Origin: Plantactinospora endophytica | Lineage (GTDB): Bacteria; Actinomycetota; Actinomycetes; Mycobacteriales; Micromonosporaceae | DNA length: 64,000 nucleotides | NCBI RefSeq assembly: GCF_016862915.1 | Contig: NZ_BONW01000021.1 | Location: forward strand, 1 to 64,000 | Reading direction: 5' to 3' | In this document: piece by piece, positions 1 through 64,000 of the stretch | Position numbering within the stretch: position 1 is the first letter of the stretch | Layout: each line of letters opens with the position of its first letter | Program-made: the position numbers and the translations under genes | Notes under the pieces: generated by a model | Databases searched by the model: none | Told to the model about the DNA's origin: nothing | The model's input: the letters and a program-made list of their open reading frames with translations, nothing else

Positions 1-46
1 GCTGACATATCGCTCCTAACAGGAGGGTTGGGGTGGCCGGCCGCGT

Positions 47-826
47 TCAGGCCGGGTGGGTTCCGTCGGACGGGTCGGCGCGGTGGCGGATCGCCGTGGC
101 GGTGTCGGCCAGGGTGGACTCGACGTGCCCGAGGTGCCGTCGCATCGCCACCTCGGCGGCGTCCGGGTCCCGGGCGGCGATCGCCTCGACGATCGCGGCG
201 TGTTCGTCGAGCGACTGTGCCGCTCGGCCGGGTACCAGGATGGTGCGGTACTGGAACCGGACGAGTTGGCCGCGCAGTCCGGCGATCAGCTTGGCGGCGG
301 TGTCGTGCCGGGCCGCCGCGATGATCGCGGCATGCAGGTTGGCGTTGCCCTCCGAGTAGCCGAGCAGGTCGTCGGAGTCCAACCGCTGGGCCATCCGGTC
401 GAGCACCGCGCGGATCTCGGTGACCTCCCGGGCGGTCGCGTTCGACGCCGCCTGCCGGGCGGTTAGCGCCTCCAGCACGGCCCGCACCTGGAGGATCTCG
501 ACCGCCTCCTCCTCGCTGACCAACCGGACGTGCGCGCCCCGGTTCGGAGTGAGCACCACCAGGCCGTCCTGACCGAGCCGGACCAGTGCGGTACGCACGA
601 CTCCCCGGCTGACCTGTAGCCGGCTTGCCAACTCGACCTCGATCAGCCGCTCGTTGGGCATCAGGTCACCCCGGTGGATCGCCTGGCGGAGTTCCTCGTA
701 CGCCTCGTCGGCGGAGCTGGCCGCCCGGCGGCGGGGTGTTGTTGTCGCCTGCTGTCCGGCGGCCGGTGGCGGTTGCTCGTCGCCGGCTGCCGGCGTCCCC
801 CGGTCGATCTTGCCAGCCCGCAACAT
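47..826 (-). CDS. GntR-family transcriptional regulator (FCD/FadR subfamily)
   Basis: A 259-residue DNA-binding regulator. An N-terminal winged helix (about residues 38-105, with the recognition segment LQVSRGVVRTAL) is followed by an all-helical FCD ligand-binding domain (about 115-240) rich in conserved His/Asp/Arg. The first 35 residues are low-complexity and Ala/Gln/Pro-rich. The ATG lies 276 bp from, and divergent to, the NMT1-type transporter operon. The shared region carries TTGT/ACAA dyads, so it most likely regulates that transporter in response to the transported ligand. The family assignment is firm; the ligand and target are inferred from the divergent arrangement. Confidence 0.9.
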   Translation of the reverse strand: MLRAGKIDRGTPAAGDEQPPPAAGQQATTTPRRRAASSADEAYEELRQAIHRGDLMPNERLIEVELASRLQVSRGVVRTALVRLGQDGLVVLTPNRGAHVRLVSEEEAVEILQVRAVLEALTARQAASNATAREVTEIRAVLDRMAQRLDSDDLLGYSEGNANLHAAIIAAARHDTAAKLIAGLRGQLVRFQYRTILVPGRAAQSLDEHAAIVEAIAARDPDAAEVAMRRHLGHVESTLADTATAIRHRADPSDGTHPA

Positions 827-1102
827 TGTCTCCTAGATTATCAACAATCTTGTGGACAGGATTGTGCTCAGGAAGCCAGTTGTCAACAACGCGTTGAACA
901 GCCGAAAGTCCTTGCAACAGCACCGAAGCGGTCGGTTTTGGTCGCAACACTTGACCAGTCCTCGTCGGTGACAAGCCGGACACGAGTCATCTACGATTCT
1001 CGACCGGGCGAGGGCCCCGGGCCGATCGAGCTTCGACCGGGCGAGGGCCCCTCAGCGGGTCTGCTGACGTCCGCTCTCGACAAGCTAAAGCTGGAGGCAA
1101 AC
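827..1102 (+). promoter_or_regulatory. Divergent gntR / transporter regulatory region
   Basis: AT-richer than its surroundings. A good promoter for the transporter is GTGACA (968-973) with an 18-bp spacer to TACGAT (992-997), giving a predicted start near 1004 and a leader of about 100 nt. Dyads suited to a GntR protein are GTTGT-CA-ACAAC (879-890) and ACAATC/GATTGT (844-849/860-865). GGAGG at 1093-1097 is the ribosome site for the substrate-binding protein. Assignments are by pattern only. Confidence 0.5.
1000..1051 (+). repeat. Two 19-bp direct repeats in the transporter leader
   Basis: TCGACCGGGCGAGGGCCCC occurs at 1000-1018 and again, identical, at 1033-1051 (33-bp period). Both copies fall inside the predicted 5' leader of the substrate-binding protein gene, just after the putative start near 1004. 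I see no known riboswitch; TPP riboswitch hallmarks are absent. Confidence 0.7.
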
Positions 1103-2116
1103 ATGTTCAGACGCTCTCGCGTGTTCGCGGCAGCGTTGCTGGCAACGGCACTCGCCGCGAGCGGGTGCAGCGGTGGCGACGCCGGGGAGGCGTCGTCCAG
1201 CAAGGAGACCGACAAGGTCGCCTACATCACAGCCTTCGGCGCCGTGGGCCGGGACTCCTTCGTCTGGGTGGCGAAGGAGAAGGGCTACTTCGCCGAGGCC
1301 GGCATCGAGGTCGACATCAAGAAGGGTGCCGGCAACGCCCCGAACCTCACCGCGCTCAAGTCGGGGCAGGTCCAGTTCGCCTCGCTCGACTTCACCGGTG
1401 CGGTGATCCAGGCCGGCAAGGGCGAGTTCACCGACTGGCGGGCCATCGCCGCCGTGCACCAGCAGACGCTGGTCGCGGTGATGACCACCAAGGACACCAA
1501 CATCACCAGCCCGCAGGGCCTGGCCGGCAAGACCATGGCCACCGGCAAGGGCTCGGTCACCGAACTGCTCTTCCCGGCGTACGCCCAGCTCGCCGGGCTG
1601 GACCCGAAGAGCGTCAAGATCGAGGGTGTGCAGACCACCGCGCTCAACGGTCTGATGACGAGCCGGCAGGTGGACGCCCTCGGCACCTTCCTGCTCAGCC
1701 GGGGCGCACTCGCGGCGGCCTCCAAGAAGGAGGTCGTGGTACTGCCGTACAGCGACTACCTGCGGGACCTGTTCGGCAACGCCATCATCACCACCCCGGC
1801 GCTGATCCAGAAGGACAAGGACCTGGTCACCCGGTTCACCGACGCCCTGCTCAAGGGCCTCCAGTACACGATCGACCACCCGGACGAGGCGGCGGCGATC
1901 CTGAACAAGGCGGAGCCGACCTACCCGGTGGCCTCCGGGGTCGGCGAGATCACCGCGATGAAGCCGTACGTCCCGCCGGCGGGTGACGCGCGGATCGGAT
2001 ACATGGACGAGCAGCGGGTGGCCCGGACCATCGCCATCCTCCAGGGCTCCGGCCTGATGCCCGCCGGACTCACCCCGGCCGATGTGGTCGACTTCAGCTT
2101 CATGAAGAAGAGCTGA
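1103..2116 (+). CDS. ABC transporter substrate-binding lipoprotein, NMT1/THI5-like
   Basis: A 337-residue lipoprotein that captures the substrate outside the membrane for the permease and ATPase that follow. The signal peptide ends in a lipobox with Cys22 (LAASGC), so the mature protein is lipid-anchored. The rest has the NMT1/SsuA-like two-lobed organisation (VAYITAFGAVGRDSF, GYFAEAGIEVDIKKG, LAGKTMATGKGS). The start at 1103 is chosen because GGAGG precedes it and the signal peptide begins there; the longer open frame upstream has no such features. Family members carry sulfonates, nitrate, riboflavin, pyrimidine precursors or aromatic acids. The substrate here cannot be read from sequence. 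Confidence 0.88.
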   Translation: MFRRSRVFAAALLATALAASGCSGGDAGEASSSKETDKVAYITAFGAVGRDSFVWVAKEKGYFAEAGIEVDIKKGAGNAPNLTALKSGQVQFASLDFTGAVIQAGKGEFTDWRAIAAVHQQTLVAVMTTKDTNITSPQGLAGKTMATGKGSVTELLFPAYAQLAGLDPKSVKIEGVQTTALNGLMTSRQVDALGTFLLSRGALAAASKKEVVVLPYSDYLRDLFGNAIITTPALIQKDKDLVTRFTDALLKGLQYTIDHPDEAAAILNKAEPTYPVASGVGEITAMKPYVPPAGDARIGYMDEQRVARTIAILQGSGLMPAGLTPADVVDFSFMKKS

Positions 2117-2146
2117 CGACACCGGTCTCGGCAACCAGCACGAACT

Positions 2147-2178
2147 CGACCGCCGTCCGGACGTCCCGTCGGCGGTCG
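2147..2178 (+). terminator. Intercistronic stem-loop after the binding-protein gene
   Basis: Perfect 9-bp arms CGACCGCCG / CGGCGGTCG (2147-2155 and 2170-2178) lie about 30 nt after the binding-protein stop and well before the permease start at 2339. There is no U-tract. It may act as an attenuator or 3' stabiliser that keeps binding-protein mRNA more abundant than permease mRNA. Confidence 0.45.
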
Positions 2179-2338
2179 GGAGCGCTCGACCGGGAAGACG
2201 GGACGGTGGTCGGACCGGCCGCCGTCCCTTCCCCGCCCCACCGCCGGGCGCCCACCGCCCGGCCCGGTACCTCCGGACGCGACGTTCCGCGCCGCCCGGC
2301 CTCCCGCTCGCCGCCCGAAAGGACCCACGGGATTCACC

Positions 2339-3127
2339 ATGACTGACAAGACGACCGACGCCGGGCCGCGACGTCTGTGGTTCAACGCCGGGCTGCCCAC
2401 CCTGGGCGTCGCGCTGGCGCTCGGCATCTGGTGGCTGATCATCATCGCCTTCGGCATCGACTCGTTCTGGCTTCCCGCGCCCCCGGACGTGCTGGAGGCG
2501 TTCCAGCGGCTGCCCGGACACCTGATCGAGCAGGCCGGGGTGACCCTGATGACGACGACCGTCGGCTTCGCCATCGGCGCCGTCGGCGGAGCCGCCGTCG
2601 CGGTCCTGTTCGCCGCGTCCCGGACGATCGAGCGGATGACCATGCCGCTGATCGCGGCGGTCAACGCCGTACCGAAGGCCGCGCTCGCCCCGCTGCTCAT
2701 CGTCTGGATCGGGCTGAACACCCAGGCCAAGATCGTCATGGTCGTACTGCTCTGCTTCTTCCCGGTCCTGGTCTCCACCATGGCCGGCCTGACCTCGGTC
2801 CCCAACGACCTGCGCGAGGTGGCCCACTCGCTCTCCGCCTCCTGGTGGCAGACCTTCCTGAAGATCCGGATGGCCTGGGCGCTGCCGCAGATCTTCGTCG
2901 GTCTGAAGGTGGCCTCCTCGCTGGCCATCATCGGCGCGGTCATCGCGGAACTCACCAACCCCGAGCGCGGGCTCGGCTCGGTCGTCGTCAGTTCCAGCCA
3001 GTCCGCCGACACGCCGCTCGCCTTCGCCGCGCTGACCCTGCTCGCGCTGATGGGCGCCGGGCTGTTCTACCTGGTCACGGCGCTGGAACGACTCCTCGTA
3101 CCGTGGGCCCGGGCGATCTCGTCGTGA
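2339..3127 (+). CDS. ABC transporter permease (SsuC/NMT1-type)
   Basis: A 262-residue inner-membrane permease with about six hydrophobic spans. It carries the cytoplasmic EAA-type loop contacting the ATPase (DLREVAHSLSASWWQTFLKIRMAWALPQI, around residues 160-187), typical of BPD_transp_1 permeases that work with NMT1/SsuA binding proteins. It follows the binding-protein gene after 222 bp containing a stem-loop, and precedes the ATPase gene by 29 bp. The ATG at 2339 is the first Met; the preceding AAAGGA is a usable ribosome site. Confidence 0.88.
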   Translation: MTDKTTDAGPRRLWFNAGLPTLGVALALGIWWLIIIAFGIDSFWLPAPPDVLEAFQRLPGHLIEQAGVTLMTTTVGFAIGAVGGAAVAVLFAASRTIERMTMPLIAAVNAVPKAALAPLLIVWIGLNTQAKIVMVVLLCFFPVLVSTMAGLTSVPNDLREVAHSLSASWWQTFLKIRMAWALPQIFVGLKVASSLAIIGAVIAELTNPERGLGSVVVSSSQSADTPLAFAALTLLALMGAGLFYLVTALERLLVPWARAISS

Positions 3128-3156
3128 CCGGGACAGACTCCCGCAAGGAGAACCCA

Positions 3157-3936
3157 ATGATCAAGATCGCCGGACTCTCCCGGACGTTCCGGGGAAAATC
3201 CGGGACCGTCGAGGCGCTGCGCGACATCAACCTCGACGTCGCCGACGGCGAGTTCCTGGCGGTGATCGGCCGGTCCGGCTGCGGCAAGTCCACCCTGTTG
3301 CGGATCATCGCCGGGCTGATCCCGCCGAGCCAGGGCGAGGTGCTGGTCGCCGGTGACCGGGTCGCCCGACCGCGCCGCGACGTGGCGATGGTGTTCCAGC
3401 GCCCCGCGCTGCTGCCCTGGCGCAGCGTACGGGAGAACGTGATGCTGCCGGTCGAGATCTTCCGCTGGCAGCGGGCCAAGCACCGCGACCACGTACAGCG
3501 ACTGCTGGAGATGACCGGTCTGGAGAGCTTCGCCGACCGGCTGCCGCACGAACTCTCCGGCGGTATGCAACAGCGGGTCTCGCTCTGCCGGGCCCTCATC
3601 CAGCGGCCCAAGGTGCTGCTGATGGACGAGCCGTTCTCCGCGCTGGACGCGCTGACCCGCGAGGAACTCGCCGTCGAGCTCCAACGCATCCACATGGAAC
3701 TCGGCACCACTGTCGTCTTCGTGACCCACTCGATCCAGGAGGCGGTGCTGCTCGCCGACCGGGTGGCCGTACTCAGTGCCCGCCCCGGCCGACTGCGCGA
3801 GCTGGTCGACATCGCCATCCCCCGGCCCCGGACGTTCGGGCACAACGCGCACATGGAGGAGGTCGCCGCCGCCTCCGCCGAGCTGCACCAACTCCTGCTC
3901 GGCGACCACCTGCCGCAGGTCGCCACCGCCGGCTGA
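3157..3936 (+). CDS. ABC transporter ATP-binding protein (SsuB-like)
   Basis: A 259-residue cytoplasmic ATPase that energises the transporter. Visible motifs are Walker A GRSGCGKST (about residues 39-47), Q-loop VFQRPALLPW, signature LSGGMQQRV, Walker B VLLMDEPFSALD and switch His in VTHS. The C-terminus is that of the nitrate/sulfonate/taurine ATPase group. AAGGAG precedes the ATG at 3157. It completes the binding protein-permease-ATPase operon. Confidence 0.92.
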   Translation: MIKIAGLSRTFRGKSGTVEALRDINLDVADGEFLAVIGRSGCGKSTLLRIIAGLIPPSQGEVLVAGDRVARPRRDVAMVFQRPALLPWRSVRENVMLPVEIFRWQRAKHRDHVQRLLEMTGLESFADRLPHELSGGMQQRVSLCRALIQRPKVLLMDEPFSALDALTREELAVELQRIHMELGTTVVFVTHSIQEAVLLADRVAVLSARPGRLRELVDIAIPRPRTFGHNAHMEEVAAASAELHQLLLGDHLPQVATAG

Positions 3937-4021
3937 CGGTCGCCCAGGTCCGCAACACCGAACGTACGTGGCCCGGCCCGCCCTCACAGGGTGTCGGACC
4001 GGGCCACGGGTACGTCTGCGG

Positions 4022-4207
4022 TCAGCCCCTGAGACCGGCCACGAAGGCCCGCCAGGCGACCGGGCCGAAGCGCAGGACCCCGCCGTCGCGGTCCTTGCTG
4101 TCCCGGACCAGTACCCGGCCGGGCAGGTTGTCCGCTACCTCGACACAGGTGCCCTGATTGGAATTGCTGCGACTGCTGGTACGCCACCCGGCGCCCGTCA
4201 TGCCCAT
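4022..4207 (-). CDS. DUF397 domain protein (Scr2-like partner)
   Basis: A 61-residue DUF397 protein with the family landmarks WRTSSRSNSNQGTCVEVA, VRDSKD and FGPVAWRAFVAGLRG. It sits directly downstream of the XRE/DUF5753 gene and overlaps it. Two starts are possible: ATG at 4207, with GGGAGG about 10 nt upstream, or ATG at 4201, whose ATGA overlaps the XRE stop. In actinomycetes, XRE-DUF397 pairs have been described as toxin-antitoxin-like (Scr1/Scr2) or developmental (WhiJ-type) modules. The role here is inferred from that pairing. Confidence 0.85.
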   Translation of the reverse strand: MGMTGAGWRTSSRSNSNQGTCVEVADNLPGRVLVRDSKDRDGGVLRFGPVAWRAFVAGLRG

Positions 4208-5001
4208 CGGTCCGCCACCTCCCGAAGCTTCTCCACCGACTGCTGCGGAGTCAGCGCTTCGCTCAGTATCGCCTCCCATTGCCGCCGGAGCAGTTCCACA
4301 TCCACCCGACGAACCGTGACCTGCCCGCGCAACGGGTTGTCGAGGTAGGCGATTTCCTCGTCGTCCGGCATGGTGGCGATGGTGAACTGCCCGTCCAGCC
4401 CCGCATAGGCCCCGACGCCGACCGGCACCACGTGTAGTCGGAGCCGGGGATGCTCGGCCGCGACCCGGGCCAGTTCAAGGCACTGCTCGCGCATCACCTT
4501 CGCCCCGCCGACGGGCCGCCGGAGCGCCTCCTCGTCCAGCACTGCCACCACCTGGGGCGGGTCCTCGACATCCAGGATGTTGCGACGTTCCAGCCGGGCG
4601 GTCACCCGCTTCTTGACCTCTGCCGACCGCAGCCGGGGATTGCTGGAGAAGACCGCGCGGGCGTACTCCTCGGTCTGGAGCAGGCCCGGGACGTAGGCGT
4701 GCTCGTACCAGCGGAGCAGCACCGCGTCGCGTTCCATCGCCGTCCGCTCCCGGACCCAGGGCGGCTCGTCGTCGAGTTCGGCCAACTCCTTCCACATCCG
4801 TTCGAGGATCCCGCCGGTGTGAAATGTCTTGTCTACCGCGCGCAGGTAGTCGAGCTTCGCCGGTCGGGTGCCGACCTCCACCGCACTGACGTGCGATCCG
4901 GAAAAGTTGATCAGCTTGCCCATCTCGTCCTGGTTCAGCCCAGCGGTGTGCCGTATCCGGCGCAGTTCCCGCAGCAGGAATTCGTTGAACGGGTTGCCCA
5001 T
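4198..5001 (-). CDS. XRE-family regulator with DUF5753 domain (Scr1-like)
   Basis: 267 residues. A helix-turn-helix occupies about residues 8-65 (LRRIRHTAGLNQDEMGKLIN followed by SGSHVSAVEVGTR), and a DUF5753 domain runs from about 90 to the end (WYEHAYVPGLLQTEEYARAV, LDEEALRRPVGG, YLDNPLRGQ). The start MGNPFNEF at 5001 is chosen because GGAGG lies 5 nt upstream; a Met eight codons earlier lacks a site. The stop overlaps the DUF397 gene, implying translational coupling. Confidence 0.9.
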   Translation of the reverse strand: MGNPFNEFLLRELRRIRHTAGLNQDEMGKLINFSGSHVSAVEVGTRPAKLDYLRAVDKTFHTGGILERMWKELAELDDEPPWVRERTAMERDAVLLRWYEHAYVPGLLQTEEYARAVFSSNPRLRSAEVKKRVTARLERRNILDVEDPPQVVAVLDEEALRRPVGGAKVMREQCLELARVAAEHPRLRLHVVPVGVGAYAGLDGQFTIATMPDDEEIAYLDNPLRGQVTVRRVDVELLRRQWEAILSEALTPQQSVEKLREVADRWA

Positions 5002-5054
5002 CGATCCTCCCAGTACGCACACCACGTCGCCGATGCCTGAGCGTAGTTAGTTAA

Positions 5055-7937
5055 TCAACGGAACGTGGTACCGGCAACGGGTACGGCGCCGCCGATCGCG
5101 GCCGGCGGGGTGAAGACGATCGCCCGACCGTTGGCAAGTACCAACTGGTTGACCGCGTACTGCACCGCGTCGGTGCCGGTGGGGTTCTCGATGCCGATCG
5201 TCGCCGAGTTGCCCAACTCCCGTCCGGCGTTCAGCGCGGTGTAGTTGAACACGATCTGGCCCCACTCGGAGAGCACCACCTGGAAGCTGATCCGCGCCGT
5301 CGGTGCGCCGGAGAGCCCGACGTCCTTCCACTCCACCACGAACTGCCGGTCCGGTGCGGTGCCGAGTACGGCGGTCCGGATCCGGGACTCCGGCTGCATC
5401 ACCAGGTCGTCCCAGAACGGGTAGAGCGCGGCGTTCGGTGCGGCCGGGTACGGCAGCGCCCGGTTCGCCGGCCACGAGCCGCGCGGGTCGACGAAGGAGA
5501 GTACGCCGTTCACGTCCACCCAGGCCCGGGAGTGGTTCTGCCCGTAGTACGGGAACGGGAACGGCAACGTCACCGAGGCGTGGTCGTTGTCCCCGGTCAG
5601 CGGCAGCACCGTCGGCCCCGCCGTCAGGTACGCCCGGCCGGTGTGCGTCGTGCACGCGTAGCCGAAGCCGTCCGCGCAGCTACCCGGGGCGCCGTCATAG
5701 CTGGCCGTGTAGGTCCGGTTGGTGGCCGGCGCGGTGATCACGTGGGTCGCGGCACCCCCGTCCGACCAGTTCTGGAAGGTGTACGTCCCCGGCCCGAGCC
5801 GCTGCGGCCCCGGCGCGCTGACCGTGTTGGTCGAGCCGACGATCACCTGCACCACGTTCGGCGTGGTCAGGGTGCGGCCGTTCAGGTTGACCCGCAGTCC
5901 GGCGGGCTTGGTCGCCAGGTTGAGCTGCATGGTCTTCGGGTCGAGCCGGAGCGTCGTGCTGCCGGTCAGTCCGCCGCTGTCCGTGGCGGTCAACGTCAGC
6001 TCCAGATAGGACGGATACTCGTGGTCCGGGGCGACGAACGTCCCGGAGGCCGCCCCGACCAGCTCGCGTACCGGATGGCTGTGGCAGTTGTCCGGCGTGC
6101 TGCAGTGCATGTTGACCAGGTTCCAGGACAGCGCCGAGGCCGGCAGGTCACCCTGCTGCGGATCGGTGGCCCGCCCGCTGAAGGTGACCGTCTGCCCGGT
6201 CGACCAGCGCAGCGCCGCCGTCGGCGTGTCGATCACGGGTACCGGAGCGGCGGTGCCGACCCTGATCTGCACCGTCGCGTTGTGGGTGAGCCCGCCGAAG
6301 TCGACCACCTGCAACCGGGCGGTGTAGGTGCCGACCGCCGGGTACCGGTAGCTGGCGGTCAGCCCGGTCGCGTCGATCGTCCCGTCGTTGGTGAAGTCCC
6401 AGCGGTATTCGAGGATGTCGCCCGGGTCGGGGTCGCTGGAGTTGACGGCGTCGAAGGAGACGGTCAGCGGTGCCCGCCCGCTGGTCGGGGTCGCGTCGAT
6501 GACCGCCCTCGGGTACTGGTTGCCGGAACTGTAGTGGAACCGCCGGACCGTGCCGCCGAGCAGGTCGACGTAGTACAGGTCGTTCTCCGGTCCGATCCGC
6601 AGGTCGACCACGCCGGGGGCGACCGCGAACGGCACGATCCGGGCCGGGTCCGGCAGCCCGTTGGTGCCGGTACGCATCGCCCAGATGCAGCCCCGGGAGT
6701 AGTCGGCGAAGAAGAGCGCCCCGGCGTACGTCGCCGGATAACTCCCGCCGCCGCCCGGATAGAACGCCACCCCGGCCGGGGACGAGCCGCCGGTCGGGCA
6801 GCCGTCGCCGGTCGCCACCTGCTGACTGTGCTGGTAGGTGTAGTACGGCGGGGTGACCGTGCCGGCCGGCTGCGGATAGAGCGTCTCGCAGAGCGACAGG
6901 TTCGCCGCGTTGTAGCCGCCCTGCGGCGCGTTCCCCTCGTAGCAGGGCCAGCCGTAGTTGCGGACCGGCCCGACCGCCGGGTCGACGATCCGGTCGATCT
7001 CCTCCCAGGTACGCCAGCCGACGTCACCGATCCAGACCTCGCTGCTGCCCGGCCGGAACGTCCACCGGTACGGGTTGCGCAGCCCGTACGCGAGGATCCG
7101 CCGGTTGTTCGGGTCGCTGCTCGCCGCCAGCGGGTTGTCCGGCAGCGCCGCCCCGGTGGTCGGGGAGATCCGGATCAGCGTGCCGGAGAGCCCGGTCGGA
7201 TCGGCCGGGGTACGGATGTCCTGGGACCGCAGCCCTCCGCCCTCGGCGCTCGGCGGCGTCATCGACCCACCGGCCGGGACGGGCGGGTCGGCGCAGGGGT
7301 TCGACGGGTTGCCGGCCTGCCCGTAGTCGGTGAAGGTCGCCGACGCCCCGTCGCCGCCGGTGACGTAGAGCGCGCCGTCCGGCCCGAACGCGAGGTCCCC
7401 GATCGAGTGGCTCTCGATCTGGTGGCACCAGTCGTGCAGCAGCACCTGCTCGCTGCCGCTCATCACGTCGCCGCTGGCCCGCAGTCGGGAGACCCGGGCG
7501 CTGGCCTTGCAGTTCCCGATCACCGGACAGGTGTCGTTGTACGTCGGCGCGCCGCCGCCGACCACCCCGTCGTAGGTGTAGCTGACGTAGACGTACGGGT
7601 CGGTGGGGAAGTTCGGCGGCAGGGCCAGGCCGATCAGTCCGAGGTCCTCGTAGTCGTACACCTTGGGCCGCAGGTCGGCGAAGACGGTGGCGGTGTTGTC
7701 GGCCAGGCTGTCGAAGACCTTGACGATGCCGCTCTTCTCCGCGACGAAGACCCGGCCGTCCGTCGCGAAGACCAGCTTGGTGGGCCGGGTCAACCCGGTG
7801 AACACCACCTGCTGGGTGAAGCCGGGCGGGATCGCCGCCGCGGGTTCGGGTTCGAGCGGGGGCAGCCCGACCACGACCGGTACGCCCAGCACGAGTGCCA
7901 GGGTCAGGGCCCAGATGCGTCGCACCGCTCGCGACAT
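5055..7937 (-). CDS. Secreted glucose/sorbosone dehydrogenase-like protein with PKD and C-terminal modules
   Basis: A 960-residue exported multidomain protein. A signal peptide (about residues 1-36, ending PEPAAA) leads into a GSDH beta-propeller (about 40-460) of the PQQ-dependent soluble aldose dehydrogenase type (GFTQQVVFTGLTRPTKLVF, VFVAEKSGIVKV, YGLRNPYRWTF, WIGDVGWRTWEEI, NYGWPCYEG). It is followed by a PKD domain (about 470-555), a region with a CHSHP motif, and a C-terminal nidogen-like beta domain (about 785-950, with FWDDL and FVVEW). GGGAGGA precedes the ATG at 7937. Oxidation of a sugar or polyol is the family expectation; cofactor and substrate are unproven. It is a tandem paralogue of the next gene. 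Confidence 0.82.
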   Translation of the reverse strand: MSRAVRRIWALTLALVLGVPVVVGLPPLEPEPAAAIPPGFTQQVVFTGLTRPTKLVFATDGRVFVAEKSGIVKVFDSLADNTATVFADLRPKVYDYEDLGLIGLALPPNFPTDPYVYVSYTYDGVVGGGAPTYNDTCPVIGNCKASARVSRLRASGDVMSGSEQVLLHDWCHQIESHSIGDLAFGPDGALYVTGGDGASATFTDYGQAGNPSNPCADPPVPAGGSMTPPSAEGGGLRSQDIRTPADPTGLSGTLIRISPTTGAALPDNPLAASSDPNNRRILAYGLRNPYRWTFRPGSSEVWIGDVGWRTWEEIDRIVDPAVGPVRNYGWPCYEGNAPQGGYNAANLSLCETLYPQPAGTVTPPYYTYQHSQQVATGDGCPTGGSSPAGVAFYPGGGGSYPATYAGALFFADYSRGCIWAMRTGTNGLPDPARIVPFAVAPGVVDLRIGPENDLYYVDLLGGTVRRFHYSSGNQYPRAVIDATPTSGRAPLTVSFDAVNSSDPDPGDILEYRWDFTNDGTIDATGLTASYRYPAVGTYTARLQVVDFGGLTHNATVQIRVGTAAPVPVIDTPTAALRWSTGQTVTFSGRATDPQQGDLPASALSWNLVNMHCSTPDNCHSHPVRELVGAASGTFVAPDHEYPSYLELTLTATDSGGLTGSTTLRLDPKTMQLNLATKPAGLRVNLNGRTLTTPNVVQVIVGSTNTVSAPGPQRLGPGTYTFQNWSDGGAATHVITAPATNRTYTASYDGAPGSCADGFGYACTTHTGRAYLTAGPTVLPLTGDNDHASVTLPFPFPYYGQNHSRAWVDVNGVLSFVDPRGSWPANRALPYPAAPNAALYPFWDDLVMQPESRIRTAVLGTAPDRQFVVEWKDVGLSGAPTARISFQVVLSEWGQIVFNYTALNAGRELGNSATIGIENPTGTDAVQYAVNQLVLANGRAIVFTPPAAIGGAVPVAGTTFR

Positions 7938-8101
7938 GGCGGTCCTCCCTCTGCGGCACCGCCGAACCGTTCGGCGGCTGCCGCATTTCAGGATCACCGT
8001 CCGTAGCGGAGCGAACTGTCACGAGGTTGACCAGCGCGGTTAACTGACCGGGCCCTACTAAACGACCGATCATCTTCCCTGGTCAACCGTTCGCACACCG
8101 G
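7938..8101 (-). promoter_or_regulatory. Promoter region of the first dehydrogenase-like gene with 10-bp inverted repeat
   Basis: Perfect arms GGTTGACCAG (8025-8034) and CTGGTCAACC (8079-8088) are separated by 44 bp. On the minus strand TTGACC (8086-8081) with an 18-bp spacer to TTTAGT is a plausible promoter, so one arm overlaps a -35 box. The separated arms could be a looping operator pair. Confidence 0.4.
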
Positions 8102-10999
8102 TTATCGGGGTTGTCGGTCAATAATCGGCGGTCGGCGTGAGCCGTCCCGGGCGGCTACGAAGGGTTGCGAAGTGCTCGGGCGGAGGATGATCGCAATGCC
8201 GTTCGCGAGCGCCGGCTGGTTCACCGAGTACGCCAGCCCGACGTTGCCGGCCGCGTTCTCGATGCCGACCGTCGCCGAGTCGCCCCGTTCCCGCCCGCTG
8301 GTGTTCAGGTCCGCGTAGTTGAAGACGATCTCGCCGTTCTCCGCGAGCACCGCCGCGAAGCTGATCCGTGCCGAGGTGGAGCCGTACAGCCCGATGTTGC
8401 GCCACTCCACCACGAACCGGCGGTCCGGCGCGGTACCGGTCGTCGCGGTACGGACGCTGGAGTCCGCCCGTACGTAGAGGTCGTCCCAGAACGGGTAGAT
8501 CGCCGCGTTCGGCTGGCCGGCCGCCGGCAGCACCGTGTTGACCGGCTGCGGGCCGCCCGGGTCGACGAAGGAGACGAAACCGTTTCCGGAGACCCAGGCG
8601 GTGCCGTACTGCTGGCCGAAGAACGGCACCGGGAACGGCAGCGGCACCGGGGTCACGGCGTCGTCGCCGGTCAGCGGCAACACGGTGGTGTCCGCCGACA
8701 CCCAGGGCCGGCCGGTCTCGGTGGCGCAGGTGTACCCGGGCACGGTCCGGCAGCCGGCCGAGCCGGCGTACGTCGCGGTGTAGCTGGTCGCGGTGGCCGG
8801 GGCGGTGAGCACGTGGGTCGCCGCGCCGCCGTCGGACCAGCCGGTCAACGAGTACGACAGTCCGCCCACCACCTGCGGGCTCGGCGCGCTGACCGTGTTC
8901 GTCGAGCCGACGATCACCGTACGGGTGAACGGGGCCGTCCCGGTGGTCGCGCCGACGGTCAGCAGCAGTCCGGGCGGGGTGCTGGCAAAGGTCAGGTCGA
9001 CGGTACGCGGGTCGAGTCGGCGTACCACGGTGTTCGACAGGCCCTGGGCGTCGGTGGCGGTCAACTCCAGTTCCAGGTACGACGGATATTCGTGGTCCGG
9101 TGCCACGAAGGAGCCCGAGGCGACTCCGGTCCACTCCTGGAGCTGGTGGGTGTGGCAGTTGCCAACCGACTCGCAGTGCTCCATCCGCAGCTTCCAGTGC
9201 AGCGCGGCGGCCGGCAGGTCGCCCTGCTGCGGGTCGGTGCCCCGGCCGGCGAAGGTCAGCGTTTCGCCGACCTGCCAGGTGGTGCCGAGGGCCGGGCCGT
9301 CCAGCAGGGCGGTCGGGACGCCGTTGCCGGGCTGGATCGGAACGGTGCTGCTGGCGGAGACGCCCAGGGTGTCGGTGACGGTCAGCGTCGCGGTGTAGCT
9401 GCCGCCGGTCGGATAGCGGAAGGTGGCGGTGGGGGTGGTGGCGTCGACCGTACCGTCGCTGGTGAAGTCCCACCGGTAGCCGAGCCGGCCGGCGTCGGCC
9501 GGGTCCGGGTCGGTGGAGGCGGTGCCGTCGAAGGTGACGTCGAGCGGGGCCGGTCCGCTGGTCGGAGTCGCGCTGATCACCGCGGTCGGCGGCTGGTTGC
9601 CGGGGAAGTACCGGATCCGGCGTACGGTGCCGCCGCCCAGGTCGGCGTAGTACAGCTCGGCACCGGGGCCGATCGCCAGGTCGACCGGGCCGGCGGCGGC
9701 CTGCCCGAACGCCTGGAGGTTGGCCGGGTCCGGCAACCCGCCGGGGGTGCTGGCCCGCATCGCCCAGATGCAGCCGCGCGAGTAGTCGGCGAAGAAGAGC
9801 GCCCCCGCGTACGCCGCCGGATAGCTGCCGCCGCTGCCGGGATAGAACGCGAGCCCGGAGACGGCGTCCCCGCCCGAGCCGCAGTTCTCCCCCGGCACCA
9901 CGGCCGCGCTGTGGTGGTAGGTGTAGTAGGGCGCGGTCTGTCCGGCTCCGGAGTACAGCGTCTCGCAGAGGTTCAGGTTGGCGTTGTCGTAGCTGCCCAT
10001 CCGCGCCGCGCCCTCGTAGCAGGGCCAGCCGAAGTTGGTCACCCCGGCGGTCGGGTCGGTCACCCGGTTGAGCTCCTCCCAGGTGTTCCAGCCGACGTCG
10101 CCGAACCACACCTCGTTGGTACCCGGCCGGATGGTGAACCGGAACGGGTTGCGGGCGCCGTACCCGACGATGCGCCGGGTGTTCGGGTCGGCGGCGCCGA
10201 TCGACGGGTTGCCGGGCGCGGCGGCCCCGGTCGTCGGGTCGAGCCGCAGCACCGCGCCGTCCAGCCCGGTCGGGTCGGCGCCGGTCCGGACGTCCTGGGA
10301 GCGCAGCGCCCCACCCTCGGCCGAGGGCGGCGTCATGCGCCCGCCGGGCGGGTCGGCGCACGGGTTGACCGGGTTGCCCAACTGGCCGTAGTCGGTGGCG
10401 CTGAAGCTGGCCCCGTCGCCGGCCGTGGCGTAGAGCATGCCGTCCGCGCCGAACCGCAGGTCACCGACCGAGTGGCTGGGGTACTGCTGGCACCAGTCGG
10501 AGATCAGCACCTGCTCGGCGCCGGTCATCACGTCGCCGCCGGCCCGCAGCCGGGAGAGCCGGCCGGTGACCAGGCAGCGCCCGTTGTTGGCATCGCCGCA
10601 GGTGTCGTTCCAGACCGGGGCGGTCTGGCCGGGTGGCGCGTCGTAGCTGTAGAGCACGTAGACCCAGGGGTTGGCCGGGAAGTCGGCCGGCAGCGCCAGG
10701 CCGAGCAGGCCGCGGTCCCACTGGTTGTGCACGTTGGTCGACAGGTCGGCGAAGACCGTCGGGGTCGGATCGGCCAGGTCGGCGTAGACCTTGATCCGGC
10801 CGCCCTTCTCGGCGACGAAGACCCGGCCGTCCGGGGCGAACTCGATGTTCGTCGGCTGGCTCAGCCCGCTGAACACCACCTGCTCCTGGAACCCGGTCGG
10901 CAGCGTCACCGCCGACGCCGCAGTTCCCTGGATCGGTGCCAGGACACCGGCCAGCAACGCCAGTACCAGACCCGACCCCACGCCCCGCCGCAGCCGCAT
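8102..10999 (-). CDS. Secreted glucose/sorbosone dehydrogenase-like protein, tandem paralogue
   Basis: A 965-residue exported protein with the same architecture as its neighbour at 5055-7937: signal peptide (about 1-30), GSDH propeller (GFQEQVVFSGLSQPTNIEF, VFVAEKGGRIKVY, YGARNPFRFTI, WFGDVGWNTWEEL, NFGWPCYEG), PKD domain (PLDVTFDGTASTDPDPADAG), CHTH-containing region, a bacterial-repeat-like segment (SYSLTGWSDGGAATHVLTAP), and a nidogen-like C-terminal domain (FWDDL, FVVEW). GGGGAGGAG precedes the ATG. The two genes clearly arose by duplication; about 164 bp separates them, each with its own upstream region. Biochemical role unproven. Confidence 0.82.
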   Translation of the reverse strand: MRLRRGVGSGLVLALLAGVLAPIQGTAASAVTLPTGFQEQVVFSGLSQPTNIEFAPDGRVFVAEKGGRIKVYADLADPTPTVFADLSTNVHNQWDRGLLGLALPADFPANPWVYVLYSYDAPPGQTAPVWNDTCGDANNGRCLVTGRLSRLRAGGDVMTGAEQVLISDWCQQYPSHSVGDLRFGADGMLYATAGDGASFSATDYGQLGNPVNPCADPPGGRMTPPSAEGGALRSQDVRTGADPTGLDGAVLRLDPTTGAAAPGNPSIGAADPNTRRIVGYGARNPFRFTIRPGTNEVWFGDVGWNTWEELNRVTDPTAGVTNFGWPCYEGAARMGSYDNANLNLCETLYSGAGQTAPYYTYHHSAAVVPGENCGSGGDAVSGLAFYPGSGGSYPAAYAGALFFADYSRGCIWAMRASTPGGLPDPANLQAFGQAAAGPVDLAIGPGAELYYADLGGGTVRRIRYFPGNQPPTAVISATPTSGPAPLDVTFDGTASTDPDPADAGRLGYRWDFTSDGTVDATTPTATFRYPTGGSYTATLTVTDTLGVSASSTVPIQPGNGVPTALLDGPALGTTWQVGETLTFAGRGTDPQQGDLPAAALHWKLRMEHCESVGNCHTHQLQEWTGVASGSFVAPDHEYPSYLELELTATDAQGLSNTVVRRLDPRTVDLTFASTPPGLLLTVGATTGTAPFTRTVIVGSTNTVSAPSPQVVGGLSYSLTGWSDGGAATHVLTAPATATSYTATYAGSAGCRTVPGYTCATETGRPWVSADTTVLPLTGDDAVTPVPLPFPVPFFGQQYGTAWVSGNGFVSFVDPGGPQPVNTVLPAAGQPNAAIYPFWDDLYVRADSSVRTATTGTAPDRRFVVEWRNIGLYGSTSARISFAAVLAENGEIVFNYADLNTSGRERGDSATVGIENAAGNVGLAYSVNQPALANGIAIILRPSTSQPFVAARDGSRRPPIIDRQPR

Positions 11000-11466
11000 G
11001 GCGCTCTCCTCCCCACAGGGCGAGCGGGCGCCACGAAGCCCGACGCGAACGCCGGCTCACCTTTGTCGGCACAGAGTAGTTTTCGGCGCAACACTTGAGA
11101 CGGAGTCGCGTCTAATCGCGAATCCGGACGAAGATCGATGAATCCCCGCGTCCCCGACCGTTCGTCCCCGATGCCGCCGAATTGGTGTTGATCAGGGCGC
11201 GGACCTGCCATTCCACCCCCGGTACGCGGATGAGCGAGTGAAGGAACAATCGTCCGATCGGTCGTGACCTTGTAAGTAACTCGACACATCCGCCAAAGCC
11301 CGGTCCTTGCCCGGAGAGGGCTCGTAGAGCAATGTCTTGTAAGTGCCGGGCGGGTAGCGGGATAGCCCGGTGCGCGAGCAACGTTCATTCGGGTCGCGGC
11401 GTAATTACCTACGCCGCGACCTTCCATCGAAAACGTCGTCCGAGCTGCGCGGATGAGGAGTTAGAG
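11000..11466. other. Long divergent intergenic region before the EPS operon
   Basis: A 467-bp non-coding stretch, AT-richer near 11060-11120 and 11240-11340. It contains GTTTTCGGCGCAACACTTGA (11079-11098), an 18/20 match to an element at 935-954, and two copies of CTTGTAAGT (11269-11277 and 11336-11344). It should hold the promoters of the dehydrogenase-like gene (minus) and the polysaccharide operon (plus). GAGGAG at 11455-11460 is the ribosome site of the first glycosyltransferase. I see no convincing coding frame. Confidence 0.5.
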
Positions 11467-12720
11467 ATGGCCGATCCACGCCCCCACGTCGTCATCGTGG
11501 TGGTAAATCTGCCGGCCGAGCGGGACCGCCGGGTGATCCGGGAATGCCAGGCCCTGGAGGCCGCCGGCTACCGGGCATCGGTGATCTGCCCTCGGGGACC
11601 GAAACGCCTGGCGGTGCTCCCCGGCACCGCCGCCACCAGGATCTACTCGTTCCCCCAGCCGTTGGCCGGCAAGGGAGTGCTCTCCTTCGCCGCCGAGTTC
11701 GCCTGGGCGCTGATCGCCGTCGCCGGCCGGCTGCTCGGCCTGATGCTCCGGACCCGGGTGGACGCCGTGCAGGCGTGCAACCCGCCGGATGTCTTCTGGG
11801 TGGTCGGGCTGCTGATGCGGGCCCTGGGCCGGCCCTTCGTCTTCGACCACCACGACCTGAGCCCGGAACTCTACGAGTGCAAGGCCGGCGAGCCCCGACC
11901 GGCCGTACTCCGGCTGCTCCGGCTCTTCGAACGGCTCTCCTGGAAGACCGCCACCGCCGTGGTCGCCACCAACGAGTCGTTCCGCGAGCTGGCGCTGCGC
12001 CGGGGCGGCTGCCCGCCGGAGAAGGTGGTGGTGGTCCGCAACGGTCCGGCACTGGCCGAGGTCCAGCGCGGCGAGGGTACGGAGCCGGCGGATCCCCGGC
12101 AGAAGGTGGTCTACGTCGGGGTGATCAACCCGCAGGACAACGTGGAGGCGACGGTACTCGCCGCCGAGCGGCTGGCCGGGCTGCGCGGCACCGACGACTG
12201 GGAGATGGTCGTCGCCGGGGACGGCGAGAGCATGCCGGAGCTGCGCCGGCTGGCCACCGAGCGGGGGGTGGACGACGTCGTACGGTTCACCGGCTGGTTG
12301 GAGGCCGACGAGGTCGACGCGCTGCTCTGCTCGGCGTCGATCGCCATCCAGCCGGACCGGCCGAGCCCGATGTCCGAGATGTACACCATGGCGAAGACGG
12401 TGGAGTACGTCGCCCGGGGCGTACCGGTGGTCGCGGTGGACCTACTGGAGACCCGGCGTACCGCCGACTCGGCGGCGAGCTATGTCGAGACCGGCAGCCC
12501 GGACGAGTTCGCCAAGGCGATTGACCAGCTACTCAGTGACGGGCCGGCCCGGGCGGCGATGAGTGCGACCGGAAGACAGCGGTTCGTCGATGAACTCGCC
12601 TGGGACCACCAGGTCAAGTCGTACATCCGACTGTGGGATCGATTGCTCCGCCCGTCGCCGGCCGGCTACAACGAAGTTTCACACGGTAACGGGGCCGATG
12701 CTGCGCGTCTACCTATCTGA
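11467..12720 (+). CDS. Glycosyltransferase family 4 protein (EPS cluster)
   Basis: A 417-residue GT-B fold enzyme that would transfer a sugar from a nucleotide donor to a growing lipid-linked glycan at the cytoplasmic membrane face. The N-terminal acceptor lobe has the glycosyltransferase pattern VVIVVVNLPAERDRRVIREC and FDHHDLSPELYE. The C-terminal donor lobe has VVYVGVINPQDNVEATV, ELRRLATERGVDDVVRFTGW and the EX7E-like segment SEMYTMAKTVEYVARG. The ATG at 11467 is chosen over the longer frame because GAGGAG precedes it by 6 nt. It is the first gene of a six-gene same-strand run. Donor and acceptor are unknown. Confidence 0.88.
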   Translation: MADPRPHVVIVVVNLPAERDRRVIRECQALEAAGYRASVICPRGPKRLAVLPGTAATRIYSFPQPLAGKGVLSFAAEFAWALIAVAGRLLGLMLRTRVDAVQACNPPDVFWVVGLLMRALGRPFVFDHHDLSPELYECKAGEPRPAVLRLLRLFERLSWKTATAVVATNESFRELALRRGGCPPEKVVVVRNGPALAEVQRGEGTEPADPRQKVVYVGVINPQDNVEATVLAAERLAGLRGTDDWEMVVAGDGESMPELRRLATERGVDDVVRFTGWLEADEVDALLCSASIAIQPDRPSPMSEMYTMAKTVEYVARGVPVVAVDLLETRRTADSAASYVETGSPDEFAKAIDQLLSDGPARAAMSATGRQRFVDELAWDHQVKSYIRLWDRLLRPSPAGYNEVSHGNGADAARLPI

Positions 12721-12762
12721 CCATCTGCACCGCATCTCCGCACCTTTCGAAAGGGCCGCCCG

Positions 12763-13857
12763 ATGGACCTTCTCGACCTGCTGAAGCTCATGTTTCGGCG
12801 GTGGTACGTCTCGGCTCCGGTCGTCGTCGTGACGCTCGGCGCGGCTCTCGCGTTCGGACTGGCGATCCAGCCCGAGTACAAGACCGAGGTGGCCATTCTG
12901 CTCGTGCCGCCGACCACCAGCGCGGCGGCACCGGCGCCGAACGCGACGCCCCGGCCGGGCAACCCGTGGCTGCGGATCGGCGAGAACGCGATGGCCCAGG
13001 CCGTGCAGATCTCGACCTCCGCGCACGACGCCCGGAAGCGGATCGCGGCGGCCGGCGGCGACCCCGACTACGAGGTCGGCCTGGTCACCCGCAGCTCGAT
13101 CCTGACCGTCGCGGTGACGGCGGCGACCGAGGAGAGCGCCCGCAAGACCGTCGAGGCGATCACCCAACTGATCCACGACGAGGTCGCCGGGCAGCAGGCG
13201 CAGTACCGGCCGAACCCGGGCGAGCAGATCACCACCGAGGTACTCGATCCCGGGCTGAACATCGTGCAGTCCCGGTCGAACGTGCTCCGGGCCCAGGTCG
13301 TGATCGCCGCCATCGGCGCGCTGCTCGCCGCCGTCGCCGCCGTCGTCTGGGACGCGGTGGCCCGGCGTCGGGCGAGTGCCCGGCTCGGCCAGCGCCGCGA
13401 CGGACCGAACCCGATGGCCTGGAACGCCGGCCAGGCGCCGGTCGGGCCGCCGCCGCGACCGGCACCGGCGGGCGCACCTGCCCCGGTCGCGCGCTCCGCG
13501 CCGGTCTCCGGCGGCCCAGGCCGCGAGGCCACCCAGCCGCTGTCCCGGGTCGCCGCCGGGGTGCACCCGCCGGACGACCGGCGGCCCAGGTACCCCGCCG
13601 ACGACCGGTACGCCGGTGCCGACGACCACTACCGCCGACCCGGTACCGACGACCAGCACGCCGGACCGGCCGTCGAGGACCGCTACCCCGACGACCGGTA
13701 CGCCGGGTCGGTCGGGAACGAGCGGACGGGTGGGCACCTGCCGCACGACCGGGCGGCCGGCCAGGGCGGCAACGGGCGGGCCGCCGCGCAGCCGGGCGAG
13801 GAGACGATCCTGCTGACCAGTACCGCCCGGAACGTCCTCGACGATCCGGGCCGATGA
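12763..13857 (+). CDS. Wzz/YveK-like chain-length determinant with tyrosine-rich cytoplasmic tail
   Basis: 364 residues. Membrane span 1 (about 15-36) and span 2 (about 178-200, VVIAAIGALLAAVAAVVWDA) bracket a short external region, as in polysaccharide co-polymerases that set chain length. The remaining 160 residues form a Pro/Arg/Asp-rich, probably disordered tail with a tyrosine cluster in acidic context (about residues 276-318: DDRY, DDHY, EDRY, DDRY). No Walker motif is present, so it is the membrane activator half of a CapA/CapB-type pair without the kinase. It lies 42 bp after the GT4 gene and 53 bp before the polymerase gene. Confidence 0.75.
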   Translation: MDLLDLLKLMFRRWYVSAPVVVVTLGAALAFGLAIQPEYKTEVAILLVPPTTSAAAPAPNATPRPGNPWLRIGENAMAQAVQISTSAHDARKRIAAAGGDPDYEVGLVTRSSILTVAVTAATEESARKTVEAITQLIHDEVAGQQAQYRPNPGEQITTEVLDPGLNIVQSRSNVLRAQVVIAAIGALLAAVAAVVWDAVARRRASARLGQRRDGPNPMAWNAGQAPVGPPPRPAPAGAPAPVARSAPVSGGPGREATQPLSRVAAGVHPPDDRRPRYPADDRYAGADDHYRRPGTDDQHAGPAVEDRYPDDRYAGSVGNERTGGHLPHDRAAGQGGNGRAAAQPGEETILLTSTARNVLDDPGR

Positions 13858-13910
13858 GCCCCGGGAAGCCCAGCAGCGCCGGCTGACGGCGCACGGACGA
13901 GACGAGCGAC

Positions 13911-15317
13911 GTGCCGACCTACCTATCCGCGCGGCGGTCCGACACGGTGTACGACGGCATCACCCCCGCCGTACGCCACTTCCCGGACGCCACCGCCGCG
14001 GTCATCGCGTCGATCATGCTCGCCTACCTGCTCCCCTTCCGGCTGGTCTTCCCGCCGCTGAGCGACCTGGGCAAGCCGGGCCTGATGGTCGGGTTCGGCC
14101 TGCTGGTCTGGTGGGCGCTGAGCCGGCTGCACCCCACCCTGGTCACCCGGGGCCAGCAGCCGATGCGTTGGGCGATGGCGATCTACCTGGTCACCCTCTT
14201 CCTGTCCTACGTGGCCGGGCAGGGGCGCGGGATGCCGACGCTGGAGGCGAACGGCGCCGAACGGACCCTGCTGATGGCGCTGGCCGGGGCCGGGATCCTG
14301 CTCGCCGCCGCCGACGGGGTACTCACCCGGGAACGCATCGACAAGGTGCTCCGCTGGTTCTGCTGGGGCGCCAGCTTCATGGCCTTCGTCGCGCTGGTGC
14401 AGTTCGTGACCCGGATCGACCTGACGACGTACATGAAGCTGCCGCCGCTGCTGACCTTCCACAAGGAGGTGGTCGGGTTCCGGGACCGGGGCGGCGACGG
14501 CCTGGTCCGGGTCGCCGGCACCGCCGGGCACTACATCGAGTTCAGCGTACTGATGGTGATCAGCCTGGTGGTGGCGATTCACTTCGCCCGGTTCTCGTCG
14601 ACCCGGCGGGACCGGCAGATCTACGGCGCGCTCGCGATGTTCCAGGCCGCGGTCATCCCGATCTCGCTGTCCCGGACCGGGGTGCTCGCCCTCGGCGCCG
14701 CGATCCTGCTCTTCATCCTGGTCTGGCCGCTGCGGACCACCTTCAACGTGCTGGTGGTCGGCTGCTTCCTGACCGCGCTGATCCAGGTCGCCCGGCCCGG
14801 CCTGCTGGCCGCGATCAAGTCGCTGCTGCTGGCCGGGGAGAACGATCCGAGCGTGCAGGCCCGGGTGGAGGACTACGACTACGTCACCCCGTTCATCCGG
14901 GAGCGCCCGTGGCTGGGGCGCGGGATCGGCACCTTCCTGCCGGAGCTGTACCAACTGTTGGACAACCAGTGGCTGACCACGCTGGTCCAGGGCGGCATCG
15001 TCGGGGTGGCCGGGCTCGCCGTCTTCTTCCTCTCCGGCGTGCTGGTCGCCGGTCGGGTACGCCGGTTCGCCCGGACCGACCGGGACCGCGACCTCGCGGC
15101 GGTGCTCGCGGTGGCGATCGGGGTGGCCGGCGTCTCCGGGTTCACCTTCGACTCGATGTACTTCACGACGTTCTTCATCACGGTGCACGTGCTGCTCGGC
15201 CTGACCGGGGCGCTGTGGCGGCTGACCAGGGCGGAACGCACCAACCGGATCGAGTCGGGCCGACCGGTCCGGCCGTCCGGCGAACCCGGGCCGGTGCCGG
15301 CGGCGGCACAGGCATGA
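13911..15317 (+). CDS. O-antigen ligase/polymerase family membrane protein (Wzy/WaaL-like)
   Basis: A 468-residue polytopic membrane protein with about ten to twelve hydrophobic helices and the large periplasmic loop typical of Wzy_C/O-antigen ligase proteins (about residues 305-345, with RVEDYDYVTPFIRERPWLG and GIGTFLPELYQL). It would polymerise or ligate repeat units outside the membrane. GTG start at 13911. Its place between the chain-length determinant and glycosyltransferases supports a polysaccharide polymerase role. The cluster has no visible Wzx flippase or initiating phosphoglycosyltransferase. Confidence 0.82.
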   Translation: MPTYLSARRSDTVYDGITPAVRHFPDATAAVIASIMLAYLLPFRLVFPPLSDLGKPGLMVGFGLLVWWALSRLHPTLVTRGQQPMRWAMAIYLVTLFLSYVAGQGRGMPTLEANGAERTLLMALAGAGILLAAADGVLTRERIDKVLRWFCWGASFMAFVALVQFVTRIDLTTYMKLPPLLTFHKEVVGFRDRGGDGLVRVAGTAGHYIEFSVLMVISLVVAIHFARFSSTRRDRQIYGALAMFQAAVIPISLSRTGVLALGAAILLFILVWPLRTTFNVLVVGCFLTALIQVARPGLLAAIKSLLLAGENDPSVQARVEDYDYVTPFIRERPWLGRGIGTFLPELYQLLDNQWLTTLVQGGIVGVAGLAVFFLSGVLVAGRVRRFARTDRDRDLAAVLAVAIGVAGVSGFTFDSMYFTTFFITVHVLLGLTGALWRLTRAERTNRIESGRPVRPSGEPGPVPAAAQA

Positions 15318-15375
15318 CGGAGCGGCGTGCGGCAGCAGCCCCCTCCGGCGGACCCGAGCGGAGGTGGGCGGTCGG

Positions 15376-16227
15376 ATGACCGGCGACGGTGGCATCGACA
15401 TTCTCATGATCACGTACGACCGGCCGGAGTACGTCCGGCTGTCGCTGCCGCACCTGCTCGACACCTGTCCGGCGGACGCCCGGGTGTGGCTCTGGCACAA
15501 CGGCACCGACCAGCCGACCCTGGAGGCGGTCGAGGAACTCCGGCACCATCCCCGGGTGCACCGGTTCCGGCAGAGCCCGGTCAACGCCGGGCTGACCGAG
15601 CCCACCAACTGGCTGTGGTCGGAGTCGACCGGCTCGTACCTGAGCAAGGTGGACGACGACTGCCTGCCCGATCCGGACTGGCTCACCATCCTGCGCCAGG
15701 CGCACCAGGACGTACCCGGGTTCGGCGTGATCGGCACCTGGCGGTTCCCCGCCGAGGACGTCGACCGGGCACTGGTGGCGGCCAAGCTGGCCGACTATCC
15801 GGGCGGACACCAACTGTTCCGCAACCACTGGGTGCAGGGCAGCGGCTACCTGCTCAAACGCGAGACGCTGACCCAGGTCGGCCCGCTGGCCGGCGACGAG
15901 ACGTTCACCGCCTGGTGCCTGCGGGCCGCCCGGCTCGGCTGGCTCAACGGCTGGTACCACCCGTTCCTGCCCGAGGACCACATGGACGATCCGCGCAGTC
16001 CGCACACCATCTACCGCACCGACGCGGACTTCCTGGCCCGCCGGCCGCTGTCGGCCCGGCGTACCGGGGTGACCACGGTGGCGGAGTGGACCGAGCAGAT
16101 GCGGCACTCGGCCCGGGTGGTCCAGGCCGCCCCGCTCGACCTGCGGGAATACCAGGGCTGGCGGCTGCGGCGGCGCAACGCCACCCGACGGCTCCGGCTC
16201 GCGTTGACCGGGCGGGCGCCGTGGTGA
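15376..16227 (+). CDS. Glycosyltransferase family 2 protein
   Basis: A 283-residue GT-A enzyme. The N-terminal IDILMITYDRPEYVRLSLPH and the metal-binding aspartates in YLSKVDDDCLPDPDW place it in GT2; WVQGSGYLLKRETL and PEDHMDD follow. The ATG at 15376 is preferred because GGAGG (15360-15364) lies 11 nt upstream; an in-frame GTG four codons earlier overlaps that site. Its stop overlaps the next gene (GTGA). The sugar is unknown. Confidence 0.85.
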   Translation: MTGDGGIDILMITYDRPEYVRLSLPHLLDTCPADARVWLWHNGTDQPTLEAVEELRHHPRVHRFRQSPVNAGLTEPTNWLWSESTGSYLSKVDDDCLPDPDWLTILRQAHQDVPGFGVIGTWRFPAEDVDRALVAAKLADYPGGHQLFRNHWVQGSGYLLKRETLTQVGPLAGDETFTAWCLRAARLGWLNGWYHPFLPEDHMDDPRSPHTIYRTDADFLARRPLSARRTGVTTVAEWTEQMRHSARVVQAAPLDLREYQGWRLRRRNATRRLRLALTGRAPW

Positions 16228-17180
16228 CCGGTGAACCTGCTCCGACCTCCCCGGGCGGTCCGTCGTCGCCCCGGGTGGACGTCGGGGCGCAGCCGCCGCG
16301 CGGTTCGGGTGGCAAGCGGCTCAGTGTGGTGGTGGCCGCACACAACGAGGCGGCGGTGCTCGGCCGGACCCTGCGTACCCTGCTGGCCACCGCGGCGCCC
16401 GCGGAGTTCGAGGTGGTCGTGGTGGCGAACGGCTGCACGGACGCGACGGCGGCGGTGGCCCGGTCGGTGTCCGGGGTGACCGTGCTGGAGTTGCCCGAGC
16501 CGGGCAAGCCCGCCGCGCTGAACGCCGGTGACGCGGTGGTCGCCACCTTTCCCCGGATCTACCTGGATGCCGACATTCCGCTTCCCACCGCCGGGGCCCG
16601 CGCACTGGCGGCGGCGGTCACCGCACCGGGGGTGCTGGCCGCCGCGCCGCGCCGCCGACTGGACACCACCGGGCGCCCCCTGCTGGTACGCGGCTACTAC
16701 GCGATCAACCGGCGGCACCCGGCGTACCGGAACGCGCTCTTCGGCCGGGGCGCGATCGCGCTGTCGGCGGCCGGTCGGGACCGGTTCGGCCCGTTCCCCG
16801 ACGTGGTGGCCGACGACCTGTTCCTGGACACGCAGTTCACCGAGGCGGAGAAGCGGGAGGTCGCCGAGGTGTCGACGGTGGTGGCCACGCCCCGGCGCAC
16901 CGCCGACCTGCTGCGCCGGCTCGGCCGGGTCCGGGCCGGCAACGCCAGCCTGCGTGCCGCCGACGACCAGGTACGCCGGGCTCGCCGCGCCTCCTGGCTG
17001 GTCGACGTGGTGCTGCCCCGGCCGTGGCTGCTGCCGGCCGGGGTCTGCTACGCCGGGCTGACCCTGCTGGCCGCGACGGCGGCCCGGCGGCCGGCGGTAC
17101 GGAACCGCTGGGGACGCGACGAGTCCAGCCGGGTGCCGGGCCCGGCCGACGCCGACGGTGTACCCGGAGCGACGCCGTGA
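16224..17180 (+). CDS. Glycosyltransferase family 2 protein with C-terminal membrane segment
   Basis: 318 residues. A GT2 domain begins at about residue 33 (LSVVVAAHNEAAVLGRTLRT, VVVVANGCTDAT, IYLDADIPLPT with the DxD-type motif) and the C-terminus has one probable membrane segment (PRPWLLPAGVCYAGLTLLAATA). GTG start at 16224 in a GTGA overlap with the previous stop; GTG 16221 is also possible. It overlaps the next gene in the same way, so the three GT2 genes are translationally coupled. Confidence 0.85.
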   Translation: MTGEPAPTSPGGPSSPRVDVGAQPPRGSGGKRLSVVVAAHNEAAVLGRTLRTLLATAAPAEFEVVVVANGCTDATAAVARSVSGVTVLELPEPGKPAALNAGDAVVATFPRIYLDADIPLPTAGARALAAAVTAPGVLAAAPRRRLDTTGRPLLVRGYYAINRRHPAYRNALFGRGAIALSAAGRDRFGPFPDVVADDLFLDTQFTEAEKREVAEVSTVVATPRRTADLLRRLGRVRAGNASLRAADDQVRRARRASWLVDVVLPRPWLLPAGVCYAGLTLLAATAARRPAVRNRWGRDESSRVPGPADADGVPGATP

Positions 17181-18163
17181 CCCCGGTGGTGAGCGTGCTC
17201 GTGGTCTCCTACGAGACCCGCGAGCTGATCCTGACCGCGCTGGCCACGCTGCGCAGCGCCTGCCCCACCGAGCCGTACGAGGTGGTCGTGGTCGACAACG
17301 CCTCGACCGACGGCTCGGCGGCGGCGATCGGGGCGGCCTTCCCGGACGCCCGGGTGGTACGGCTGGCCCGCAACGTCGGCTTCGGTCGGGCGGTCAACGT
17401 CGGCGCGGCCCACGCCCGGGGCGACTGGCTGCTGCTGCTGAACCCGGACACCGAACCGGTCGGCAACGTCATCGGCGAGTTGCTGGCGTTCACCCGGGCC
17501 CGCCCCGGGCACGGCATCTACGTCGGCCGTACCCTCACTCCGGACGGCAGCGACGACGGGCACTCGGTCTTCGGCCCGCCCTCGCTCTGGACGCTCACCT
17601 GTTTCGCCACCGGACTGTCCAAGGTGTTCCCCCGGTCCCGGCTGTTCAACCGGGAGGCGCTGCCCTGGCTGGACCGGTCGGCCCCGGTGCGGGTACCGGC
17701 CGCCTCCGGCTGCCTGCTGCTGGTCCGGCGGTCGCTCTTCGCGCAGCTCGACGGCTTCACCCCGGACTACTTCATGTACTGCGAGGATCTCGACCTCTGC
17801 CTGCGGGCGACCGCGCTCGGCGCCCGCCCGGTGCTGGTGCCGACGGCCCAGGTGCTGCACGTCGGCGGGGCCGCCTCGACCAGTGCGGGCAAACGGGTGA
17901 TGCTCTTCCGTGGCCAGGTCACCTTCCTGCGGCTGCGCTGGTCCCCGACCCGGGCGGCGCTGGGCCGGGCGCTGCTCGGGATCGGTATCGCCGCCCGGGC
18001 GGCCGGCGCCCGGCTGACCGGGCGGGCCGGCTACTGGCGGGAGGTCTGGCGGCAGCGGCGTACCTGGCTGGCGGGTTGGCCACCGGCGGCCGGGCTCGCC
18101 CCGGTGGAGGTCACCGAGCCGGTACCGCCCGGCCCGCGCGGCACCCCGGAGGGCGACGGCTGA
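17177..18163 (+). CDS. Glycosyltransferase family 2 protein (rhamnosyltransferase-like)
   Basis: A 328-residue GT2 enzyme resembling WbbL-type rhamnosyltransferases: VSVLVVSYETRELILTAL, VVVVDNASTDGSAA, VVRLARNVGFGRAVNVGAA, LLLNPDTEP and the acceptor motif GFTPDYFMYCEDLDLCLRA are all present. GTG start at 17177 within a GTGA overlap. It is the last gene of the polysaccharide operon, ending 10 bp from the convergent hydrolase. Rhamnose specificity is a family-based guess. Confidence 0.85.
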   Translation: MTPVVSVLVVSYETRELILTALATLRSACPTEPYEVVVVDNASTDGSAAAIGAAFPDARVVRLARNVGFGRAVNVGAAHARGDWLLLLNPDTEPVGNVIGELLAFTRARPGHGIYVGRTLTPDGSDDGHSVFGPPSLWTLTCFATGLSKVFPRSRLFNREALPWLDRSAPVRVPAASGCLLLVRRSLFAQLDGFTPDYFMYCEDLDLCLRATALGARPVLVPTAQVLHVGGAASTSAGKRVMLFRGQVTFLRLRWSPTRAALGRALLGIGIAARAAGARLTGRAGYWREVWRQRRTWLAGWPPAAGLAPVEVTEPVPPGPRGTPEGDG

Positions 18164-18173
18164 GCCGCCCGGT

Positions 18174-18974
18174 TCAGCCCCGCTCCTCGCCCGGTACGGG
18201 AAGGTCGGCGAAGGCGGCGACGGTCCGGTCGGCGTACGCGCTGGCGTCGCCGGTCTCCATCGGCCCGTCCCAGGTGGTCGGCAGCGGTACCGGCACCGCC
18301 GGATTGACCCGTCGGACCACCTCGTCGAGTACGGTCTCGGCGTCGCCGACCCAGAGGTGCTTCGCCCCCGGCACCCCGACCACCTCGGCCTGGGGTACGA
18401 CCGCGAACCGCGTACGGGCCTCGTCCGGCCGCAGGTAGTCGTCGAACTCGGGGACCAGGGCGGTCAGCGGCCTGCCGGACTCGGCCCAGGTGGCCAGGTC
18501 GGCGTCGGTGCTGCTGCGCAGCGGCGGGGAGAGCAGGATCGCCCCGACGACTCCCGGGTCGCAGCCGTGCCGCAGGGTCAGGTCGGTGCCGAAGGACCAG
18601 CCCAGCAGCCAGATGTTCGGCAGCTCGGCGAACTCCGCGTACTCGATCGCGGCGGCGACGTCGTACCGTTCGGCGTCACCGCCGTCGAAGGTGCCCTCGC
18701 TGGTGCCGCGCACGCTGCTGGTGCCCCGGGTGTTGAACCGCAGCACCGCGAGGTCGGCCAGCGCGGGCAGCCGCCAGGCGGCCTTGCGGAACACGTGACT
18801 GTCCATCATCCCGCCGTGCGTGGGCAGCGGGTGCAGGCAGACCAGGGTGGCGACCGGGTCCCGGTCGGCGGGGAGCGCCAGCTCGCCGACCAGGCGCAGG
18901 CCGTCGGCGGTGTGCAGCTCGATCTCCTCCCGGCGGGCGGGCAGGATGCTGGCGGCGCGGATGGCTGTACTCAC
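18174..18974 (-). CDS. Alpha/beta hydrolase
   Basis: A 266-residue hydrolase of the dienelactone-hydrolase/COG2945-like group. The nucleophile elbow GWSFGTD is around residue 123, FNTRGTSSVRGTSEG follows strand 3 and the probable catalytic His is in GAKHLWVG (around 205). There is no signal peptide, so it is cytoplasmic. GTG start at 18974. It converges on the polysaccharide operon, with no evident functional link. Substrate unknown. Confidence 0.85.
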   Translation of the reverse strand: MSTAIRAASILPARREEIELHTADGLRLVGELALPADRDPVATLVCLHPLPTHGGMMDSHVFRKAAWRLPALADLAVLRFNTRGTSSVRGTSEGTFDGGDAERYDVAAAIEYAEFAELPNIWLLGWSFGTDLTLRHGCDPGVVGAILLSPPLRSSTDADLATWAESGRPLTALVPEFDDYLRPDEARTRFAVVPQAEVVGVPGAKHLWVGDAETVLDEVVRRVNPAVPVPLPTTWDGPMETGDASAYADRTVAAFADLPVPGEERG

Positions 18975-19076
18975 AGGGATCAGTGTTACCCCGGACGGCC
19001 GGGCAGGGCAGCGAACCCGGCACAGCGTGACGAAGATCCCTCGGATCGGCAGTGGACCGGCCGTGGCCCGGCTCAG

Positions 19077-19108
19077 CCGGGGCCGGGACTCGGCCGGGGC
19101 CGGGACTC
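19077..19108 (+). repeat. 15-bp direct repeat pair
   Basis: CCGGGGCCGGGACTC occurs at 19077-19091 and 19094-19108 in the 169-bp gap between the hydrolase and the zinc-ribbon gene. No function is apparent. Confidence 0.5.
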
Positions 19109-19143
19109 CCGTGGCCCGAGCGCGCGGGCGTGGTTGGCCGGGG

Positions 19144-19500
19144 TCAGCCGTAGCGGGGGGCGCTGCGCGAGCGTTCCACGCCGGGGCCGCGCCGGTCCCG
19201 GGCCCGCCAGCAGCCGGTGTGCCAGTGCCGGCGGTCGGTCAGGTCGCCCTGTCCGTCGGCCGGCCAGGCGACCAGGTGGGCGACACCGGGGCGGATCTCC
19301 TGGGCGCAACCGGGACAGCGGTACGTCTTGACCGCCGCACTGCCCGGAATGTCGCGTACCTGCCACTCGCCGTCCCGCCAGGTCTGCACCGAGCCGACCC
19401 CGCGCTCCAACCGGGCACGGTCCAGCGGCGGGGCGTCCTCGGGACGCGGACGGTTACGACGGGGACTCACGTCCTCCAGGGTACGCAGTTCCCGGCCCAT
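19144..19500 (-). CDS. Small zinc-ribbon-like conserved actinobacterial protein
   Basis: 118 residues. Two Cys/His pairs that could hold zinc are visible: YRCPGC (about residues 60-65) and HWHTGCW (about 92-98), flanked by basic, disordered ends. Similar short proteins are widespread in actinobacteria, often labelled ATP/GTP-binding without evidence. It is divergent from the first gene of the six-paralogue family, 145 bp away. No function can be assigned. Confidence 0.75.
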   Translation of the reverse strand: MGRELRTLEDVSPRRNRPRPEDAPPLDRARLERGVGSVQTWRDGEWQVRDIPGSAAVKTYRCPGCAQEIRPGVAHLVAWPADGQGDLTDRRHWHTGCWRARDRRGPGVERSRSAPRYG

Positions 19501-19542
19501 CCGATCAAGGCCGCTGAGCTGCTGTTACGTCGCCGGGGGTGG

Positions 19543-19561
19543 CTGTCGGATCACGGTCAGC
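19543..19561 (+). promoter_or_regulatory. Dyad operator motif, copy 1 (upstream of family member A)
   Basis: CTGTCGGATCACGGTCAGC, with dyad symmetry CTGnCnG-n4-CnGnCAG. It lies 27 bp upstream of a -10-like TAATGT (19589-19594) and 84 bp before the ATG at 19646. The same 19-mer recurs exactly at 20820. Confidence 0.6.
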
Positions 19562-19645
19562 CCACAAGTCGCCGCCCTGAACAGGGGTTAATGTCCACGA
19601 ACAACCCCTCCGTCCGCGATCCGGACCCGAAGAGAGGAGGATGCC

Positions 19646-20746
19646 ATGTGGCGCAGGCGCATCGTCACCGTCCTGTTGGCGACGGCGGTCGTCGCCACCA
19701 CCGCGGCACCTCCCGCCGCCCGGGCCGGCGGGCCGGGTGAGCCGATCCTGGCGGACTTCAACGACGACGGCACCGTCGACCGGGCCGTCCTCGGGGCCAT
19801 CCACCCCAACCTCTGCTCGCTGGTGATCCAGTACGGCTCCGCACCCGGCGTCTACCTGCCGCCGATCGCGTACGCCTACGAGCGTCCCGGCGGGCACATC
19901 GGCACCAACTGCCCGGACATCGGCACCGCGTTCAACGGGGACAGCGACCGCTTCGAGGAACTCTGGCTCGCCTGGAGCGACGCGGTGCCACAGGGCGTCC
20001 CGTACAACCGGCTCGCCATCGACCAGGACTTCCAGTCGATCACGACGTTCAGCTCGCCGTTGGCCAATCCGGTCTACCTCGGCACCGAGGACTTCACCGG
20101 CAACGGTGTGGGCACGCCGTTCTCCGTCGGGCCGGGCGGCTACTACACGAGCGTGGTGGTCGACGGCGTCGCCGGTGTCGGCCCCGGTCGGTGGTGTTCG
20201 GTGGACACGCCGACCTTCCAGCACAGCGACTTCAACGAGGATCGGAGAGCGGACGCCGTGCTGGCGTACACGGACGGCTGCACGGACCAGAGCAACGGGG
20301 TGGTGGTGGTCTTCGCCGACGGCGAAACCCGGCAACTGGAGATCGACCTCACCGGCCAGACCACCTGGCGGGCCCAGGTACGGTTCGTCGGCTCGGACCG
20401 GTTCCCGGACGTGCAGACCACGAACCTGGTCACCGGCGAGATCACCAACTACCACTCGACCGGCGCCGGCACCTTCGTACGCGGACCGGACGCGAACACC
20501 GACCGGGTCCAGTTGACCAGCGACAGACCGGTGGCGATCGACGTACTCGCCAACGACTACGTCGCCGTCTCCGGCCAGGTCGTCGTGGTCACCCCGCCCC
20601 GGTACGGCACCGCACAGGTCCTCTCCGACAAGCGGATCCTCTACTCCCCCCGGGCGCACCACGGCCGGACCGACCGGTTCAGCTACCAGCTCCAGCGCAA
20701 CGGCGAGCGCAGTACCGCCACGGTCTACCTGACCTTCCCGCACTGA
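19646..20746 (+). CDS. Secreted FG-GAP/VCBS-like protein, family member A
   Basis: 366 residues. A signal peptide (MWRRR..., cleavage after about residue 27, AARA) precedes FG-GAP/VCBS-like blades with calcium-loop sequences (DFNDDGTVD at about 36-44, DFNEDRRAD further on). A C-terminal Ig-like domain of about 75 residues follows (VAIDVLANDYV, PPRYGTAQVLSDKRILYSP, GRTDRFSYQL). Four cysteines (NLCS, TNCPD, RWCSVDT, DGCTD) are conserved in all six relatives, suggesting two disulfides. Middle blades have lost some Asp ligands. AGGAGG sits 5 nt before the ATG. It has its own operator/promoter. Function unknown; probably extracellular. Confidence 0.85.
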   Translation: MWRRRIVTVLLATAVVATTAAPPAARAGGPGEPILADFNDDGTVDRAVLGAIHPNLCSLVIQYGSAPGVYLPPIAYAYERPGGHIGTNCPDIGTAFNGDSDRFEELWLAWSDAVPQGVPYNRLAIDQDFQSITTFSSPLANPVYLGTEDFTGNGVGTPFSVGPGGYYTSVVVDGVAGVGPGRWCSVDTPTFQHSDFNEDRRADAVLAYTDGCTDQSNGVVVVFADGETRQLEIDLTGQTTWRAQVRFVGSDRFPDVQTTNLVTGEITNYHSTGAGTFVRGPDANTDRVQLTSDRPVAIDVLANDYVAVSGQVVVVTPPRYGTAQVLSDKRILYSPRAHHGRTDRFSYQLQRNGERSTATVYLTFPH

Positions 20747-20819
20747 CCCGTCGGCGACCGCAAGCCCGGGACCTCCCCTCGCCCCAACCTCTGACCTGCG
20801 AATTCATCGCTTCGACCGG

Positions 20820-20838
20820 CTGTCGGATCACGGTCAGC
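20820..20838 (+). promoter_or_regulatory. Dyad operator motif, copy 2 (upstream of B-C-D-E)
   Basis: CTGTCGGATCACGGTCAGC, identical over 19 bp to copy 1. It lies 26 bp upstream of TAGCGT (20865-20870), a probable -10, and 87 bp before the ATG at 20926. Confidence 0.6.
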
Positions 20839-20925
20839 ATCGGTAGATATCCGCAGAATCGGTCTAGCGTCCCAAACATGGGCCCGTCCGACTGACCCGC
20901 CAAAGCACTACATAGGGGGAGCGCT

Positions 20926-22032
20926 ATGTGGAGCGCACGCGTCGCCGCCGCAGCCCTGGTGATCGGGGTCGGCGCGCTGAACCCGGTGCCGCCCGCCCTG
21001 GCCGGTGGACTCCACGAGACGATCTACGGCGACTTCAACGACGACGAGTTGCCCGACGCCGTCCAGTTGGGTGCGGTCAGCCCCAACTACTGCTCGACGA
21101 TCGTCCAGTACGGCTCGGCCCCCGGCGTCTTCCTGCCGCCCGTGGCGTTCGTCTACCTCAACCCCGGCGGCGGCACCATGCCGAACTGCCCGGACATGGG
21201 CGTCGCGGCCGACTTCAACGAGGACGGGATCGACGACCTCGGCGTCGGCTGGAGCCACCCGCCGGCCGGGTTGAGTTACAACCGCCTCATCCTCTACCCG
21301 CCGACCTTCCAACCCTCGTTCCGCTACCTTTCGACGATCATCAACCCCAGCTACTTCGGCGCCGGCGTCTTCTTCCCGGGCGCCGCACCGAGCCCGTACG
21401 AGATCGGCCCCGGCGGGATCGTCAACGCCGTCATCCGGGGCAACACGATCGGCCCGGGCCCGATCCGGTTCTGCACCGTCGACACCCCGACCGCCCAACT
21501 CGCCGACTGGACCGACACCGGGGTCGACGGTGTCCTGCTCACCTACACCGACGCCTGCGCCGACGGCAGCAGCGGGGTGGTACGGATCCGCCCGGACGGC
21601 TCGGTCGCCCAACTGGAACTCGATCCGGCCGGGGTGACCCGCTGGACCGCCCGGGTCGTGGACGCCGACGGCGACCGGTTCCCCGACGTCCGCACCGTCC
21701 GGCAGGACACCGGCCAGGTCAGCTACTTCGTCAACACCGGGCTCGGCGGGATGTACTTCCTGGTCCGGGCGCCCGACGCGAACACCGACCGGGTCACCCT
21801 GACCAGCGTCAAGGCGGTCGCCGTCGACGTGCTCGGCAACGACCACGTCAGCGGCGCCGGGATCGTGACGGTGACCGGGGCGCCCAGGTACGGGACCGTC
21901 CAGGTGCGCTCCGACCGCCGGATCGTCTACCGGCCGGATCCGCGGCACGGCCGCACCGACCGGTTCACCTACCAGGTGGTCGAGGAGGGGCGGCGCTCCA
22001 GCGCCACCGTCCACCTCCGGTTCCCGGACTGA
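20926..22032 (+). CDS. Secreted FG-GAP/VCBS-like protein, family member B
   Basis: 368 residues, closest to member A (shared YGSAPGV-LPP segment, PNCPDMG, CTVDT). Signal peptide (about 1-26), calcium-loop motifs DFNDDELPD, DFNEDGIDD and DADGDRFPD, four conserved Cys (NYCS, PNCPD, RFCTVDT, DACAD), and the C-terminal Ig-like domain (VAVDVLGNDHV, APRYGTVQVRSDRRIVYRP, GRTDRFTYQV). The blade that carries a full Asp loop in members C-F is degraded here. It is the first gene of a likely four-gene unit B-C-D-E with 38-48 bp gaps. Function unknown. Confidence 0.85.
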   Translation: MWSARVAAAALVIGVGALNPVPPALAGGLHETIYGDFNDDELPDAVQLGAVSPNYCSTIVQYGSAPGVFLPPVAFVYLNPGGGTMPNCPDMGVAADFNEDGIDDLGVGWSHPPAGLSYNRLILYPPTFQPSFRYLSTIINPSYFGAGVFFPGAAPSPYEIGPGGIVNAVIRGNTIGPGPIRFCTVDTPTAQLADWTDTGVDGVLLTYTDACADGSSGVVRIRPDGSVAQLELDPAGVTRWTARVVDADGDRFPDVRTVRQDTGQVSYFVNTGLGGMYFLVRAPDANTDRVTLTSVKAVAVDVLGNDHVSGAGIVTVTGAPRYGTVQVRSDRRIVYRPDPRHGRTDRFTYQVVEEGRRSSATVHLRFPD

Positions 22033-22070
22033 CCGGGCTGTCCACGTCGACGAGGTACGAGGGAGGGGCC

Positions 22071-23198
22071 ATGTGGCGCAGACGTACCGCGATGGTCGTG
22101 GTGACCGTGGTCCTGGTCGCGACGGGCGGCATCGCCGGACCGGCCCCGAGCCCCGCCTGGGGCGCCGGCCGGGGCGAGCAGGTGTTCGGCGACACGAACG
22201 GCGACACCTTCACCGACCGGGTCACCCTCGGCCTGGTCCAGCCCGACTTCTGCTCCGTCATCGTGGAGTACGGCACCTCGACCGGCGACTACCGCCTCCC
22301 GGTGGCGTACGTATACCTCCGGCCCGGCGGCTCCGGGACCGGCACCCGCTGCCCGGAACTGGGCGTGGCGGTGGACCTGAACGGCGACCGGCGGGAGGAA
22401 CTGGTGGTGGCCTGGTACCCGGGACCGCCGCCGACCGTGCCGTACAACCTGATGGTGCTGGACAACGCGTTCCAGCCGTCGTCCGGACTGGTCTCGGCGA
22501 TCTTCGCGCCGTACTTCCTCGGCACCGCCGACTTCGACGGCGACGGGCGGGAGGACGTCTACGCGGTGACCGACCAGGGCCAGGGCATCGAGACGTACCT
22601 CAACCTGGGCAACGGCACGCTGGTGCAGGGGCCGGAGGAGTGGTGCGCCCGCCCGCTCGAGTACGACCTGCGGGACTTCGACCTCAACGGCGCGACCGAC
22701 CTGGTCAACAGCTACACCGAACGGTGCCTCTCCCACACCGTGGTCAGCGGTGTCGCGGTGGTACTCGACGACGGTGTGACGCAGGAACTCCAGCACGATC
22801 CGGTCGGCCTGGACACCTGGGTCACCCGGGTGGTCAACGCCAACGGCGACCGGATCCCCGACATCCGTACGGTGTCCCGGCTGACCGGCGTGACCGAACA
22901 CTTCATCGGCACCGCCAGCGGGCAGTTCGTGCGGTCGCCGAAGGCGAACACCGACTCCGTCCAGCTCACCGGCAACCGGGCGGTGACGATCAACGTGCGC
23001 GCGAACGACCTGGTCAGCAGCGCGGCCACCATCGCCGTCACCGTTCCACCCCGATACGGCACCGCCCGGGTGATCAGCGGCGGCCGGATCGTCTACACGC
23101 CCCGGCCGAACCATGGCGCGACCGACCGGTTCACGTACCAGCTCACCGAGGGCGCTCGCCGCAGCAGTGCGGTGGTGTACCTCCGCTGGACCGGATAG
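22071..23198 (+). CDS. Secreted FG-GAP/VCBS-like protein, family member C
   Basis: 375 residues, starting at ATG 22071 with GAGGGAGGGG upstream. Signal peptide (about 1-32), then loops DTNGDTFTD, DLNGDRREE, DFDGDGRED, DFDLNGATD and NANGDRIPD, four conserved Cys (DFCS, TRCPE, EWCAR, ERCLS) and the Ig-like C-terminal domain (VTINVRANDLV, PPRYGTARVISGGRIVYTP, GATDRFTYQL). It looks intermediate: the middle blade (VTDQGQGIETYLNLGNG) matches D-F, whereas the C-terminus (ANTDSVQLT, PRYGTARV) matches A-B. Function unknown. Confidence 0.85.
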   Translation: MWRRRTAMVVVTVVLVATGGIAGPAPSPAWGAGRGEQVFGDTNGDTFTDRVTLGLVQPDFCSVIVEYGTSTGDYRLPVAYVYLRPGGSGTGTRCPELGVAVDLNGDRREELVVAWYPGPPPTVPYNLMVLDNAFQPSSGLVSAIFAPYFLGTADFDGDGREDVYAVTDQGQGIETYLNLGNGTLVQGPEEWCARPLEYDLRDFDLNGATDLVNSYTERCLSHTVVSGVAVVLDDGVTQELQHDPVGLDTWVTRVVNANGDRIPDIRTVSRLTGVTEHFIGTASGQFVRSPKANTDSVQLTGNRAVTINVRANDLVSSAATIAVTVPPRYGTARVISGGRIVYTPRPNHGATDRFTYQLTEGARRSSAVVYLRWTG

Positions 23199-23237
23199 CC
23201 CAACCCGGGCGGGTTGGCGAGCCTGAGGAGGCAGGCC

Positions 23238-24350
23238 ATGAGGGGTAGACGGATCGCGGCCGTTGCCATGGCGGTGACCATCACGACGACCGGCTGGGTG
23301 CCGGCGGGTGCGTCCGGCGCCGTGGGCGGACCGGCCGAGCCGATCGTCGCGGACGTGAACGGGGACGGCCGGCCCGACCGGGTGGTGCTGGACCTGGTCG
23401 TGGGGGCCGCCGCGACCGCCTGCCGTGCGGTGGTCAGCCTCGGGCTGGCCGACGGGCGGCTCGGGGCGGCGCAGCCGTACTCCTTCCTCTCGCTGCCGGC
23501 CGACGAGCCGAACTGCCCGGACATGGGTGTCGGGCTCAACCTCGACCTGGACGTCGCGGCCGAACTGGCCGTGGCCTGGTTCGCCGGGCCGCCGCCGAGG
23601 GTGCCGAACAGCCTGCTGGTGCTGGACAACTTCCGGGTGACCCGGGGCTTCAACACCATCTACCAACCCAGCTTCATCGGTACCGCCGACTTCGACGGGG
23701 ACCGGCGGCAGGACATCTACGAGTGGACCGACCAGGGTGGCGGGTTCGCCAGCTATCTGGCCACTAGTACCGGCCTGCTGGTACCCGGGCCCGTGCACCA
23801 CTGTTCCGGGCCGCTCACCAACCGGCTCGCCGACTTCAACCGCAACGGGGCGATGGACGTGGTGATCGCGTACATCGAGGGCTGTGGTCCGTACTTCAGC
23901 GGAGTGGTGGTGGTGCTCGACGACGGCAGGTTGGTCCACCTGCAAGCCGACGTGGACGGGTTCGCGAGCTGGACCGTCGAGACGGTCGACGCCAACCACG
24001 ACGGTGTGGTCGACGTGACCACCTACAACCAGCTCACCAACGCGATCGACACCTTCGTCGGCGTGGGCAACGGCAACTTCGCCCGGTCGCCCGTCGCGGT
24101 CCGTGACTACCTGACGGTCAGCGGGGTCAGGGCCACCGGCCTCGTGGTGCTCGCCAACGACTTCGCCAGCGACCGGGCCAGGGTCAGCATCTGGACGCCT
24201 CCTCGGCACGGCACGGTCCGGGTCACCACCAACCGGACCATCATCTACACCCCACATCCGGTGCACGGCGGGACCGACACGTTCGTGTACCGGCTCAGCC
24301 AGGACGGCCGGACCAGCAACGCCTCGGTCAGCCTCAGGATCATCGACTGA
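23238..24350 (+). CDS. Secreted FG-GAP/VCBS-like protein, family member D
   Basis: 370 residues from ATG 23238, which follows GAGGAGG; an ATG 24 nt earlier lacks such a site. Signal peptide (MRGRRIAAVAMAV...), loops DVNGDGRPD, DFDGDRRQD and DANHDGVVD, four conserved Cys (ATACRA, PNCPD, HHCSG, EGCGP), blade core EWTDQGGGFASYL and the Ig-like C-terminal domain (LVVLANDFA, PPRHGTVRV, GGTDTFVYRL). Closest to member F. Function unknown; same transcription unit as B, C and E by spacing. Confidence 0.85.
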   Translation: MRGRRIAAVAMAVTITTTGWVPAGASGAVGGPAEPIVADVNGDGRPDRVVLDLVVGAAATACRAVVSLGLADGRLGAAQPYSFLSLPADEPNCPDMGVGLNLDLDVAAELAVAWFAGPPPRVPNSLLVLDNFRVTRGFNTIYQPSFIGTADFDGDRRQDIYEWTDQGGGFASYLATSTGLLVPGPVHHCSGPLTNRLADFNRNGAMDVVIAYIEGCGPYFSGVVVVLDDGRLVHLQADVDGFASWTVETVDANHDGVVDVTTYNQLTNAIDTFVGVGNGNFARSPVAVRDYLTVSGVRATGLVVLANDFASDRARVSIWTPPRHGTVRVTTNRTIIYTPHPVHGGTDTFVYRLSQDGRTSNASVSLRIID

Positions 24351-24398
24351 CCGGGCCGGCGCCCGCGCGGTCCGGCGGCCACGGCATGGAGGAGCGCC

Positions 24399-25562
24399 AT
24401 GTGGAGAAGAGCGACGGCGGTGCTGACCGCCACGGCGACGATCGTCACCACCGGCGTACTGCCGATCGCCACCACCGGCGTACTGCCGATCGCCACCATC
24501 GGCGTACTGCCGTCGGCGGCCCGGGCCGCCGGACCCAACGAGCCCTTTCTCGGCGACCTGGACGGGGACCGGCTGCCCGACTGGGTCATGCTGAGGAAGC
24601 TGCCCCGGGCCTGCGCCGTCGAGGTGCGGTACGCCCGGCCCGGCGGCGGCTTCCTCCCGCCACGGCAGTACGTCTACCGGGTACCCGGAAGTCCCGGAAC
24701 GCTCGCCTGCCCGGAACTCGGCGCGGCCGTCGACCTGGATCCCCCCGCCCCACCGTCGCAGCCCGGTCCGGCCGAACTGGTGCTCGGCTGGTACGACGGT
24801 CCGCCGCGCCGGGCCGGATACGACCTGTTGGTCCTGCGGAACCTCGCCGTCGCGGCCCGCGTCCCGGCGATCGACCGCCCGAACCATCTGGGACTGACCG
24901 ACTTCGACGGCGACCGGCGGCTGGACGTCTACCTCTGGACCGACCAGGGCGAGGGGTTCGCCAGCTATCTCAACCTGGGCACCGGAAGGCTGGCCGCCGG
25001 GCCGGTCCGGTACTGCGCCGACCGGGTCCAGTACCGGCTCGCCGACTTCGACCGGGACGGCGCGACGGACCTCGCGGTCGCGTACGCGAACCGGTGCGGC
25101 GACCGCGCGGACGGGGTCGCCGTGGTGCTCGACGACGGCAGCGTGGTCGACCTCCAGGTGGGCTTCGACAGCCGGACGAGCTGGACGATCCACGTGCTCA
25201 ACGCGGACAGCAACGCCTTCCCCGACATCGTGGCCTACCAGCAGCCGAGCGGCCGGCGCTGGACCTTCCTCGGGATCGGGAACGGCACGTTCGTCAGGTC
25301 ACCGGCGGCGAGGCCGGACGTCGTCACGGTCGGCCTCACCGGCTCGGTCCGGATCCCGGTGCTGGCCAACGACTGGGCCAGTCGACGGGCCGTGGTCAGC
25401 ATCGGCACGCCGCCGACCGAGGGCAGTGCCACCGTCGCCGACGGCCGGACAATCGTCTACCGCCCGAACCCGACGGCCGGGTCCATCGACCGGTTCGACT
25501 ATCGGATCACCCAGGACGGCCGGATCAGCGAAGCGTCGGTGCTGGTCAGGATCACACCCTGA
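24399..25562 (+). CDS. Secreted FG-GAP/VCBS-like protein, family member E
   Basis: 387 residues. The signal peptide region is lengthened by three 8-residue repeats (TTGVLPIA-type, 24447-24518). Loops DLDGDRLPD, DFDGDRRLD and DFDRDGATD, four conserved Cys (RACA, LACPE, RYCAD, NRCGD), blade core LWTDQGEGFASYLNLGTG and the Ig-like C-terminal domain (IPVLANDWA, YRPNPTAGSIDRFDYRI). The second loop seen in D and F is replaced by a Pro-rich stretch (DLDPPAPPSQPGP). Last gene of the B-E unit. Function unknown. Confidence 0.83.
   Translation: MWRRATAVLTATATIVTTGVLPIATTGVLPIATIGVLPSAARAAGPNEPFLGDLDGDRLPDWVMLRKLPRACAVEVRYARPGGGFLPPRQYVYRVPGSPGTLACPELGAAVDLDPPAPPSQPGPAELVLGWYDGPPRRAGYDLLVLRNLAVAARVPAIDRPNHLGLTDFDGDRRLDVYLWTDQGEGFASYLNLGTGRLAAGPVRYCADRVQYRLADFDRDGATDLAVAYANRCGDRADGVAVVLDDGSVVDLQVGFDSRTSWTIHVLNADSNAFPDIVAYQQPSGRRWTFLGIGNGTFVRSPAARPDVVTVGLTGSVRIPVLANDWASRRAVVSIGTPPTEGSATVADGRTIVYRPNPTAGSIDRFDYRITQDGRISEASVLVRITP
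24447..24518 (+). repeat. Three tandem 24-bp repeats in the signal-peptide coding region of member E
   Basis: Units at 24447-24470, 24471-24494 and 24495-24518 share ggcgtactgccg cores. The first two are identical; the third differs at a few bases. They encode TTGVLPIA, TTGVLPIA and TIGVLPSA, a hydrophobic extension that other family members lack. Confidence 0.85.
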
Positions 25563-25602
25563 GCCGGCCGCCCGTACCCCGACGACGCCTCGGTAAACCA
25601 AC

Positions 25603-25621
25603 CTGTCAGATCACCGTCAGC
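25603..25621 (+). promoter_or_regulatory. Dyad operator motif, copy 3 (upstream of family member F)
   Basis: CTGTCAGATCACCGTCAGC, 17 of 19 bases as in copies 1 and 2, with both mismatches at variable dyad positions. It lies 27 bp upstream of TAGTCT (25649-25654) and 83 bp before the ATG at 25705. Confidence 0.6.
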
Positions 25622-25704
25622 GCATGATACGTAACGGTGCGTGCCCTCTAGTCTCCTGCTGAGAACCAGCCATCGACAATGGCTGACCAGGCATAGGAGG
25701 CACC

Positions 25705-26799
25705 ATGTGGGGACGACGCATCGCAATTGTCGTCGCCGCGGCGACAGCGGCCACCGTCGGTTTGGCCGCACCGCCCGCCCGGGCCGGCTGGCAGGACGAA
25801 CCGATCATCGCGGACGTCAACGGAGACGGCCGCCCGGACCGGAACACCCTCGGCACGCTGCCCGGCACCACCTCCTGCGCCGTACGGGTCGAACTCGGCC
25901 TGCCGGCCGGCGGCTACGGCCCGGCGCGGTCCTACGCGTACCTGCCGTCAACGGCGTACTGCCCGGACATGGGCGTGGGCGTCAACCTCGACGCCGACGC
26001 CGCGAACGAACTCGCGGTCACCTGGTTCGCCGGCCCGCCGCCGTCGGTCGGCAGCACCCTGCTGGTGCTGGACAGCTTCGCCGTCTCCGGTGGCTTCGAC
26101 ACCATCGACCAGCCCAGCTACATCGGCACCGCCGACTTCAACGGCGACGGCCGGCAGGACGTCTACGAGTGGACCGACCAGGGCGCCGGCTTCCGCACCT
26201 ATCTCAACACCGGCACCGGGTCGCTCACCCCCGGCCCGGTGCGGTACTGCTCCGGCCGGCCGCAGTACCAGCTCGCCGACTTCGACGCCGACGGCGCGAT
26301 GGACGTGACGATCGCGTACGCCGAGGGGTGCGGCAGCTACTTCACCGGCGTGGTCGTGGTGCTGGACGACGGCACCGTGGTCAACCTGCACGGTGACGTC
26401 AACGGCGACGACTTCTGGACGGTCGCGGTGGCCGACGTGAACCGGGACGGATTCCTGGACGTGATCACCACCAGCGACGTGACCGGGCGGCAGAGCGCCT
26501 TCATCGGCACCGGGGGCGGCACCTTCGTCCCCGCCCCGAGGGCGATCCGGGACAATCCACGGGTCAGCGCGGTCCGGGCCACCGGCATCCCGGTCATGGC
26601 CAACGACTTCGCCACCAACGGCACCCGGGTCACCATCGTCACCCGGCCGGCGCACGGCACCGTACAGGTCACCACCGGCGGGACGGTCATCTACCGGCCG
26701 TACCCGAACCGCAAGGCCGGCACCGACCGGTTCGTCTACCGGCTCACCGACGCCGGCCGGACCAGCAACGCCGCCGTCAGCCTGCGGATCGCCCGCTGA
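25705..26799 (+). CDS. Secreted FG-GAP/VCBS-like protein, family member F
   Basis: 364 residues. Signal peptide (cleavage after about residue 27, ARA). It has the best-preserved set of five calcium-loop motifs in the family: DVNGDGRPD (37-45), NLDADAANE, DFNGDGRQD, DFDADGAMD and DVNRDGFLD, followed by the Ig-like C-terminal domain (VMANDFA, RPAHGTVQV, AGTDRFVYRL). Four conserved Cys (TSCA, AYCPD, RYCSG, EGCGS). AGGAGG is 5 nt before the ATG. Its own dyad operator suggests separate transcription. The 3' end overlaps the convergent dehydrogenase gene by 23 nt. Function unknown. Confidence 0.86.
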   Translation: MWGRRIAIVVAAATAATVGLAAPPARAGWQDEPIIADVNGDGRPDRNTLGTLPGTTSCAVRVELGLPAGGYGPARSYAYLPSTAYCPDMGVGVNLDADAANELAVTWFAGPPPSVGSTLLVLDSFAVSGGFDTIDQPSYIGTADFNGDGRQDVYEWTDQGAGFRTYLNTGTGSLTPGPVRYCSGRPQYQLADFDADGAMDVTIAYAEGCGSYFTGVVVVLDDGTVVNLHGDVNGDDFWTVAVADVNRDGFLDVITTSDVTGRQSAFIGTGGGTFVPAPRAIRDNPRVSAVRATGIPVMANDFATNGTRVTIVTRPAHGTVQVTTGGTVIYRPYPNRKAGTDRFVYRLTDAGRTSNAAVSLRIAR

Positions 26800-28438
26800 A
26801 CCCCTGACCGGCGGTGACCACCTGCTCCAGCAGCGGCGCCGGGGCGAGCCCCGGTTCGCGGGACTCCCGGTAGAGCCGCTGCTGGATCCGCAGTGCCACG
26901 TCCGGGCCGACGGCGTCCAGCACCTCGAACGGGCCGGCGGGGTAACCGCAGCCCAGCGTCATCGCGTGGTCGATGTCGCGCGCCGTCGCGTACGACGCCT
27001 CCAGCATCCGGACCGCGTCGTTCAGGTACGGGAAGAGCAGCGCGTCCACCACCCGGCCGGCCCGGTCCCCGCAGACCACCCCGGTCCGGCCCAGCGCGGC
27101 GCAGACCGCCCGGGCGGTGGCGACCGCCTCGGCCGACGATCGGACGGTACGCACGATCTCCACCACCGCCCCGGCCGGCGTCGGGTCGAGCAGGTGCAGC
27201 CCGACCACCTCGGCCGGCCACCGGGCGGCCATCGCGATCTCGATCACCGGCAGCATGCCGGTGGTGGTGGCGAGCACCGCCTCCGGCTTGCAGACCTCGG
27301 CCAACTCGGCGAAGAGCGCCTGCTTGGCGGCGAGGTCCTCGGCCACCGCCTCGACCACCAGGTCGGCGTCGGCCAACCCGGCCAGCCCGCCGCCCGGGTC
27401 CAGCACGGTCACGTCGTACCCGGCCTGCCCGAAGAGGTCGGCGAGCCCGGTGGCGACGTCGCCGGACCCGACCACGCCGACCCGGCGCACCGGCCGGGCA
27501 CCCTCGACCGGCGCCGCGACTGCCTGGTCGTCGGCTGCCACGGTGCCCGAGCCGGGCCGCTCGTACCGGTAGAAGCCCTGGCCGGACTTGCGGCCCAGCA
27601 GTCCCGCCGTGACCATCTGGCGCAGCAGCGGCACCGGCGCGTGCCGGCGGTCCCGGCCACCCCGCCGGTACATGGTGTCCAGGATCTCGTACGCCGTGTC
27701 CAGGCCGATCAGGTCGAGCAGGGTCAGCGGCCCCATCGGCAGCCCGCAGCCCAGCCGCATCGCGGCGTCGATCTCCTCCCGGGTGGCGTACCCCGACTCG
27801 ACCATCGCGACCGCCTGGTTGAGGTACCCGAAGAGCAGTGCGTTGGCGACGAAGCCGGCCCGGTCGGCGACGGTCACCGCGACCTTGCCCAGCCGGGCGC
27901 AGAGGTCCTGCACCGCGCCGACCACCTCGGTCGCGGTGGTGACGGTGCGGATCACCTCGACCAGCTTCATCACCGGCGCCGGGTTGAAGAAGTGCATCCC
28001 GACCACCCGGTCCGGCCGGCCGGTCGCGACGGCGATCTCGGTGACACTCAGCGAGGAGGTGTTGCTGGCCAGGATCGCGGCCGGCCGGCAGATCCGGTCC
28101 AGGTCGGCGAAGAGCCGCCGCTTGAGGTCGAGCCGCTCGGGTACCGCCTCGATCACCAGGTCGACCTCGGCGAGTGCCGGCAGTCCGACGGCGAAGGTGA
28201 TCCGGCCCAGCAGTGCGTCCCGGTCGGCGCCGGTCAACCGGCCCCGGGCCACCGCCCGGTCGGTGGAGCGGGTGAGGGTGGCCCGGCCGCGTTCCAGGGC
28301 CTCGGCGGTGATCTCGACGGCGACCACCTCGACCCCGTTGCGGGCGAAGACCTCGGCGATGCCGGCGCCCATGGTGCCCAACCCGACGACACCGACGGTG
28401 CTGATGGTGCCGTCGGCACCGGTCGTTCCGCCTGCCAC
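26777..28438 (-). CDS. Two-domain 3-hydroxyacyl-CoA dehydrogenase, second domain degenerate
   Basis: 553 residues made of two fused 3-hydroxyacyl-CoA dehydrogenase units. Domain 1 (about 13-300) is complete: NAD site VGVVGLGTMGAGIAE, Ser in NTSSLSV, catalytic His in GMHFFNP, Glu in IEAVPE and Asn in GFVANAL, ending GRKSGQGFYRY. Domain 2 (about 320-553) keeps the Rossmann start (GVVGSGDVATG) but has TTTG for the Ser-Asn motif, GLHLLDP for HFFNP and RVVDAL for VAN, and stops short of the usual GRK-GxGFY ending. It should oxidise 3-hydroxyacyl-CoA through domain 1 only. It overlaps family member F at the 3' end by 23 nt. Confidence 0.87.
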   Translation of the reverse strand: MAGGTTGADGTISTVGVVGLGTMGAGIAEVFARNGVEVVAVEITAEALERGRATLTRSTDRAVARGRLTGADRDALLGRITFAVGLPALAEVDLVIEAVPERLDLKRRLFADLDRICRPAAILASNTSSLSVTEIAVATGRPDRVVGMHFFNPAPVMKLVEVIRTVTTATEVVGAVQDLCARLGKVAVTVADRAGFVANALLFGYLNQAVAMVESGYATREEIDAAMRLGCGLPMGPLTLLDLIGLDTAYEILDTMYRRGGRDRRHAPVPLLRQMVTAGLLGRKSGQGFYRYERPGSGTVAADDQAVAAPVEGARPVRRVGVVGSGDVATGLADLFGQAGYDVTVLDPGGGLAGLADADLVVEAVAEDLAAKQALFAELAEVCKPEAVLATTTGMLPVIEIAMAARWPAEVVGLHLLDPTPAGAVVEIVRTVRSSAEAVATARAVCAALGRTGVVCGDRAGRVVDALLFPYLNDAVRMLEASYATARDIDHAMTLGCGYPAGPFEVLDAVGPDVALRIQQRLYRESREPGLAPAPLLEQVVTAGQGFSGRSAG

Positions 28439-28550
28439 CCCTGGCCTCCCGCTCCGCTCCGGGCCGCCGACTGAACGGCCGCTAAGTCACTTGCGGCGAG
28501 TCTGCCACGGACCGCCGGAACGCCTCGGCCCGGTGCCTCGTCGCGACCGG

Positions 28551-29600
28551 CTAGAGCAGATCCAGCAGGGCGGCGGCGAACTCGGTCGGACGCTCGATGT
28601 TGGGCGAATGACCGCAGCCGGCGAGGACGATCTCCCGGTAGCTGCCGCCGGCCGCCGCGTACCGGTCCAGCACGGCACGGGTCTGCCCGATCATCGGCTG
28701 CGGCGGACACGCCTCGACCCCCGGCCAGCCGGGCAGCACGCCGAGCGCCCCGAGCTGGGCCAGGTCGAAGAGGGAGGTGTCCGAGACGATCACGTCGGCG
28801 TCGCCGCGTACCCAGGTGATCGGCGGCTTGACCGGTACGGCGACCAGCTCGTCGGCGATCCGGAAGTACTTCGGCGTCAGGGCGTTCAGCACGCCCCGGT
28901 CTCCCGGCGCCATCCCCGGCCAGTTGTCGCTCGGCAGCATCGTGCCCGGGTAGTTGTCGTCGCCGGTCGCGGTGGAGAGCACCGAGTCGAGCAGTAGTTC
29001 CTCGTCCGCACCGAGGCTCGCCGGGTCGGCCACGTACGCGCTCCGCAGCACCGTACGCGGACTGGTCGGCTGCTCGGCATCCCGGTCACCGGCAGCCAGC
29101 CGGGCGACGAAGTCCCGATTTCCGGTACCGCCCCCGGTGCCGGCGAAGTCCGGCGTGGTCGGCGTACCGGCCAGGTCCCGGGTTCCGCCGAACCCGTACG
29201 GCGAGACGGGCGCCGCCAGCAGCAGCCCGGCCACCCGCTCGGGCCGGTCGACCAGCAGCCGCATCGCCACTCCCCCGCCCAGCGAGTGCCCGACCAGCAC
29301 CGGACGGGCGCCGGCCGCGCCGAACAGGGACGGCTCGTCGAGCAGCGCGGCGACGTCGTCGGCGAAGACGCCCAGCCCCCGGGTGGCGTCCACCGGCGCG
29401 ACCTCGGTACCGCCGTACCCGCGCAGGTCGGGGGCGACCAGCCGCAGGTCGGCCGGCAGGTGCCGGATCAGCGGCTGCCAGAAGTCGGCGGACGAGCAGT
29501 TGCCGTGGATCAGCAGTACCGGCCGGCCGTCCTCGGGGCCCGCCACCAGCACCCGCTGCCGGATGCCGTTCGCCGTGATCTCGTGTCGCCGGATCTCCAT
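28551..29600 (-). CDS. Alpha/beta hydrolase (epoxide hydrolase/lipase-like fold)
   Basis: 349 residues beginning MEIRRHEITANG at 29600; the longer frame upstream runs into the repeat region and is unlikely. Oxyanion strand VLLIHGNCSSADFW, nucleophile elbow GHSLGGG (about residue 113), acid candidate in VRGDADVIV and catalytic His in AGCGHSPNIERP near the C-terminus. No signal peptide. It resembles haloalkane dehalogenase/haloperoxidase-type hydrolases. Substrate unknown. Confidence 0.85.
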   Translation of the reverse strand: MEIRRHEITANGIRQRVLVAGPEDGRPVLLIHGNCSSADFWQPLIRHLPADLRLVAPDLRGYGGTEVAPVDATRGLGVFADDVAALLDEPSLFGAAGARPVLVGHSLGGGVAMRLLVDRPERVAGLLLAAPVSPYGFGGTRDLAGTPTTPDFAGTGGGTGNRDFVARLAAGDRDAEQPTSPRTVLRSAYVADPASLGADEELLLDSVLSTATGDDNYPGTMLPSDNWPGMAPGDRGVLNALTPKYFRIADELVAVPVKPPITWVRGDADVIVSDTSLFDLAQLGALGVLPGWPGVEACPPQPMIGQTRAVLDRYAAAGGSYREIVLAGCGHSPNIERPTEFAAALLDLL

Positions 29601-29745
29601 CCGAGCGATGATGCCAGCCGACCGCAGCCGGGAACATGTGGCTCTTCGCCATATTCCGAGCCGGACACCGCCTCGGCGACCACCTCGCCACCCGCCGGAA
29701 CCCTCGCGCCGCAAGCCCTCGCCAGATGAGGCCGAGTCGGCTCGC

Positions 29746-29986
29746 AGTCGAGCTGCCCCGCCTGTGCGTCCAACTCCAGACCTGCCATCTCGCGTCCGAC
29801 CGAACGACTGTCGAGCTGCCCCGTTGGTGCACCCGCCTCCGAATGCACACGTTCACCATGCGCCCGACTGGGCCAGTGTCGAGCTGCCCCGCCTGTGCCT
29901 CTGACGTTCCGGGCCCGCGCCCGCCCTGAGTCCGGCCGGGCAACTGTGGAGATCGGGCAACTGTCGAGCTGCCCCGCCTGGGCGTC
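29746..29986 (+). repeat. Four interspersed direct repeats, core GTCGAGCTGCCCCG
   Basis: Core GTCGAGCTGCCCCG begins at about 29747, 29810, 29878 and 29963. Three copies continue CCTGKGC-; copy 2 continues TTGGTGC. Intervening sequence is unique and of unequal length (about 39, 44 and 61 bp), so this is not a CRISPR array. I do not see the core elsewhere in the window. Confidence 0.85.
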
Positions 29987-30134
29987 GATTCGCGGAGGGT
30001 GCACTCGATGCTCTCCGGGTCGACTCAGCGTGGGCTGCGGGCGGTGCCCGGCGGACAAGACGCCGATGCGGATCTTGGGTGCCCCGTTCGTGCACCCAGC
30101 TCGACAGGCCGGGCGGCGCAGTGTCCCTGCCCGG

Positions 30135-30151
30135 CCTGACCGCAGGTCAGG
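30135..30151 (-). terminator. Possible weak terminator of the FHA gene
   Basis: Perfect 7-bp stem CCTGACC / GGTCAGG with a 3-nt loop, about 70 bp after the FHA stop codon (minus strand). No U-tract. Confidence 0.3.
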
Positions 30152-30221
30152 ACATCCGCCCGACATGATGTCCGGCCCGGCCCGCCGCAGCGCAACAGCG
30201 GGGCGGAGGAGGAGCGGTCGG

Positions 30222-30776
30222 TCACTGTAGGGCGAGGTACACCCAGGTCATTCCGCCGGCGAGGGCGACGCAGCCACCGACCATCAGCATCACGCGGCGG
30301 GCGGAGCGCCGGGTGCGCGTGCCCATCAACTGGGTGGGCGCGGCGAGCGCGCCGACCGCCGAGGCGTTCACCGCCGGAGGCGAAGTCGGGGGCCGGGGCG
30401 GGGGCAGGGGCGGGGGCGGCGTCAGCCGGGCCCGGTAGGTGCCCAACTGGTCGGTGGCGGCGGCGCCGGGGTCGAAGAACCGCAGCTCCAGGTTGCCGAG
30501 CCGGATCCGGTCGCCGTCCCGCAGCTCGGTGTGCCCGGAGAGGCGCTCGTCGTTGAGCCAGGTCCCGTTCGTCGACCCGGTGTCGGTCAGCAGCACCCGA
30601 CCGGCGGCGAGTTCGACGGTGGCATGGCACCGACTGACCTTGGGATCGTCCAGCAGTACGTCGACGCCGTCCTCCCGACCGATCCGGCGTACCCCGGGGC
30701 GCAGCCGGAAACTGGCACCTCGGAGTGGTCCGCTGGTCACGGTCAGCAACGGCAACAGATCAAGTTGGTCGGACAT
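30222..30776 (-). CDS. FHA-domain membrane protein
   Basis: 184 residues. An FHA phosphothreonine-binding domain spans about residues 10-105 with all key motifs: RRIGREDGVDVLL, SRCHATVEL and DTGSTNGTWLND. A Pro-rich linker (PPPPLPPPRPP) and one C-terminal membrane helix (VMLMVGGCVALAGGMTWVYLAL) follow. It would dock phosphorylated partners of Ser/Thr kinases at the membrane. Start MSDQLDLL at 30776 is chosen because GGAG lies 8 nt upstream; Met at 30788 has only a poor site. No kinase gene is nearby. Confidence 0.85.
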   Translation of the reverse strand: MSDQLDLLPLLTVTSGPLRGASFRLRPGVRRIGREDGVDVLLDDPKVSRCHATVELAAGRVLLTDTGSTNGTWLNDERLSGHTELRDGDRIRLGNLELRFFDPGAAATDQLGTYRARLTPPPPLPPPRPPTSPPAVNASAVGALAAPTQLMGTRTRRSARRVMLMVGGCVALAGGMTWVYLALQ

Positions 30777-30977
30777 GGATTGCTCCATCCGGCTTCGCCC
30801 CCCACCGACGCGGCAACGTCGGCCCCCGGGTCAGCTTCCCATCCGGCCCGCCCCGGATTCCACAACCCGCCGGGTCGAACCACGCTGACCAGGGAGAGGA
30901 ATCGGGCTCGCCGGTTCGGCCGAGAGGGTGTCGGGACGCGGCGATCGGTATACCTACCCGCGAGTAGCCCTCGGGTC

Positions 30978-30983
30978 TAGACT
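30978..30983 (+). promoter_or_regulatory. -10 box TAGACT for a leaderless aldehyde dehydrogenase mRNA
   Basis: TAGACT ends 6 nt before the ATG at 30990 and there is no ribosome site, the arrangement of actinobacterial leaderless transcripts. A GGTATACC palindrome (30947-30954) lies just upstream, near the -35 region. Confidence 0.5.
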
Positions 30984-30989
30984 TCCGCC

Positions 30990-32486
30990 ATGACGACCGT
31001 GAACGCTCCCGGCGTACCCGGCATCTCGGACGGCGAGTTGATCTCCACCAATCCGGCCACCGGGGAGCTGGCGGGGCGGTTCCCGGTCGCCGACGCCGAG
31101 GCCGTCGGCCGGGCCGTCGGCCGAGCCCGGGAGGCCGCCGACTGGTGGGCCGGGCTCGGCTTCACTGGTCGGCGGGGTCGACTGTTGCGTTGGCGGGCGC
31201 TGCTGGCCAACCGGATCACCGAACTCGCCGCACTGTCGCACCTGGAGACCGGCAAGCCGATCGCCGACGCCGTGGTCGAGGCGGTCAGCGCCATCGACCA
31301 TCTCGACTGGGCAGCCCGGAACGCCAAGCGGGTACTCGGCCCCCGCCGGATGCGGTCCCGGCTGGTCGTCGCCGAGTTCTCCGCCCGGCTGGAATACCGG
31401 CCGCTCGGCGTGGTCGGGATGATCGCGCCATGGAACTATCCGGTACTGACCCCGCTGGGCGCCTTCGGCTACGCGCTGGCCGCCGGCAACGCGGTCGTGC
31501 TCAAGCCGAGCGAGTACACCCCGGCCGTGGGGCAGTGGCTGGTCGACACCTTCGCGGAGGTCGTACCGGAACAGCCGGTGTTGCAGGCGGTGCACGGGCT
31601 CGGTGACGTGGGGGCAGCACTGTGCCGGTCCGGCGTCGACAAGATCGCGTTCACCGGTTCCACGCGTACCGCGAAGAAGGTGATGGCCGCCTGCGCCGAG
31701 AACCTCACTCCGCTCGTGGTGGAGGCCGGCGGCAAGGACGCCGTGATCGTCGACGACGACGCCGACCTGGACGCCGCCGCCGAGGCCTGTGTCTGGGGCG
31801 CCCTCACCAACGCCGGGCAGACCTGCATCGGCATCGAACGGGCCTACGTCACCGCGCCCGTCTACGACGCCTTCGTGGACAAGGTGGTGACCAGGGCCGG
31901 TCGGCTCACCGTCGGCCCCGACGGCACCGACCTCGGCCCGATCACCATGCCCGACCAGATCAGCACGATCCGCCGGCACATCGAGGACGCCGTCGCGCGT
32001 GGCGGGCGGGCCGTGCTCGGCGGGGTCGACGCGGTCCAGCCGCCGTACGTGCACCCGACGGTGCTGGTCGACGTACCCGAGGATGCCGACGCGGTCCGCG
32101 AGGAGACCTTCGGCCCCACCCTCACCATCACCCGGGTCGCCGACGTCGACGAGGCCCTGACCCGCACCAACGCGGTCCGGTACGGGCTCGGCGGCGCCGT
32201 CTTCGGCCGCCGCCGGGCCACCGAGATCGCCGCCCGGATGCGCTCCGGGATGACCGCGATCAACTCCACCCTCACCTTCGTCGGAATGCCGACACTGCCG
32301 TTCGGCGGGGTCGGCGACTCGGGCTTCGGCCGGATCCACGGCGCCGACGGACTGCGCGAGTTCGCCCGCAGCAAGGCGGTGACCAGACGGCGTGGACCGT
32401 CCATGCTGCCCGCGATGACCTTCGAACGCACCCCCGCACAGGTCGACCGCATCGTCAAGGCAGTCAAAATTTTGTACGGGCGGTGA
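30990..32486 (+). CDS. Aldehyde dehydrogenase family protein (NAD(P)+-dependent)
   Basis: 498 residues. It oxidises an aldehyde to the acid (or semialdehyde to diacid). Motifs: NAD-binding GMIAPWNYPV and KPSEYTP, FTGSTRTAKKV, general base Glu in VVEAGGKDAVIV (about residue 248), nucleophile Cys in NAGQTCIGIERAY (about 281), and EETFGPTLTI and FGGVGDSGFGR near the C-terminus. Length and order are typical. The leaderless start at ATG 30990 is inferred from the -10 at 30978-30983. Substrate unknown. Confidence 0.92.
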   Translation: MTTVNAPGVPGISDGELISTNPATGELAGRFPVADAEAVGRAVGRAREAADWWAGLGFTGRRGRLLRWRALLANRITELAALSHLETGKPIADAVVEAVSAIDHLDWAARNAKRVLGPRRMRSRLVVAEFSARLEYRPLGVVGMIAPWNYPVLTPLGAFGYALAAGNAVVLKPSEYTPAVGQWLVDTFAEVVPEQPVLQAVHGLGDVGAALCRSGVDKIAFTGSTRTAKKVMAACAENLTPLVVEAGGKDAVIVDDDADLDAAAEACVWGALTNAGQTCIGIERAYVTAPVYDAFVDKVVTRAGRLTVGPDGTDLGPITMPDQISTIRRHIEDAVARGGRAVLGGVDAVQPPYVHPTVLVDVPEDADAVREETFGPTLTITRVADVDEALTRTNAVRYGLGGAVFGRRRATEIAARMRSGMTAINSTLTFVGMPTLPFGGVGDSGFGRIHGADGLREFARSKAVTRRRGPSMLPAMTFERTPAQVDRIVKAVKILYGR

Positions 32487-32552
32487 CCCTAGACTGACCG
32501 ATCGTAGGGACAAAAGGACGACTAGGACATCCCTGGCCGCCTCCCGCATCGG

Positions 32553-32558
32553 TACCGT
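32553..32558 (+). promoter_or_regulatory. -10 box TACCGT for a leaderless methyltransferase mRNA
   Basis: TACCGT lies 7 nt before the ATG at 32566, with no ribosome site. Confidence 0.45.
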
Positions 32559-32565
32559 TCGCCCA

Positions 32566-33225
32566 ATGGGGCTGCACGCGTTGCGATTCCGCCTGGTCGA
32601 CAGCGAGAACTCCTGGGGTGCCCGGCGGCGAGCGCGCCGGGCCGGATGGCTCGCGGAAACGTTCCCGGACCTGGCCCAGATGTCCGTCGTCGACCTCGGC
32701 GGACGGGTCAGCACCTGGGCCCAGGCCGGGGTACGCCCGAAACACGTCCACGTGGTGAACCTCGAAGAGTCCCCGGCCGACGTACCGGAGTGGGCCGAGG
32801 TGGACCGGGGCGACGCCTGCGCGCTGCCCCGGCACATCGCGAACCGCCGCTACGACCTGGTCTTCTCCAACTCCGTACTGGAACACGTTGGCGGGCACGA
32901 GCGCCGGCTGCGGTTCGCCGAGACGGTGCACGCGCTCGCCGACGCGCACTGGGTGCAGACCCCGTACCGGTACTTCCCGATCGAGCCACACTGGATCGCC
33001 CCGGGTATGCAGTTCACCCCGGTCCGGCTGCGGGTCGCACTGGCCCGCCGCTGGCCGCTGGCGCACACCCGGCCGGACTCCCGAGAACTGGCGATCCAGC
33101 AGGTGCTCTGGACCGAGTTGGTGGACCGGTCCCAGATGCGGCACTACTTCCCGCACTCGCAGATCCGGGCCGAACGGCTGGCCGGGATGATCAAGTCGCT
33201 GATCGCGGTCCGTACCGGCGCCTGA
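32566..33225 (+). CDS. Class I SAM-dependent methyltransferase (type 11-like)
   Basis: 219 residues. The SAM-binding motif I is modified (MSVVDLGGRVSTW, about 37-49). Acidic motif II is VVNLEESPADV, and RYDLVFSNSVLEHVGGHERR is the hallmark of Methyltransf_11 proteins. WVQTPYRYFPIEPHW follows. Acceptor unknown. It ends 12 bp from the convergent MauE-like gene. Confidence 0.82.
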   Translation: MGLHALRFRLVDSENSWGARRRARRAGWLAETFPDLAQMSVVDLGGRVSTWAQAGVRPKHVHVVNLEESPADVPEWAEVDRGDACALPRHIANRRYDLVFSNSVLEHVGGHERRLRFAETVHALADAHWVQTPYRYFPIEPHWIAPGMQFTPVRLRVALARRWPLAHTRPDSRELAIQQVLWTELVDRSQMRHYFPHSQIRAERLAGMIKSLIAVRTGA

Positions 33226-33237
33226 CCGGGGTCGGGG

Positions 33238-34080
33238 TCAACTCGCGTACGCCGGGTCGGCCAGGCTGACCAGGGTGGCTCCGGTCGAGTCGTCCACCAG
33301 GGCGACCCGGACCCGGTCCGGTGCCACCTCGGCGGCCGGTACGGCGAACACCGCAGTCGCCGGCCGGCCCTGGTAGCGGGCCGAATAGCAGACCATCCGC
33401 CAGGACTCCTCCAGCCAGTGCTCCCGGACGTCCGAGGTGAGCAGCGCGGCGACCTGCCGGTACGCGGCACTGAGCTGGAGTTGCTGCACACTCGCCAGCA
33501 GCGGTACGCCGGAGCCGCCGCGCAGCGGCGAGGTCAGCCGGACCCGGAGCCGGCGCAGCGGCAGCAGCCAACCCGAGTCGAACTCGGGCGACAGTGCGAC
33601 GATCAGCGCCGCCTCGGCCAGCAGCAGCCCGACCGAGGCGGCCGGGGCGCCGGTCAGCGCCGGCAGCCAGTACGTGCCACCGGCCGCGACACCGAAGAGC
33701 CCGGCCAGCGCCAGCACGCCGGCCCGGCCGATGCTGCGCCCGGTGACCGGGGTGGCCTTGGCGCTCAGGCAGCCGCAGGACGCGCCGGGTGCGACGCGGC
33801 GGGCGTACCAGAGGTAGCCGACGAAGCCGGCGGCCAGCGCGGTCGCCGCCACCGGCTCGGCGACCGGGGCCGGCGGCAGCACCAGCGCGACGCCGAGCAG
33901 CAGTTCGACCCCGCCGAGCAGCCGGTACGCCGGCACCGCCCGCTCGGGGCCGAGCAGCGTGCCGAGCGCCGAGTTGCCGACCTGTCCGGCCACCCGCCGG
34001 TCGAGGAGCTTGATCCGGGCGGACCAGATCAGCACGACGCCGACCAGCAGGGACTGGAGCGCCGCCAGGGACTGGAGCAT
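33238..34080 (-). CDS. MauE/DoxX-family redox-associated membrane protein
   Basis: 280 residues. An N-terminal four-helix MauE domain (about residues 1-160) includes a CGCL motif (ASCGCLSAKATPVTG) that could be redox active, followed by a soluble C-terminal region of about 110 residues of unknown fold. In methylamine utilisation, MauE with MauD is needed to form the disulfide-rich light chain of methylamine dehydrogenase. Here it is the last gene of an operon that starts with a 15-cysteine protein, which makes a disulfide-forming role attractive, though unproven. 69 bp follow the Tat-protein gene. Confidence 0.8.
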   Translation of the reverse strand: MLQSLAALQSLLVGVVLIWSARIKLLDRRVAGQVGNSALGTLLGPERAVPAYRLLGGVELLLGVALVLPPAPVAEPVAATALAAGFVGYLWYARRVAPGASCGCLSAKATPVTGRSIGRAGVLALAGLFGVAAGGTYWLPALTGAPAASVGLLLAEAALIVALSPEFDSGWLLPLRRLRVRLTSPLRGGSGVPLLASVQQLQLSAAYRQVAALLTSDVREHWLEESWRMVCYSARYQGRPATAVFAVPAAEVAPDRVRVALVDDSTGATLVSLADPAYAS

Positions 34081-34149
34081 GATGCCCTCCTCTCTCGTGC
34101 CGGGTGCGGATGCGGGCCCGTCGACGCTGGACGGGCCCGCCCCGCACCG

Positions 34150-34752
34150 TCAGTTGGCGGCGTAGACGGTGGCGATGCTGATCTCGTTGGTGTCCGGGTG
34201 CCAGGCGCCGATCACCTGGACGTGCCCGCCGACCTTGAGCAGCGAGACGTCCGAGATGGCCGGGGTGCCGTTGTAGACGGCGGCGGTGGTGCCGGGTACG
34301 ACGTGTCCGATCAGCCGCTTGCCGTGGTGGTCGAGGTACAGCACGTTGCGCCCCACCGAGGCGATGTGCGCGGTCAGGTTGACGATGTTGGCCCAGAGCG
34401 AGTCGGCGGCGAGAGTGCCGTCGGGCAGCCGTACGCCCCGGACGTACATGCCGTCGCCCTTGGTCAGCTTGTCGAAGGTGGTCGGCTGGAACTTCCAGAT
34501 GCTGGTGCCGTTGGTGACCTGGATCCGGTGCAGTGCGCCGTCGGAGCCGGCCAGCAGCACCACGCTGCCGGTGATCGAGGTGACCCGGCCCTCGGCGAAG
34601 TTGGGGTCGGGTGCGCCGGGCGCGATCTTCACCGGCTCGGCGGCGAAGGCGGCCTCCGGGGCGAGCGAGCCGAGTGCGGTGGCTCCGGCGATGCCGGCGC
34701 CGCCGAGTACGGCCGTGCTGAGCAGTCGTCGACGGTCCATCGTGTTCGCCAT
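34150..34752 (-). CDS. Tat-exported protein, DUF5666-like beta fold
   Basis: 200 residues. The twin-arginine signal MDRRRLLSTAVLGGAG (from residue 5) ends near AFAAEP (about 38). The mature part (FAEGRVTSITGSVVLLAGSD, LHRIQVTNGTSIWKF, KGDGMYVRGVRLPDGTLAAD, VGGHVQVIGAWHPD) has the repeated short beta-strand pattern seen in DUF5666/OB-like secreted proteins. GGGAGG lies 9 nt before the ATG. It starts 13 bp after the Cys-rich gene and precedes the MauE-like gene. Function unknown. Confidence 0.75.
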   Translation of the reverse strand: MANTMDRRRLLSTAVLGGAGIAGATALGSLAPEAAFAAEPVKIAPGAPDPNFAEGRVTSITGSVVLLAGSDGALHRIQVTNGTSIWKFQPTTFDKLTKGDGMYVRGVRLPDGTLAADSLWANIVNLTAHIASVGRNVLYLDHHGKRLIGHVVPGTTAAVYNGTPAISDVSLLKVGGHVQVIGAWHPDTNEISIATVYAAN

Positions 34753-34765
34753 CGTGGAGTCCTCC

Positions 34766-35176
34766 CTACACGGTGTCGACGGAGCAGGGCCGGAGCCCGG
34801 TGGACAGGCTGGCGATGGCGCTGTACGCCGCCGGGGTCAGGTCGATGATCCGGTTGGTGCCGCAGGCCGACCCGCAGCAGGCCCGCTCGCCGCAGAACAG
34901 GTCGGTCTGCGGTCCGCAGTCGGCGATGGCGGTGCCGACCCGGGCGCCGTTGCAGAGGTTGGTGGTGTAGTGCGTGAAGCCGCAGGTCCGCCGGGACAGG
35001 CTGGTGCCGCAGACGTCGGGCCGGGTGATCGCGAGACAGGCGGCCGAGGTGTTCGGCCAGGCGTGCTGGAAGTTGCCGGACGTGCAGGTGCCGCAGGCAC
35101 CCCGGCCGGTCGACGCGCACGGACCCCAGGCGCTGCCGCAACAGAACCAGGACACCTCTCCGGTCACAGCTGCCAT
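34766..35176 (-). CDS. Cysteine-rich protein (15 Cys), possibly methylamine dehydrogenase light-chain-like
   Basis: 136 residues with Cys at 12, 13, 20, 28, 31, 47, 56, 65, 75, 87, 95, 100, 101, 105 and 131, and Trp at 10, 17 and 40. The spacing C-x3-W-x2-C-x7-C-x2-C-[ST]-x-G and the later ACCG segment resemble parts of the methylamine dehydrogenase light chain, which has six disulfides and a tryptophan-derived cofactor. The second cofactor Trp region (IIWCFG-like) is absent. No signal peptide is visible, and an in-frame TAA lies 24 nt upstream of the start, so none is hidden. GGGAGG is 8 nt before the ATG. First gene of an operon ending in a MauE-like gene. Homology is a hypothesis. Confidence 0.72.
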   Translation of the reverse strand: MAAVTGEVSWFCCGSAWGPCASTGRGACGTCTSGNFQHAWPNTSAACLAITRPDVCGTSLSRRTCGFTHYTTNLCNGARVGTAIADCGPQTDLFCGERACCGSACGTNRIIDLTPAAYSAIASLSTGLRPCSVDTV

Positions 35177-35231
35177 GATCGGTCCTCCCTTCGGGGGTTA
35201 AGGGAAACGACGTTGATCAATATTGACGACA

Positions 35232-35260
35232 ATTGTTACGACAGAAACCCACCGAGTCAA
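35232..35260 (-). promoter_or_regulatory. Sigma70-like promoter of the Cys-rich operon
   Basis: On the minus strand TTGACT (35260-35255), a 16-bp spacer and TAACAA (35238-35233) fall within an AT-rich island. The predicted start is near 35226, about 50 nt before the Cys-rich gene. Confidence 0.55.
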
Positions 35261-35300
35261 TAGATATACATGAAACTTTTCTTCAACTGCGCCCAGCCAT

Positions 35301-35370
35301 TCACGACTGATCACGGCTGATCACCGCCAACCACGGCCGATCAGGGCCGATCAGCGCCGATCACGGCCAG
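35301..35370 (+). repeat. Seven tandem 10-bp repeats, consensus TCACGGCCGA
   Basis: Consecutive decamers from 35301: tcacgactga, tcacggctga, tcaccgccaa, ccacggccga, tcagggccga, tcagcgccga, tcacggccag. The period is exactly 10 bp, so the GATCA-containing core faces the same side of the helix in every unit. The array lies between the divergent promoters at about 35232-35260 (minus) and 35391-35396 (plus). Confidence 0.85.
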
Positions 35371-35390
35371 GAACTGACCGGAATCGCCGC

Positions 35391-35396
35391 TAGCGT
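35391..35396 (+). promoter_or_regulatory. -10 box TAGCGT before the coupled leader ORF
   Basis: TAGCGT lies 6 nt before the ATG at 35403, giving a leaderless start on the 17-codon ORF rather than on the main gene. Confidence 0.5.
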
Positions 35397-35402
35397 GTGC
35401 GC

Positions 35403-35456
35403 ATGGCAACCGCCGACACCGACCCGTCCCACGGCCGTCCCGCGAGGCTCCGCTGA
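35403..35456 (+). CDS. 17-codon leader ORF coupled to the winged-helix gene
   Basis: ATG at 35403 encodes MATADTDPSHGRPARLR. Its TGA (35454-35456) overlaps the ATG of the next gene as TGATG. With the -10 box 6 nt upstream, ribosomes would load on this ORF and re-initiate on the main gene, whose own ribosome site is weak. No codon run suggests attenuation. It may exist only to drive coupled translation, and the peptide could be non-functional. Confidence 0.5.
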   Translation: MATADTDPSHGRPARLR

Positions 35457-36592
35457 TGCGCCGGCTCACGTTCGCGCAGGTGTGCGCCCGGCGCCTGGCC
35501 CGGCAGGGGCTGGCCGGCCCGCTGCCCGGCGCCGCTCCGGCCGACGTCGCGGCCCGGCTCGGCGGGGTACACGCCCAGGTGCTCTCCGCCGCCGAACTCG
35601 CCGTCGGGCTACGTCTCGACGGCGCCACCCGGGTCGACGTACGCAAGGCACTGTGGACGGAACGCAGCCTGGTCAAGACCCGTGGTCCACGCTTCACCGT
35701 GCACCTGCTGGCCACCGCCGACCTGCCGATCTGGACCGGTGCGCTGTCGGCCCTGCCGGTACGCCCGCTCGAACTGCTCACCGAGGAGCAGGCCGAGCAG
35801 GTGATCGCGGCCATCGCCGACGCGCTCCGGGACGCGGAGCTGACCACCGACGAGCTGACCGAGGCGGTGGTGGCGCGTACCGGACCGTGGGCCGGAGAAC
35901 CGGCGATGGCGGCGTTCCAGGGCTGGTGGCCCCGGTGGGTCGAGGCGATGTCGCTGGCCACCCGGCGCGGCGCGCTGTGCTTCGGACCGAACCGGGGACG
36001 GCTGGTGACGTACACCAGCCCGGCCCGGTGGCTGCCCGGATTCCGGCCGGCCGACGGGCGTACCGCCGCCGCCGAGGTGCTCCGGCGCTACCTGTACGCG
36101 TACGGGCCGGCCACCCCGGGACAGGTCGCGCAGTGGCTGGCAGCGCCGAAGCGGTGGACCACGGAACTGTTCGACTCGCTCGCCGACGAGTTGGAACAGG
36201 TCGACGTGGCGGGTTCCCCGGCCTGGGTGCTGGCCGGCGACACCGATGCGCCGGACGATCCGCCGCGCGGGGTGCGACTGTTGCCGTACTTCGACGCGTA
36301 CCCGGTGAACTGCTTTCCCCGCGCGGACGTCTTTCCCGGCCGGGCCGCCATCCGGGCGCTGGCCGGCGGGCAGGCCGGCAACTATCCGGTACTGCTGGTC
36401 GACGGGGTGGTGGCCGGGGTCTGGCACCAGCGCCGTTCCGGCCGGCGGATCGACGTCACCGTGGAGTCGCTGGCGGAACTCACCGGCCCGCGGCTACGCG
36501 AACTCGACGAGCAGGTGCAGCGGATCGGCGAGGTGTTGGAGGGCACTCCACGGCTCACCCTCGGCGAGGTGACCGTCGGCCCGCACGCCTGA
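35456..36592 (+). CDS. Winged-helix (HTH_42) DNA glycosylase-like protein
   Basis: 378 residues of the HTH_42/YcaQ-AlkX-like family, cytoplasmic proteins of which some members are DNA glycosylases acting on bulky or crosslinked alkyl lesions. Family features include RLGGVHAQVLSAAELAVGLR (about 34-53), LVKTRGPRFTVHLLATAD, WVRWVEAM-like WWPRWVEAMS, AYGPATPGQVAQWL and LLPYFDAYPVNC. The usual QxQ catalytic-type motif reads H39-A40-Q41 here, so catalysis may differ. The ATG overlaps the leader-ORF stop. Convergent with nucS, 65 bp apart. Confidence 0.8.
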   Translation: MRRLTFAQVCARRLARQGLAGPLPGAAPADVAARLGGVHAQVLSAAELAVGLRLDGATRVDVRKALWTERSLVKTRGPRFTVHLLATADLPIWTGALSALPVRPLELLTEEQAEQVIAAIADALRDAELTTDELTEAVVARTGPWAGEPAMAAFQGWWPRWVEAMSLATRRGALCFGPNRGRLVTYTSPARWLPGFRPADGRTAAAEVLRRYLYAYGPATPGQVAQWLAAPKRWTTELFDSLADELEQVDVAGSPAWVLAGDTDAPDDPPRGVRLLPYFDAYPVNCFPRADVFPGRAAIRALAGGQAGNYPVLLVDGVVAGVWHQRRSGRRIDVTVESLAELTGPRLRELDEQVQRIGEVLEGTPRLTLGEVTVGPHA

Positions 36593-36612
36593 AACCCGGC
36601 CCGCACGCCTGA
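36578..36612 (+). repeat. 15-bp direct repeat spanning the end of the winged-helix gene
   Basis: GGCCCGCACGCCTGA (36578-36592, encoding the C-terminal GPHA and stop) is repeated at 36598-36612, giving a duplicated gene end. Confidence 0.6.
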
Positions 36613-36657
36613 CCCGGACGCCCGAGCGGGCGACGGCCGGCCGGTCACGGTTCAGGC

Positions 36658-37317
36658 TCAGAACAGGGTCAGTTCGTCCCGCTCGATGCCGCGCAGCCGG
36701 TCGTAGTTGACCACCACGCACCGGATGCCCCGGTCGGTGGCGAGCACCCGGGCCTGCGGCTTGATCTCCTGAGCGGCGAAGATCCCGCTGACCGGCGCCA
36801 GCAGCGGATCGCGGTTGAGCAGCTCCAGATAGCGGGTGAGCTGCTCCACCCCGTCGATCTCGCCGCGCCGCTTCACCTCCACCGCCACGGTGGCTCCGGC
36901 GCCGTCCCGACAGAGCAGGTCGACCGGGCCGATCGCGGTCATGTACTCCCGACGGACCAGCGTGAACCCCTCGCCGAACTCGACCGGGCTGGCGGCCAGC
37001 AACTCCTGGAGGTGCGCCTCCACGCCGTCCTTGCGCAGCCCCGGGTCGACACCCAGCTCGTAGGAGGTGTCCTGGAAGATCTCCTCCAGGGTGATCCGCA
37101 GCTCCTCGCCGGCCTTGTTGACCACCCGCCAGACCCCGGGCGCCTCTTCCAACCGGCACGGCGGGCTCATCCAGTTGAGCGGCTTGTAGGCCCGGTCGTC
37201 GGCGTGGATCGAGACCGACCCGTCCGCCTTCACCATCAGCAACCGGGTCGCCAGCGGCAGGTGTGCCGAGAGCCGTCCGACGTAGTCCACGGAACACTTC
37301 GCAATCACCAACCGCAC
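36658..37317 (-). CDS. nucS: Endonuclease NucS (non-canonical mismatch repair)
   Basis: 219 residues starting GTG-encoded [16 protein letters not shown], the standard NucS N-terminus. The C-terminal PD-(D/E)xK nuclease has [31 protein letters not shown] and [20 protein letters not shown]. In actinobacteria lacking MutS/MutL, NucS cuts both strands at mismatches, with help from the beta clamp. The C-terminal [10 protein letters not shown] matches the clamp-interacting tail seen in the family. Start 37317 is supported by -10 TACCCT (37324-37329) 6 nt upstream, i.e. a leaderless message. Confidence 0.93.
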
Positions 37318-37323
37318 CCGACG

Positions 37324-37329
37324 AGGGTA
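37324..37329 (-). promoter_or_regulatory. -10 box TACCCT of leaderless nucS
   Basis: On the minus strand TACCCT is followed by 6 nt and then the GTG of nucS; no ribosome site is present. Confidence 0.5.
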
Positions 37330-37390
37330 GCGGAGCGGCCGACCTCCGGCCGACGCGCCGTCCTGGCGAGTCGGTGCCATCCTGGTACCC

Positions 37391-38023
37391 GTGTTGGAAG
37401 CCCTCACCGGAACCGGTCTCGCGGCATCGGCCGGACTCAACGCGTACATCCCGTTGCTCACCATGGGGCTGCTGGCCCGGTACACCGACGTGGTGAACCT
37501 GCCCGGCGGCTGGCAGTGGATCTCCAACGGCTGGGTGCTGGCGATCCTGGCGGTGCTGCTCGCCGTCGAGACGGTCGCCGACAAGGTGCCGGTGGTCGAC
37601 CACGTCAACGACGTGGTGCAGACCGTCGTCCGGCCCACCGCCGGTGGACTCGCCTTCGGCGCCGGCTCCGGGGCGGAGACGGTCACGGTCAGCGATCCGG
37701 GGCAGTTCTTCGGCTCCAGCCAGTGGGTGCCAGTGGTGATCGGGGTGCTGATCGCGCTCGGCGTGCACGGGGTGAAGGCGGCGGCCCGGCCGGTCATCAA
37801 CGCCGGTACGGCCGGCTTCGGTGCCCCGGTCGCCAGCACCGCCGAGGACGCGACGAGCGTGGTCTTCTCGCTCACCGCGATCCTGCTGCCGGTGCTGGTA
37901 CTCGTCTTCCTGCTGCTCGTACCGCTGCTGGTGGTCTGGGTGGTGCGCCGCCGTCGGCGCCGCCGGGCGGAACGCCGGGCCGCCAGGGTCGCCGCCCGGG
38001 AAGAGTCGATGATGGAGTACTGA
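37391..38023 (+). CDS. DUF4126 family membrane protein
   Basis: 210 residues with about four hydrophobic segments, a DUF4126 signature ([15 protein letters not shown] near the N-terminus, [19 protein letters not shown] in the middle) and a strongly basic C-terminal tail ([11 protein letters not shown]). GTG start at 37391, divergent from nucS with 73 bp between. The family has no established function. Confidence 0.85.
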
Positions 38024-38069
38024 CCGCCCGGGGCCACGGCGGCGTGCTCGGGCTGGCATCCTCGACCGG

Positions 38070-39029
38070 GTGCTCGCGAAGATCCTTCGGATGTCCCTGG
38101 TCGCCGTCACCGCCGCCGCGCTGGCCGGCACGCTCGTCCTGGTGGTGACCGTGATCCGCGACGGCACCACCTCGGCGACCTCCGCGGACTCGGCGCCCCG
38201 GTTCGATCCGGTCGAGGCCACCGTGCCGGCGACCGGCGGTGCCACCGGCAGCCCGCCGCCAGCCACGTCCGGCCCGGTCAGCCCGACACCGTCGCCCGAC
38301 CCGCGCACGTCCCGGCCGGGCAGTGTCGACCGCCCCGGCGCCACCCGGCCGGGCAGCCGTCCGCAGGTGGTCGACCACGGGCCCCGCTCGGGCAACCTGG
38401 TGGCGCTCACCTTCGACGCCGACATGACCGACGCGATGCTCGGCAACCTGCGCAACGGCCGGGCCCGGTCGTACGCCAACCTGCGGATCGTCGAGCTGCT
38501 GGAGCGGCAGGAGATCCCGGCGACGTTCTTCCTCACCGGCAAGTGGGTCGAACGCTATCCGGAGCTGACCCGACGGCTGGCCGGAAATCCGCGCTTCGAA
38601 CTGGCCAACCACACGTACGGGCACCACGCCTTCACCCGGAACTGCCACGGTCTACCCACCCTGCCGGCCGCCCGGCTGACCGAGGACGTGGCCCGGACGT
38701 TCCGGGTGATCGAGCCGTACGGCGGCCGGCAGACCCGCTACTTCCGGTTCCCCGGGCTCTGCCACGACGCCGCCGCGCTGGACGCGCTCGCCCCGCTCGG
38801 CGTGACCGTGGTGGACGGGGACGTGATCAGCGGTGATCCGTTCGCCAAGTCATGGCGGCCGATCGTGAAGGCGGTGCTCTCCACCGTCCGGCCCGGTTCG
38901 GTCGTCGTGCTGCACGTCACCGAGGAGAACGCGGCGATGACCGACGAGGCGCTGCCGCACATCCTGGCCGGGCTGCGCGACCGGGGACTGCGTCCGGCGG
39001 TGTTGTCGGAGGTGCTGGCCGGCGGGTGA
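38070..39029 (+). CDS. Polysaccharide deacetylase (CE4/NodB family), membrane-anchored
   Basis: 319 residues. A single N-terminal membrane anchor (about 8-30), a Pro/Ser/Thr-rich linker (to about 100) and a NodB domain outside the cell. CE4 motifs: VALTFDADM (motif 1, Asp pair), [13 protein letters not shown] (motif 2, metal His residues), RYFRFPGLC (motif 3) and [11 protein letters not shown] with the late His. It would remove N-acetyl groups from peptidoglycan or an exopolysaccharide. GTG start at 38070. Confidence 0.88.
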
Positions 39030-39080
39030 TCCGGCCGCCCCGGTGACCGGTACGCCCGCTCCGTCACGCATAGTTGACCC

Positions 39081-39929
39081 ATGGCAGAGCAGCTCGCGAT
39101 CTCCGTACGGGGGTTGCGCAAGGCGTACGGCGGCACCGTCGCCGTGGACGGCGTCGACCTGGCGGTGTCCCGTGGCGAGGTCTTCGCCCTGCTCGGCCCG
39201 AACGGTGCCGGCAAGACCACCACGGTGGAGATCCTGGAGGGCTACCGGCACCGGGACGCGGGCGAGGTCAGCGTGCTCGGCGTCGACCCGGACCACGCGG
39301 ACGGGCGGTGGCGGGCCCGGGTGGGCATCGTGCTCCAGGGCACCGGCGAGTTCGACGACCTGACCGTGGCCGAGGTGGTACGACACTTCGCCGGCTTCTA
39401 TCCCGACCCGGACGATCCGGACAAGGTGATCGAGCGGGTCGGGTTGGCCGGCAAGGCGAAGGCGCGTACCCACACCCTCTCCGGCGGGCAGAAGCGCCGG
39501 CTGGACGTGGCGTTGGGCATCGTCGGCCGGCCCGAGCTGCTGTTCCTGGACGAGCCGACCACCGGCTTCGACCCGGAGGCCCGGCGCGAGTTCTGGGAGC
39601 TGATCCGGGACCTGGCCGCCGCCGGCACCACCATCGTGCTGACCACGCACTACCTGGACGAGGCCGAGGCGCTGGCCGACCGGGTCGCGGTGATCACCGG
39701 CGGGCGGCTGGTCGAGGTGGCCGCGCCGGCCCGACTCGGCAACCGGGCCGAGGCGCTGGCCACGGTCTCCTGGCGTACCCCGGAGGGTGCTGTCGAACGG
39801 GTGGAGAGCGCGACGCCGACGGCGCTGGTCGCCGAGTTGGCCGCGCGGTTCGGCGGCGAGGTGCCGGGGCTGACCGTGACCCGGCCCACCCTGGAGGACG
39901 TCTACCTACGGATGATCGGGCACCGATGA
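39081..39929 (+). CDS. ABC-2 type exporter ATP-binding protein (DrrA-like)
   Basis: 282 residues. Walker A GPNGAGKTTT (about 38-47), signature LSGGQKRRLDVALGI, Walker B LLFLDEPTTGFDPEARR and switch TTHYLDEAEALADRV, followed by the DrrA-type C-terminal region. It forms a drug or lipid exporter with the next gene, which it overlaps by ATGA. The start may be leaderless, with a CATAGT box 6 nt before the ATG. Confidence 0.92.
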   Translation: MAEQLAISVRGLRKAYGGTVAVDGVDLAVSRGEVFALLGPNGAGKTTTVEILEGYRHRDAGEVSVLGVDPDHADGRWRARVGIVLQGTGEFDDLTVAEVVRHFAGFYPDPDDPDKVIERVGLAGKAKARTHTLSGGQKRRLDVALGIVGRPELLFLDEPTTGFDPEARREFWELIRDLAAAGTTIVLTTHYLDEAEALADRVAVITGGRLVEVAAPARLGNRAEALATVSWRTPEGAVERVESATPTALVAELAARFGGEVPGLTVTRPTLEDVYLRMIGHR

Positions 39930-40783
39930 GCACCTCGACCACCGCACCGGAGACCGCCAACGGGCTGTCGACGCCCGCGCCGCCCCGGCGGGTCGGGCCG
40001 GTCGCGCTGGGCCTGCGGCAGGGCCGGCTGGAGGTACGCCAGTTCCTGCGCAGCCGGGAGTCCGTGGTCTTCACCATGCTCTTCCCGGTGGTGATGATCC
40101 TGATCTTCGCGTCGATCTTCAAAGGTGAGATCGGCGGCGGGGTCCGGTTCACGCAGTACTTCGTGACCGGCATGATCGCTACCGGCCTGATGACGGTCGG
40201 CTTCCAGAGCCTGGCCATCCAGATCCCGATCGAGCGGGACCGGGGCGTGCTCAAGCGGTTGCGCGGCACTCCGATGCCGAAGTGGGTCTACTTCGTCGGC
40301 AAGATCGGAATGGTCGCCGTGATCGGCGTCGCCGAGACCGTACTGCTGCTCGCCGTCGCCGCGCTGCTCTTCGACCTCACCCTGCCGCAGACCGCCGGCG
40401 CCTGGTTCACCCTGCTCTGGGTCTCGGTACTCGGCATCACCGCCTGCACCCTCTGCGGGATCGCCTTCTCCTCGCTGCCCCGTACCGGGCGCGGCGCGTC
40501 GGCCACGGTGACCCCGGTGGCGCTGGTCCTCCAGTTCATCTCCGGGGTCTTCTTCGTCTTCACCAGCCTGCCGTCCTGGATGCAGCAGGTCGCGGCGATC
40601 TTCCCGTTGAAGTGGATGTGCCAGGGGCTGCGCGCGGTCTTCCTGCCCGAGTCGTTCGGCGCCCAGGAGCCGGCCGGCTCGTTCGAGCTGGGCCGGGTCG
40701 CCCTGGTCCTCGCCGCCTGGTGCGTCGTCGGGCTGGTGCTCTGCCTGACCACGTTCCGCTGGACCAGCCGCCGCGACGGCTGA
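39926..40783 (+). CDS. ABC-2 type exporter permease (DrrB-like)
   Basis: 285 residues with an N-terminal cytoplasmic region, six membrane helices and the ABC-2 permease features (SRESVVFTMLFPVVMILIFAS, PIERDRGVLKRLRGTPMP, IFPLKWMCQGLRAVFLPE). The ATG overlaps the ATPase stop by four bases, so the pair is translationally coupled. Exported compound unknown. Confidence 0.9.
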   Translation: MSTSTTAPETANGLSTPAPPRRVGPVALGLRQGRLEVRQFLRSRESVVFTMLFPVVMILIFASIFKGEIGGGVRFTQYFVTGMIATGLMTVGFQSLAIQIPIERDRGVLKRLRGTPMPKWVYFVGKIGMVAVIGVAETVLLLAVAALLFDLTLPQTAGAWFTLLWVSVLGITACTLCGIAFSSLPRTGRGASATVTPVALVLQFISGVFFVFTSLPSWMQQVAAIFPLKWMCQGLRAVFLPESFGAQEPAGSFELGRVALVLAAWCVVGLVLCLTTFRWTSRRDG

Positions 40784-40817
40784 GCCGCCGGCCGCCGGAG
40801 CGGCCGGCGCGCACCGG

Positions 40818-41666
40818 TCAGTACGAGTAGAAGCCCTTCCCGGTCTTCCGACCCAGGTCACCGGCGGTGACCATCCGCTGCAACAGCTCCGGCGGGAAGA
40901 ACTTCTCGTCGGCGGTGTCGGCGTAGATGTTCTTCGTCGCGTGCAGCAGCACGTCGGCGCCGGTCAGGTCGGTGGTGGCCAGCGGACCCATGGCGTGCCC
41001 GAAGCCGAGCTTGCAGGCGGTGTCCAGGTCCTCCGGCGAGATCACCCCGGACTCGACGAGCTTGACCGCCTCCATCACCAGGGCGGTGATCAGGCGGGTG
41101 GTGACGAAGCCGGCGATGTCCCGGTTGACCACCACGCAGGTCTTGCCGATCTCCTCGGCGAACGTCCGGACGGTGGCCAGGGTTTCGTCGCTGGTCTTGA
41201 AGCCCCGGACGAGTTCGCAGAGCTTCATCATCGGTACCGGCGAGAAGAAGTGGGTGCCGACGACCGACTCCGGCCGGCCGGTCACCGCCGCGATCTGGGT
41301 GACCGGGATCGCCGAGGTGTTGGTGGCCAGCACGGCGCCGGGCGCGCAGATCTTGTCCAGTGCCCGGAACACCTCCTGCTTGATCTCCAGCCGCTCGAAG
41401 ACCGCCTCGACCACGATGTCGGCGTCGGCCGCCGCCTCCAGCTCGGTGGTCGGGGTGATCCGGCCCAGCGTCGCCTCGACCTCGTCGGCTCCGATGGTGC
41501 CCTTGGCCGCGAACTTCTCCAGGGACGTACGGATGCCGGAGAGGCCACGACGGGTGGCGGCGTCGTCCAGGTCGCGCAGTGTCACCTGCCAACCCGCCCG
41601 CGCCGCGACCTGCGCGATGCCCGAACCCATCAGTCCGGCCCCGATGACCGCGAGTCGACCCGCCAT
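40818..41666 (-). CDS. 3-hydroxybutyryl-CoA dehydrogenase-like protein
   Basis: 282 residues, a complete single-unit enzyme that interconverts 3-hydroxyacyl-CoA and 3-oxoacyl-CoA with NAD(P). Rossmann site LAVIGAGLMGSGIAQVAA, Glu in VEAVFE, Ser in NTSAIPVTQI, catalytic His in GTHFFSPVPMMKL, Asn-equivalent region GFVTTRLITAL (T-T in place of VxN), and the end GRKTGKGFYSY. A strong hairpin separates it from the FMN reductase gene. Confidence 0.9.
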   Translation of the reverse strand: MAGRLAVIGAGLMGSGIAQVAARAGWQVTLRDLDDAATRRGLSGIRTSLEKFAAKGTIGADEVEATLGRITPTTELEAAADADIVVEAVFERLEIKQEVFRALDKICAPGAVLATNTSAIPVTQIAAVTGRPESVVGTHFFSPVPMMKLCELVRGFKTSDETLATVRTFAEEIGKTCVVVNRDIAGFVTTRLITALVMEAVKLVESGVISPEDLDTACKLGFGHAMGPLATTDLTGADVLLHATKNIYADTADEKFFPPELLQRMVTAGDLGRKTGKGFYSY

Positions 41667-41750
41667 CTGCTCACTCCTTCGGCTGGATTTGTGTCCTCGC
41701 AGAGCACCTTAACGGTCGGCCCGGTCACTACTACCCGTCGGTAACAGGTT

Positions 41751-41796
41751 CGGGCCGGCGGTACCCCGGGGGCATGTCCGGGGTACCGCCGGCCCG
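41751..41796 (-). terminator. 19-bp perfect hairpin between FMN reductase and hydroxybutyryl-CoA dehydrogenase genes
   Basis: Arms at 41751-41769 and 41778-41796 are fully complementary (19 bp) with an 8-nt loop, beginning 26 nt after the FMN reductase stop. There is no U-tract, as is common for high-GC actinobacterial terminators. Confidence 0.75.
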
Positions 41797-41822
41797 ACGG
41801 ATGGCGCGCGGGTGCGGTCGGT

Positions 41823-42383
41823 TCAGCTCGCGCGCAGCGGAGCGAGCGCCCTGCTCCAGGCCACGGTCTGGTCCAGTACGACACCGAGGGCGTCGGCCTG
41901 GTGCGGGCCGGGCTTGAAGACGCTGTAGTTCTCGAAGTCGGTGTGCAGCGAGAGCGCCACCTGGGCGCGTACGTCGGCCATCATCAGTTCGCCGGCGATC
42001 AGGCGCAGGTGCTCGACCGCCCGGGCGCCGCCGACCGAGCCGTAGCTGACGAAGCCGACCGCCTTGTTGTTCCACTCGGCGAAGAGGAAGTCGATGGCGT
42101 TCTTGAGCGCGCCCGAGGTGGAGTGGTTGTACTCCGGCGTCACCATCACGAACCCGTCGAACGAGGCGATCTTGGCGGCCCACTCCAGGGTGTGCGGGTT
42201 GGCGTACTGGCCCATGCTCGGCGGGACGGCCTCGTCGAGGTGCGGGAGCTTGTAGTCGAGCAGGTCGACCAGCTCGTACTCCGCGTCGGTGCGCTGGCTG
42301 GCCAGCTCGTGGACCCAGCGGGCCACCGCCTCGCCGTTACGCCCGGGACGGGTGCTGCCAAGAATAATCGCGATCCTAGTCAT
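41823..42383 (-). CDS. NAD(P)H-dependent FMN reductase family protein
   Basis: 186 residues with the flavodoxin-like FMN_red fold: phosphate loop IILGSTRPGRNGEAVARWV at the N-terminus, and VMVTPEYNHSTSGALKNAIDFLFAEW with the family PEYN motif. It would reduce FMN, quinones or azo compounds using NAD(P)H in the cytoplasm. Divergent from a MarR regulator with paired operator boxes between them, so it is probably MarR-repressed and induced by a quinone-like or electrophilic ligand. Confidence 0.9.
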   Translation of the reverse strand: MTRIAIILGSTRPGRNGEAVARWVHELASQRTDAEYELVDLLDYKLPHLDEAVPPSMGQYANPHTLEWAAKIASFDGFVMVTPEYNHSTSGALKNAIDFLFAEWNNKAVGFVSYGSVGGARAVEHLRLIAGELMMADVRAQVALSLHTDFENYSVFKPGPHQADALGVVLDQTVAWSRALAPLRAS

Positions 42384-42420
42384 TCCGGTACTTTCCCCTC
42401 CGAAGTAGGCAACACAAATG

Positions 42421-42467
42421 TGCTTGCCGCGTCAAGCAAATAGTCGAGTACTTGCTTTGTCAAGCAA
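42421..42467. promoter_or_regulatory. Two MarR-type operator boxes between the FMN reductase and MarR genes
   Basis: Box 1 is TGCTTG-ccgcgt-CAAGCA (42421-42438). Box 2 carries CTTG-ctttgt-CAAG (42451-42464) and the wider TTGCTT/AAGCAA arms (42452-42467). Both share CTTGn6CAAGCAA and start 28 bp apart, so they lie on nearly the same helix face. Box 2 is just upstream of the marR -10 (TAGTGT, 42477-42482). Confidence 0.7.
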
Positions 42468-42489
42468 TCGCCGTGCTAGTGTGTTCTCC

Positions 42490-42984
42490 ATGACAGCGCC
42501 GTTGCGCCCGTTGAGCAGCGACGAGGAGGCGGTGGTCCGGGCCCTGGGCCGGGCGATCATCGTCGTGCCGCGTGCGCTGGACGCCGACCTGACCCGCGAG
42601 CAACGCCTGTCGATCAACGAGTACGCCGCGCTTATGCACCTCTCCGAGGCACCCGACCGGCTGATGCGGATGAACGAGCTGGCCACCGCCTGCGACCTCT
42701 CGCTCAGCGGGATGACCCGGATCGTCACCCGGCTCGAACAGCAGGGCTTCATCCAGCGGATCCGCTGCCCCGAGGACGCCCGGGGCTGGAACGCCGTGCT
42801 CACCGACGCCGGGCTGACCCGGCTGCGGGAGGCGTACCCGACCCAGCTCGCCAGCGTACGGCGACACGTCGTCGACCATCTCGACGGCCTGGACCTCCGG
42901 CAACTCGCGGACGCGCTGCGCCGCTTCGCGACGACCGGGACCTGCGCGGAGCACTCGGACCCGGCACCCGGGTCCGCCGCCTGA
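42490..42984 (+). CDS. MarR-family transcriptional regulator
   Basis: 164 residues with a winged-helix MarR domain (about 35-130): NEYAALMHLSEAPDRLMRMN, the recognition helix LSLSGMTRIVTRLEQQGFIQR and the wing RCPEDARGWNAVLTDAG. ATG 42490 lies 7 nt after TAGTGT, suggesting a leaderless transcript; a longer frame upstream would run through the operators. It likely represses itself and the divergent FMN reductase. Confidence 0.9.
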   Translation: MTAPLRPLSSDEEAVVRALGRAIIVVPRALDADLTREQRLSINEYAALMHLSEAPDRLMRMNELATACDLSLSGMTRIVTRLEQQGFIQRIRCPEDARGWNAVLTDAGLTRLREAYPTQLASVRRHVVDHLDGLDLRQLADALRRFATTGTCAEHSDPAPGSAA

Positions 42985-43004
42985 CCGAGCCGGCCGCCGA
43001 CCGG

Positions 43005-44339
43005 TCATATCGTGAACGCCGGCTCTTCCGGCGCGGTCGCCCGCTCCACCTCGACGCCCAGGCTCCGCAGGTCGGCGATGAAGTCCGGATAGCCCCGATC
43101 GACGTGGTGCACGTGCGACACCTCGGTCACCCCGTCGGCGCAGAGGCCGGCGATCACCAGTCCGGCGCCGGCCCGGATGTCGGTGGCCCGGACCGGCGCG
43201 CTGGACAGCCGCTCCCGCCCCCGGACCACCGCGTGGTGGCCGTCGGTCTTGATGTCCGCGCCCAGCCGGGCCATCTCGTTCACGAACATGAACCGGCCGT
43301 CGAAGATGTTCTCGGTGACCAGCGAGGCACCCTCGCTCACCGAGGCCAGCCCGATCGCCATCGGCAGCAGGTCGGTGGCGAAGCCCGGGAACGGCAGGGT
43401 GACCACGTCGACCGCCGAGGGTCGCCGGTCCAGCCGTACCCGGAACGCGTCGGGCCGGGTCTCGACCAGGCAACCGGCCGAGACCAGCTTGTCCAGCGCG
43501 ATCTCCAGGAAGGCCGGGCTCGCACCGGTGACCGTGACGTCACCCCGGGTCATCGCCGCCGCGAACGCCCAGGTGCCGGCGACGATCCGGTCGCCGACCG
43601 TGGCGTGCCGGACGGGCCGCAGCTCAGGAACCCCCTCGATGCGCAGCATCGAGGTGCCGGCGCCCTCGATCTTGGCACCCATCCGGGTCAGCATGGTGCA
43701 GATGTCCACGATCTCGGGTTCCCGGGCGGCGTTGTCGATCTCGGTGACGCCCCTGGCCAGTACCGCCGCCATCACCAGGTTCTCCGTGGCGCCGACGCTG
43801 GGGAAGTCGAGCCAGATCGTCGCGCCGCGCAGCCCCCGGGGCGCCGAGGCGATCACGAAACCGTGCTCACCGGAGATCTCCGCGCCCATCCGGGCCAACC
43901 CGGCCACGTGCATGTCCAGGCCGCGCGAACCGATCGCGTCGCCGCCGGGATGGGCCACCCGGACGTACCCGCGCCGGGCCAGCAGCGGGCCGAGCACGCA
44001 GATCGAGGCGCGGAGCCGGCGTACCAGGTCGTAGTCGGCCTCGGTACCCGGATCCGGCGGCACCTCGATGGTCACCGCGCAGGACCGGGGAGCACCGCCG
44101 TCGCCGTCGCCGCCCGCCGGGTCGGCTCCGTCGTCGTCGGCGAACGACACCTGGCAGCCGAGCCGGCGCAGCACCTCGGCCATGATCGCGATGTCGGTGA
44201 TCCGGGGTACGTTCGTGATCACGCTCCGCCCCGGGGCGAGCAGTGCCGCCGCCATCAGCTTCAACGCGGAGTTCTTGGCCCCCACGACGTGCACCTGGCC
44301 GGCGAGCCGGGCACCGCCACTGACTCTGATCACGTCCAC
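43005..44339 (-). CDS. murA: UDP-N-acetylglucosamine 1-carboxyvinyltransferase (MurA) with Asp at the Cys position
   Basis: 444 residues. It transfers enolpyruvate from PEP to UDP-GlcNAc, the first committed step of peptidoglycan synthesis. [56 protein letters not shown] and the repeated double-domain pattern are clear. The active-site Cys of the loop is Asp134 ([10 protein letters not shown]), as in mycobacteria, which predicts fosfomycin insensitivity. An acidic Gly-rich insertion (about residues 68-86) is unusual. Start GTG 44339 is supported by TACGAT 7 nt upstream; longer frames overlap the divergent gene. Confidence 0.92.
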
Positions 44340-44346
44340 GTCGCAA

Positions 44347-44352
44347 ATCGTA
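44347..44352 (-). promoter_or_regulatory. -10 box TACGAT of leaderless murA
   Basis: TACGAT (minus strand) ends 7 nt before GTG 44339; no ribosome site. Confidence 0.5.
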
Positions 44353-44444
44353 GAGTCGTCCGCCCCGCCCGGCCCGAAGCCGTCCGGCCAGCCCGGCTCC
44401 GCCGCCGCCCCGGGCCGCGCGGCCGTGGCCGGGGTCGACGTCCG

Positions 44445-44450
44445 TACGCT
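44445..44450 (+). promoter_or_regulatory. -10 box TACGCT of the leaderless adenosyltransferase gene
   Basis: TACGCT ends 7 nt before the ATG at 44458; no ribosome site. Confidence 0.5.
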
Positions 44451-44457
44451 GTTCGTC

Positions 44458-45030
44458 ATGGCCGTCCACCTCACCCGCATCTACACCAGGACCGGCGACG
44501 CCGGCACGACCAGGCTGAGCAACAACGAAGAGGTCGCCAAGACCGACCCGCGGATCGGCGCGTACGCCGACGTCGACGAGTGCAACGCGGCGATCGGGGT
44601 GGCGCTGGCGCTCGGCCATCTCGACGAGGACGTCCGGGGCGTGCTCGGCACGATCCAGAACGACCTCTTCGACGTCGGCGCCGACCTGGCCACCCCGGTC
44701 GAGCCCGAGCCGGCGTACCCGCCGCTACGGGTCACCGAGGAGTACGTGCGGCGCCTGGAGGGCTGGTGCGACCGGTACAACGCCCGACTGGCCAAACTCG
44801 ACTCCTTCGTCCTGCCCGGCGGCACTCCGGGAGCGGCGCTGCTGCACGTGGCGCGCACCGTCGCCCGGCGCGCCGAGCGCTCGGCCTGGGCCCTGGTCAG
44901 CCACGAACCAGATCGAACCAACACTCTTCCGGCAAAGTATCTCAACCGCCTCTCGGATCTGCTGTTCATCCTGGCAAGAACCGCAAATCCGGCCGGCGAT
45001 GTGCTATGGGTCCCGGGTGCCCAGCGCTGA
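44458..45030 (+). CDS. Cob(I)yrinic acid a,c-diamide adenosyltransferase, PduO type
   Basis: 190 residues. It makes adenosylcobalamin from cob(I)alamin and ATP. PduO hallmarks: [15 protein letters not shown] (ATP-binding N-terminus), [45 protein letters not shown] and [13 protein letters not shown]. Length is typical. Divergent from murA with a 118-bp shared region in which both promoters appear leaderless. Confidence 0.93.
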
Positions 45031-45061
45031 TCCGCCCGACCCCGGGACGGTATTGCCCGGT

Positions 45062-45496
45062 GTGACCCCCGAGCAGTCATCCGTCCCGCCTGGCGGACTG
45101 CACCACGTCGAGATCTGGGTACCGGACCTCGACCGGGCGACGGCGAGCTGGGGCTGGCTGCTCGGCGAGCTGGGCTGGACGGCGTACCAGAACTGGCCGG
45201 CCGGCCGCTCCTGGCGGCTCGGCCCGACCTATCTGGTGCTGGAGTGCTCGCCCGCGCTGTCGTCCCGGCGGCACGACCGGCTCGCGCCCGGACTCAACCA
45301 CCTGGCCTTCCACGCCGGCCCGCCCGCCGAGGTGGACCGGCTCGTCGCGCAGGCCCCCGGGTACGGCTGGACGTTGCTCTTCGCCGACCGCCACCCGTAC
45401 GCCGGCGGGCCGGAGAACTACGCCGGCTACCTCACCGACGAGTCCGGGTTCGAGGTGGAACTCTGCGCCTCGTCAGGTCCCGTCCCCGGCATCTGA
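45062..45496 (+). CDS. VOC (glyoxalase/bleomycin resistance) family protein
   Basis: 144 residues from GTG 45062 (an earlier in-frame start would overlap the adenosyltransferase gene). Two beta-alpha-beta-beta-beta halves with metal-ligand candidates His in LHHVEIWVPD, Glu in YLVLEC, His in NHLAFHA and Glu in FEVELCA. Metal-dependent lyase, isomerase, dioxygenase or sequestering roles are all possible in this fold. Its 3' end overlaps the convergent dedA-like gene by 24 nt. Confidence 0.82.
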   Translation: MTPEQSSVPPGGLHHVEIWVPDLDRATASWGWLLGELGWTAYQNWPAGRSWRLGPTYLVLECSPALSSRRHDRLAPGLNHLAFHAGPPAEVDRLVAQAPGYGWTLLFADRHPYAGGPENYAGYLTDESGFEVELCASSGPVPGI

Positions 45497-46324
45497 CCGG
45501 CCGGACGCCTCCCGGCCCGCCGGTGCGCGCCGCCGACCCGTGGGGCCGGTCGGCCGGCGCGGCTGCCGCAGCGGCGAGAAGCGGACCGACCGGAGTCGCC
45601 GACGCGGTGTCGACAGTCCCGGGCCGGCCTCCTGGTCGGCGGGTCGGCGGTCCGGATCGCCCCGGCCCCGGCGAGCTGGCGGTGCCGGTCGGGTGCTGCC
45701 GGCGTACCCGGTCGGGCCGGAACGGAGCCGGCGGTGCAGCCACCAGCCGGCCAGCACCACGGCGGCGGCCACCAGCACCAGTCCGGCGGCCGGGCCGACC
45801 ATCCCGGTGAGCCGGGTGTAGGAGGCCCCGACCCCGTAACCGGCCAGGATGGTGCCCGGCACCCAGACCGCGACCCCGAGCGCGTTGAAGAGCACGAACC
45901 GCCGGTACGGCACCCCGGCGGCCCCGGCCACCCGGGCGACGAGGGTACGCCCGAACGCCAGCCACCGGCCGACGAGGATCGCCGGACCGCCCCGCGCGAC
46001 GACCATCGCCTCGGCCCGCCGCCAGCGCTCCGCCCCGATCCACCGGGCCAGCCGACCCGCCCGGACCCGGGGGCCGACCAGCCGCCCCTCCAGGTAGCCG
46101 AGCTGGTCACCGGCGAAGGCGGCGAGGGTGCAGACGGTCAGCGCGGTGAACAGGTCGAGATATCCGCTTCGGGCCAGCAGCCCGACCGCGAGCATCGTGC
46201 TGGCGGCCGGTACCAGGATGCCGGCCAGCACACCCACCTCGGCGGCGAGCAGCGCCCCGGCGACCAGGTACAGCCAGCCCGGCGACAGGGTGCTGAGCCG
46301 GTCGACGAGTCCAGTGGGATCCAC
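45473..46324 (-). CDS. DedA family membrane protein
   Basis: 283 residues. DedA/VTT domain (about 15-190): LVPAASTMLAVGLLARSG, FAGDQLGYLEGRLVG, GGPAILVGRWLAFGRTLVARVAGAAG and FVLFNALGVAVWVPGTILAGYGVG, with the conserved Arg of the family. The C-terminal 75 residues are an Arg/Pro-rich, likely disordered tail. Family members scramble or flip lipids such as undecaprenyl phosphate; substrate not assignable. Convergent 24-nt overlap with the VOC gene. Confidence 0.88.
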   Translation of the reverse strand: MDPTGLVDRLSTLSPGWLYLVAGALLAAEVGVLAGILVPAASTMLAVGLLARSGYLDLFTALTVCTLAAFAGDQLGYLEGRLVGPRVRAGRLARWIGAERWRRAEAMVVARGGPAILVGRWLAFGRTLVARVAGAAGVPYRRFVLFNALGVAVWVPGTILAGYGVGASYTRLTGMVGPAAGLVLVAAAVVLAGWWLHRRLRSGPTGYAGSTRPAPPARRGRGDPDRRPADQEAGPGLSTPRRRLRSVRFSPLRQPRRPTGPTGRRRAPAGREASGRSDAGDGT

Positions 46325-46436
46325 CCCTACACGGTGCCCGGCCGGACCGCTGGTCGGCGTCGTGCCGCCGGTCGTACCGGCTCCGCCGAGTGGCCGGCGG
46401 AAGGCTCTCCTCCCCTAGGGGAACTCCCCGTCCGGT

Positions 46437-47168
46437 TCACCGACCGCCGCCGCGGCCGGCGGGCTCCCGGCCCGGGCCGTCCGGGATCGGCCGGAAGTCG
46501 TCGTCGACCAGGCCGAGCCGGTGCGCGACCACGGCCGCCTGCACCCGGTTGCGCAGCCCGAGCTTCTCCATCGCCGCCGAGACGTGCGTCTTGACCGTGG
46601 TCACGCCCAGGTGCATCCGCGCGGCGATCTCGGCGTTGGAGAGCCCGGCGCCGACCAGGGCCAACACCTCGCGTTCCCGGCCGCTGAGCAGTCGCCGGCC
46701 CGACGGCCGCAGGCTGTCCGCCCCGCGTTCGGCGTCCTCGGTGTGCGCCCGCAGCGCCCGGTGCACGATCCGGGAAAGCACGGCCGGCGCGAGCAACGGC
46801 TCACCCCGGGCCGCCCGGCCGACCGCGTCCACCAGGTCCTCCGGGGCGCCGTCCTTGACCAGGTAGCCGATCGCGCCGGCACCGAGCGCCCCGTAGATGT
46901 TGGCGTCGTCGGCGAAGGTGGTCAGCACCAGCACCCGGGTCGCCGGATGCTGGTCGAGGATCCGACGGGTCGCCTCGATGCCGTCCATCCGGGGCATCCG
47001 CAGGTCCATCAGCACCACGTCCGGGCGGAGCCGCTCGGCCAGCCGTACCGCCTCCCGCCCGTCGCCGGCCTCGCCGACGATGTCGAACCCGCCTGCGGTA
47101 CGCAGCAGCAGCGTCACGCCGGCCCGGACCAGGGCCTGGTCGTCGACGACGAGGACTCGTACGGTCAC
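46437..47168 (-). CDS. NarL/LuxR-type response regulator
   Basis: 243 residues. Receiver domain (about 3-120): VVDDQ acidic pocket, phospho-acceptor Asp in VVLMDLRMPRMDG (about residue 54), Thr in VLVLTTF, Lys in YLVKDG. LuxR HTH (about 160-225): LSGREREVLALVGAGLSNAE and VTTVKTHVSAAMEKLGLRNR. Its start overlaps the histidine kinase stop by 4 nt, so the two are cotranslated. Confidence 0.93.
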   Translation of the reverse strand: MTVRVLVVDDQALVRAGVTLLLRTAGGFDIVGEAGDGREAVRLAERLRPDVVLMDLRMPRMDGIEATRRILDQHPATRVLVLTTFADDANIYGALGAGAIGYLVKDGAPEDLVDAVGRAARGEPLLAPAVLSRIVHRALRAHTEDAERGADSLRPSGRRLLSGREREVLALVGAGLSNAEIAARMHLGVTTVKTHVSAAMEKLGLRNRVQAAVVAHRLGLVDDDFRPIPDGPGREPAGRGGGR

Positions 47169-48397
47169 CGGGACCGCCCGGCCGGTTCCGCGTCGACCGT
47201 CCGGGTCGACGTCTTCTCCCGGATGGTCGGCGTCTTCTCCCGGATCGGCAGGTGTACGGCGAGCCGCCAGCCGCCACCGCCGGTGGGACCGGCCAGCAGC
47301 GTGCCGCCGAGCAGCCGGACGCGTTCCCGCATCCCGGCCAGCCCGTGTCCGGAGGGTGGCAGCAGTGACGGCCGGGGCTGTTCCGGGCCGCTGTCGACCA
47401 CCTCGACCAGCAGCCCGGTGCCGTCCGGCCGGATGTCGACCGAGGCGGTCGCCCCCGGTCCGGCGTGCTTGAGCGTGTTGGTCAGCCCTTCCTGGACCAC
47501 CCGGGCGGCGGTGGTACGCACCACCAGTGGCGCCTCGCCGACGTCGTCGGCAAGGTTCATCCGGACCGTCACCCCGGCCGCCCGGACCCGCTGCTCCGCA
47601 TCCATGATCAACTGCTCCGGTTCGATCGGCGGTCCACCGGCCACGACCGCGTCCGGGTCGCGCAGCACCTCCAACAGTGCCCGCAGTTCGTCGAGCACCT
47701 GGCCGGCGGTGACCCGCAACTCCCCCAACGCCTGCACCGCGTCGTCCACCCGGCCGGTACGCCGGGCCGCGTACTGCGCCGCGCCGGCCTGGAGGGCGAT
47801 CGCCCCCACGTGGTGCGCGACGATGTCGTGCAGGTCACGGGCGATCGCCGCCCGCTCGGCCAGCCGCGCCGCCCGGGTCTGGATCTCCTGCTGCTCCTCG
47901 ACGTCCCGGGCCCGTTCCTCGGCCGACTGGGCCACCCGGCGTACCCCGCCGAGGTAGCGGGCCAGCCAGACCGGGGCGACGCAGATCCCGAAGAACCCGG
48001 CGAGCTGGACGAGCCCCTGCTGCCCCGGAAGCAGTCCGGCGCTGCCGGGGCCGATCACGTACACCAGCGAGGCCGCGTACGACAGCCCCAGCGCCACCGC
48101 CGTCACCGGCCAACTGGCGGAGTACGCGATGAGCCCGAGCGCGATCATGGCGCCGACCTGGGCGACGTCGCCGCTCAGCGGGGTGGTCCAGTTGGCGAGG
48201 CCGAGCAGCAGGCACTCGGCCAGCAGTACCGGCCACGGCCACCGGCGGGCCGCCACCAGGAGCAGCCCGGCGGCCACCGTCACCGCCATCGGCAGCGGCT
48301 CGCTCCCCAGCACGGGCCAGCCGATCTTGGCCAGCCCGAAGGCGCCCCCGACCAGGCCCATCAGCACATCGGGCCACCACCTCCGCTGATCCCGCAC
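47165..48397 (-). CDS. Sensor histidine kinase (HisKA_3/NarX-DesK type)
   Basis: 410 residues. About five membrane helices in the first 150 residues with little extracytoplasmic sequence, then a HisKA_3 dimerisation helix with phospho-acceptor His in AIARDLHDIVAHHVGAI (about residue 196) and a HATPase domain (VVQEGLTNTLKHAG, GHGLAGMRERVRLLGG). The last codons contain a tandem 21-bp duplication (47206-47247) encoding repeated IREKT. GTG start 48397 with TATCGT (48405-48410) 7 nt upstream suggests a leaderless mRNA. Signal unknown. Confidence 0.92.
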   Translation of the reverse strand: MRDQRRWWPDVLMGLVGGAFGLAKIGWPVLGSEPLPMAVTVAAGLLLVAARRWPWPVLLAECLLLGLANWTTPLSGDVAQVGAMIALGLIAYSASWPVTAVALGLSYAASLVYVIGPGSAGLLPGQQGLVQLAGFFGICVAPVWLARYLGGVRRVAQSAEERARDVEEQQEIQTRAARLAERAAIARDLHDIVAHHVGAIALQAGAAQYAARRTGRVDDAVQALGELRVTAGQVLDELRALLEVLRDPDAVVAGGPPIEPEQLIMDAEQRVRAAGVTVRMNLADDVGEAPLVVRTTAARVVQEGLTNTLKHAGPGATASVDIRPDGTGLLVEVVDSGPEQPRPSLLPPSGHGLAGMRERVRLLGGTLLAGPTGGGGWRLAVHLPIREKTPTIREKTSTRTVDAEPAGRSR

Positions 48398-48404
48398 CTG
48401 GGCA

Positions 48405-48410
48405 ACGATA
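48405..48410 (-). promoter_or_regulatory. -10 box TATCGT of the leaderless two-component operon
   Basis: TATCGT (minus strand) ends 7 nt before the GTG of the histidine kinase gene. Confidence 0.5.
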
Positions 48411-48515
48411 CGGAGCCGGAGGTCAGGCGGCGACTCCTGCCATCGGCCCCGACACCTCCTCCGAGTGGCCGGTACACCGACCGGCCGGACGACAACGAAG
48501 GATGATCAGGTCGCC

Positions 48516-48521
48516 TAGCTT
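48516..48521 (+). promoter_or_regulatory. -10 box TAGCTT of a leaderless methyltransferase gene
   Basis: TAGCTT ends 6 nt before GTG 48528; no ribosome site. Confidence 0.45.
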
Positions 48522-48527
48522 CGGTCC

Positions 48528-49217
48528 GTGCCCACCGAGATGATCTCGTTTTTGGCCCAGTTCGCCCGCTCCCCCCTGGCGACCGGCGCCATCGCGCCCA
48601 GCGGGGTACCGCTCGCCGAGCGGATAACCGCGTCGATCCCGCGCAGCGGTGATCCGCTGGTGGTCGAGCTCGGTCCGGGTACCGGGGCGTTCACCCGGGT
48701 GATCCAGCGCCGGCTGGCCGGCCAGGGGCGGCATCTCGCGCTGGAGATCAACCCGACCTTCGCCGAGCGCCTGGCCCGGGAGTTTCCCGGAGTCGACGTG
48801 CTGGAGGCCGACGCCGGAGCGCTGCCCGGGCTGCTCGCCGAGCGGGACCTGCCGCCGGCCCAGGTGATCGTCAGCGGCCTACCGTGGGCCGTGTTCAGCG
48901 CGCAGAAGCAGCGGGAGATCCTCGGCTCGGTCGTCGAGGCCCTCGCCGACGACGGCGTCTTCACCACCTTCGCCTACCAGCACGCCCGCTGGTCGCCCCC
49001 GGCCCGCCGGCTGCACCGCAACCTGCGGGAGCTGTTCGAGGAGGTCGTGGTCGGGGCGACGGTCTGGGCCAACCTGCCGCCGGCGATGGTCTACCACTGC
49101 CGCCGACCGATCCGGCACCTGCCGGGCGAGGAACGCGGCGCGTCGGGCCGCCACCCCGGGCCGGCCCGACCGGGGAACCGGTCCGCGCAACGCGGACCGG
49201 AGCCGAGCCGCCCCTGA
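48528..49217 (+). CDS. Class I methyltransferase (PmtA / rRNA-dimethylase-like)
   Basis: 229 residues. N-terminal FLAQFARSPLATGAIAPSG, SAM motif VVELGPGTGAFTRVI (about 44-58), motif II ALEINPTFAERLARE and the acceptor-side motif IVSGLPWAVFS resemble phospholipid N-methyltransferases of the PmtA group and KsgA-like enzymes. The C-terminal 40 residues are Arg/Pro-rich. Membrane-lipid methylation is the best guess; rRNA or small-molecule methylation cannot be excluded. Confidence 0.82.
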   Translation: MPTEMISFLAQFARSPLATGAIAPSGVPLAERITASIPRSGDPLVVELGPGTGAFTRVIQRRLAGQGRHLALEINPTFAERLAREFPGVDVLEADAGALPGLLAERDLPPAQVIVSGLPWAVFSAQKQREILGSVVEALADDGVFTTFAYQHARWSPPARRLHRNLRELFEEVVVGATVWANLPPAMVYHCRRPIRHLPGEERGASGRHPGPARPGNRSAQRGPEPSRP

Positions 49218-49220
49218 CCC

Positions 49221-49268
49221 GACGCCGCCCGCTTCCGCACCGGCCACCCCGCCCGCTTCCGCACCCGC
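49221..49268 (+). repeat. Two tandem 24-bp repeats
   Basis: Units at 49221-49244 and 49245-49268 begin CGCCCGCTTCCGCACC and differ at one base. They lie between the convergent methyltransferase and DUF2550 genes. No coding role. Confidence 0.75.
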
Positions 49269-49340
49269 CACCCCAGACGCGCCGGCCGCACCGGATCGAC
49301 GCTGTCGACCACCGTGTCGCCCCTGGCCCGACGCCGTCGC

Positions 49341-49378
49341 GCCCCGACCCGCGCACCGGATGGTGCCCTGGTCGGGGC
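49341..49378. terminator. Bidirectional terminator-like hairpin
   Basis: GCCCCGACC (49341-49349) pairs with GGTCGGGGC (49370-49378), and an inner GCACC/GGTGC extends the stem. It lies between convergent genes ending at 49217 (plus) and 49400 (minus), so it could stop both. Confidence 0.65.
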
Positions 49379-49399
49379 TGGTCGTGTAGCGGTCGGGGC

Positions 49400-49840
49400 T
49401 CAGTCGCGCAGGACCAAATGAGAAACCGCCCCCGGAGGGGCGGACTCAAGCCAGGAGAGAAAGCCGGTGACCGTGGACTTCGCCATCGCGATCTCCACGG
49501 GTGCCTGGTGACTGACACATCGCAGGATCACCCAGTCCGCAGGCATGATCAGCCGCTCCTGGCCCTCGGGCAGCCGTCGACGCTCCACCGCCAGGCCGCG
49601 CCGGGACAGCACCCGTTTGGGCCGGAGCGCGAAGCTGAACATCCGGTACCAACGGAGTTCGGTCTCGGCGAACCGGGCGAAGCCCGGCGACCAGCCACGG
49701 CCGTCGAGGATCGTCGAGACCCGCACGCTGAGCCGGATGATCCCGCCGGACCGGGTCATCAGGGCCCGCCGGACGAAGAGTGCCGCGACCGCGAGGAGCA
49801 GCACAAGTACGCCGATTCCGATCCAACGCAAGACCAGCAT
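49400..49840 (-). CDS. DUF2550 family membrane protein
   Basis: 146 residues. One N-terminal membrane helix (VLRWIGIGVLVLLLAVAALFV) and a cytoplasmic DUF2550 domain (WSPGFARFAETELRWYRMFSF, LIMPADWVILRC). This gene is a standard neighbour after atpC in actinobacteria. 12 bp separate it from atpC, so it belongs to the same message. Function unknown. Confidence 0.88.
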   Translation of the reverse strand: MLVLRWIGIGVLVLLLAVAALFVRRALMTRSGGIIRLSVRVSTILDGRGWSPGFARFAETELRWYRMFSFALRPKRVLSRRGLAVERRRLPEGQERLIMPADWVILRCVSHQAPVEIAMAKSTVTGFLSWLESAPPGAVSHLVLRD

Positions 49841-49852
49841 CGACGTGGCTGG

Positions 49853-50134
49853 TCAGTGGCTCGCGGACTCGGTCACCGGGCTGGCGCTCTCGGCCAGCAC
49901 CGTGACACCGGAGCCGGTCACCGAGAGGAAGCCGCCGTTCACCTCGTAGGTCAACTGCTCGCCACCGGCCAACTTGATGCGTACCTGGCCGGGCTCGGCG
50001 AGCTGACCGAGCAGCGGCGCGTGTCCCGGCAGAACCCCGAGCTCGCCCTCGGTCGTCCGTGCGACGACCATTTCGGCCTCGCCCGTCCAGATCTTTTCCT
50101 CGACGGCGACGAGTTCGACCTGAAGCTGTGCCAC
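49853..50134 (-). CDS. atpC: F0F1 ATP synthase epsilon subunit
   Basis: 93 residues, the short actinobacterial form consisting of little more than the N-terminal beta sandwich (VELVAVEEKIWTGEAEMVVA, TTEGELGVLPGHAPLLGQL, GGFLSVTG); the C-terminal helices are largely missing. It is part of the central stalk and contacts gamma. GTG start with AAGGAG upstream. Unlike the usual atpD-atpC adjacency, two LCP genes separate it from atpD. Confidence 0.93.
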   Translation of the reverse strand: MAQLQVELVAVEEKIWTGEAEMVVARTTEGELGVLPGHAPLLGQLAEPGQVRIKLAGGEQLTYEVNGGFLSVTGSGVTVLAESASPVTESASH

Positions 50135-50225
50135 GCTGTCTCCTTGCTGCGGCGGCGGGATTGGGGAAAGTCTAATCCGGCTCCCGCCGCCGCTCCCAGC
50201 CGGGTGGCTCCTCTCTCCGGGACGC

Positions 50226-51482
50226 TCACTTGGCCTTGTTCAGCAACTCCGGGTTGTTGATCACGAAGCTGTCGAGGGTACCGGCCTTGATCGCGGCGAA
50301 GAACTCGTCGGCGATCGGCTGGAACTTCTCGCCCTTGTAGTTGCTGCCGGTGCCGACGCCGCCGCCCGGCAGCTTGATCATCTGGATCGAGTCCGACCGC
50401 AGGTTGCGCATCGCGAAGCCGAAGTCGATCAGCTTGTTCCCCCGGCCACTGAAGATCAGCGACTTCCCGGCCGCCCGGATCACCTTGTCCAGCTTGATCG
50501 GGTTGGTCACCACGTCCTTGCTCAGCGCCTGGTCGGCCATTGCCCGGACGAACTGCTGCTGGTGCCGCTGGCGGCCGTAGTCGCCGTCGGTGACGCCGTT
50601 CTCCGGGTACCGCTGCCGGACGTAGTCCAGCGCCTGCCAGCCCTCCAGGTGCCGGGTGCCCTTCTTGTACTGCGCCTGCGGCCCGAGGTAGCCGCCGCCA
50701 CCGCGCTTGAGCGTCCGGTGCGTACCGTCCGGGCGGCGGTGCTCCGACTTGACGTTCTGGTCGATGTACATCGTCACACCGCCCATGGCGTCGACGATCT
50801 TCAGGAAGCCGCCGAAGTTGATGATCGCCCCGGCGTCGAACCGCTTGATCCCGGTCACCTTGGAAACCGTCATGGAGAGCAGTTCGAAGCCCTGTGCCGC
50901 GCTCGGCAGCTTCTCGCCGGGCACCTTGCTGCCGTACGACATCGCGGCGTTCAGCTTCGTCTTGTCGCCGGGGAAGTCGGCCTTGGGGAACCGTGGGATG
51001 TCCACCAGCAGGTCCCGGGGCAGCGAGAAGAGGTACGCCGAGTCCATCGTCTCGTTGACGTGCAGCACCATGATCGAGTCAGCCAGCGGCGGGGTCTCCG
51101 GCTGCCGCGGGTCGATGCCGACCAGCAGGATGTTCAGCGGGCCCTTGATGTCCGACTTCTTCTCCGCCGCCGGTGCTCCGGCCGCCTGGTCGCCGAAGAG
51201 GTCCTCCTCGGTCACCGCGCCCTCGAACCGGGCGAGCACCGTCTCCAGGCCGACCAGCACACCGCCACTGAGCACGACCAGCACCGTGCCGAAGATCGTG
51301 CAGAGCTTGGCCCATCTCGGCACCAGGGACTTCTTGCGCCGTCCCTCCCTGATCGGCCGTCCGCCGCTGGACAGGTCGCCGACCCGGTCGAGGTCGACCA
51401 GTCCGACACCGCCGTCCCGACCGTCGTCCGGCCGACCCGCCCGGCCGGTGGACCGGCCAGCGCCCTTGCCGCCCTTGCTCAC
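50226..51482 (-). CDS. LytR-CpsA-Psr (LCP) family protein 1
   Basis: 418 residues. A basic cytoplasmic N-terminus (about 70 residues), one membrane helix (LCTIFGTVLVVLSGGVLVGLE) and an external LCP domain: ILLVGIDPRQPETPPLADSI, SLPRDLLVDIP, GYDYV-equivalent WQALDYVRQRY and YGRQRHQQQFVRAM with the pyrophosphate-binding Arg residues. LCP enzymes attach polyprenol-linked glycopolymers such as teichoic acids or arabinogalactan to peptidoglycan. Highly similar to the next gene (tandem duplicates). GTG start. Confidence 0.9.
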   Translation of the reverse strand: MSKGGKGAGRSTGRAGRPDDGRDGGVGLVDLDRVGDLSSGGRPIREGRRKKSLVPRWAKLCTIFGTVLVVLSGGVLVGLETVLARFEGAVTEEDLFGDQAAGAPAAEKKSDIKGPLNILLVGIDPRQPETPPLADSIMVLHVNETMDSAYLFSLPRDLLVDIPRFPKADFPGDKTKLNAAMSYGSKVPGEKLPSAAQGFELLSMTVSKVTGIKRFDAGAIINFGGFLKIVDAMGGVTMYIDQNVKSEHRRPDGTHRTLKRGGGGYLGPQAQYKKGTRHLEGWQALDYVRQRYPENGVTDGDYGRQRHQQQFVRAMADQALSKDVVTNPIKLDKVIRAAGKSLIFSGRGNKLIDFGFAMRNLRSDSIQMIKLPGGGVGTGSNYKGEKFQPIADEFFAAIKAGTLDSFVINNPELLNKAK

Positions 51483-51644
51483 TGCGTCTCCATCCGTCGC
51501 GCCCTGCGAATCTCGCGCCCGTCAATAGAGACGGACCGACGGGGCGGAAATGTTGCAGAGACTAGCTTCGGAACATGTCGGGCACCACGCCGGTACCCGT
51601 GGTGCGACCGGCCGGCCCCGGGCGGACCCGGCGCCGAACCGCGC

Positions 51645-52781
51645 TCACCTGGCCTTGTTCAGCAGTTCGGGGTTGTTGATGACGAAACTGTCGACGGTGC
51701 CGGCCTTGAGGGCGGCGAAGAACTCCTCGGCGATCGGCTGGAACTTCTCGCCCCGGTACGAGCCGCCCTGGGTTACGCCGCCGCCCGGAAGCTTGATCAT
51801 CTGAATCGAGTCGGAGCGGAGGCCGCGCATCGCGAACGCGAAGTCGACCAGGTCGTGGCCGCGACCGTTGAAGATCAGCGACTCGCCGGCCGCCCGGAGC
51901 ACCGAGTCCAGCTTGATCGGGTTGGTCACCACGTCCTTGCTCAGCGCCTGGTCGGCCATGGCACGGACGAACTGCTGCTGGTGCCGCTGCCGGTCGTAGT
52001 CGCCGTTCGGCAGGCCGTACCGCTGCCGGACGTAGTCCAACGCCTGCCAGCCCTTCAGGTGGGCGTCGCCCTTCTTGTACTGCGCCTGCGGCCCGGTGTA
52101 GCCGCCACCGCCCGGCTTCAGCGTACGCATCGTGCCGTCCGGTTGCCGGTGCTCCGACTTCACGTTGGTGTCGATGTACATGTCGACGCCGCCCATCGCG
52201 TCGACGATCTTCCGGAAGCCGTTGAAGTTGATGATCGCCCCCGCGTCGAACCGTTCGATCCCGGTCACCTCGGAGACGGTCTTGGAGAGCAGTTCGAAGC
52301 CCTGCGCCGCGCTCGGCAGCTTGCCGCCGGGCACCTTGCTGCCGTGCGCCATCGCGGCGTTCAGCTTCTCCGTCCCGCCCTTGAAGTCGGCCTTGGGGAA
52401 GGCCGGAATCTTCACCAGCAGGTCCCGGGGCATCGAGAAGAGGTACGCCGAGTCCAGCGTCTCGTTCACGTGCAGCACCATGATCGAGTCGGCCAGCGGC
52501 GACCACTCCGGGGTCCGCGGGTCGATCCCGACGAGCAGGATGTCCAGCGGGCCCTTGATGTCGGAGGTCTTCTCCGGCGTCGCCCCGGCCGCCTCGTCGC
52601 CGAAGAGGTCGGCCTCCTGCACCGCACCCTCGTAGCGGGCGAGCACCGCCTCGAAGCCGACCAGCCCGGCACCGCTGACGAAGACCAGGACCGCACCGAG
52701 CATGGTGCAGATCCGCGCCCAGCGCGGCACCCGGGACCTCTTCCGGTGCTGCCGACCGGTGCCTGTGCCGCTCTCACCCAC
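51645..52781 (-). CDS. LytR-CpsA-Psr (LCP) family protein 2
   Basis: 378 residues, sharing long near-identical blocks with LCP 1 (SDIKGPL-ILLVGIDPR, ADSIMVLHVNET, FDAGAIINF, ADQALSKDVVTNPIKLD, the C-terminal SFVINNPELLNKA) but with a shorter cytoplasmic N-terminus. One membrane helix (about 23-45), then the LCP catalytic domain. GGAG lies about 10 nt before GTG 52781. A terminator-like hairpin separates it from atpD, so the LCP pair probably has its own promoter, and its message may run on into atpC. Confidence 0.9.
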   Translation of the reverse strand: MGESGTGTGRQHRKRSRVPRWARICTMLGAVLVFVSGAGLVGFEAVLARYEGAVQEADLFGDEAAGATPEKTSDIKGPLDILLVGIDPRTPEWSPLADSIMVLHVNETLDSAYLFSMPRDLLVKIPAFPKADFKGGTEKLNAAMAHGSKVPGGKLPSAAQGFELLSKTVSEVTGIERFDAGAIINFNGFRKIVDAMGGVDMYIDTNVKSEHRQPDGTMRTLKPGGGGYTGPQAQYKKGDAHLKGWQALDYVRQRYGLPNGDYDRQRHQQQFVRAMADQALSKDVVTNPIKLDSVLRAAGESLIFNGRGHDLVDFAFAMRGLRSDSIQMIKLPGGGVTQGGSYRGEKFQPIAEEFFAALKAGTVDSFVINNPELLNKAR

Positions 52782-52971
52782 CAGACATCTCCGTTCCTAG
52801 CGCGCCGCGTCATCCGGGCGGGCCCACGGGTCAGAGACCGTGCTGGTCAACGCTGGGGGGTTGCGGGCCGCCAACGACGGTACCCGGCAAAGTCGGGTTA
52901 CCAAAGCACTGGAACCAGCGAAAGACCGGATAAAACGACCAGGGCGTACGAGTGAACAGCGGGTGAAGACG

Positions 52972-53008
52972 ACGAAGCCGCACCGGCTGCTGCCGGTGCG
53001 GCTGTCGT
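52972..53008 (-). terminator. Hairpin downstream of atpD
   Basis: Perfect 12-bp arms AGCCGCACCGGC/GCCGGTGCGGCT (52976-52987 and 52992-53003), extended by ACGA/TCGT with one bulge, a 4-nt loop and a T-rich TTCGTCGTCTTC after it on the minus strand. It starts 19 nt after the atpD stop. Confidence 0.75.
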
Positions 53009-53026
53009 TTGGTGCTGACCGCCGAG

Positions 53027-55401
<2,375 letters not shown>

Positions 55402-55410
55402 CGGTCAGCC

Positions 55411-57060
55411 CTACTGCTTCTCGGCCTGGGGCGCGGAGTCGCGGTACCGGGTGACGGTCTCGCGGTCCTGCTCGCCCTCCAGCGCCTCGGCGGGTGCCTC
55501 GTTGATCCGCACCTCGTCCTCCTTGCCGAGGAACATCTGCTTAAACCGGGTGACGGCCTCGTTCAACGCGTTGGTGATGTCGTCGTCCCAGTTGTTGTCC
55601 GCGATCGACTGCATCGTCGGCTTGTACTGGTGGCGGAGGAACTCCAGGAACTCGGACTCGAAGCGCCGAACCTCGCCGATCGGGACGTCGTCCAGCTTGC
55701 CCTCGGTGCCGATCCAGACCGAGACGACCTGCTCCTGCACCGGGAACGGCGAGTAGTTGGTCTGCTTGAGCAGCTCGACCAGCCGGGCACCCCGGCTGAG
55801 CTGGTCCTGGGACGCCTTGTCCAGGTCGCTGGCGAGCGCGGCGAACGCCTCCAGCTCGCGGTACTGCGCCAGGTCCAGCCGGAGCCGGCCGGCCACCTTC
55901 TTCATCGGCTTCACCTGGGCGGCACCGCCGACCCGGGAGACCGAGGTACCGACGTTGATCGCCGGCCGGACACCCTGGTTGAAGAGGTCCGTCTCCAGGA
56001 AGATCTGGCCGTCGGTGATAGAAATCACGTTGGTCGGGATGAACGCGGAGATGTCGTTGCCCTTGGTCTCGATGATCGGCAGACCGGTCATCGAGCCGCC
56101 GCCCATCTCGTCGGAGAGCTTCGCGCAGCGCTCCAGCAGCCGGGAGTGCAGGTAGAAGACGTCACCCGGGTACGCCTCGCGGCCCGGCGGGCGACGCAGC
56201 AGCAGCGACACCGCACGGTACGCCTCGGCCTGCTTGGTCAGGTCGTCGAAGACGATCAGGACGTGCTTGCCGGCGTACATCCAGTGCTGGCCGATGGCCG
56301 AGCCGGCGTACGGGGCGATGTACTTGTAGCCGGCCGGGTCGGAGGCGGGCGCGGAGACGATGGTGGTGTATTCCATCGCGCCGTGCTCCTCCAGCAGCCC
56401 CTTCACGGAGGCGACGGTGGAGCCCTTCTGGCCGATCGCCACGTAGATGCAGCGCACCTGCTTGGCCGGGTCGCCGGAGCGCCAGTTGTCCCGCTGGTTC
56501 AGGATCGTGTCCAGCGCGACGGTGGTCTTGCCGGTACGCCGGTCACCGATGATGAGCTGCCGCTGCCCCCGGCCGATCGCGGTCATCGCGTCGACGGCCT
56601 TGAGACCGGTCTGCAGCGCCTCGCTGACGCTCTGCCGGGCCATCACGTTCGGGGCCTGGAGCTCCAGCTCGCGGTAGCCCTCGTTGGTGATGTCACCGAG
56701 GCCGTCGATCGGCTCGGCGAGGGCGTTGACCACCCGGCCGAGGAACGCGTCGCCGACCGGCACCGAGAGGACGCGGCCGGTCCGCTTGACCCGCTGCCCC
56801 TCCTCGATGCCTCGGTAGTCGCCGAGCACCACGACGCCGATCTCCCGGACGTCGAGGTTGAGCGCCAGGCCGAGGGTGCCGTCCTCGAACTCCAGCAGCT
56901 CGTTGGTCATGGTCGAGGGCAGGCCCTCGACGTGGGCGATGCCGTCACCGGCGTCGGCGACGGTGCCGACCTCCTCACGGGAGACGTCGGGCGAATAGGA
57001 GGAGACGTAGCGCTCCAGCGCGCCGCGGATCTCCTCCGACGAGATGGTCAGCTCGGCCAT
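55411..57060 (-). CDS. atpA: F0F1 ATP synthase alpha subunit
   Basis: 549 residues. Non-catalytic nucleotide-binding subunit: Walker [55 protein letters not shown] and [14 protein letters not shown]. The C-terminal extension of about 35 residues ([20 protein letters not shown]) is of the kind seen in actinobacteria, where it limits ATP hydrolysis in mycobacteria. 83 bp follow atpH. Confidence 0.97.
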
Positions 57061-57143
57061 CCTCTTCTTCCTCTATTCAGGGCCCGGTTAACCGGAACGG
57101 CGTGGATGTCTTTCTCAGCGCTGCGCGGGGACGTCGATGGTGC

Positions 57144-57965
57144 TCAACGCCGCGCGAGCGCGTTTCGGGTGTCGGTGAGGCGGCGCAGGATCGTGCCGTC
57201 GTAGAGGTCGGAACCGATCCGGACGCTCAGCCCACCGAGTACGCCCGGGTCCACCGTCTGCTTGACGCTGACCTCCCGACCGTATAGCTCGGCCAGCTTG
57301 CGCCCCAACCGCTGCTCCTCCTCGTCGGCCAGCGGAGCCGCGACAGTGACGTACGCCACCTGACGGTCCCGCCGGTCGGCGGCCAGCTCGACCAGTCGGG
57401 TCAGCGCACCGGTGAAGGAGCGCCCGCCGAACCCGGCGAGTGCCACCTCGACCAGCTTGACCGTCACCGGCTTGGCCTTGCCGGACAGCAGCGCGCCGGT
57501 CAACTCGGCCCGCTGGGCCACCGGCGCGATCGGGTCGGAGAGCGTGTTGCTCAGCTCCGCGTCGGCGGCGACCACCTGACCGAAGCGGAACAGCTCGTCC
57601 TCCACCTCACCCAGGTCACCGGCCCGGTCGGCGCTGGCCAGCAGCGCCTCCACCCCGAGCCGCTCGGTCGCGTCGAGCAACTGGGACGGCGCCGACCAGC
57701 GGCCGGAGACCAGTACGCCGAGCAGTTCCTTGGCGTCGGCCCCGACCTTGTCGCCGAGCAGCGACTCCAGCAGCGCGGCCCGGTCCTCGCCGGCCCGGGC
57801 CGGGTCGGAGAGCGCCCGGCGCAACCGCGGCTCGCGCCGCAGCAGGCCGGCGACCGACCCGAGCTCGTCACCGGTGGCGGAGATCTGCTCCACCCCGGCC
57901 TGTCCGGCGTACGCGTCGAGCCGCTGCCGCGCGGCGGCGTACGACTCCCGACTGGCGGCCTGCAT
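57144..57965 (-). CDS. atpH: F0F1 ATP synthase delta subunit
   Basis: 273 residues, longer than the approximately 180 of enterobacteria and typical for actinobacteria: an extended N-terminal helical part plus the OSCP-like C-terminal region (YVTVAAPLADEEEQRLGRKL, VDPGVLGGLSVRIGSDLYDGTI). Part of the peripheral stalk. Its ATG overlaps the atpF stop by one base (TGATG). Confidence 0.95.
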   Translation of the reverse strand: MQAASRESYAAARQRLDAYAGQAGVEQISATGDELGSVAGLLRREPRLRRALSDPARAGEDRAALLESLLGDKVGADAKELLGVLVSGRWSAPSQLLDATERLGVEALLASADRAGDLGEVEDELFRFGQVVAADAELSNTLSDPIAPVAQRAELTGALLSGKAKPVTVKLVEVALAGFGGRSFTGALTRLVELAADRRDRQVAYVTVAAPLADEEEQRLGRKLAELYGREVSVKQTVDPGVLGGLSVRIGSDLYDGTILRRLTDTRNALARR

Positions 57966-58543
57966 CAGCTCGCCCGTACGGCGGAGCCGTTGGCCGAGCC
58001 GTTGCCGGCCCCGACCGTCTCCAGGTCGGTCAGGAACCGCTCGACGGTGCCCCTGCGCCGCGCCTCGTCGGCCAGCGACTCACCGACGATCCGGCTGGCC
58101 AGGTCGACCGCGATCGTGCCGACCTCGGTACGCAGTTCGCGCACGATGGTGGCCCGCTCGGCGGCGAGCTGCTCCTTGCCGGCCGCGATGATCCGGTCGG
58201 ACTCCTCCCGCGCCTTGGCCAGGACGTCCTGCCGGATGCCCTCGGCGTCGGCACGGGCGTCGTCGCGGATCTTCGCCGCGTCGGTCCGCGCCTCGGCGAG
58301 CTGCGCGCGGTACTGCTCGAGGAGCTGGTTGGCCTCGGCCTGGGCGGCCTCGGCGCGCTTGATCCCGCCCTCGATGGCGTCCACCCGCGCCTGGAAGGTC
58401 TGCTCCATCCGCGGGAAGACGTACTTCATCAGCATGAAGCAGAGAATGGCGAAGGCGATCGAGCCAATGACGATCTCCTGCCAGAGCGGGATGATCGGGT
58501 TGTGCTCGGTGCCGCCCTCCGCAGCGACGAAGATGGCGTACAT
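57965..58543 (-). CDS. atpF: F0F1 ATP synthase b subunit
   Basis: 192 residues. One N-terminal membrane helix (IVIGSIAFAILCFMLMKYV) followed by a long charged coiled coil (AEAAQAEANQLLEQYRAQLA, EESDRIIAAGKEQLAAERAT). Peripheral stalk. GGGAGG precedes the ATG at 58543. Confidence 0.95.
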   Translation of the reverse strand: MYAIFVAAEGGTEHNPIIPLWQEIVIGSIAFAILCFMLMKYVFPRMEQTFQARVDAIEGGIKRAEAAQAEANQLLEQYRAQLAEARTDAAKIRDDARADAEGIRQDVLAKAREESDRIIAAGKEQLAAERATIVRELRTEVGTIAVDLASRIVGESLADEARRRGTVERFLTDLETVGAGNGSANGSAVRAS

Positions 58544-58572
58544 CGGAACCTCCCGGGTTTCGAGGGGTACGG

Positions 58573-58812
58573 CTATGCGCCGAAGGCGTAACCGAAGGCG
58601 ATGCCCAGCAGGGCCAGCAGCTCGATGACGGCGAAGCCGATCCAGACGTAGGGCAGCGTGATCCGGGACGACTCCGGCTGCCGGGCGGTCGACTGGATGT
58701 AGGCGCTGAAGACCAGGCCCACACCGATGCCCGGGCCGATGGCCGCGAGGCCGTAGCCGATGGCGCTGAGGCTGCCGGTGATTTCGACGGCGGCGAGGGT
58801 CGACGACAACAT
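58573..58812 (-). CDS. atpE: F0F1 ATP synthase c subunit
   Basis: 79 residues. Two membrane helices joined by a polar loop (TARQPESSR); the proton-carrying Glu is in GFAVIELLALLG (about residue 65) and the Gly-rich first helix has GPGIGVGLVF. AGGAGG precedes the ATG. Forms the rotor ring. Confidence 0.97.
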   Translation of the reverse strand: MLSSTLAAVEITGSLSAIGYGLAAIGPGIGVGLVFSAYIQSTARQPESSRITLPYVWIGFAVIELLALLGIAFGYAFGA

Positions 58813-58903
58813 TGGTTGGTTCCTCCTGAAATCACGCGTGACGGTTCACGCGGGACGACAAACGGGTGTGCTGTTGTGTGCGGTCAGTGTTCGTCGGTGC
58901 GGG

Positions 58904-59704
58904 TCAGTGCTCGTCCGCGAGTGCGCCCTGGACGTAGCTGGCGCTCAGCACGGTGAAGATGTACGCCTGCAGGACGATCACCAGCGCCTCCAGGAAGGTG
59001 ATCGCGATGGACACCGCCCAGGACAGCACCGAGATCGGCTTCAGGAAGAACGAGTCCGCGTTCAGCAGTACGAAGCCGCCGAGCGTGAAGACCAGCAGGA
59101 TGATGTGTCCGGCGAACAGGTTGGCGAACAACCGCAGCGCCAGCGACACCGGCCGGGCGACGAACGTGGAGAAGAGTTCGATCGGGATCAGCAGCGGCTG
59201 CATGAACCACGGCGCCGGCGGCATAAGTGAATGCTTGAAGAACTTTGCGAAACCGTGGTGCCGGATGCCCACCCAGATGAACATCACGTAACTGATGATC
59301 GCCAGGATCGCCGGGAACGCGATGTGTGCCATCGGCGAGATCTGCACGAACGGAATGATCTGCCAGAGGTTGTTGACGAAGATGAAGACGAAGAGCGTCG
59401 TCAGGTACGGCGCGAAGGCGACGCCCCGGTGCCCGATCATGTCGACCGCGATGTTGTTCCGGACGAAACCGTAGATCGACTCGGCGATCCACTGGCCCTT
59501 CGTCGGCACCAGCTTCGGCTTCCGGTACGTGACCAGGAAGAAGATGATGGTCAGCGCGACGCCCAGCCAGACCAGCGCGGTGAACTTGGTGATCCAGTAC
59601 GAGTTGTGCGCGCCCCACGGCACGATGCTCGGCAGAAAGAAGTCTTCCACGCTGGGTGGAAACGGAACTTCGCCCTCCGCGAGGACGACCGACTGTCCGA
59701 TCAC
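58904..59704 (-). CDS. atpB: F0F1 ATP synthase a subunit
   Basis: 266 residues with five to six membrane helices. The essential stator Arg is in ARPVSLALRLFANLFAGHI, and PIELFSTFVARP and LQAYIFTVLSASYV are typical. GTG start at 59704, 12 bp after the atpZ-like gene. Proton half-channels with the c ring. Confidence 0.96.
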   Translation of the reverse strand: MIGQSVVLAEGEVPFPPSVEDFFLPSIVPWGAHNSYWITKFTALVWLGVALTIIFFLVTYRKPKLVPTKGQWIAESIYGFVRNNIAVDMIGHRGVAFAPYLTTLFVFIFVNNLWQIIPFVQISPMAHIAFPAILAIISYVMFIWVGIRHHGFAKFFKHSLMPPAPWFMQPLLIPIELFSTFVARPVSLALRLFANLFAGHIILLVFTLGGFVLLNADSFFLKPISVLSWAVSIAITFLEALVIVLQAYIFTVLSASYVQGALADEH

Positions 59705-59716
59705 CGCGTCCCTTCC

Positions 59717-59947
59717 CTAGCTAGGGGTGCCGAGTCGGCGGATGACCAGGTAAACGCCCCCGGCCCCACCGAGCAGGAACCCGATTCCGGTGGCCAGGCC
59801 ATCGGTTTCGAGCCACTGGTCGACCAACCAACCGATGAAACCCCACACCGCCAGACCTCCGATGAGGTAAGCCAGCGCGGTCCAACCCTCACCGGCCTCG
59901 GGAGTGCCCGAGCCGCCTGGGGGTTGGGGGGTTTGGTCACCGGTCAT
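59717..59947 (-). CDS. AtpZ-like small membrane protein
   Basis: 76 residues with two membrane helices (LAYLIGGLAVWGFIGWLVDQ and GLATGIGFLLGGAGGVYLVI), the AtpZ/AtpI pattern of proteins encoded first in atp operons. The N-terminus is Pro/Gly-rich. In other bacteria such proteins help assemble the c ring or carry Mg2+/Ca2+. It lies 12 bp before atpB. Confidence 0.85.
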   Translation of the reverse strand: MTGDQTPQPPGGSGTPEAGEGWTALAYLIGGLAVWGFIGWLVDQWLETDGLATGIGFLLGGAGGVYLVIRRLGTPS

Positions 59948-60152
59948 GACGGCCGAACGATATCAGCCGGGGATACGAGGCTGTGCCTCACCCCCCGCAC
60001 AACCTAGTTGTGTGGGCCTCTGGGCGGGCGCGTCGTCTGTGGGCACGCTACTCCGGTTCCGCCACCGGGAAAATGACCGATCACTGACAGTTTCCTGAGC
60101 CGTCCCGTCGACGGGACTCCACGCAGGTCGTAACCGATCTGCGTGATCCGGA
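59948..60152 (-). promoter_or_regulatory. Probable atp operon promoter region
   Basis: On the minus strand TAGCGT (60050-60045) is a candidate -10, giving a leader of about 90 nt that contains the small hairpin CACAAC-CTA-GTTGTG (59998-60012). A perfect 16-bp palindrome GTCCCGTCGACGGGAC (60102-60117) lies about 50 bp upstream of the -10 and could be an operator, or the terminator of the atpI-like gene. Confidence 0.4.
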
Positions 60153-60761
60153 TCACCCTCCGGCCGTGCGGCGTGTCCGGGCGACGTGCACGGTGCTGAC
60201 CCACCAGATGTTCGCGCCGGTCCAGGCCACCACACCGGCGACCACGCCCCAGCCGAACGCGGGCAGCCCGTCCCAGCCCCGGCCGGCGACCCCGGCCATC
60301 ACCACACCGATCACGCTGAACTTGGCCACGTACATCGCCACGCCGAACGGGAGTACCAGGCTCGGGTTGACCGAGTCGGCCCAGGCGATCACCAGGGTGG
60401 AGGCCAGATAACTCAGCGTGACCAGACCGACCCCGGTCGCCGCGCCGGCCGCACCGGCACCACCGCCGACTACCGCACCGAGCACGGTGGCGACGACCAG
60501 CAGGGCGAGCGAGGCACCGAGCACCACCGGCAGATGCGCCAGCCGCCAGTGCCGCTCCGCCCGACCGGGCCGGTCCGTTGCCGCAGCAGCCGATCCACCG
60601 GCGCCGGCCACCGATTCGGGAGCCGATCCACCGGGGTTGCCCGCCGGTGCGAAAGTCGACCCACCGAGGTTGTCCAACTCCGCCGGGTCCGCGCCGGTCC
60701 GGACCGGGTCCGCCGCCGGCCGCTCCGCCGCCTCGACCGGCCGCTCCGCCCGGTCAGCCAC
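60153..60761 (-). CDS. AtpI-like membrane protein
   Basis: 202 residues. A low-complexity Ala/Pro/Gly cytoplasmic N-terminus (about 70 residues) and four membrane helices ([20 protein letters not shown], the [20 protein letters not shown] region, [40 protein letters not shown]), as in the ATP synthase subunit I-like proteins that precede actinobacterial atp operons. GTG start overlaps the glyA stop by 8 nt, so it is cotranscribed with glyA. Confidence 0.78.
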
Positions 60762-62073
60762 GGGGGTACGCCGGGAACGCGGTCACCAGGTCGGCGACGT
60801 CGGCGCCGATCGCGGCGAGGGTGTCGGTGCCGCCGACCCCGGTCGGGTCGGTCCGGACGGCCCGGGAGATCAGCTCGGCGATCCGACCCATCTCCGCCTC
60901 GCCCATGCCCTGGGTGGTGACGCTCGGGGTGCCGACCCGGATGCCGGAGGCGACCATCGGCTTGCGCGGGTCGTACGGGATCGCGTTCTTGTTCAGGGTG
61001 ATCCCGGCGGCGTCACAGCGCGCCTCGGCGTCCCGACCGGTGATCCCGACCTCGCGCAGGTCGATCAGTGCGAGATGGGTGTCGGTGCCGCCGGAGACGG
61101 GGCGCATCCCCTCCGCCGCGAGGGCGGCGGCCAGCGCCTGTGCGTTGGAAACCACCTGGGCAGCGTACGCCTGGAAGGCCGGGGACGCCGCTTCGCGCAG
61201 TGCGACCGCCTTGGCCGCCACCGCGTGCATCAACGGGCCGCCCTGGGTGAACGGGAAGACCGCCTTGTCGATCCGCTCGGCGAGTGACTCCCGGCACAGG
61301 ATCATCCCGCCCCGTGGCCCGCGCAGCACCTTGTGCGTGGTGGCGCAGACGACGTCGGCGTACGGCACCGGGGACGGGATCGCCCGGCCGGCGACCAGCC
61401 CGACGAAGTGTGCGGCGTCCACCATCAGGTAGGCGTCGACCTCGTCGGCGATCTCCCGGAACCGGGCGAAGTCGATCAGTCGGGGGTACGCGGTGGCACC
61501 ACAGATGATCATCTTTGGCCGGTGCGCCAGGGCGAGTTCGCGTACCTCGTCGTAGTCGATCAACTCGGTGTCCCGGCGTACCTGGTAGCCGACGGTGGCG
61601 AACCACTTGCCGGAGAAGTTGACCCGGCTGCCATGGGTCAGGTGGCCGCCGTGCGGCAGGTCCATCGCCAGCACCGTGTCGCCGGGCTGCACCAGCGCGG
61701 CGTACGCGGCCAGGTTCGCGCTCGCCCCGGAGTGCGGCTGGAGGTTGGCGTGGTCGGCCCCGAACAGCGCCTTGGCCCGGTCGATGCCGAGCTGCTCGGC
61801 CCGGTCCACCTCGGCGCAGCCGCCGTAGTAGCGCCGGCCCGGATAGCCCTCCGCGTACTTGTTGGTCAGCGTGGAGCCGAGCGCGGCCAGCACCGCCGGG
61901 GAGGTCAGGTTCTCGCTGGCGATCAACTGGAGCCCGCCGCGCAGCCGGTCCAGCTCGCCCAGCAGCACCTCGGCGATCTCCGGATCGGTCCCGGCCAGCT
62001 CGTCGAAGTCCGGCCCCCAGAAGGGCGGCTCCCCGGCCCCGGGCTGACTCGTCCGCTCGCTCAGCTCGCTCAC
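60754..62073 (-). CDS. glyA: Serine hydroxymethyltransferase
   Basis: 439 residues. PLP enzyme converting serine and tetrahydrofolate to glycine and methylene-THF. Motifs: [48 protein letters not shown], the PLP Lys in [14 protein letters not shown], and [15 protein letters not shown]. Start GTG 62073 has AAGG 8 nt upstream and begins near the family N-terminus; ATG 62100 would add nine residues. A -10 TAGACT (about 62115-62120, minus strand) suggests a leader of about 35 nt. Confidence 0.95.
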
Positions 62074-62193
62074 CAGGGCACCTTCTCGTCGGCTCGGCAT
62101 TGGGCCGGGTCCGAGTCTATGGGCGTACCCCGGACGCCGCCCCACGACCTGCCGGCGGGACGACACCGCCGGCCGGGGCGGCTAGCCCGCCGG

Positions 62194-64000
62194 TCAGCGC
62201 GGCACGGGCGGCACCGGTGGCGTCGGCCGGGGCGACACCACCGCCGGGCGGGACGGTGTCGGCACCGGACGTACCGGGCGGGGCACCGTGGCGGTCGGCC
62301 GAGGTGGCGTCGGTACCGGTGGCGTCGGCGGCGGGACGACGGCGGTGGGTGCCGGGACCGGCGGGGCCGGAGCCGGGGGCTCCGGGACGAACGGGTCCGG
62401 GCCCGGCCCGACCGGGCGGGGGCCGAGGTCGCCGTCGCCGAAGGCGATCTCGCGACCGGGCGGCGTGAACTCCCGGCGCGGCTTGCCCTGCAACGCGCTG
62501 GCCATGGTGGTGGCGACCGCCGCGATGACCTTCCGCTGCACCGGCTCGCCGACCGGATCGCTCGGGTCGTCCGGGTTGGCGGCGATGGCCGCCGCTGCGA
62601 TCTGCGGGGTGAAGCCGACGAAGGTCTCCGTGGCGTACCCCTCCGTGCTGCCGGTCTTGCCGGCCACCGGCTGGTCGCCGAGGATCCTGCTCACCTCCGG
62701 CGCGTTGCCGCCGTCGCACTGGGCGTACGCCGACTGCGCGCCGACCGGGCACCGGGCCGCGTCGGTCGCCGCCCGGGCCACCTCCGCCCTGAGCATCTTC
62801 CCGCAGCTCGGTGCGGCGGCCGGCAGCGCCCGACCGGTGGAGTCGACGATCGAGAGCACCGGCAGCGGCTTGCAGTACGTCCCCTCGGCGGCCAACGTGG
62901 CGTACGCGTTCGCCAGGTCCAGCGGGGTGGTCGCGGCCACGCCGAGAGTGAACGCCCCCCAGCCCTTCGCCCCGTACGTGGCCAGCCGGGCGTCGCTGTC
63001 GGCCCGGAACACGATGCCCAGCCGCTCGGCCATCCGCACCGCCTCGTCCGCGCCGATCCGCTGTTGCAGAGCCACGAAGTAGGTGTTGACCGACCGCCCG
63101 AACCCGGTCCACATGGTGCGGTAGCCGTTCATCCACGCCGGGTTGGCGTTGGCCGGGCACCAGTAGCCGTCGCAGGAGTTCGGCCCGCTGATCGGATAGC
63201 TGGTCAGCAGCCGGGACGGCGCGACGTAGCCCGAGCTGAGCGGCATCCCGGACTCCAGCGCGGCCAGCAGCGTGAAGATCTTGAAGGTCGAGCCGGCCTG
63301 GTACCCGTCGATGCCGCCACCACCGGCGACCAACTGGTTGACCGTGTTCGGATAGTTGCGCTGGCCGGGCGGGTTCGGGTCGAGCCGGTAGAACCGGTTC
63401 ACCGCGAGCGCCAGCACCCGGCCGGTGCCGGGCTGCACCACCGCCATCGGCGCGACCCGGCGGTCGGAGTGGTCGTACACGGTCAGGGTCTGCCGCAGCG
63501 CGGTGGCCTGGATGGCCGGGTCGAGCGAGGTGGTGATCCGATAGCCGCCCCGGCGCAGCGTCTGCTGCCGCTCGTCGACGGTGAGCCCGAACGCCGGGTT
63601 CGCGTTCCACCACCGTTGGAAGTAGTCGCAGAAGAAACCCCAGTCGGAGCGCCCGTCCGGTATCCCCGCGCAGTCGTTCGGCTCGGCACCGGGGCGCAAC
63701 CTGATCGGCTCCGCCTGGGTACGGGTGGCGGTCTCGGTGGAGATCGTTCCCGACTCGACCATCTGGCGCAGCACGTACCCCCGGCGGACCAGCGCGGCGT
63801 CGGTGTCGCCGCCGAGCGGGCTGTCCGTCTCCGGCGAACGGACCAGCCCGGCCAGCAGGGCCGCCTCGGCCAGGGTCAGCTTCGCCGCCGGCTTGGAGAA
63901 GTACCGGTGGCTGGCGGCGGCGACGCCGTACGCCCCGGCGCCGAAGTAGGCGATGTTCAGGTAGCGGCCGAGGATGTCGTCCTTGCTGAGCCGGCGCTCC
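62194..64000 (-). CDS. Bifunctional penicillin-binding protein (class A), 5' end beyond the window
   Basis: The visible part is 601 residues. The first residues, up to the window edge, are the tail of the GT51 transglycosylase domain (LSKDDILGRYLNIAYFG). Then the transpeptidase domain carries SxxK in AGSTFKIFT, SxN in SVNTYF and KTG in GKTGSTEG. The C-terminal 90 residues are Pro/Val/Thr-rich (PVPTPPRPTATVPRP), a likely wall-spanning disordered tail. It polymerises and crosslinks peptidoglycan. The start lies outside the window. Confidence 0.93.
   Translation of the reverse strand, partial: ERRLSKDDILGRYLNIAYFGAGAYGVAAASHRYFSKPAAKLTLAEAALLAGLVRSPETDSPLGGDTDAALVRRGYVLRQMVESGTISTETATRTQAEPIRLRPGAEPNDCAGIPDGRSDWGFFCDYFQRWWNANPAFGLTVDERQQTLRRGGYRITTSLDPAIQATALRQTLTVYDHSDRRVAPMAVVQPGTGRVLALAVNRFYRLDPNPPGQRNYPNTVNQLVAGGGGIDGYQAGSTFKIFTLLAALESGMPLSSGYVAPSRLLTSYPISGPNSCDGYWCPANANPAWMNGYRTMWTGFGRSVNTYFVALQQRIGADEAVRMAERLGIVFRADSDARLATYGAKGWGAFTLGVAATTPLDLANAYATLAAEGTYCKPLPVLSIVDSTGRALPAAAPSCGKMLRAEVARAATDAARCPVGAQSAYAQCDGGNAPEVSRILGDQPVAGKTGSTEGYATETFVGFTPQIAAAAIAANPDDPSDPVGEPVQRKVIAAVATTMASALQGKPRREFTPPGREIAFGDGDLGPRPVGPGPDPFVPEPPAPAPPVPAPTAVVPPPTPPVPTPPRPTATVPRPVRPVPTPSRPAVVSPRPTPPVPPVPR

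What the first reader, a model, noticed from the sequence alone, without database searches (positions are those of the whole stretch)
33238..35176. Cys-rich protein / Tat protein / MauE cassette: an orphan methylamine-dehydrogenase-light-chain-like system?
A 15-Cys, 136-aa protein with C-x3-W-x2-C-x7-C-x2-C and ACCG segments recalling the MADH light chain is co-transcribed with a MauE-like protein, whose known partner role is light-chain disulfide formation. A Tat-exported protein lies between. No heavy chain, MauD or MauG lies within the window. This could be a different disulfide-scaffolded, possibly quinone-bearing protein with its own maturation membrane protein.
Basis: partly seen in the sequence, partly recalled or inferred. 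Interest (0 to 1): 0.75.

Follow-up and report, generated by a model that had tools for sequence, protein, structure and literature searches.

The report
Cysteine-rich barrel protein with export partners
Three adjacent actinobacterial genes that travel together appear to make a disulfide-rich relative of cell-wall-loosening proteins that has no export signal of its own, beside an exported partner and a membrane redox protein that may carry and oxidise it; it does not look like an amine dehydrogenase subunit.

Summary
The three genes are real and form a fixed cassette on the minus strand: CYS (34766-35176), TAT (34150-34752), MAUE (33238-34080). All three occur in 50 of 50 loci held (window included) and 79 of 80 named loci, the miss being cut by its contig end; one genome carries the whole trio twice in tandem. 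CYS is not a methylamine-dehydrogenase light chain: against seven MauA proteins its profile scores 16.3 (column shuffles reach 21.4), against RlpA-type double-psi barrels (DPBB) 62 (shuffles at most 17.5). DPBB_1 matches 35 of 35 members at E<=1, best 3e-7. The barrel Asp is invariant (108 of 108); the RlpA His position is never His. Twelve Cys are invariant; some others are lost or gained together, fitting disulfides outside the cytoplasm, yet CYS has no signal peptide. Best reading: an expansin/RlpA-like wall protein exported by hitchhiking on the adjacent Tat protein and oxidised with MauE's help. Fold family, linkage and Cys pattern are shown by sequence; export, oxidation and function are inferred.

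The parts
34766..35176 (-). CYS: 136-aa Cys-rich double-psi beta-barrel (RlpA/expansin-like) protein without signal peptide
   Evidence: ORF; match in 65 of 300 family genomes; DPBB_1 at E<=1 in 35 of 35 members; hhalign to RlpA-type DPBB, prob 96.8
34784..35011 (-). DPBB core of CYS, residues 56-131 (CG...TTN.C.G..V.T.IADCGP...RIIDLTPAAYSAIASLSTGL)
34853..34909 (-). Cys-rich insertion (residues 90-108) between the DCGP turn and the IDLT strand, absent from the RlpA-type and expansin-like sequences aligned
   Evidence: alignments
34150..34752 (-). TAT: 200-aa protein with twin-arginine signal and a sub-threshold DUF5666-like domain; proposed carrier of CYS
33238..34080 (-). MAUE: MauE-family membrane protein with a C-terminal extension
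   Evidence: PF07291, 50.2 bits; alignments A3 and A6
33769..33780 (-). SCGC motif of MAUE (residues 101-104); C102-G-C104 invariant in alignments of 20 and 34 sequences
33241..33588 (-). C-terminal domain of MAUE (residues 165-280) without a Pfam match; same phyletic pattern as CYS and TAT
35232..35260 (-). promoter-like site TTGACT-17-AACAAT; TTGAC occurs in the 200 bases upstream of CYS in 70 of 80 sequences (shuffle mean 10)
35184..35189 (-). likely ribosome-binding site GGGAGG, 7 nt before the CYS ATG
   Evidence: sequence, read by eye

Best explanation
The cassette makes and exports one wall-acting protein. CYS is a single-domain double-psi beta-barrel of the RlpA/expansin/barwin group (shown by sequence profiles), and its Cys pattern is that of a disulfide protein (strongly suggested). 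It lacks a signal peptide (shown for the window), so it must cross the membrane some other way. The neighbouring TAT gene, which starts a median of 13 nt after the CYS stop, makes a twin-arginine-signal protein that probably binds CYS in the cytoplasm and carries it through the Tat translocase as a hitchhiker, as MelC1 carries signal-less MelC2 in Streptomyces (inferred). MAUE, with its invariant Cys-Gly-Cys, then helps form or correct the disulfides (inferred from its family). Outside, CYS probably binds or loosens glycan (its own peptidoglycan or environmental polysaccharide) in the expansin manner: the barrel Asp is kept and the RlpA catalytic His position is not His, so RlpA-type lytic transglycosylase chemistry is unlikely (inferred).
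For: DPBB: 35 of 35 members hit PF03330 at E<=1, best 3e-7. A PF03330 search over 61 genomes rang 4 of the 15 CYS genes known there, in G004 and G009 over the curated cut-off and in G007 and G026 below it, and also two genes of G697 below it that proved to be CYS copies. hhalign score 62 against shuffles of at most 17.5. Asp86 108/108, His at the RlpA position 0/108. Disulfides: 12 Cys invariant in 108 of 108; C12 and C20 absent together in L035; an extra N-terminal Cys occurs with an extra strand Cys (79 or 81) in 5 of 5 and again in both G697 copies (by eye). No signal: no hydrophobic N-terminus in 35 of 35; 7 codons to the upstream stop in the window (open frame 143), 1 in L080, L089 and L098. 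Unit: the 48 CYS-positive handles are the TAT and MAUE-C-terminus positives, plus G113; G697 has CYS-TAT-MAUE-CYS-TAT-MAUE, so duplication took the trio as a whole. No other neighbour is shared by more than 4 of 23 loci. MelC1/MelC2 precedent: passages of PMC2758597.
Against: No structure, interaction, localisation or activity data. Tat normally exports folded proteins, and a 14-Cys barrel would have to be accepted before its disulfides form. TAT could be exported alone while CYS stays inside as a metal-binding protein. Some Cys do not pair: C6 in four sequences has no obvious partner, C131 is optional (75 of 108), most members have an odd number (15 Cys in 73 of 108), and C38 of the G697 copies lacks C131. 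No MauD-like gene is shared by the loci. Membrane topology of MAUE is open (hydropathy only). The window protein alone is below Pfam's cut-off (14.3 against 28.8 bits), 11 of 15 CYS genes did not ring with PF03330 at E<=0.001, and similarity to four expansin-like sequences alone is weak (23.5).
Confidence: 0.5

Rival explanations
1. CYS is a cytoplasmic Cys-rich protein that binds metal through its thiols; TAT and MAUE act in the envelope on something else.
For: No signal peptide; CC and CxxC motifs; odd Cys numbers in most members.
Against: Nine of nine RlpA-type or expansin-like relatives whose N-termini I printed show a hydrophobic segment there (by eye); some Cys are lost and gained together; obligate linkage to an envelope redox protein.
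Confidence: 0.2
2. CYS is exported, but as an antimicrobial barwin/RlpA-like effector against fungi or other bacteria rather than as a wall-loosening factor.
For: Barwin-type proteins include antifungal ones (recalled), and an RlpA-like fungal protein is called a protease-inhibitor effector in the title of PMC7662947 (search listing); patchy distribution (65 of 300 family genomes).
Against: No immunity or regulator gene is shared by the loci; the sequence is strongly conserved (70-96% identity to the window among the other 34 members of A4), unlike most arms-race effectors.
Confidence: 0.12
3. CYS is a divergent MADH-light-chain-like protein carrying a Trp-derived quinone, matured with MAUE.
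For: Cys richness, three conserved Trp, MauE partner.
Against: hhalign to MauA within shuffles; clear DPBB relationship; PF02975 does not ring on CYS; no PF06433 heavy chain detected (no control rang).
Confidence: 0.03
4. CYS is the precursor of a modified peptide (RiPP), as proposed for other Streptomyces clusters with mauE and Cys-rich small proteins.
For: PMC7794033 (section 7 read) reports three candidate RiPP families with mauE and precursors of at least 8 Cys; another MauE in this genome lies beside an ATP-grasp-like ORF (named by me from the sequence).
Against: CYS is a conserved barrel domain over its length, not leader plus core; no modifying enzyme or peptidase is shared by the loci; that study screened ORFs shorter than 100 aa.
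Confidence: 0.03

Closest known systems
RlpA-type DPBB_1 domain (PF03330)
   Same: Barrel core with the VTN..G..V...I.D.GP...IDL..AAF..IA pattern and the Asp; profile probability 96.8
   Different: No His at the RlpA catalytic position (0 of 108); Cys-rich insertion; no signal peptide or second domain; 14 conserved Cys
Bacterial expansin / barwin D1 domain
   Same: Asp aligned with the D-x-C-P turn of expansin-like relatives; the equivalent Asp82 matters for expansins (passages of PMC5072189)
   Different: No D2 domain; weak direct profile score (23.5); no signal peptide
MauE (PF07291) of the mau operon
   Same: Membrane domain and Cys-x-Cys loop
   Different: No MauD shared next to it; extra C-terminal domain; partner is a DPBB protein, not MauA
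MelC1/MelC2 of Streptomyces (Tat hitchhiker pair)
   Same: Adjacent genes, one with a Tat signal; the other exported (there) or proposed to be exported (here) without one (passages of PMC2758597)
   Different: Unrelated proteins; carrier gene is downstream here; no export data here
Methylamine dehydrogenase light chain MauA (PF02975)
   Same: Small, Cys-rich, MauE partner
   Different: No profile similarity; the seven MauA proteins have an N-terminal RR region of their own (sequences); no heavy chain found

Membership tests
DPBB_1 / RlpA-like (PF03330) | Significant match to the family profile | tested here: met
   35 of 35 members at E<=1, best 3e-7; hhalign 96.8; 4 of 15 CYS genes rang in a genome search, two over the curated cut-off. 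The window protein alone is below the cut-off
DPBB_1 / RlpA-like (PF03330) | Barrel Asp in the D-x-G-P turn | tested here: met
   D86 in 108 of 108
RlpA lytic transglycosylase | Catalytic His of the AAHKT motif (His/Asp pair recalled, not read) | tested here: not met
   0 of 108 His at position 60, the aligned place if the stretch to the Asp has no gap; the alignment puts a 2-residue gap nearby, and the residues around (SLSRR or alike) hold no conserved His either
Bacterial expansin | D1 barrel followed by D2 binding domain | tested here: not met
   CYS ends with the barrel
MADH light chain (PF02975) | Profile similarity to MauA | tested here: not met
   hhalign score 16.3, shuffles reach 21.4; no PF02975 match on CYS at E<=10
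MADH light chain (PF02975) | Tryptophan tryptophylquinone from two cross-linked Trp | not testable with these tools
   needs mass spectrometry; structure prediction off
MauE (PF07291) | Match over the curated cut-off | tested here: met
   50.2 bits, cut-off 27
Tat substrate (TAT protein) | Twin-arginine motif, hydrophobic core, A-x-A site | tested here: met
   RR in 34 of 34; A-x-A/G pattern in 32 of 34; export itself not tested
Tat hitchhiker (CYS) | No signal of its own and export dependent on a Tat partner | tested here: inconclusive
   no signal and an adjacent Tat partner are shown; dependence needs an experiment

The most novel reading that the evidence does not exclude
A self-contained three-gene export and folding module: a dedicated Tat carrier takes a signal-less barrel with 14 conserved cysteines across the membrane, and a dedicated MauE with its own C-terminal domain then closes seven disulfides, giving a new class of disulfide-armoured expansin-like protein in actinobacteria.
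Probability: 0.4. Interest if true: 0.72.

Novelty: new variant of a known kind. Interest (0 to 1): 0.55.

Why it matters
MauE-family proteins are usually thought of through methylamine dehydrogenase; here is an actinobacterial MauE with one fixed client whose fold family can be named. If CYS rides on TAT, it would be a Tat hitchhiker whose cargo is a disulfide protein, which makes the question of when Tat cargo is folded and oxidised testable in culturable actinomycetes. A signal-less expansin/RlpA-like protein would also be missed by secretome predictions.

Tried and rejected
MADH light chain kinship: tested with seven annotated MauA genes, chosen from 31 plasmid records with a match, and rejected. 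Wider operon: all-against-all comparison of flanking ORFs (at least 90 aa, E<=1e-12) in 23 of the 80 named loci found only two clusters shared by 4 loci, scattered aldehyde dehydrogenase and ABC ATPase paralogues. Internal duplication of TAT: its halves do not match (score 13). PDB profile searches with CYS gave only weak hits: one chain named RlpA-like double-psi barrel (9ce9, E 0.17 and 0.028), a collagen-protease enhancer (E 0.15 and 0.9) and others weaker; nothing convincing for TAT. Of the six weak phylum hits, three (L136, L139, L140) are ordinary DPBB domains by eye and three (L137, L138, L141) look like chance, as does L188 of the class search. Upstream GAAA-N0-2-TTTC element (32 of 80, shuffles 0.26): UP element or operator, not resolved. 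A plasmid-collection search for an annotated copy gave one record without annotation there. Literature: eight searches; no title or abstract start listed describes this cassette; only combined RlpA-like, MauE and Tat signal, and its top paper (PMC8406197, five occurrences of MauE) was not opened. Opened, passages only: PMC10924467, PMC6895207, PMC5072189, PMC2758597; PMC7794033 passages and section 7.

Full report
What is there. Three genes run head to tail on the minus strand: CYS 35176-34766, TAT 34752-34150, MAUE 34080-33238, with gaps of 13 and 69 nt. A promoter-like site TTGACT-17-AACAAT sits at 35260-35232 (1 found, 0.1 in shuffles) and GGGAGG lies 7 nt before the CYS ATG. Two congeners of the window's genome, G104 and G078, have contigs of the same lengths as the Plantactinospora alkalitolerans and P. 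mayteni records, so the window is very probably from a Plantactinospora (inference).

Is it more than chance. CYS was found in 65 of 300 genomes of the family, the window's own included; one of them (G278) has a second, weak match. I held loci for 50 of those 65, L005 being the window itself; all 50 have CYS, TAT and MAUE on one strand in this order, L028 with MAUE cut by the contig end and L011 with only part of TAT matched. The named collection gave 196 confirmed relatives, of which the 80 best were kept (Micromonospora, Plantactinospora, Catellatospora, Asanoa, Hamadaea, Phytomonospora, Actinorhabdospora, Rhizocola, Catelliglobosispora, Kribbella, Nonomuraea, Sphaerisporangium, Streptosporangium, Thermoactinospora, a Micromonosporaceae bin, and one record titled Streptomyces). 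79 of 80 carry all three genes; L072 ends before MAUE. The two sets overlap in genomes, so they are not independent. Over 394 genomes of the class, four besides G000 gave strong hits and all four carry all three genes, two of them with CYS at E of about 1e-52; a fifth hit, L188, looks like chance. Over 396 genomes of the phylum only G000 gave a strong hit, so the cassette is concentrated in certain actinomycete lineages.

A tandem copy. A genome of another family in the order, G697, rang twice with DPBB_1 below the cut-off. Its region (L192) holds CYS-TAT-MAUE-CYS-TAT-MAUE, all on one strand, with CYS at E 5.5e-55 and 8.9e-52, TAT at 2.1e-83 and 1e-76, MAUE at 1.2e-81 and 1.9e-54. The trio was duplicated as a unit.

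Co-occurrence. In draws of 200 family genomes, TAT has strong hits in 49 (two more genomes, G014 and G143, have weak matches confined to the first 52-61 profile positions) and the MAUE C-terminal domain has hits in 49. By handle these are the same 49: the 48 CYS-positive genomes in that range, plus G113, which keeps the MAUE domain and a TAT fragment but gave no CYS hit, as a decaying copy would. Flanking genes are not shared by more than 4 of the 23 loci compared.

What CYS is. Pfam gives only a faint DPBB_1 match for the window protein (E 0.048), but 35 of 35 aligned members match at E<=1, the best at 3e-7. A search of 61 genomes with DPBB_1 rang 4 of the 15 CYS genes known there at E<=0.001: G004 (30.6 bits) and G009 (29.7) over the cut-off of 28.8, G007 and G026 below it; 11 did not ring. 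Profile-profile comparison with 18 RlpA-type domains, picked by motif from the relatives' loci, gave probability 96.8, E 2e-10, score 62.2; 20 column shuffles reached at most 17.5. Four expansin-like domains gave 23.5 (shuffles at most 16.9). Seven mature MauA proteins gave 16.3, while shuffles of CYS reached 21.4. As controls, expansin-like against RlpA gave probability 96.2, and MauA against RlpA gave 3.7. So CYS is a DPBB protein and not a light-chain relative. In the alignment the barrel core is interrupted by a Cys-rich insertion (residues 90-108) between the DCGP turn and the IDLT strand. Asp86 is invariant in 108 distinct sequences; position 60, which matches the RlpA catalytic His when the spacing to the Asp is kept, is Leu, Met, Val, Ile or Phe and never His. 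That the equivalent Asp matters for expansins is from passages of PMC5072189; that RlpA's DPBB is its catalytic domain is from passages of PMC6895207; the His/Asp assignment in RlpA is recalled.

Disulfides without a signal peptide. Of 134 CYS sequences, 108 are distinct. Twelve Cys are present in 108 of 108; C12 and C20 in 107, and the single exception, L035, lacks both; C131 is optional (75 of 108). Five sequences from two lineages have an extra Cys near the N-terminus, and all five also have an extra Cys at 79 (L036-L038) or 81 (L186, L187); both G697 copies repeat this (by eye). Against simple pairing: L036-L038 and the G697 copies have a Cys at 38, four sequences have a Cys at 6 without an obvious partner, and 73 of 108 have 15 Cys. 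No member of 35 has a hydrophobic N-terminal stretch. The window ORF can extend only 7 codons upstream (open frame 143 against 136), and in L080, L089 and L098 only one. In other loci the frame stays open further (only 10 of 80 have 10 codons or fewer), so the statement is firmest where the stop is close.

The partners. TAT has RR in 34 of 34 members and no Cys or one (21 and 13 of 34); DUF5666 matches 27 of 34 members at E<=1, best 1.2e-5, below the cut-off in the window. MAUE matches MauE over residues 5-131, with C102-G-C104 invariant in alignments of 20 and 34 sequences, followed by a domain without a Pfam match. Elsewhere in this genome, MauE proteins sit beside a DsbA-like thioredoxin (L001) and in an ATP-grasp cluster with a redoxin-like ORF (L002) (functions named by me from sequence), which supports a redox role for the family. 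PMC7794033 (section 7 read) says MauE has been speculated to help form disulfides in the methylamine dehydrogenase beta-subunit.

How it most likely works. A disulfide-type protein with no signal, made next to a Tat-signal protein and a MauE, is most simply read as cargo, carrier and oxidase. Streptomyces offers a precedent: MelC2 lacks a signal and is secreted by hitchhiking on MelC1, which has a Tat signal (passages of PMC2758597); hydrogenases and formate dehydrogenases do the same (passages of PMC10924467). The carrier step, the oxidation step and the wall-related function are inferences; fold family, linkage and Cys pattern are shown from sequence. The main difficulty is that Tat cargo is normally folded before export while disulfides form outside.

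Novelty. The parts belong to known families. I saw no description of the combination in the listings of eight literature searches; most subscription papers are not in that library.

Noticed in passing
L192 (G697:C2:278500-287000): Whole cassette twice in tandem in a genome of another family of the order.
   Followed up: partly
L002 (G000:C36:11699-15097): Another MauE in the same genome lies between an ATP-grasp-like ORF, preceded by a small ORF ending GGCPGDCVTDDACS, and a redoxin-like ORF followed by an ABC-type one: a likely RiPP cluster using MauE.
   Followed up: no
L001 (G000:C4:1-2761): A further MauE lies next to a DsbA-like thioredoxin with a CPIC motif and near a CopC-like ORF: possibly a general disulfide pair of the cell.
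   Followed up: no
window 35271-35285 and upstream regions of L055-L134: GAAA-N0-2-TTTC element upstream of CYS in 32 of 80 sequences (window plus 79 loci, L063 dropped; shuffles 0.26); before the TTGAC box in the window and several Micromonosporaceae, after it in several Nonomuraea.
   Followed up: partly
window about 35307-35370: Short direct repeats of the type GATCA(C/G)GGC between the cassette and the divergent ORF at 35456 (by eye).
   Followed up: no
L011 and L074 (TAT region): The start of TAT in this Micromonospora is in another frame than the rest, as by a frameshift or sequencing error.
   Followed up: no
G113 C1:6101780-6102979: A congener keeps the MAUE domain and a TAT fragment but gave no CYS hit: a decaying cassette.
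   Followed up: partly
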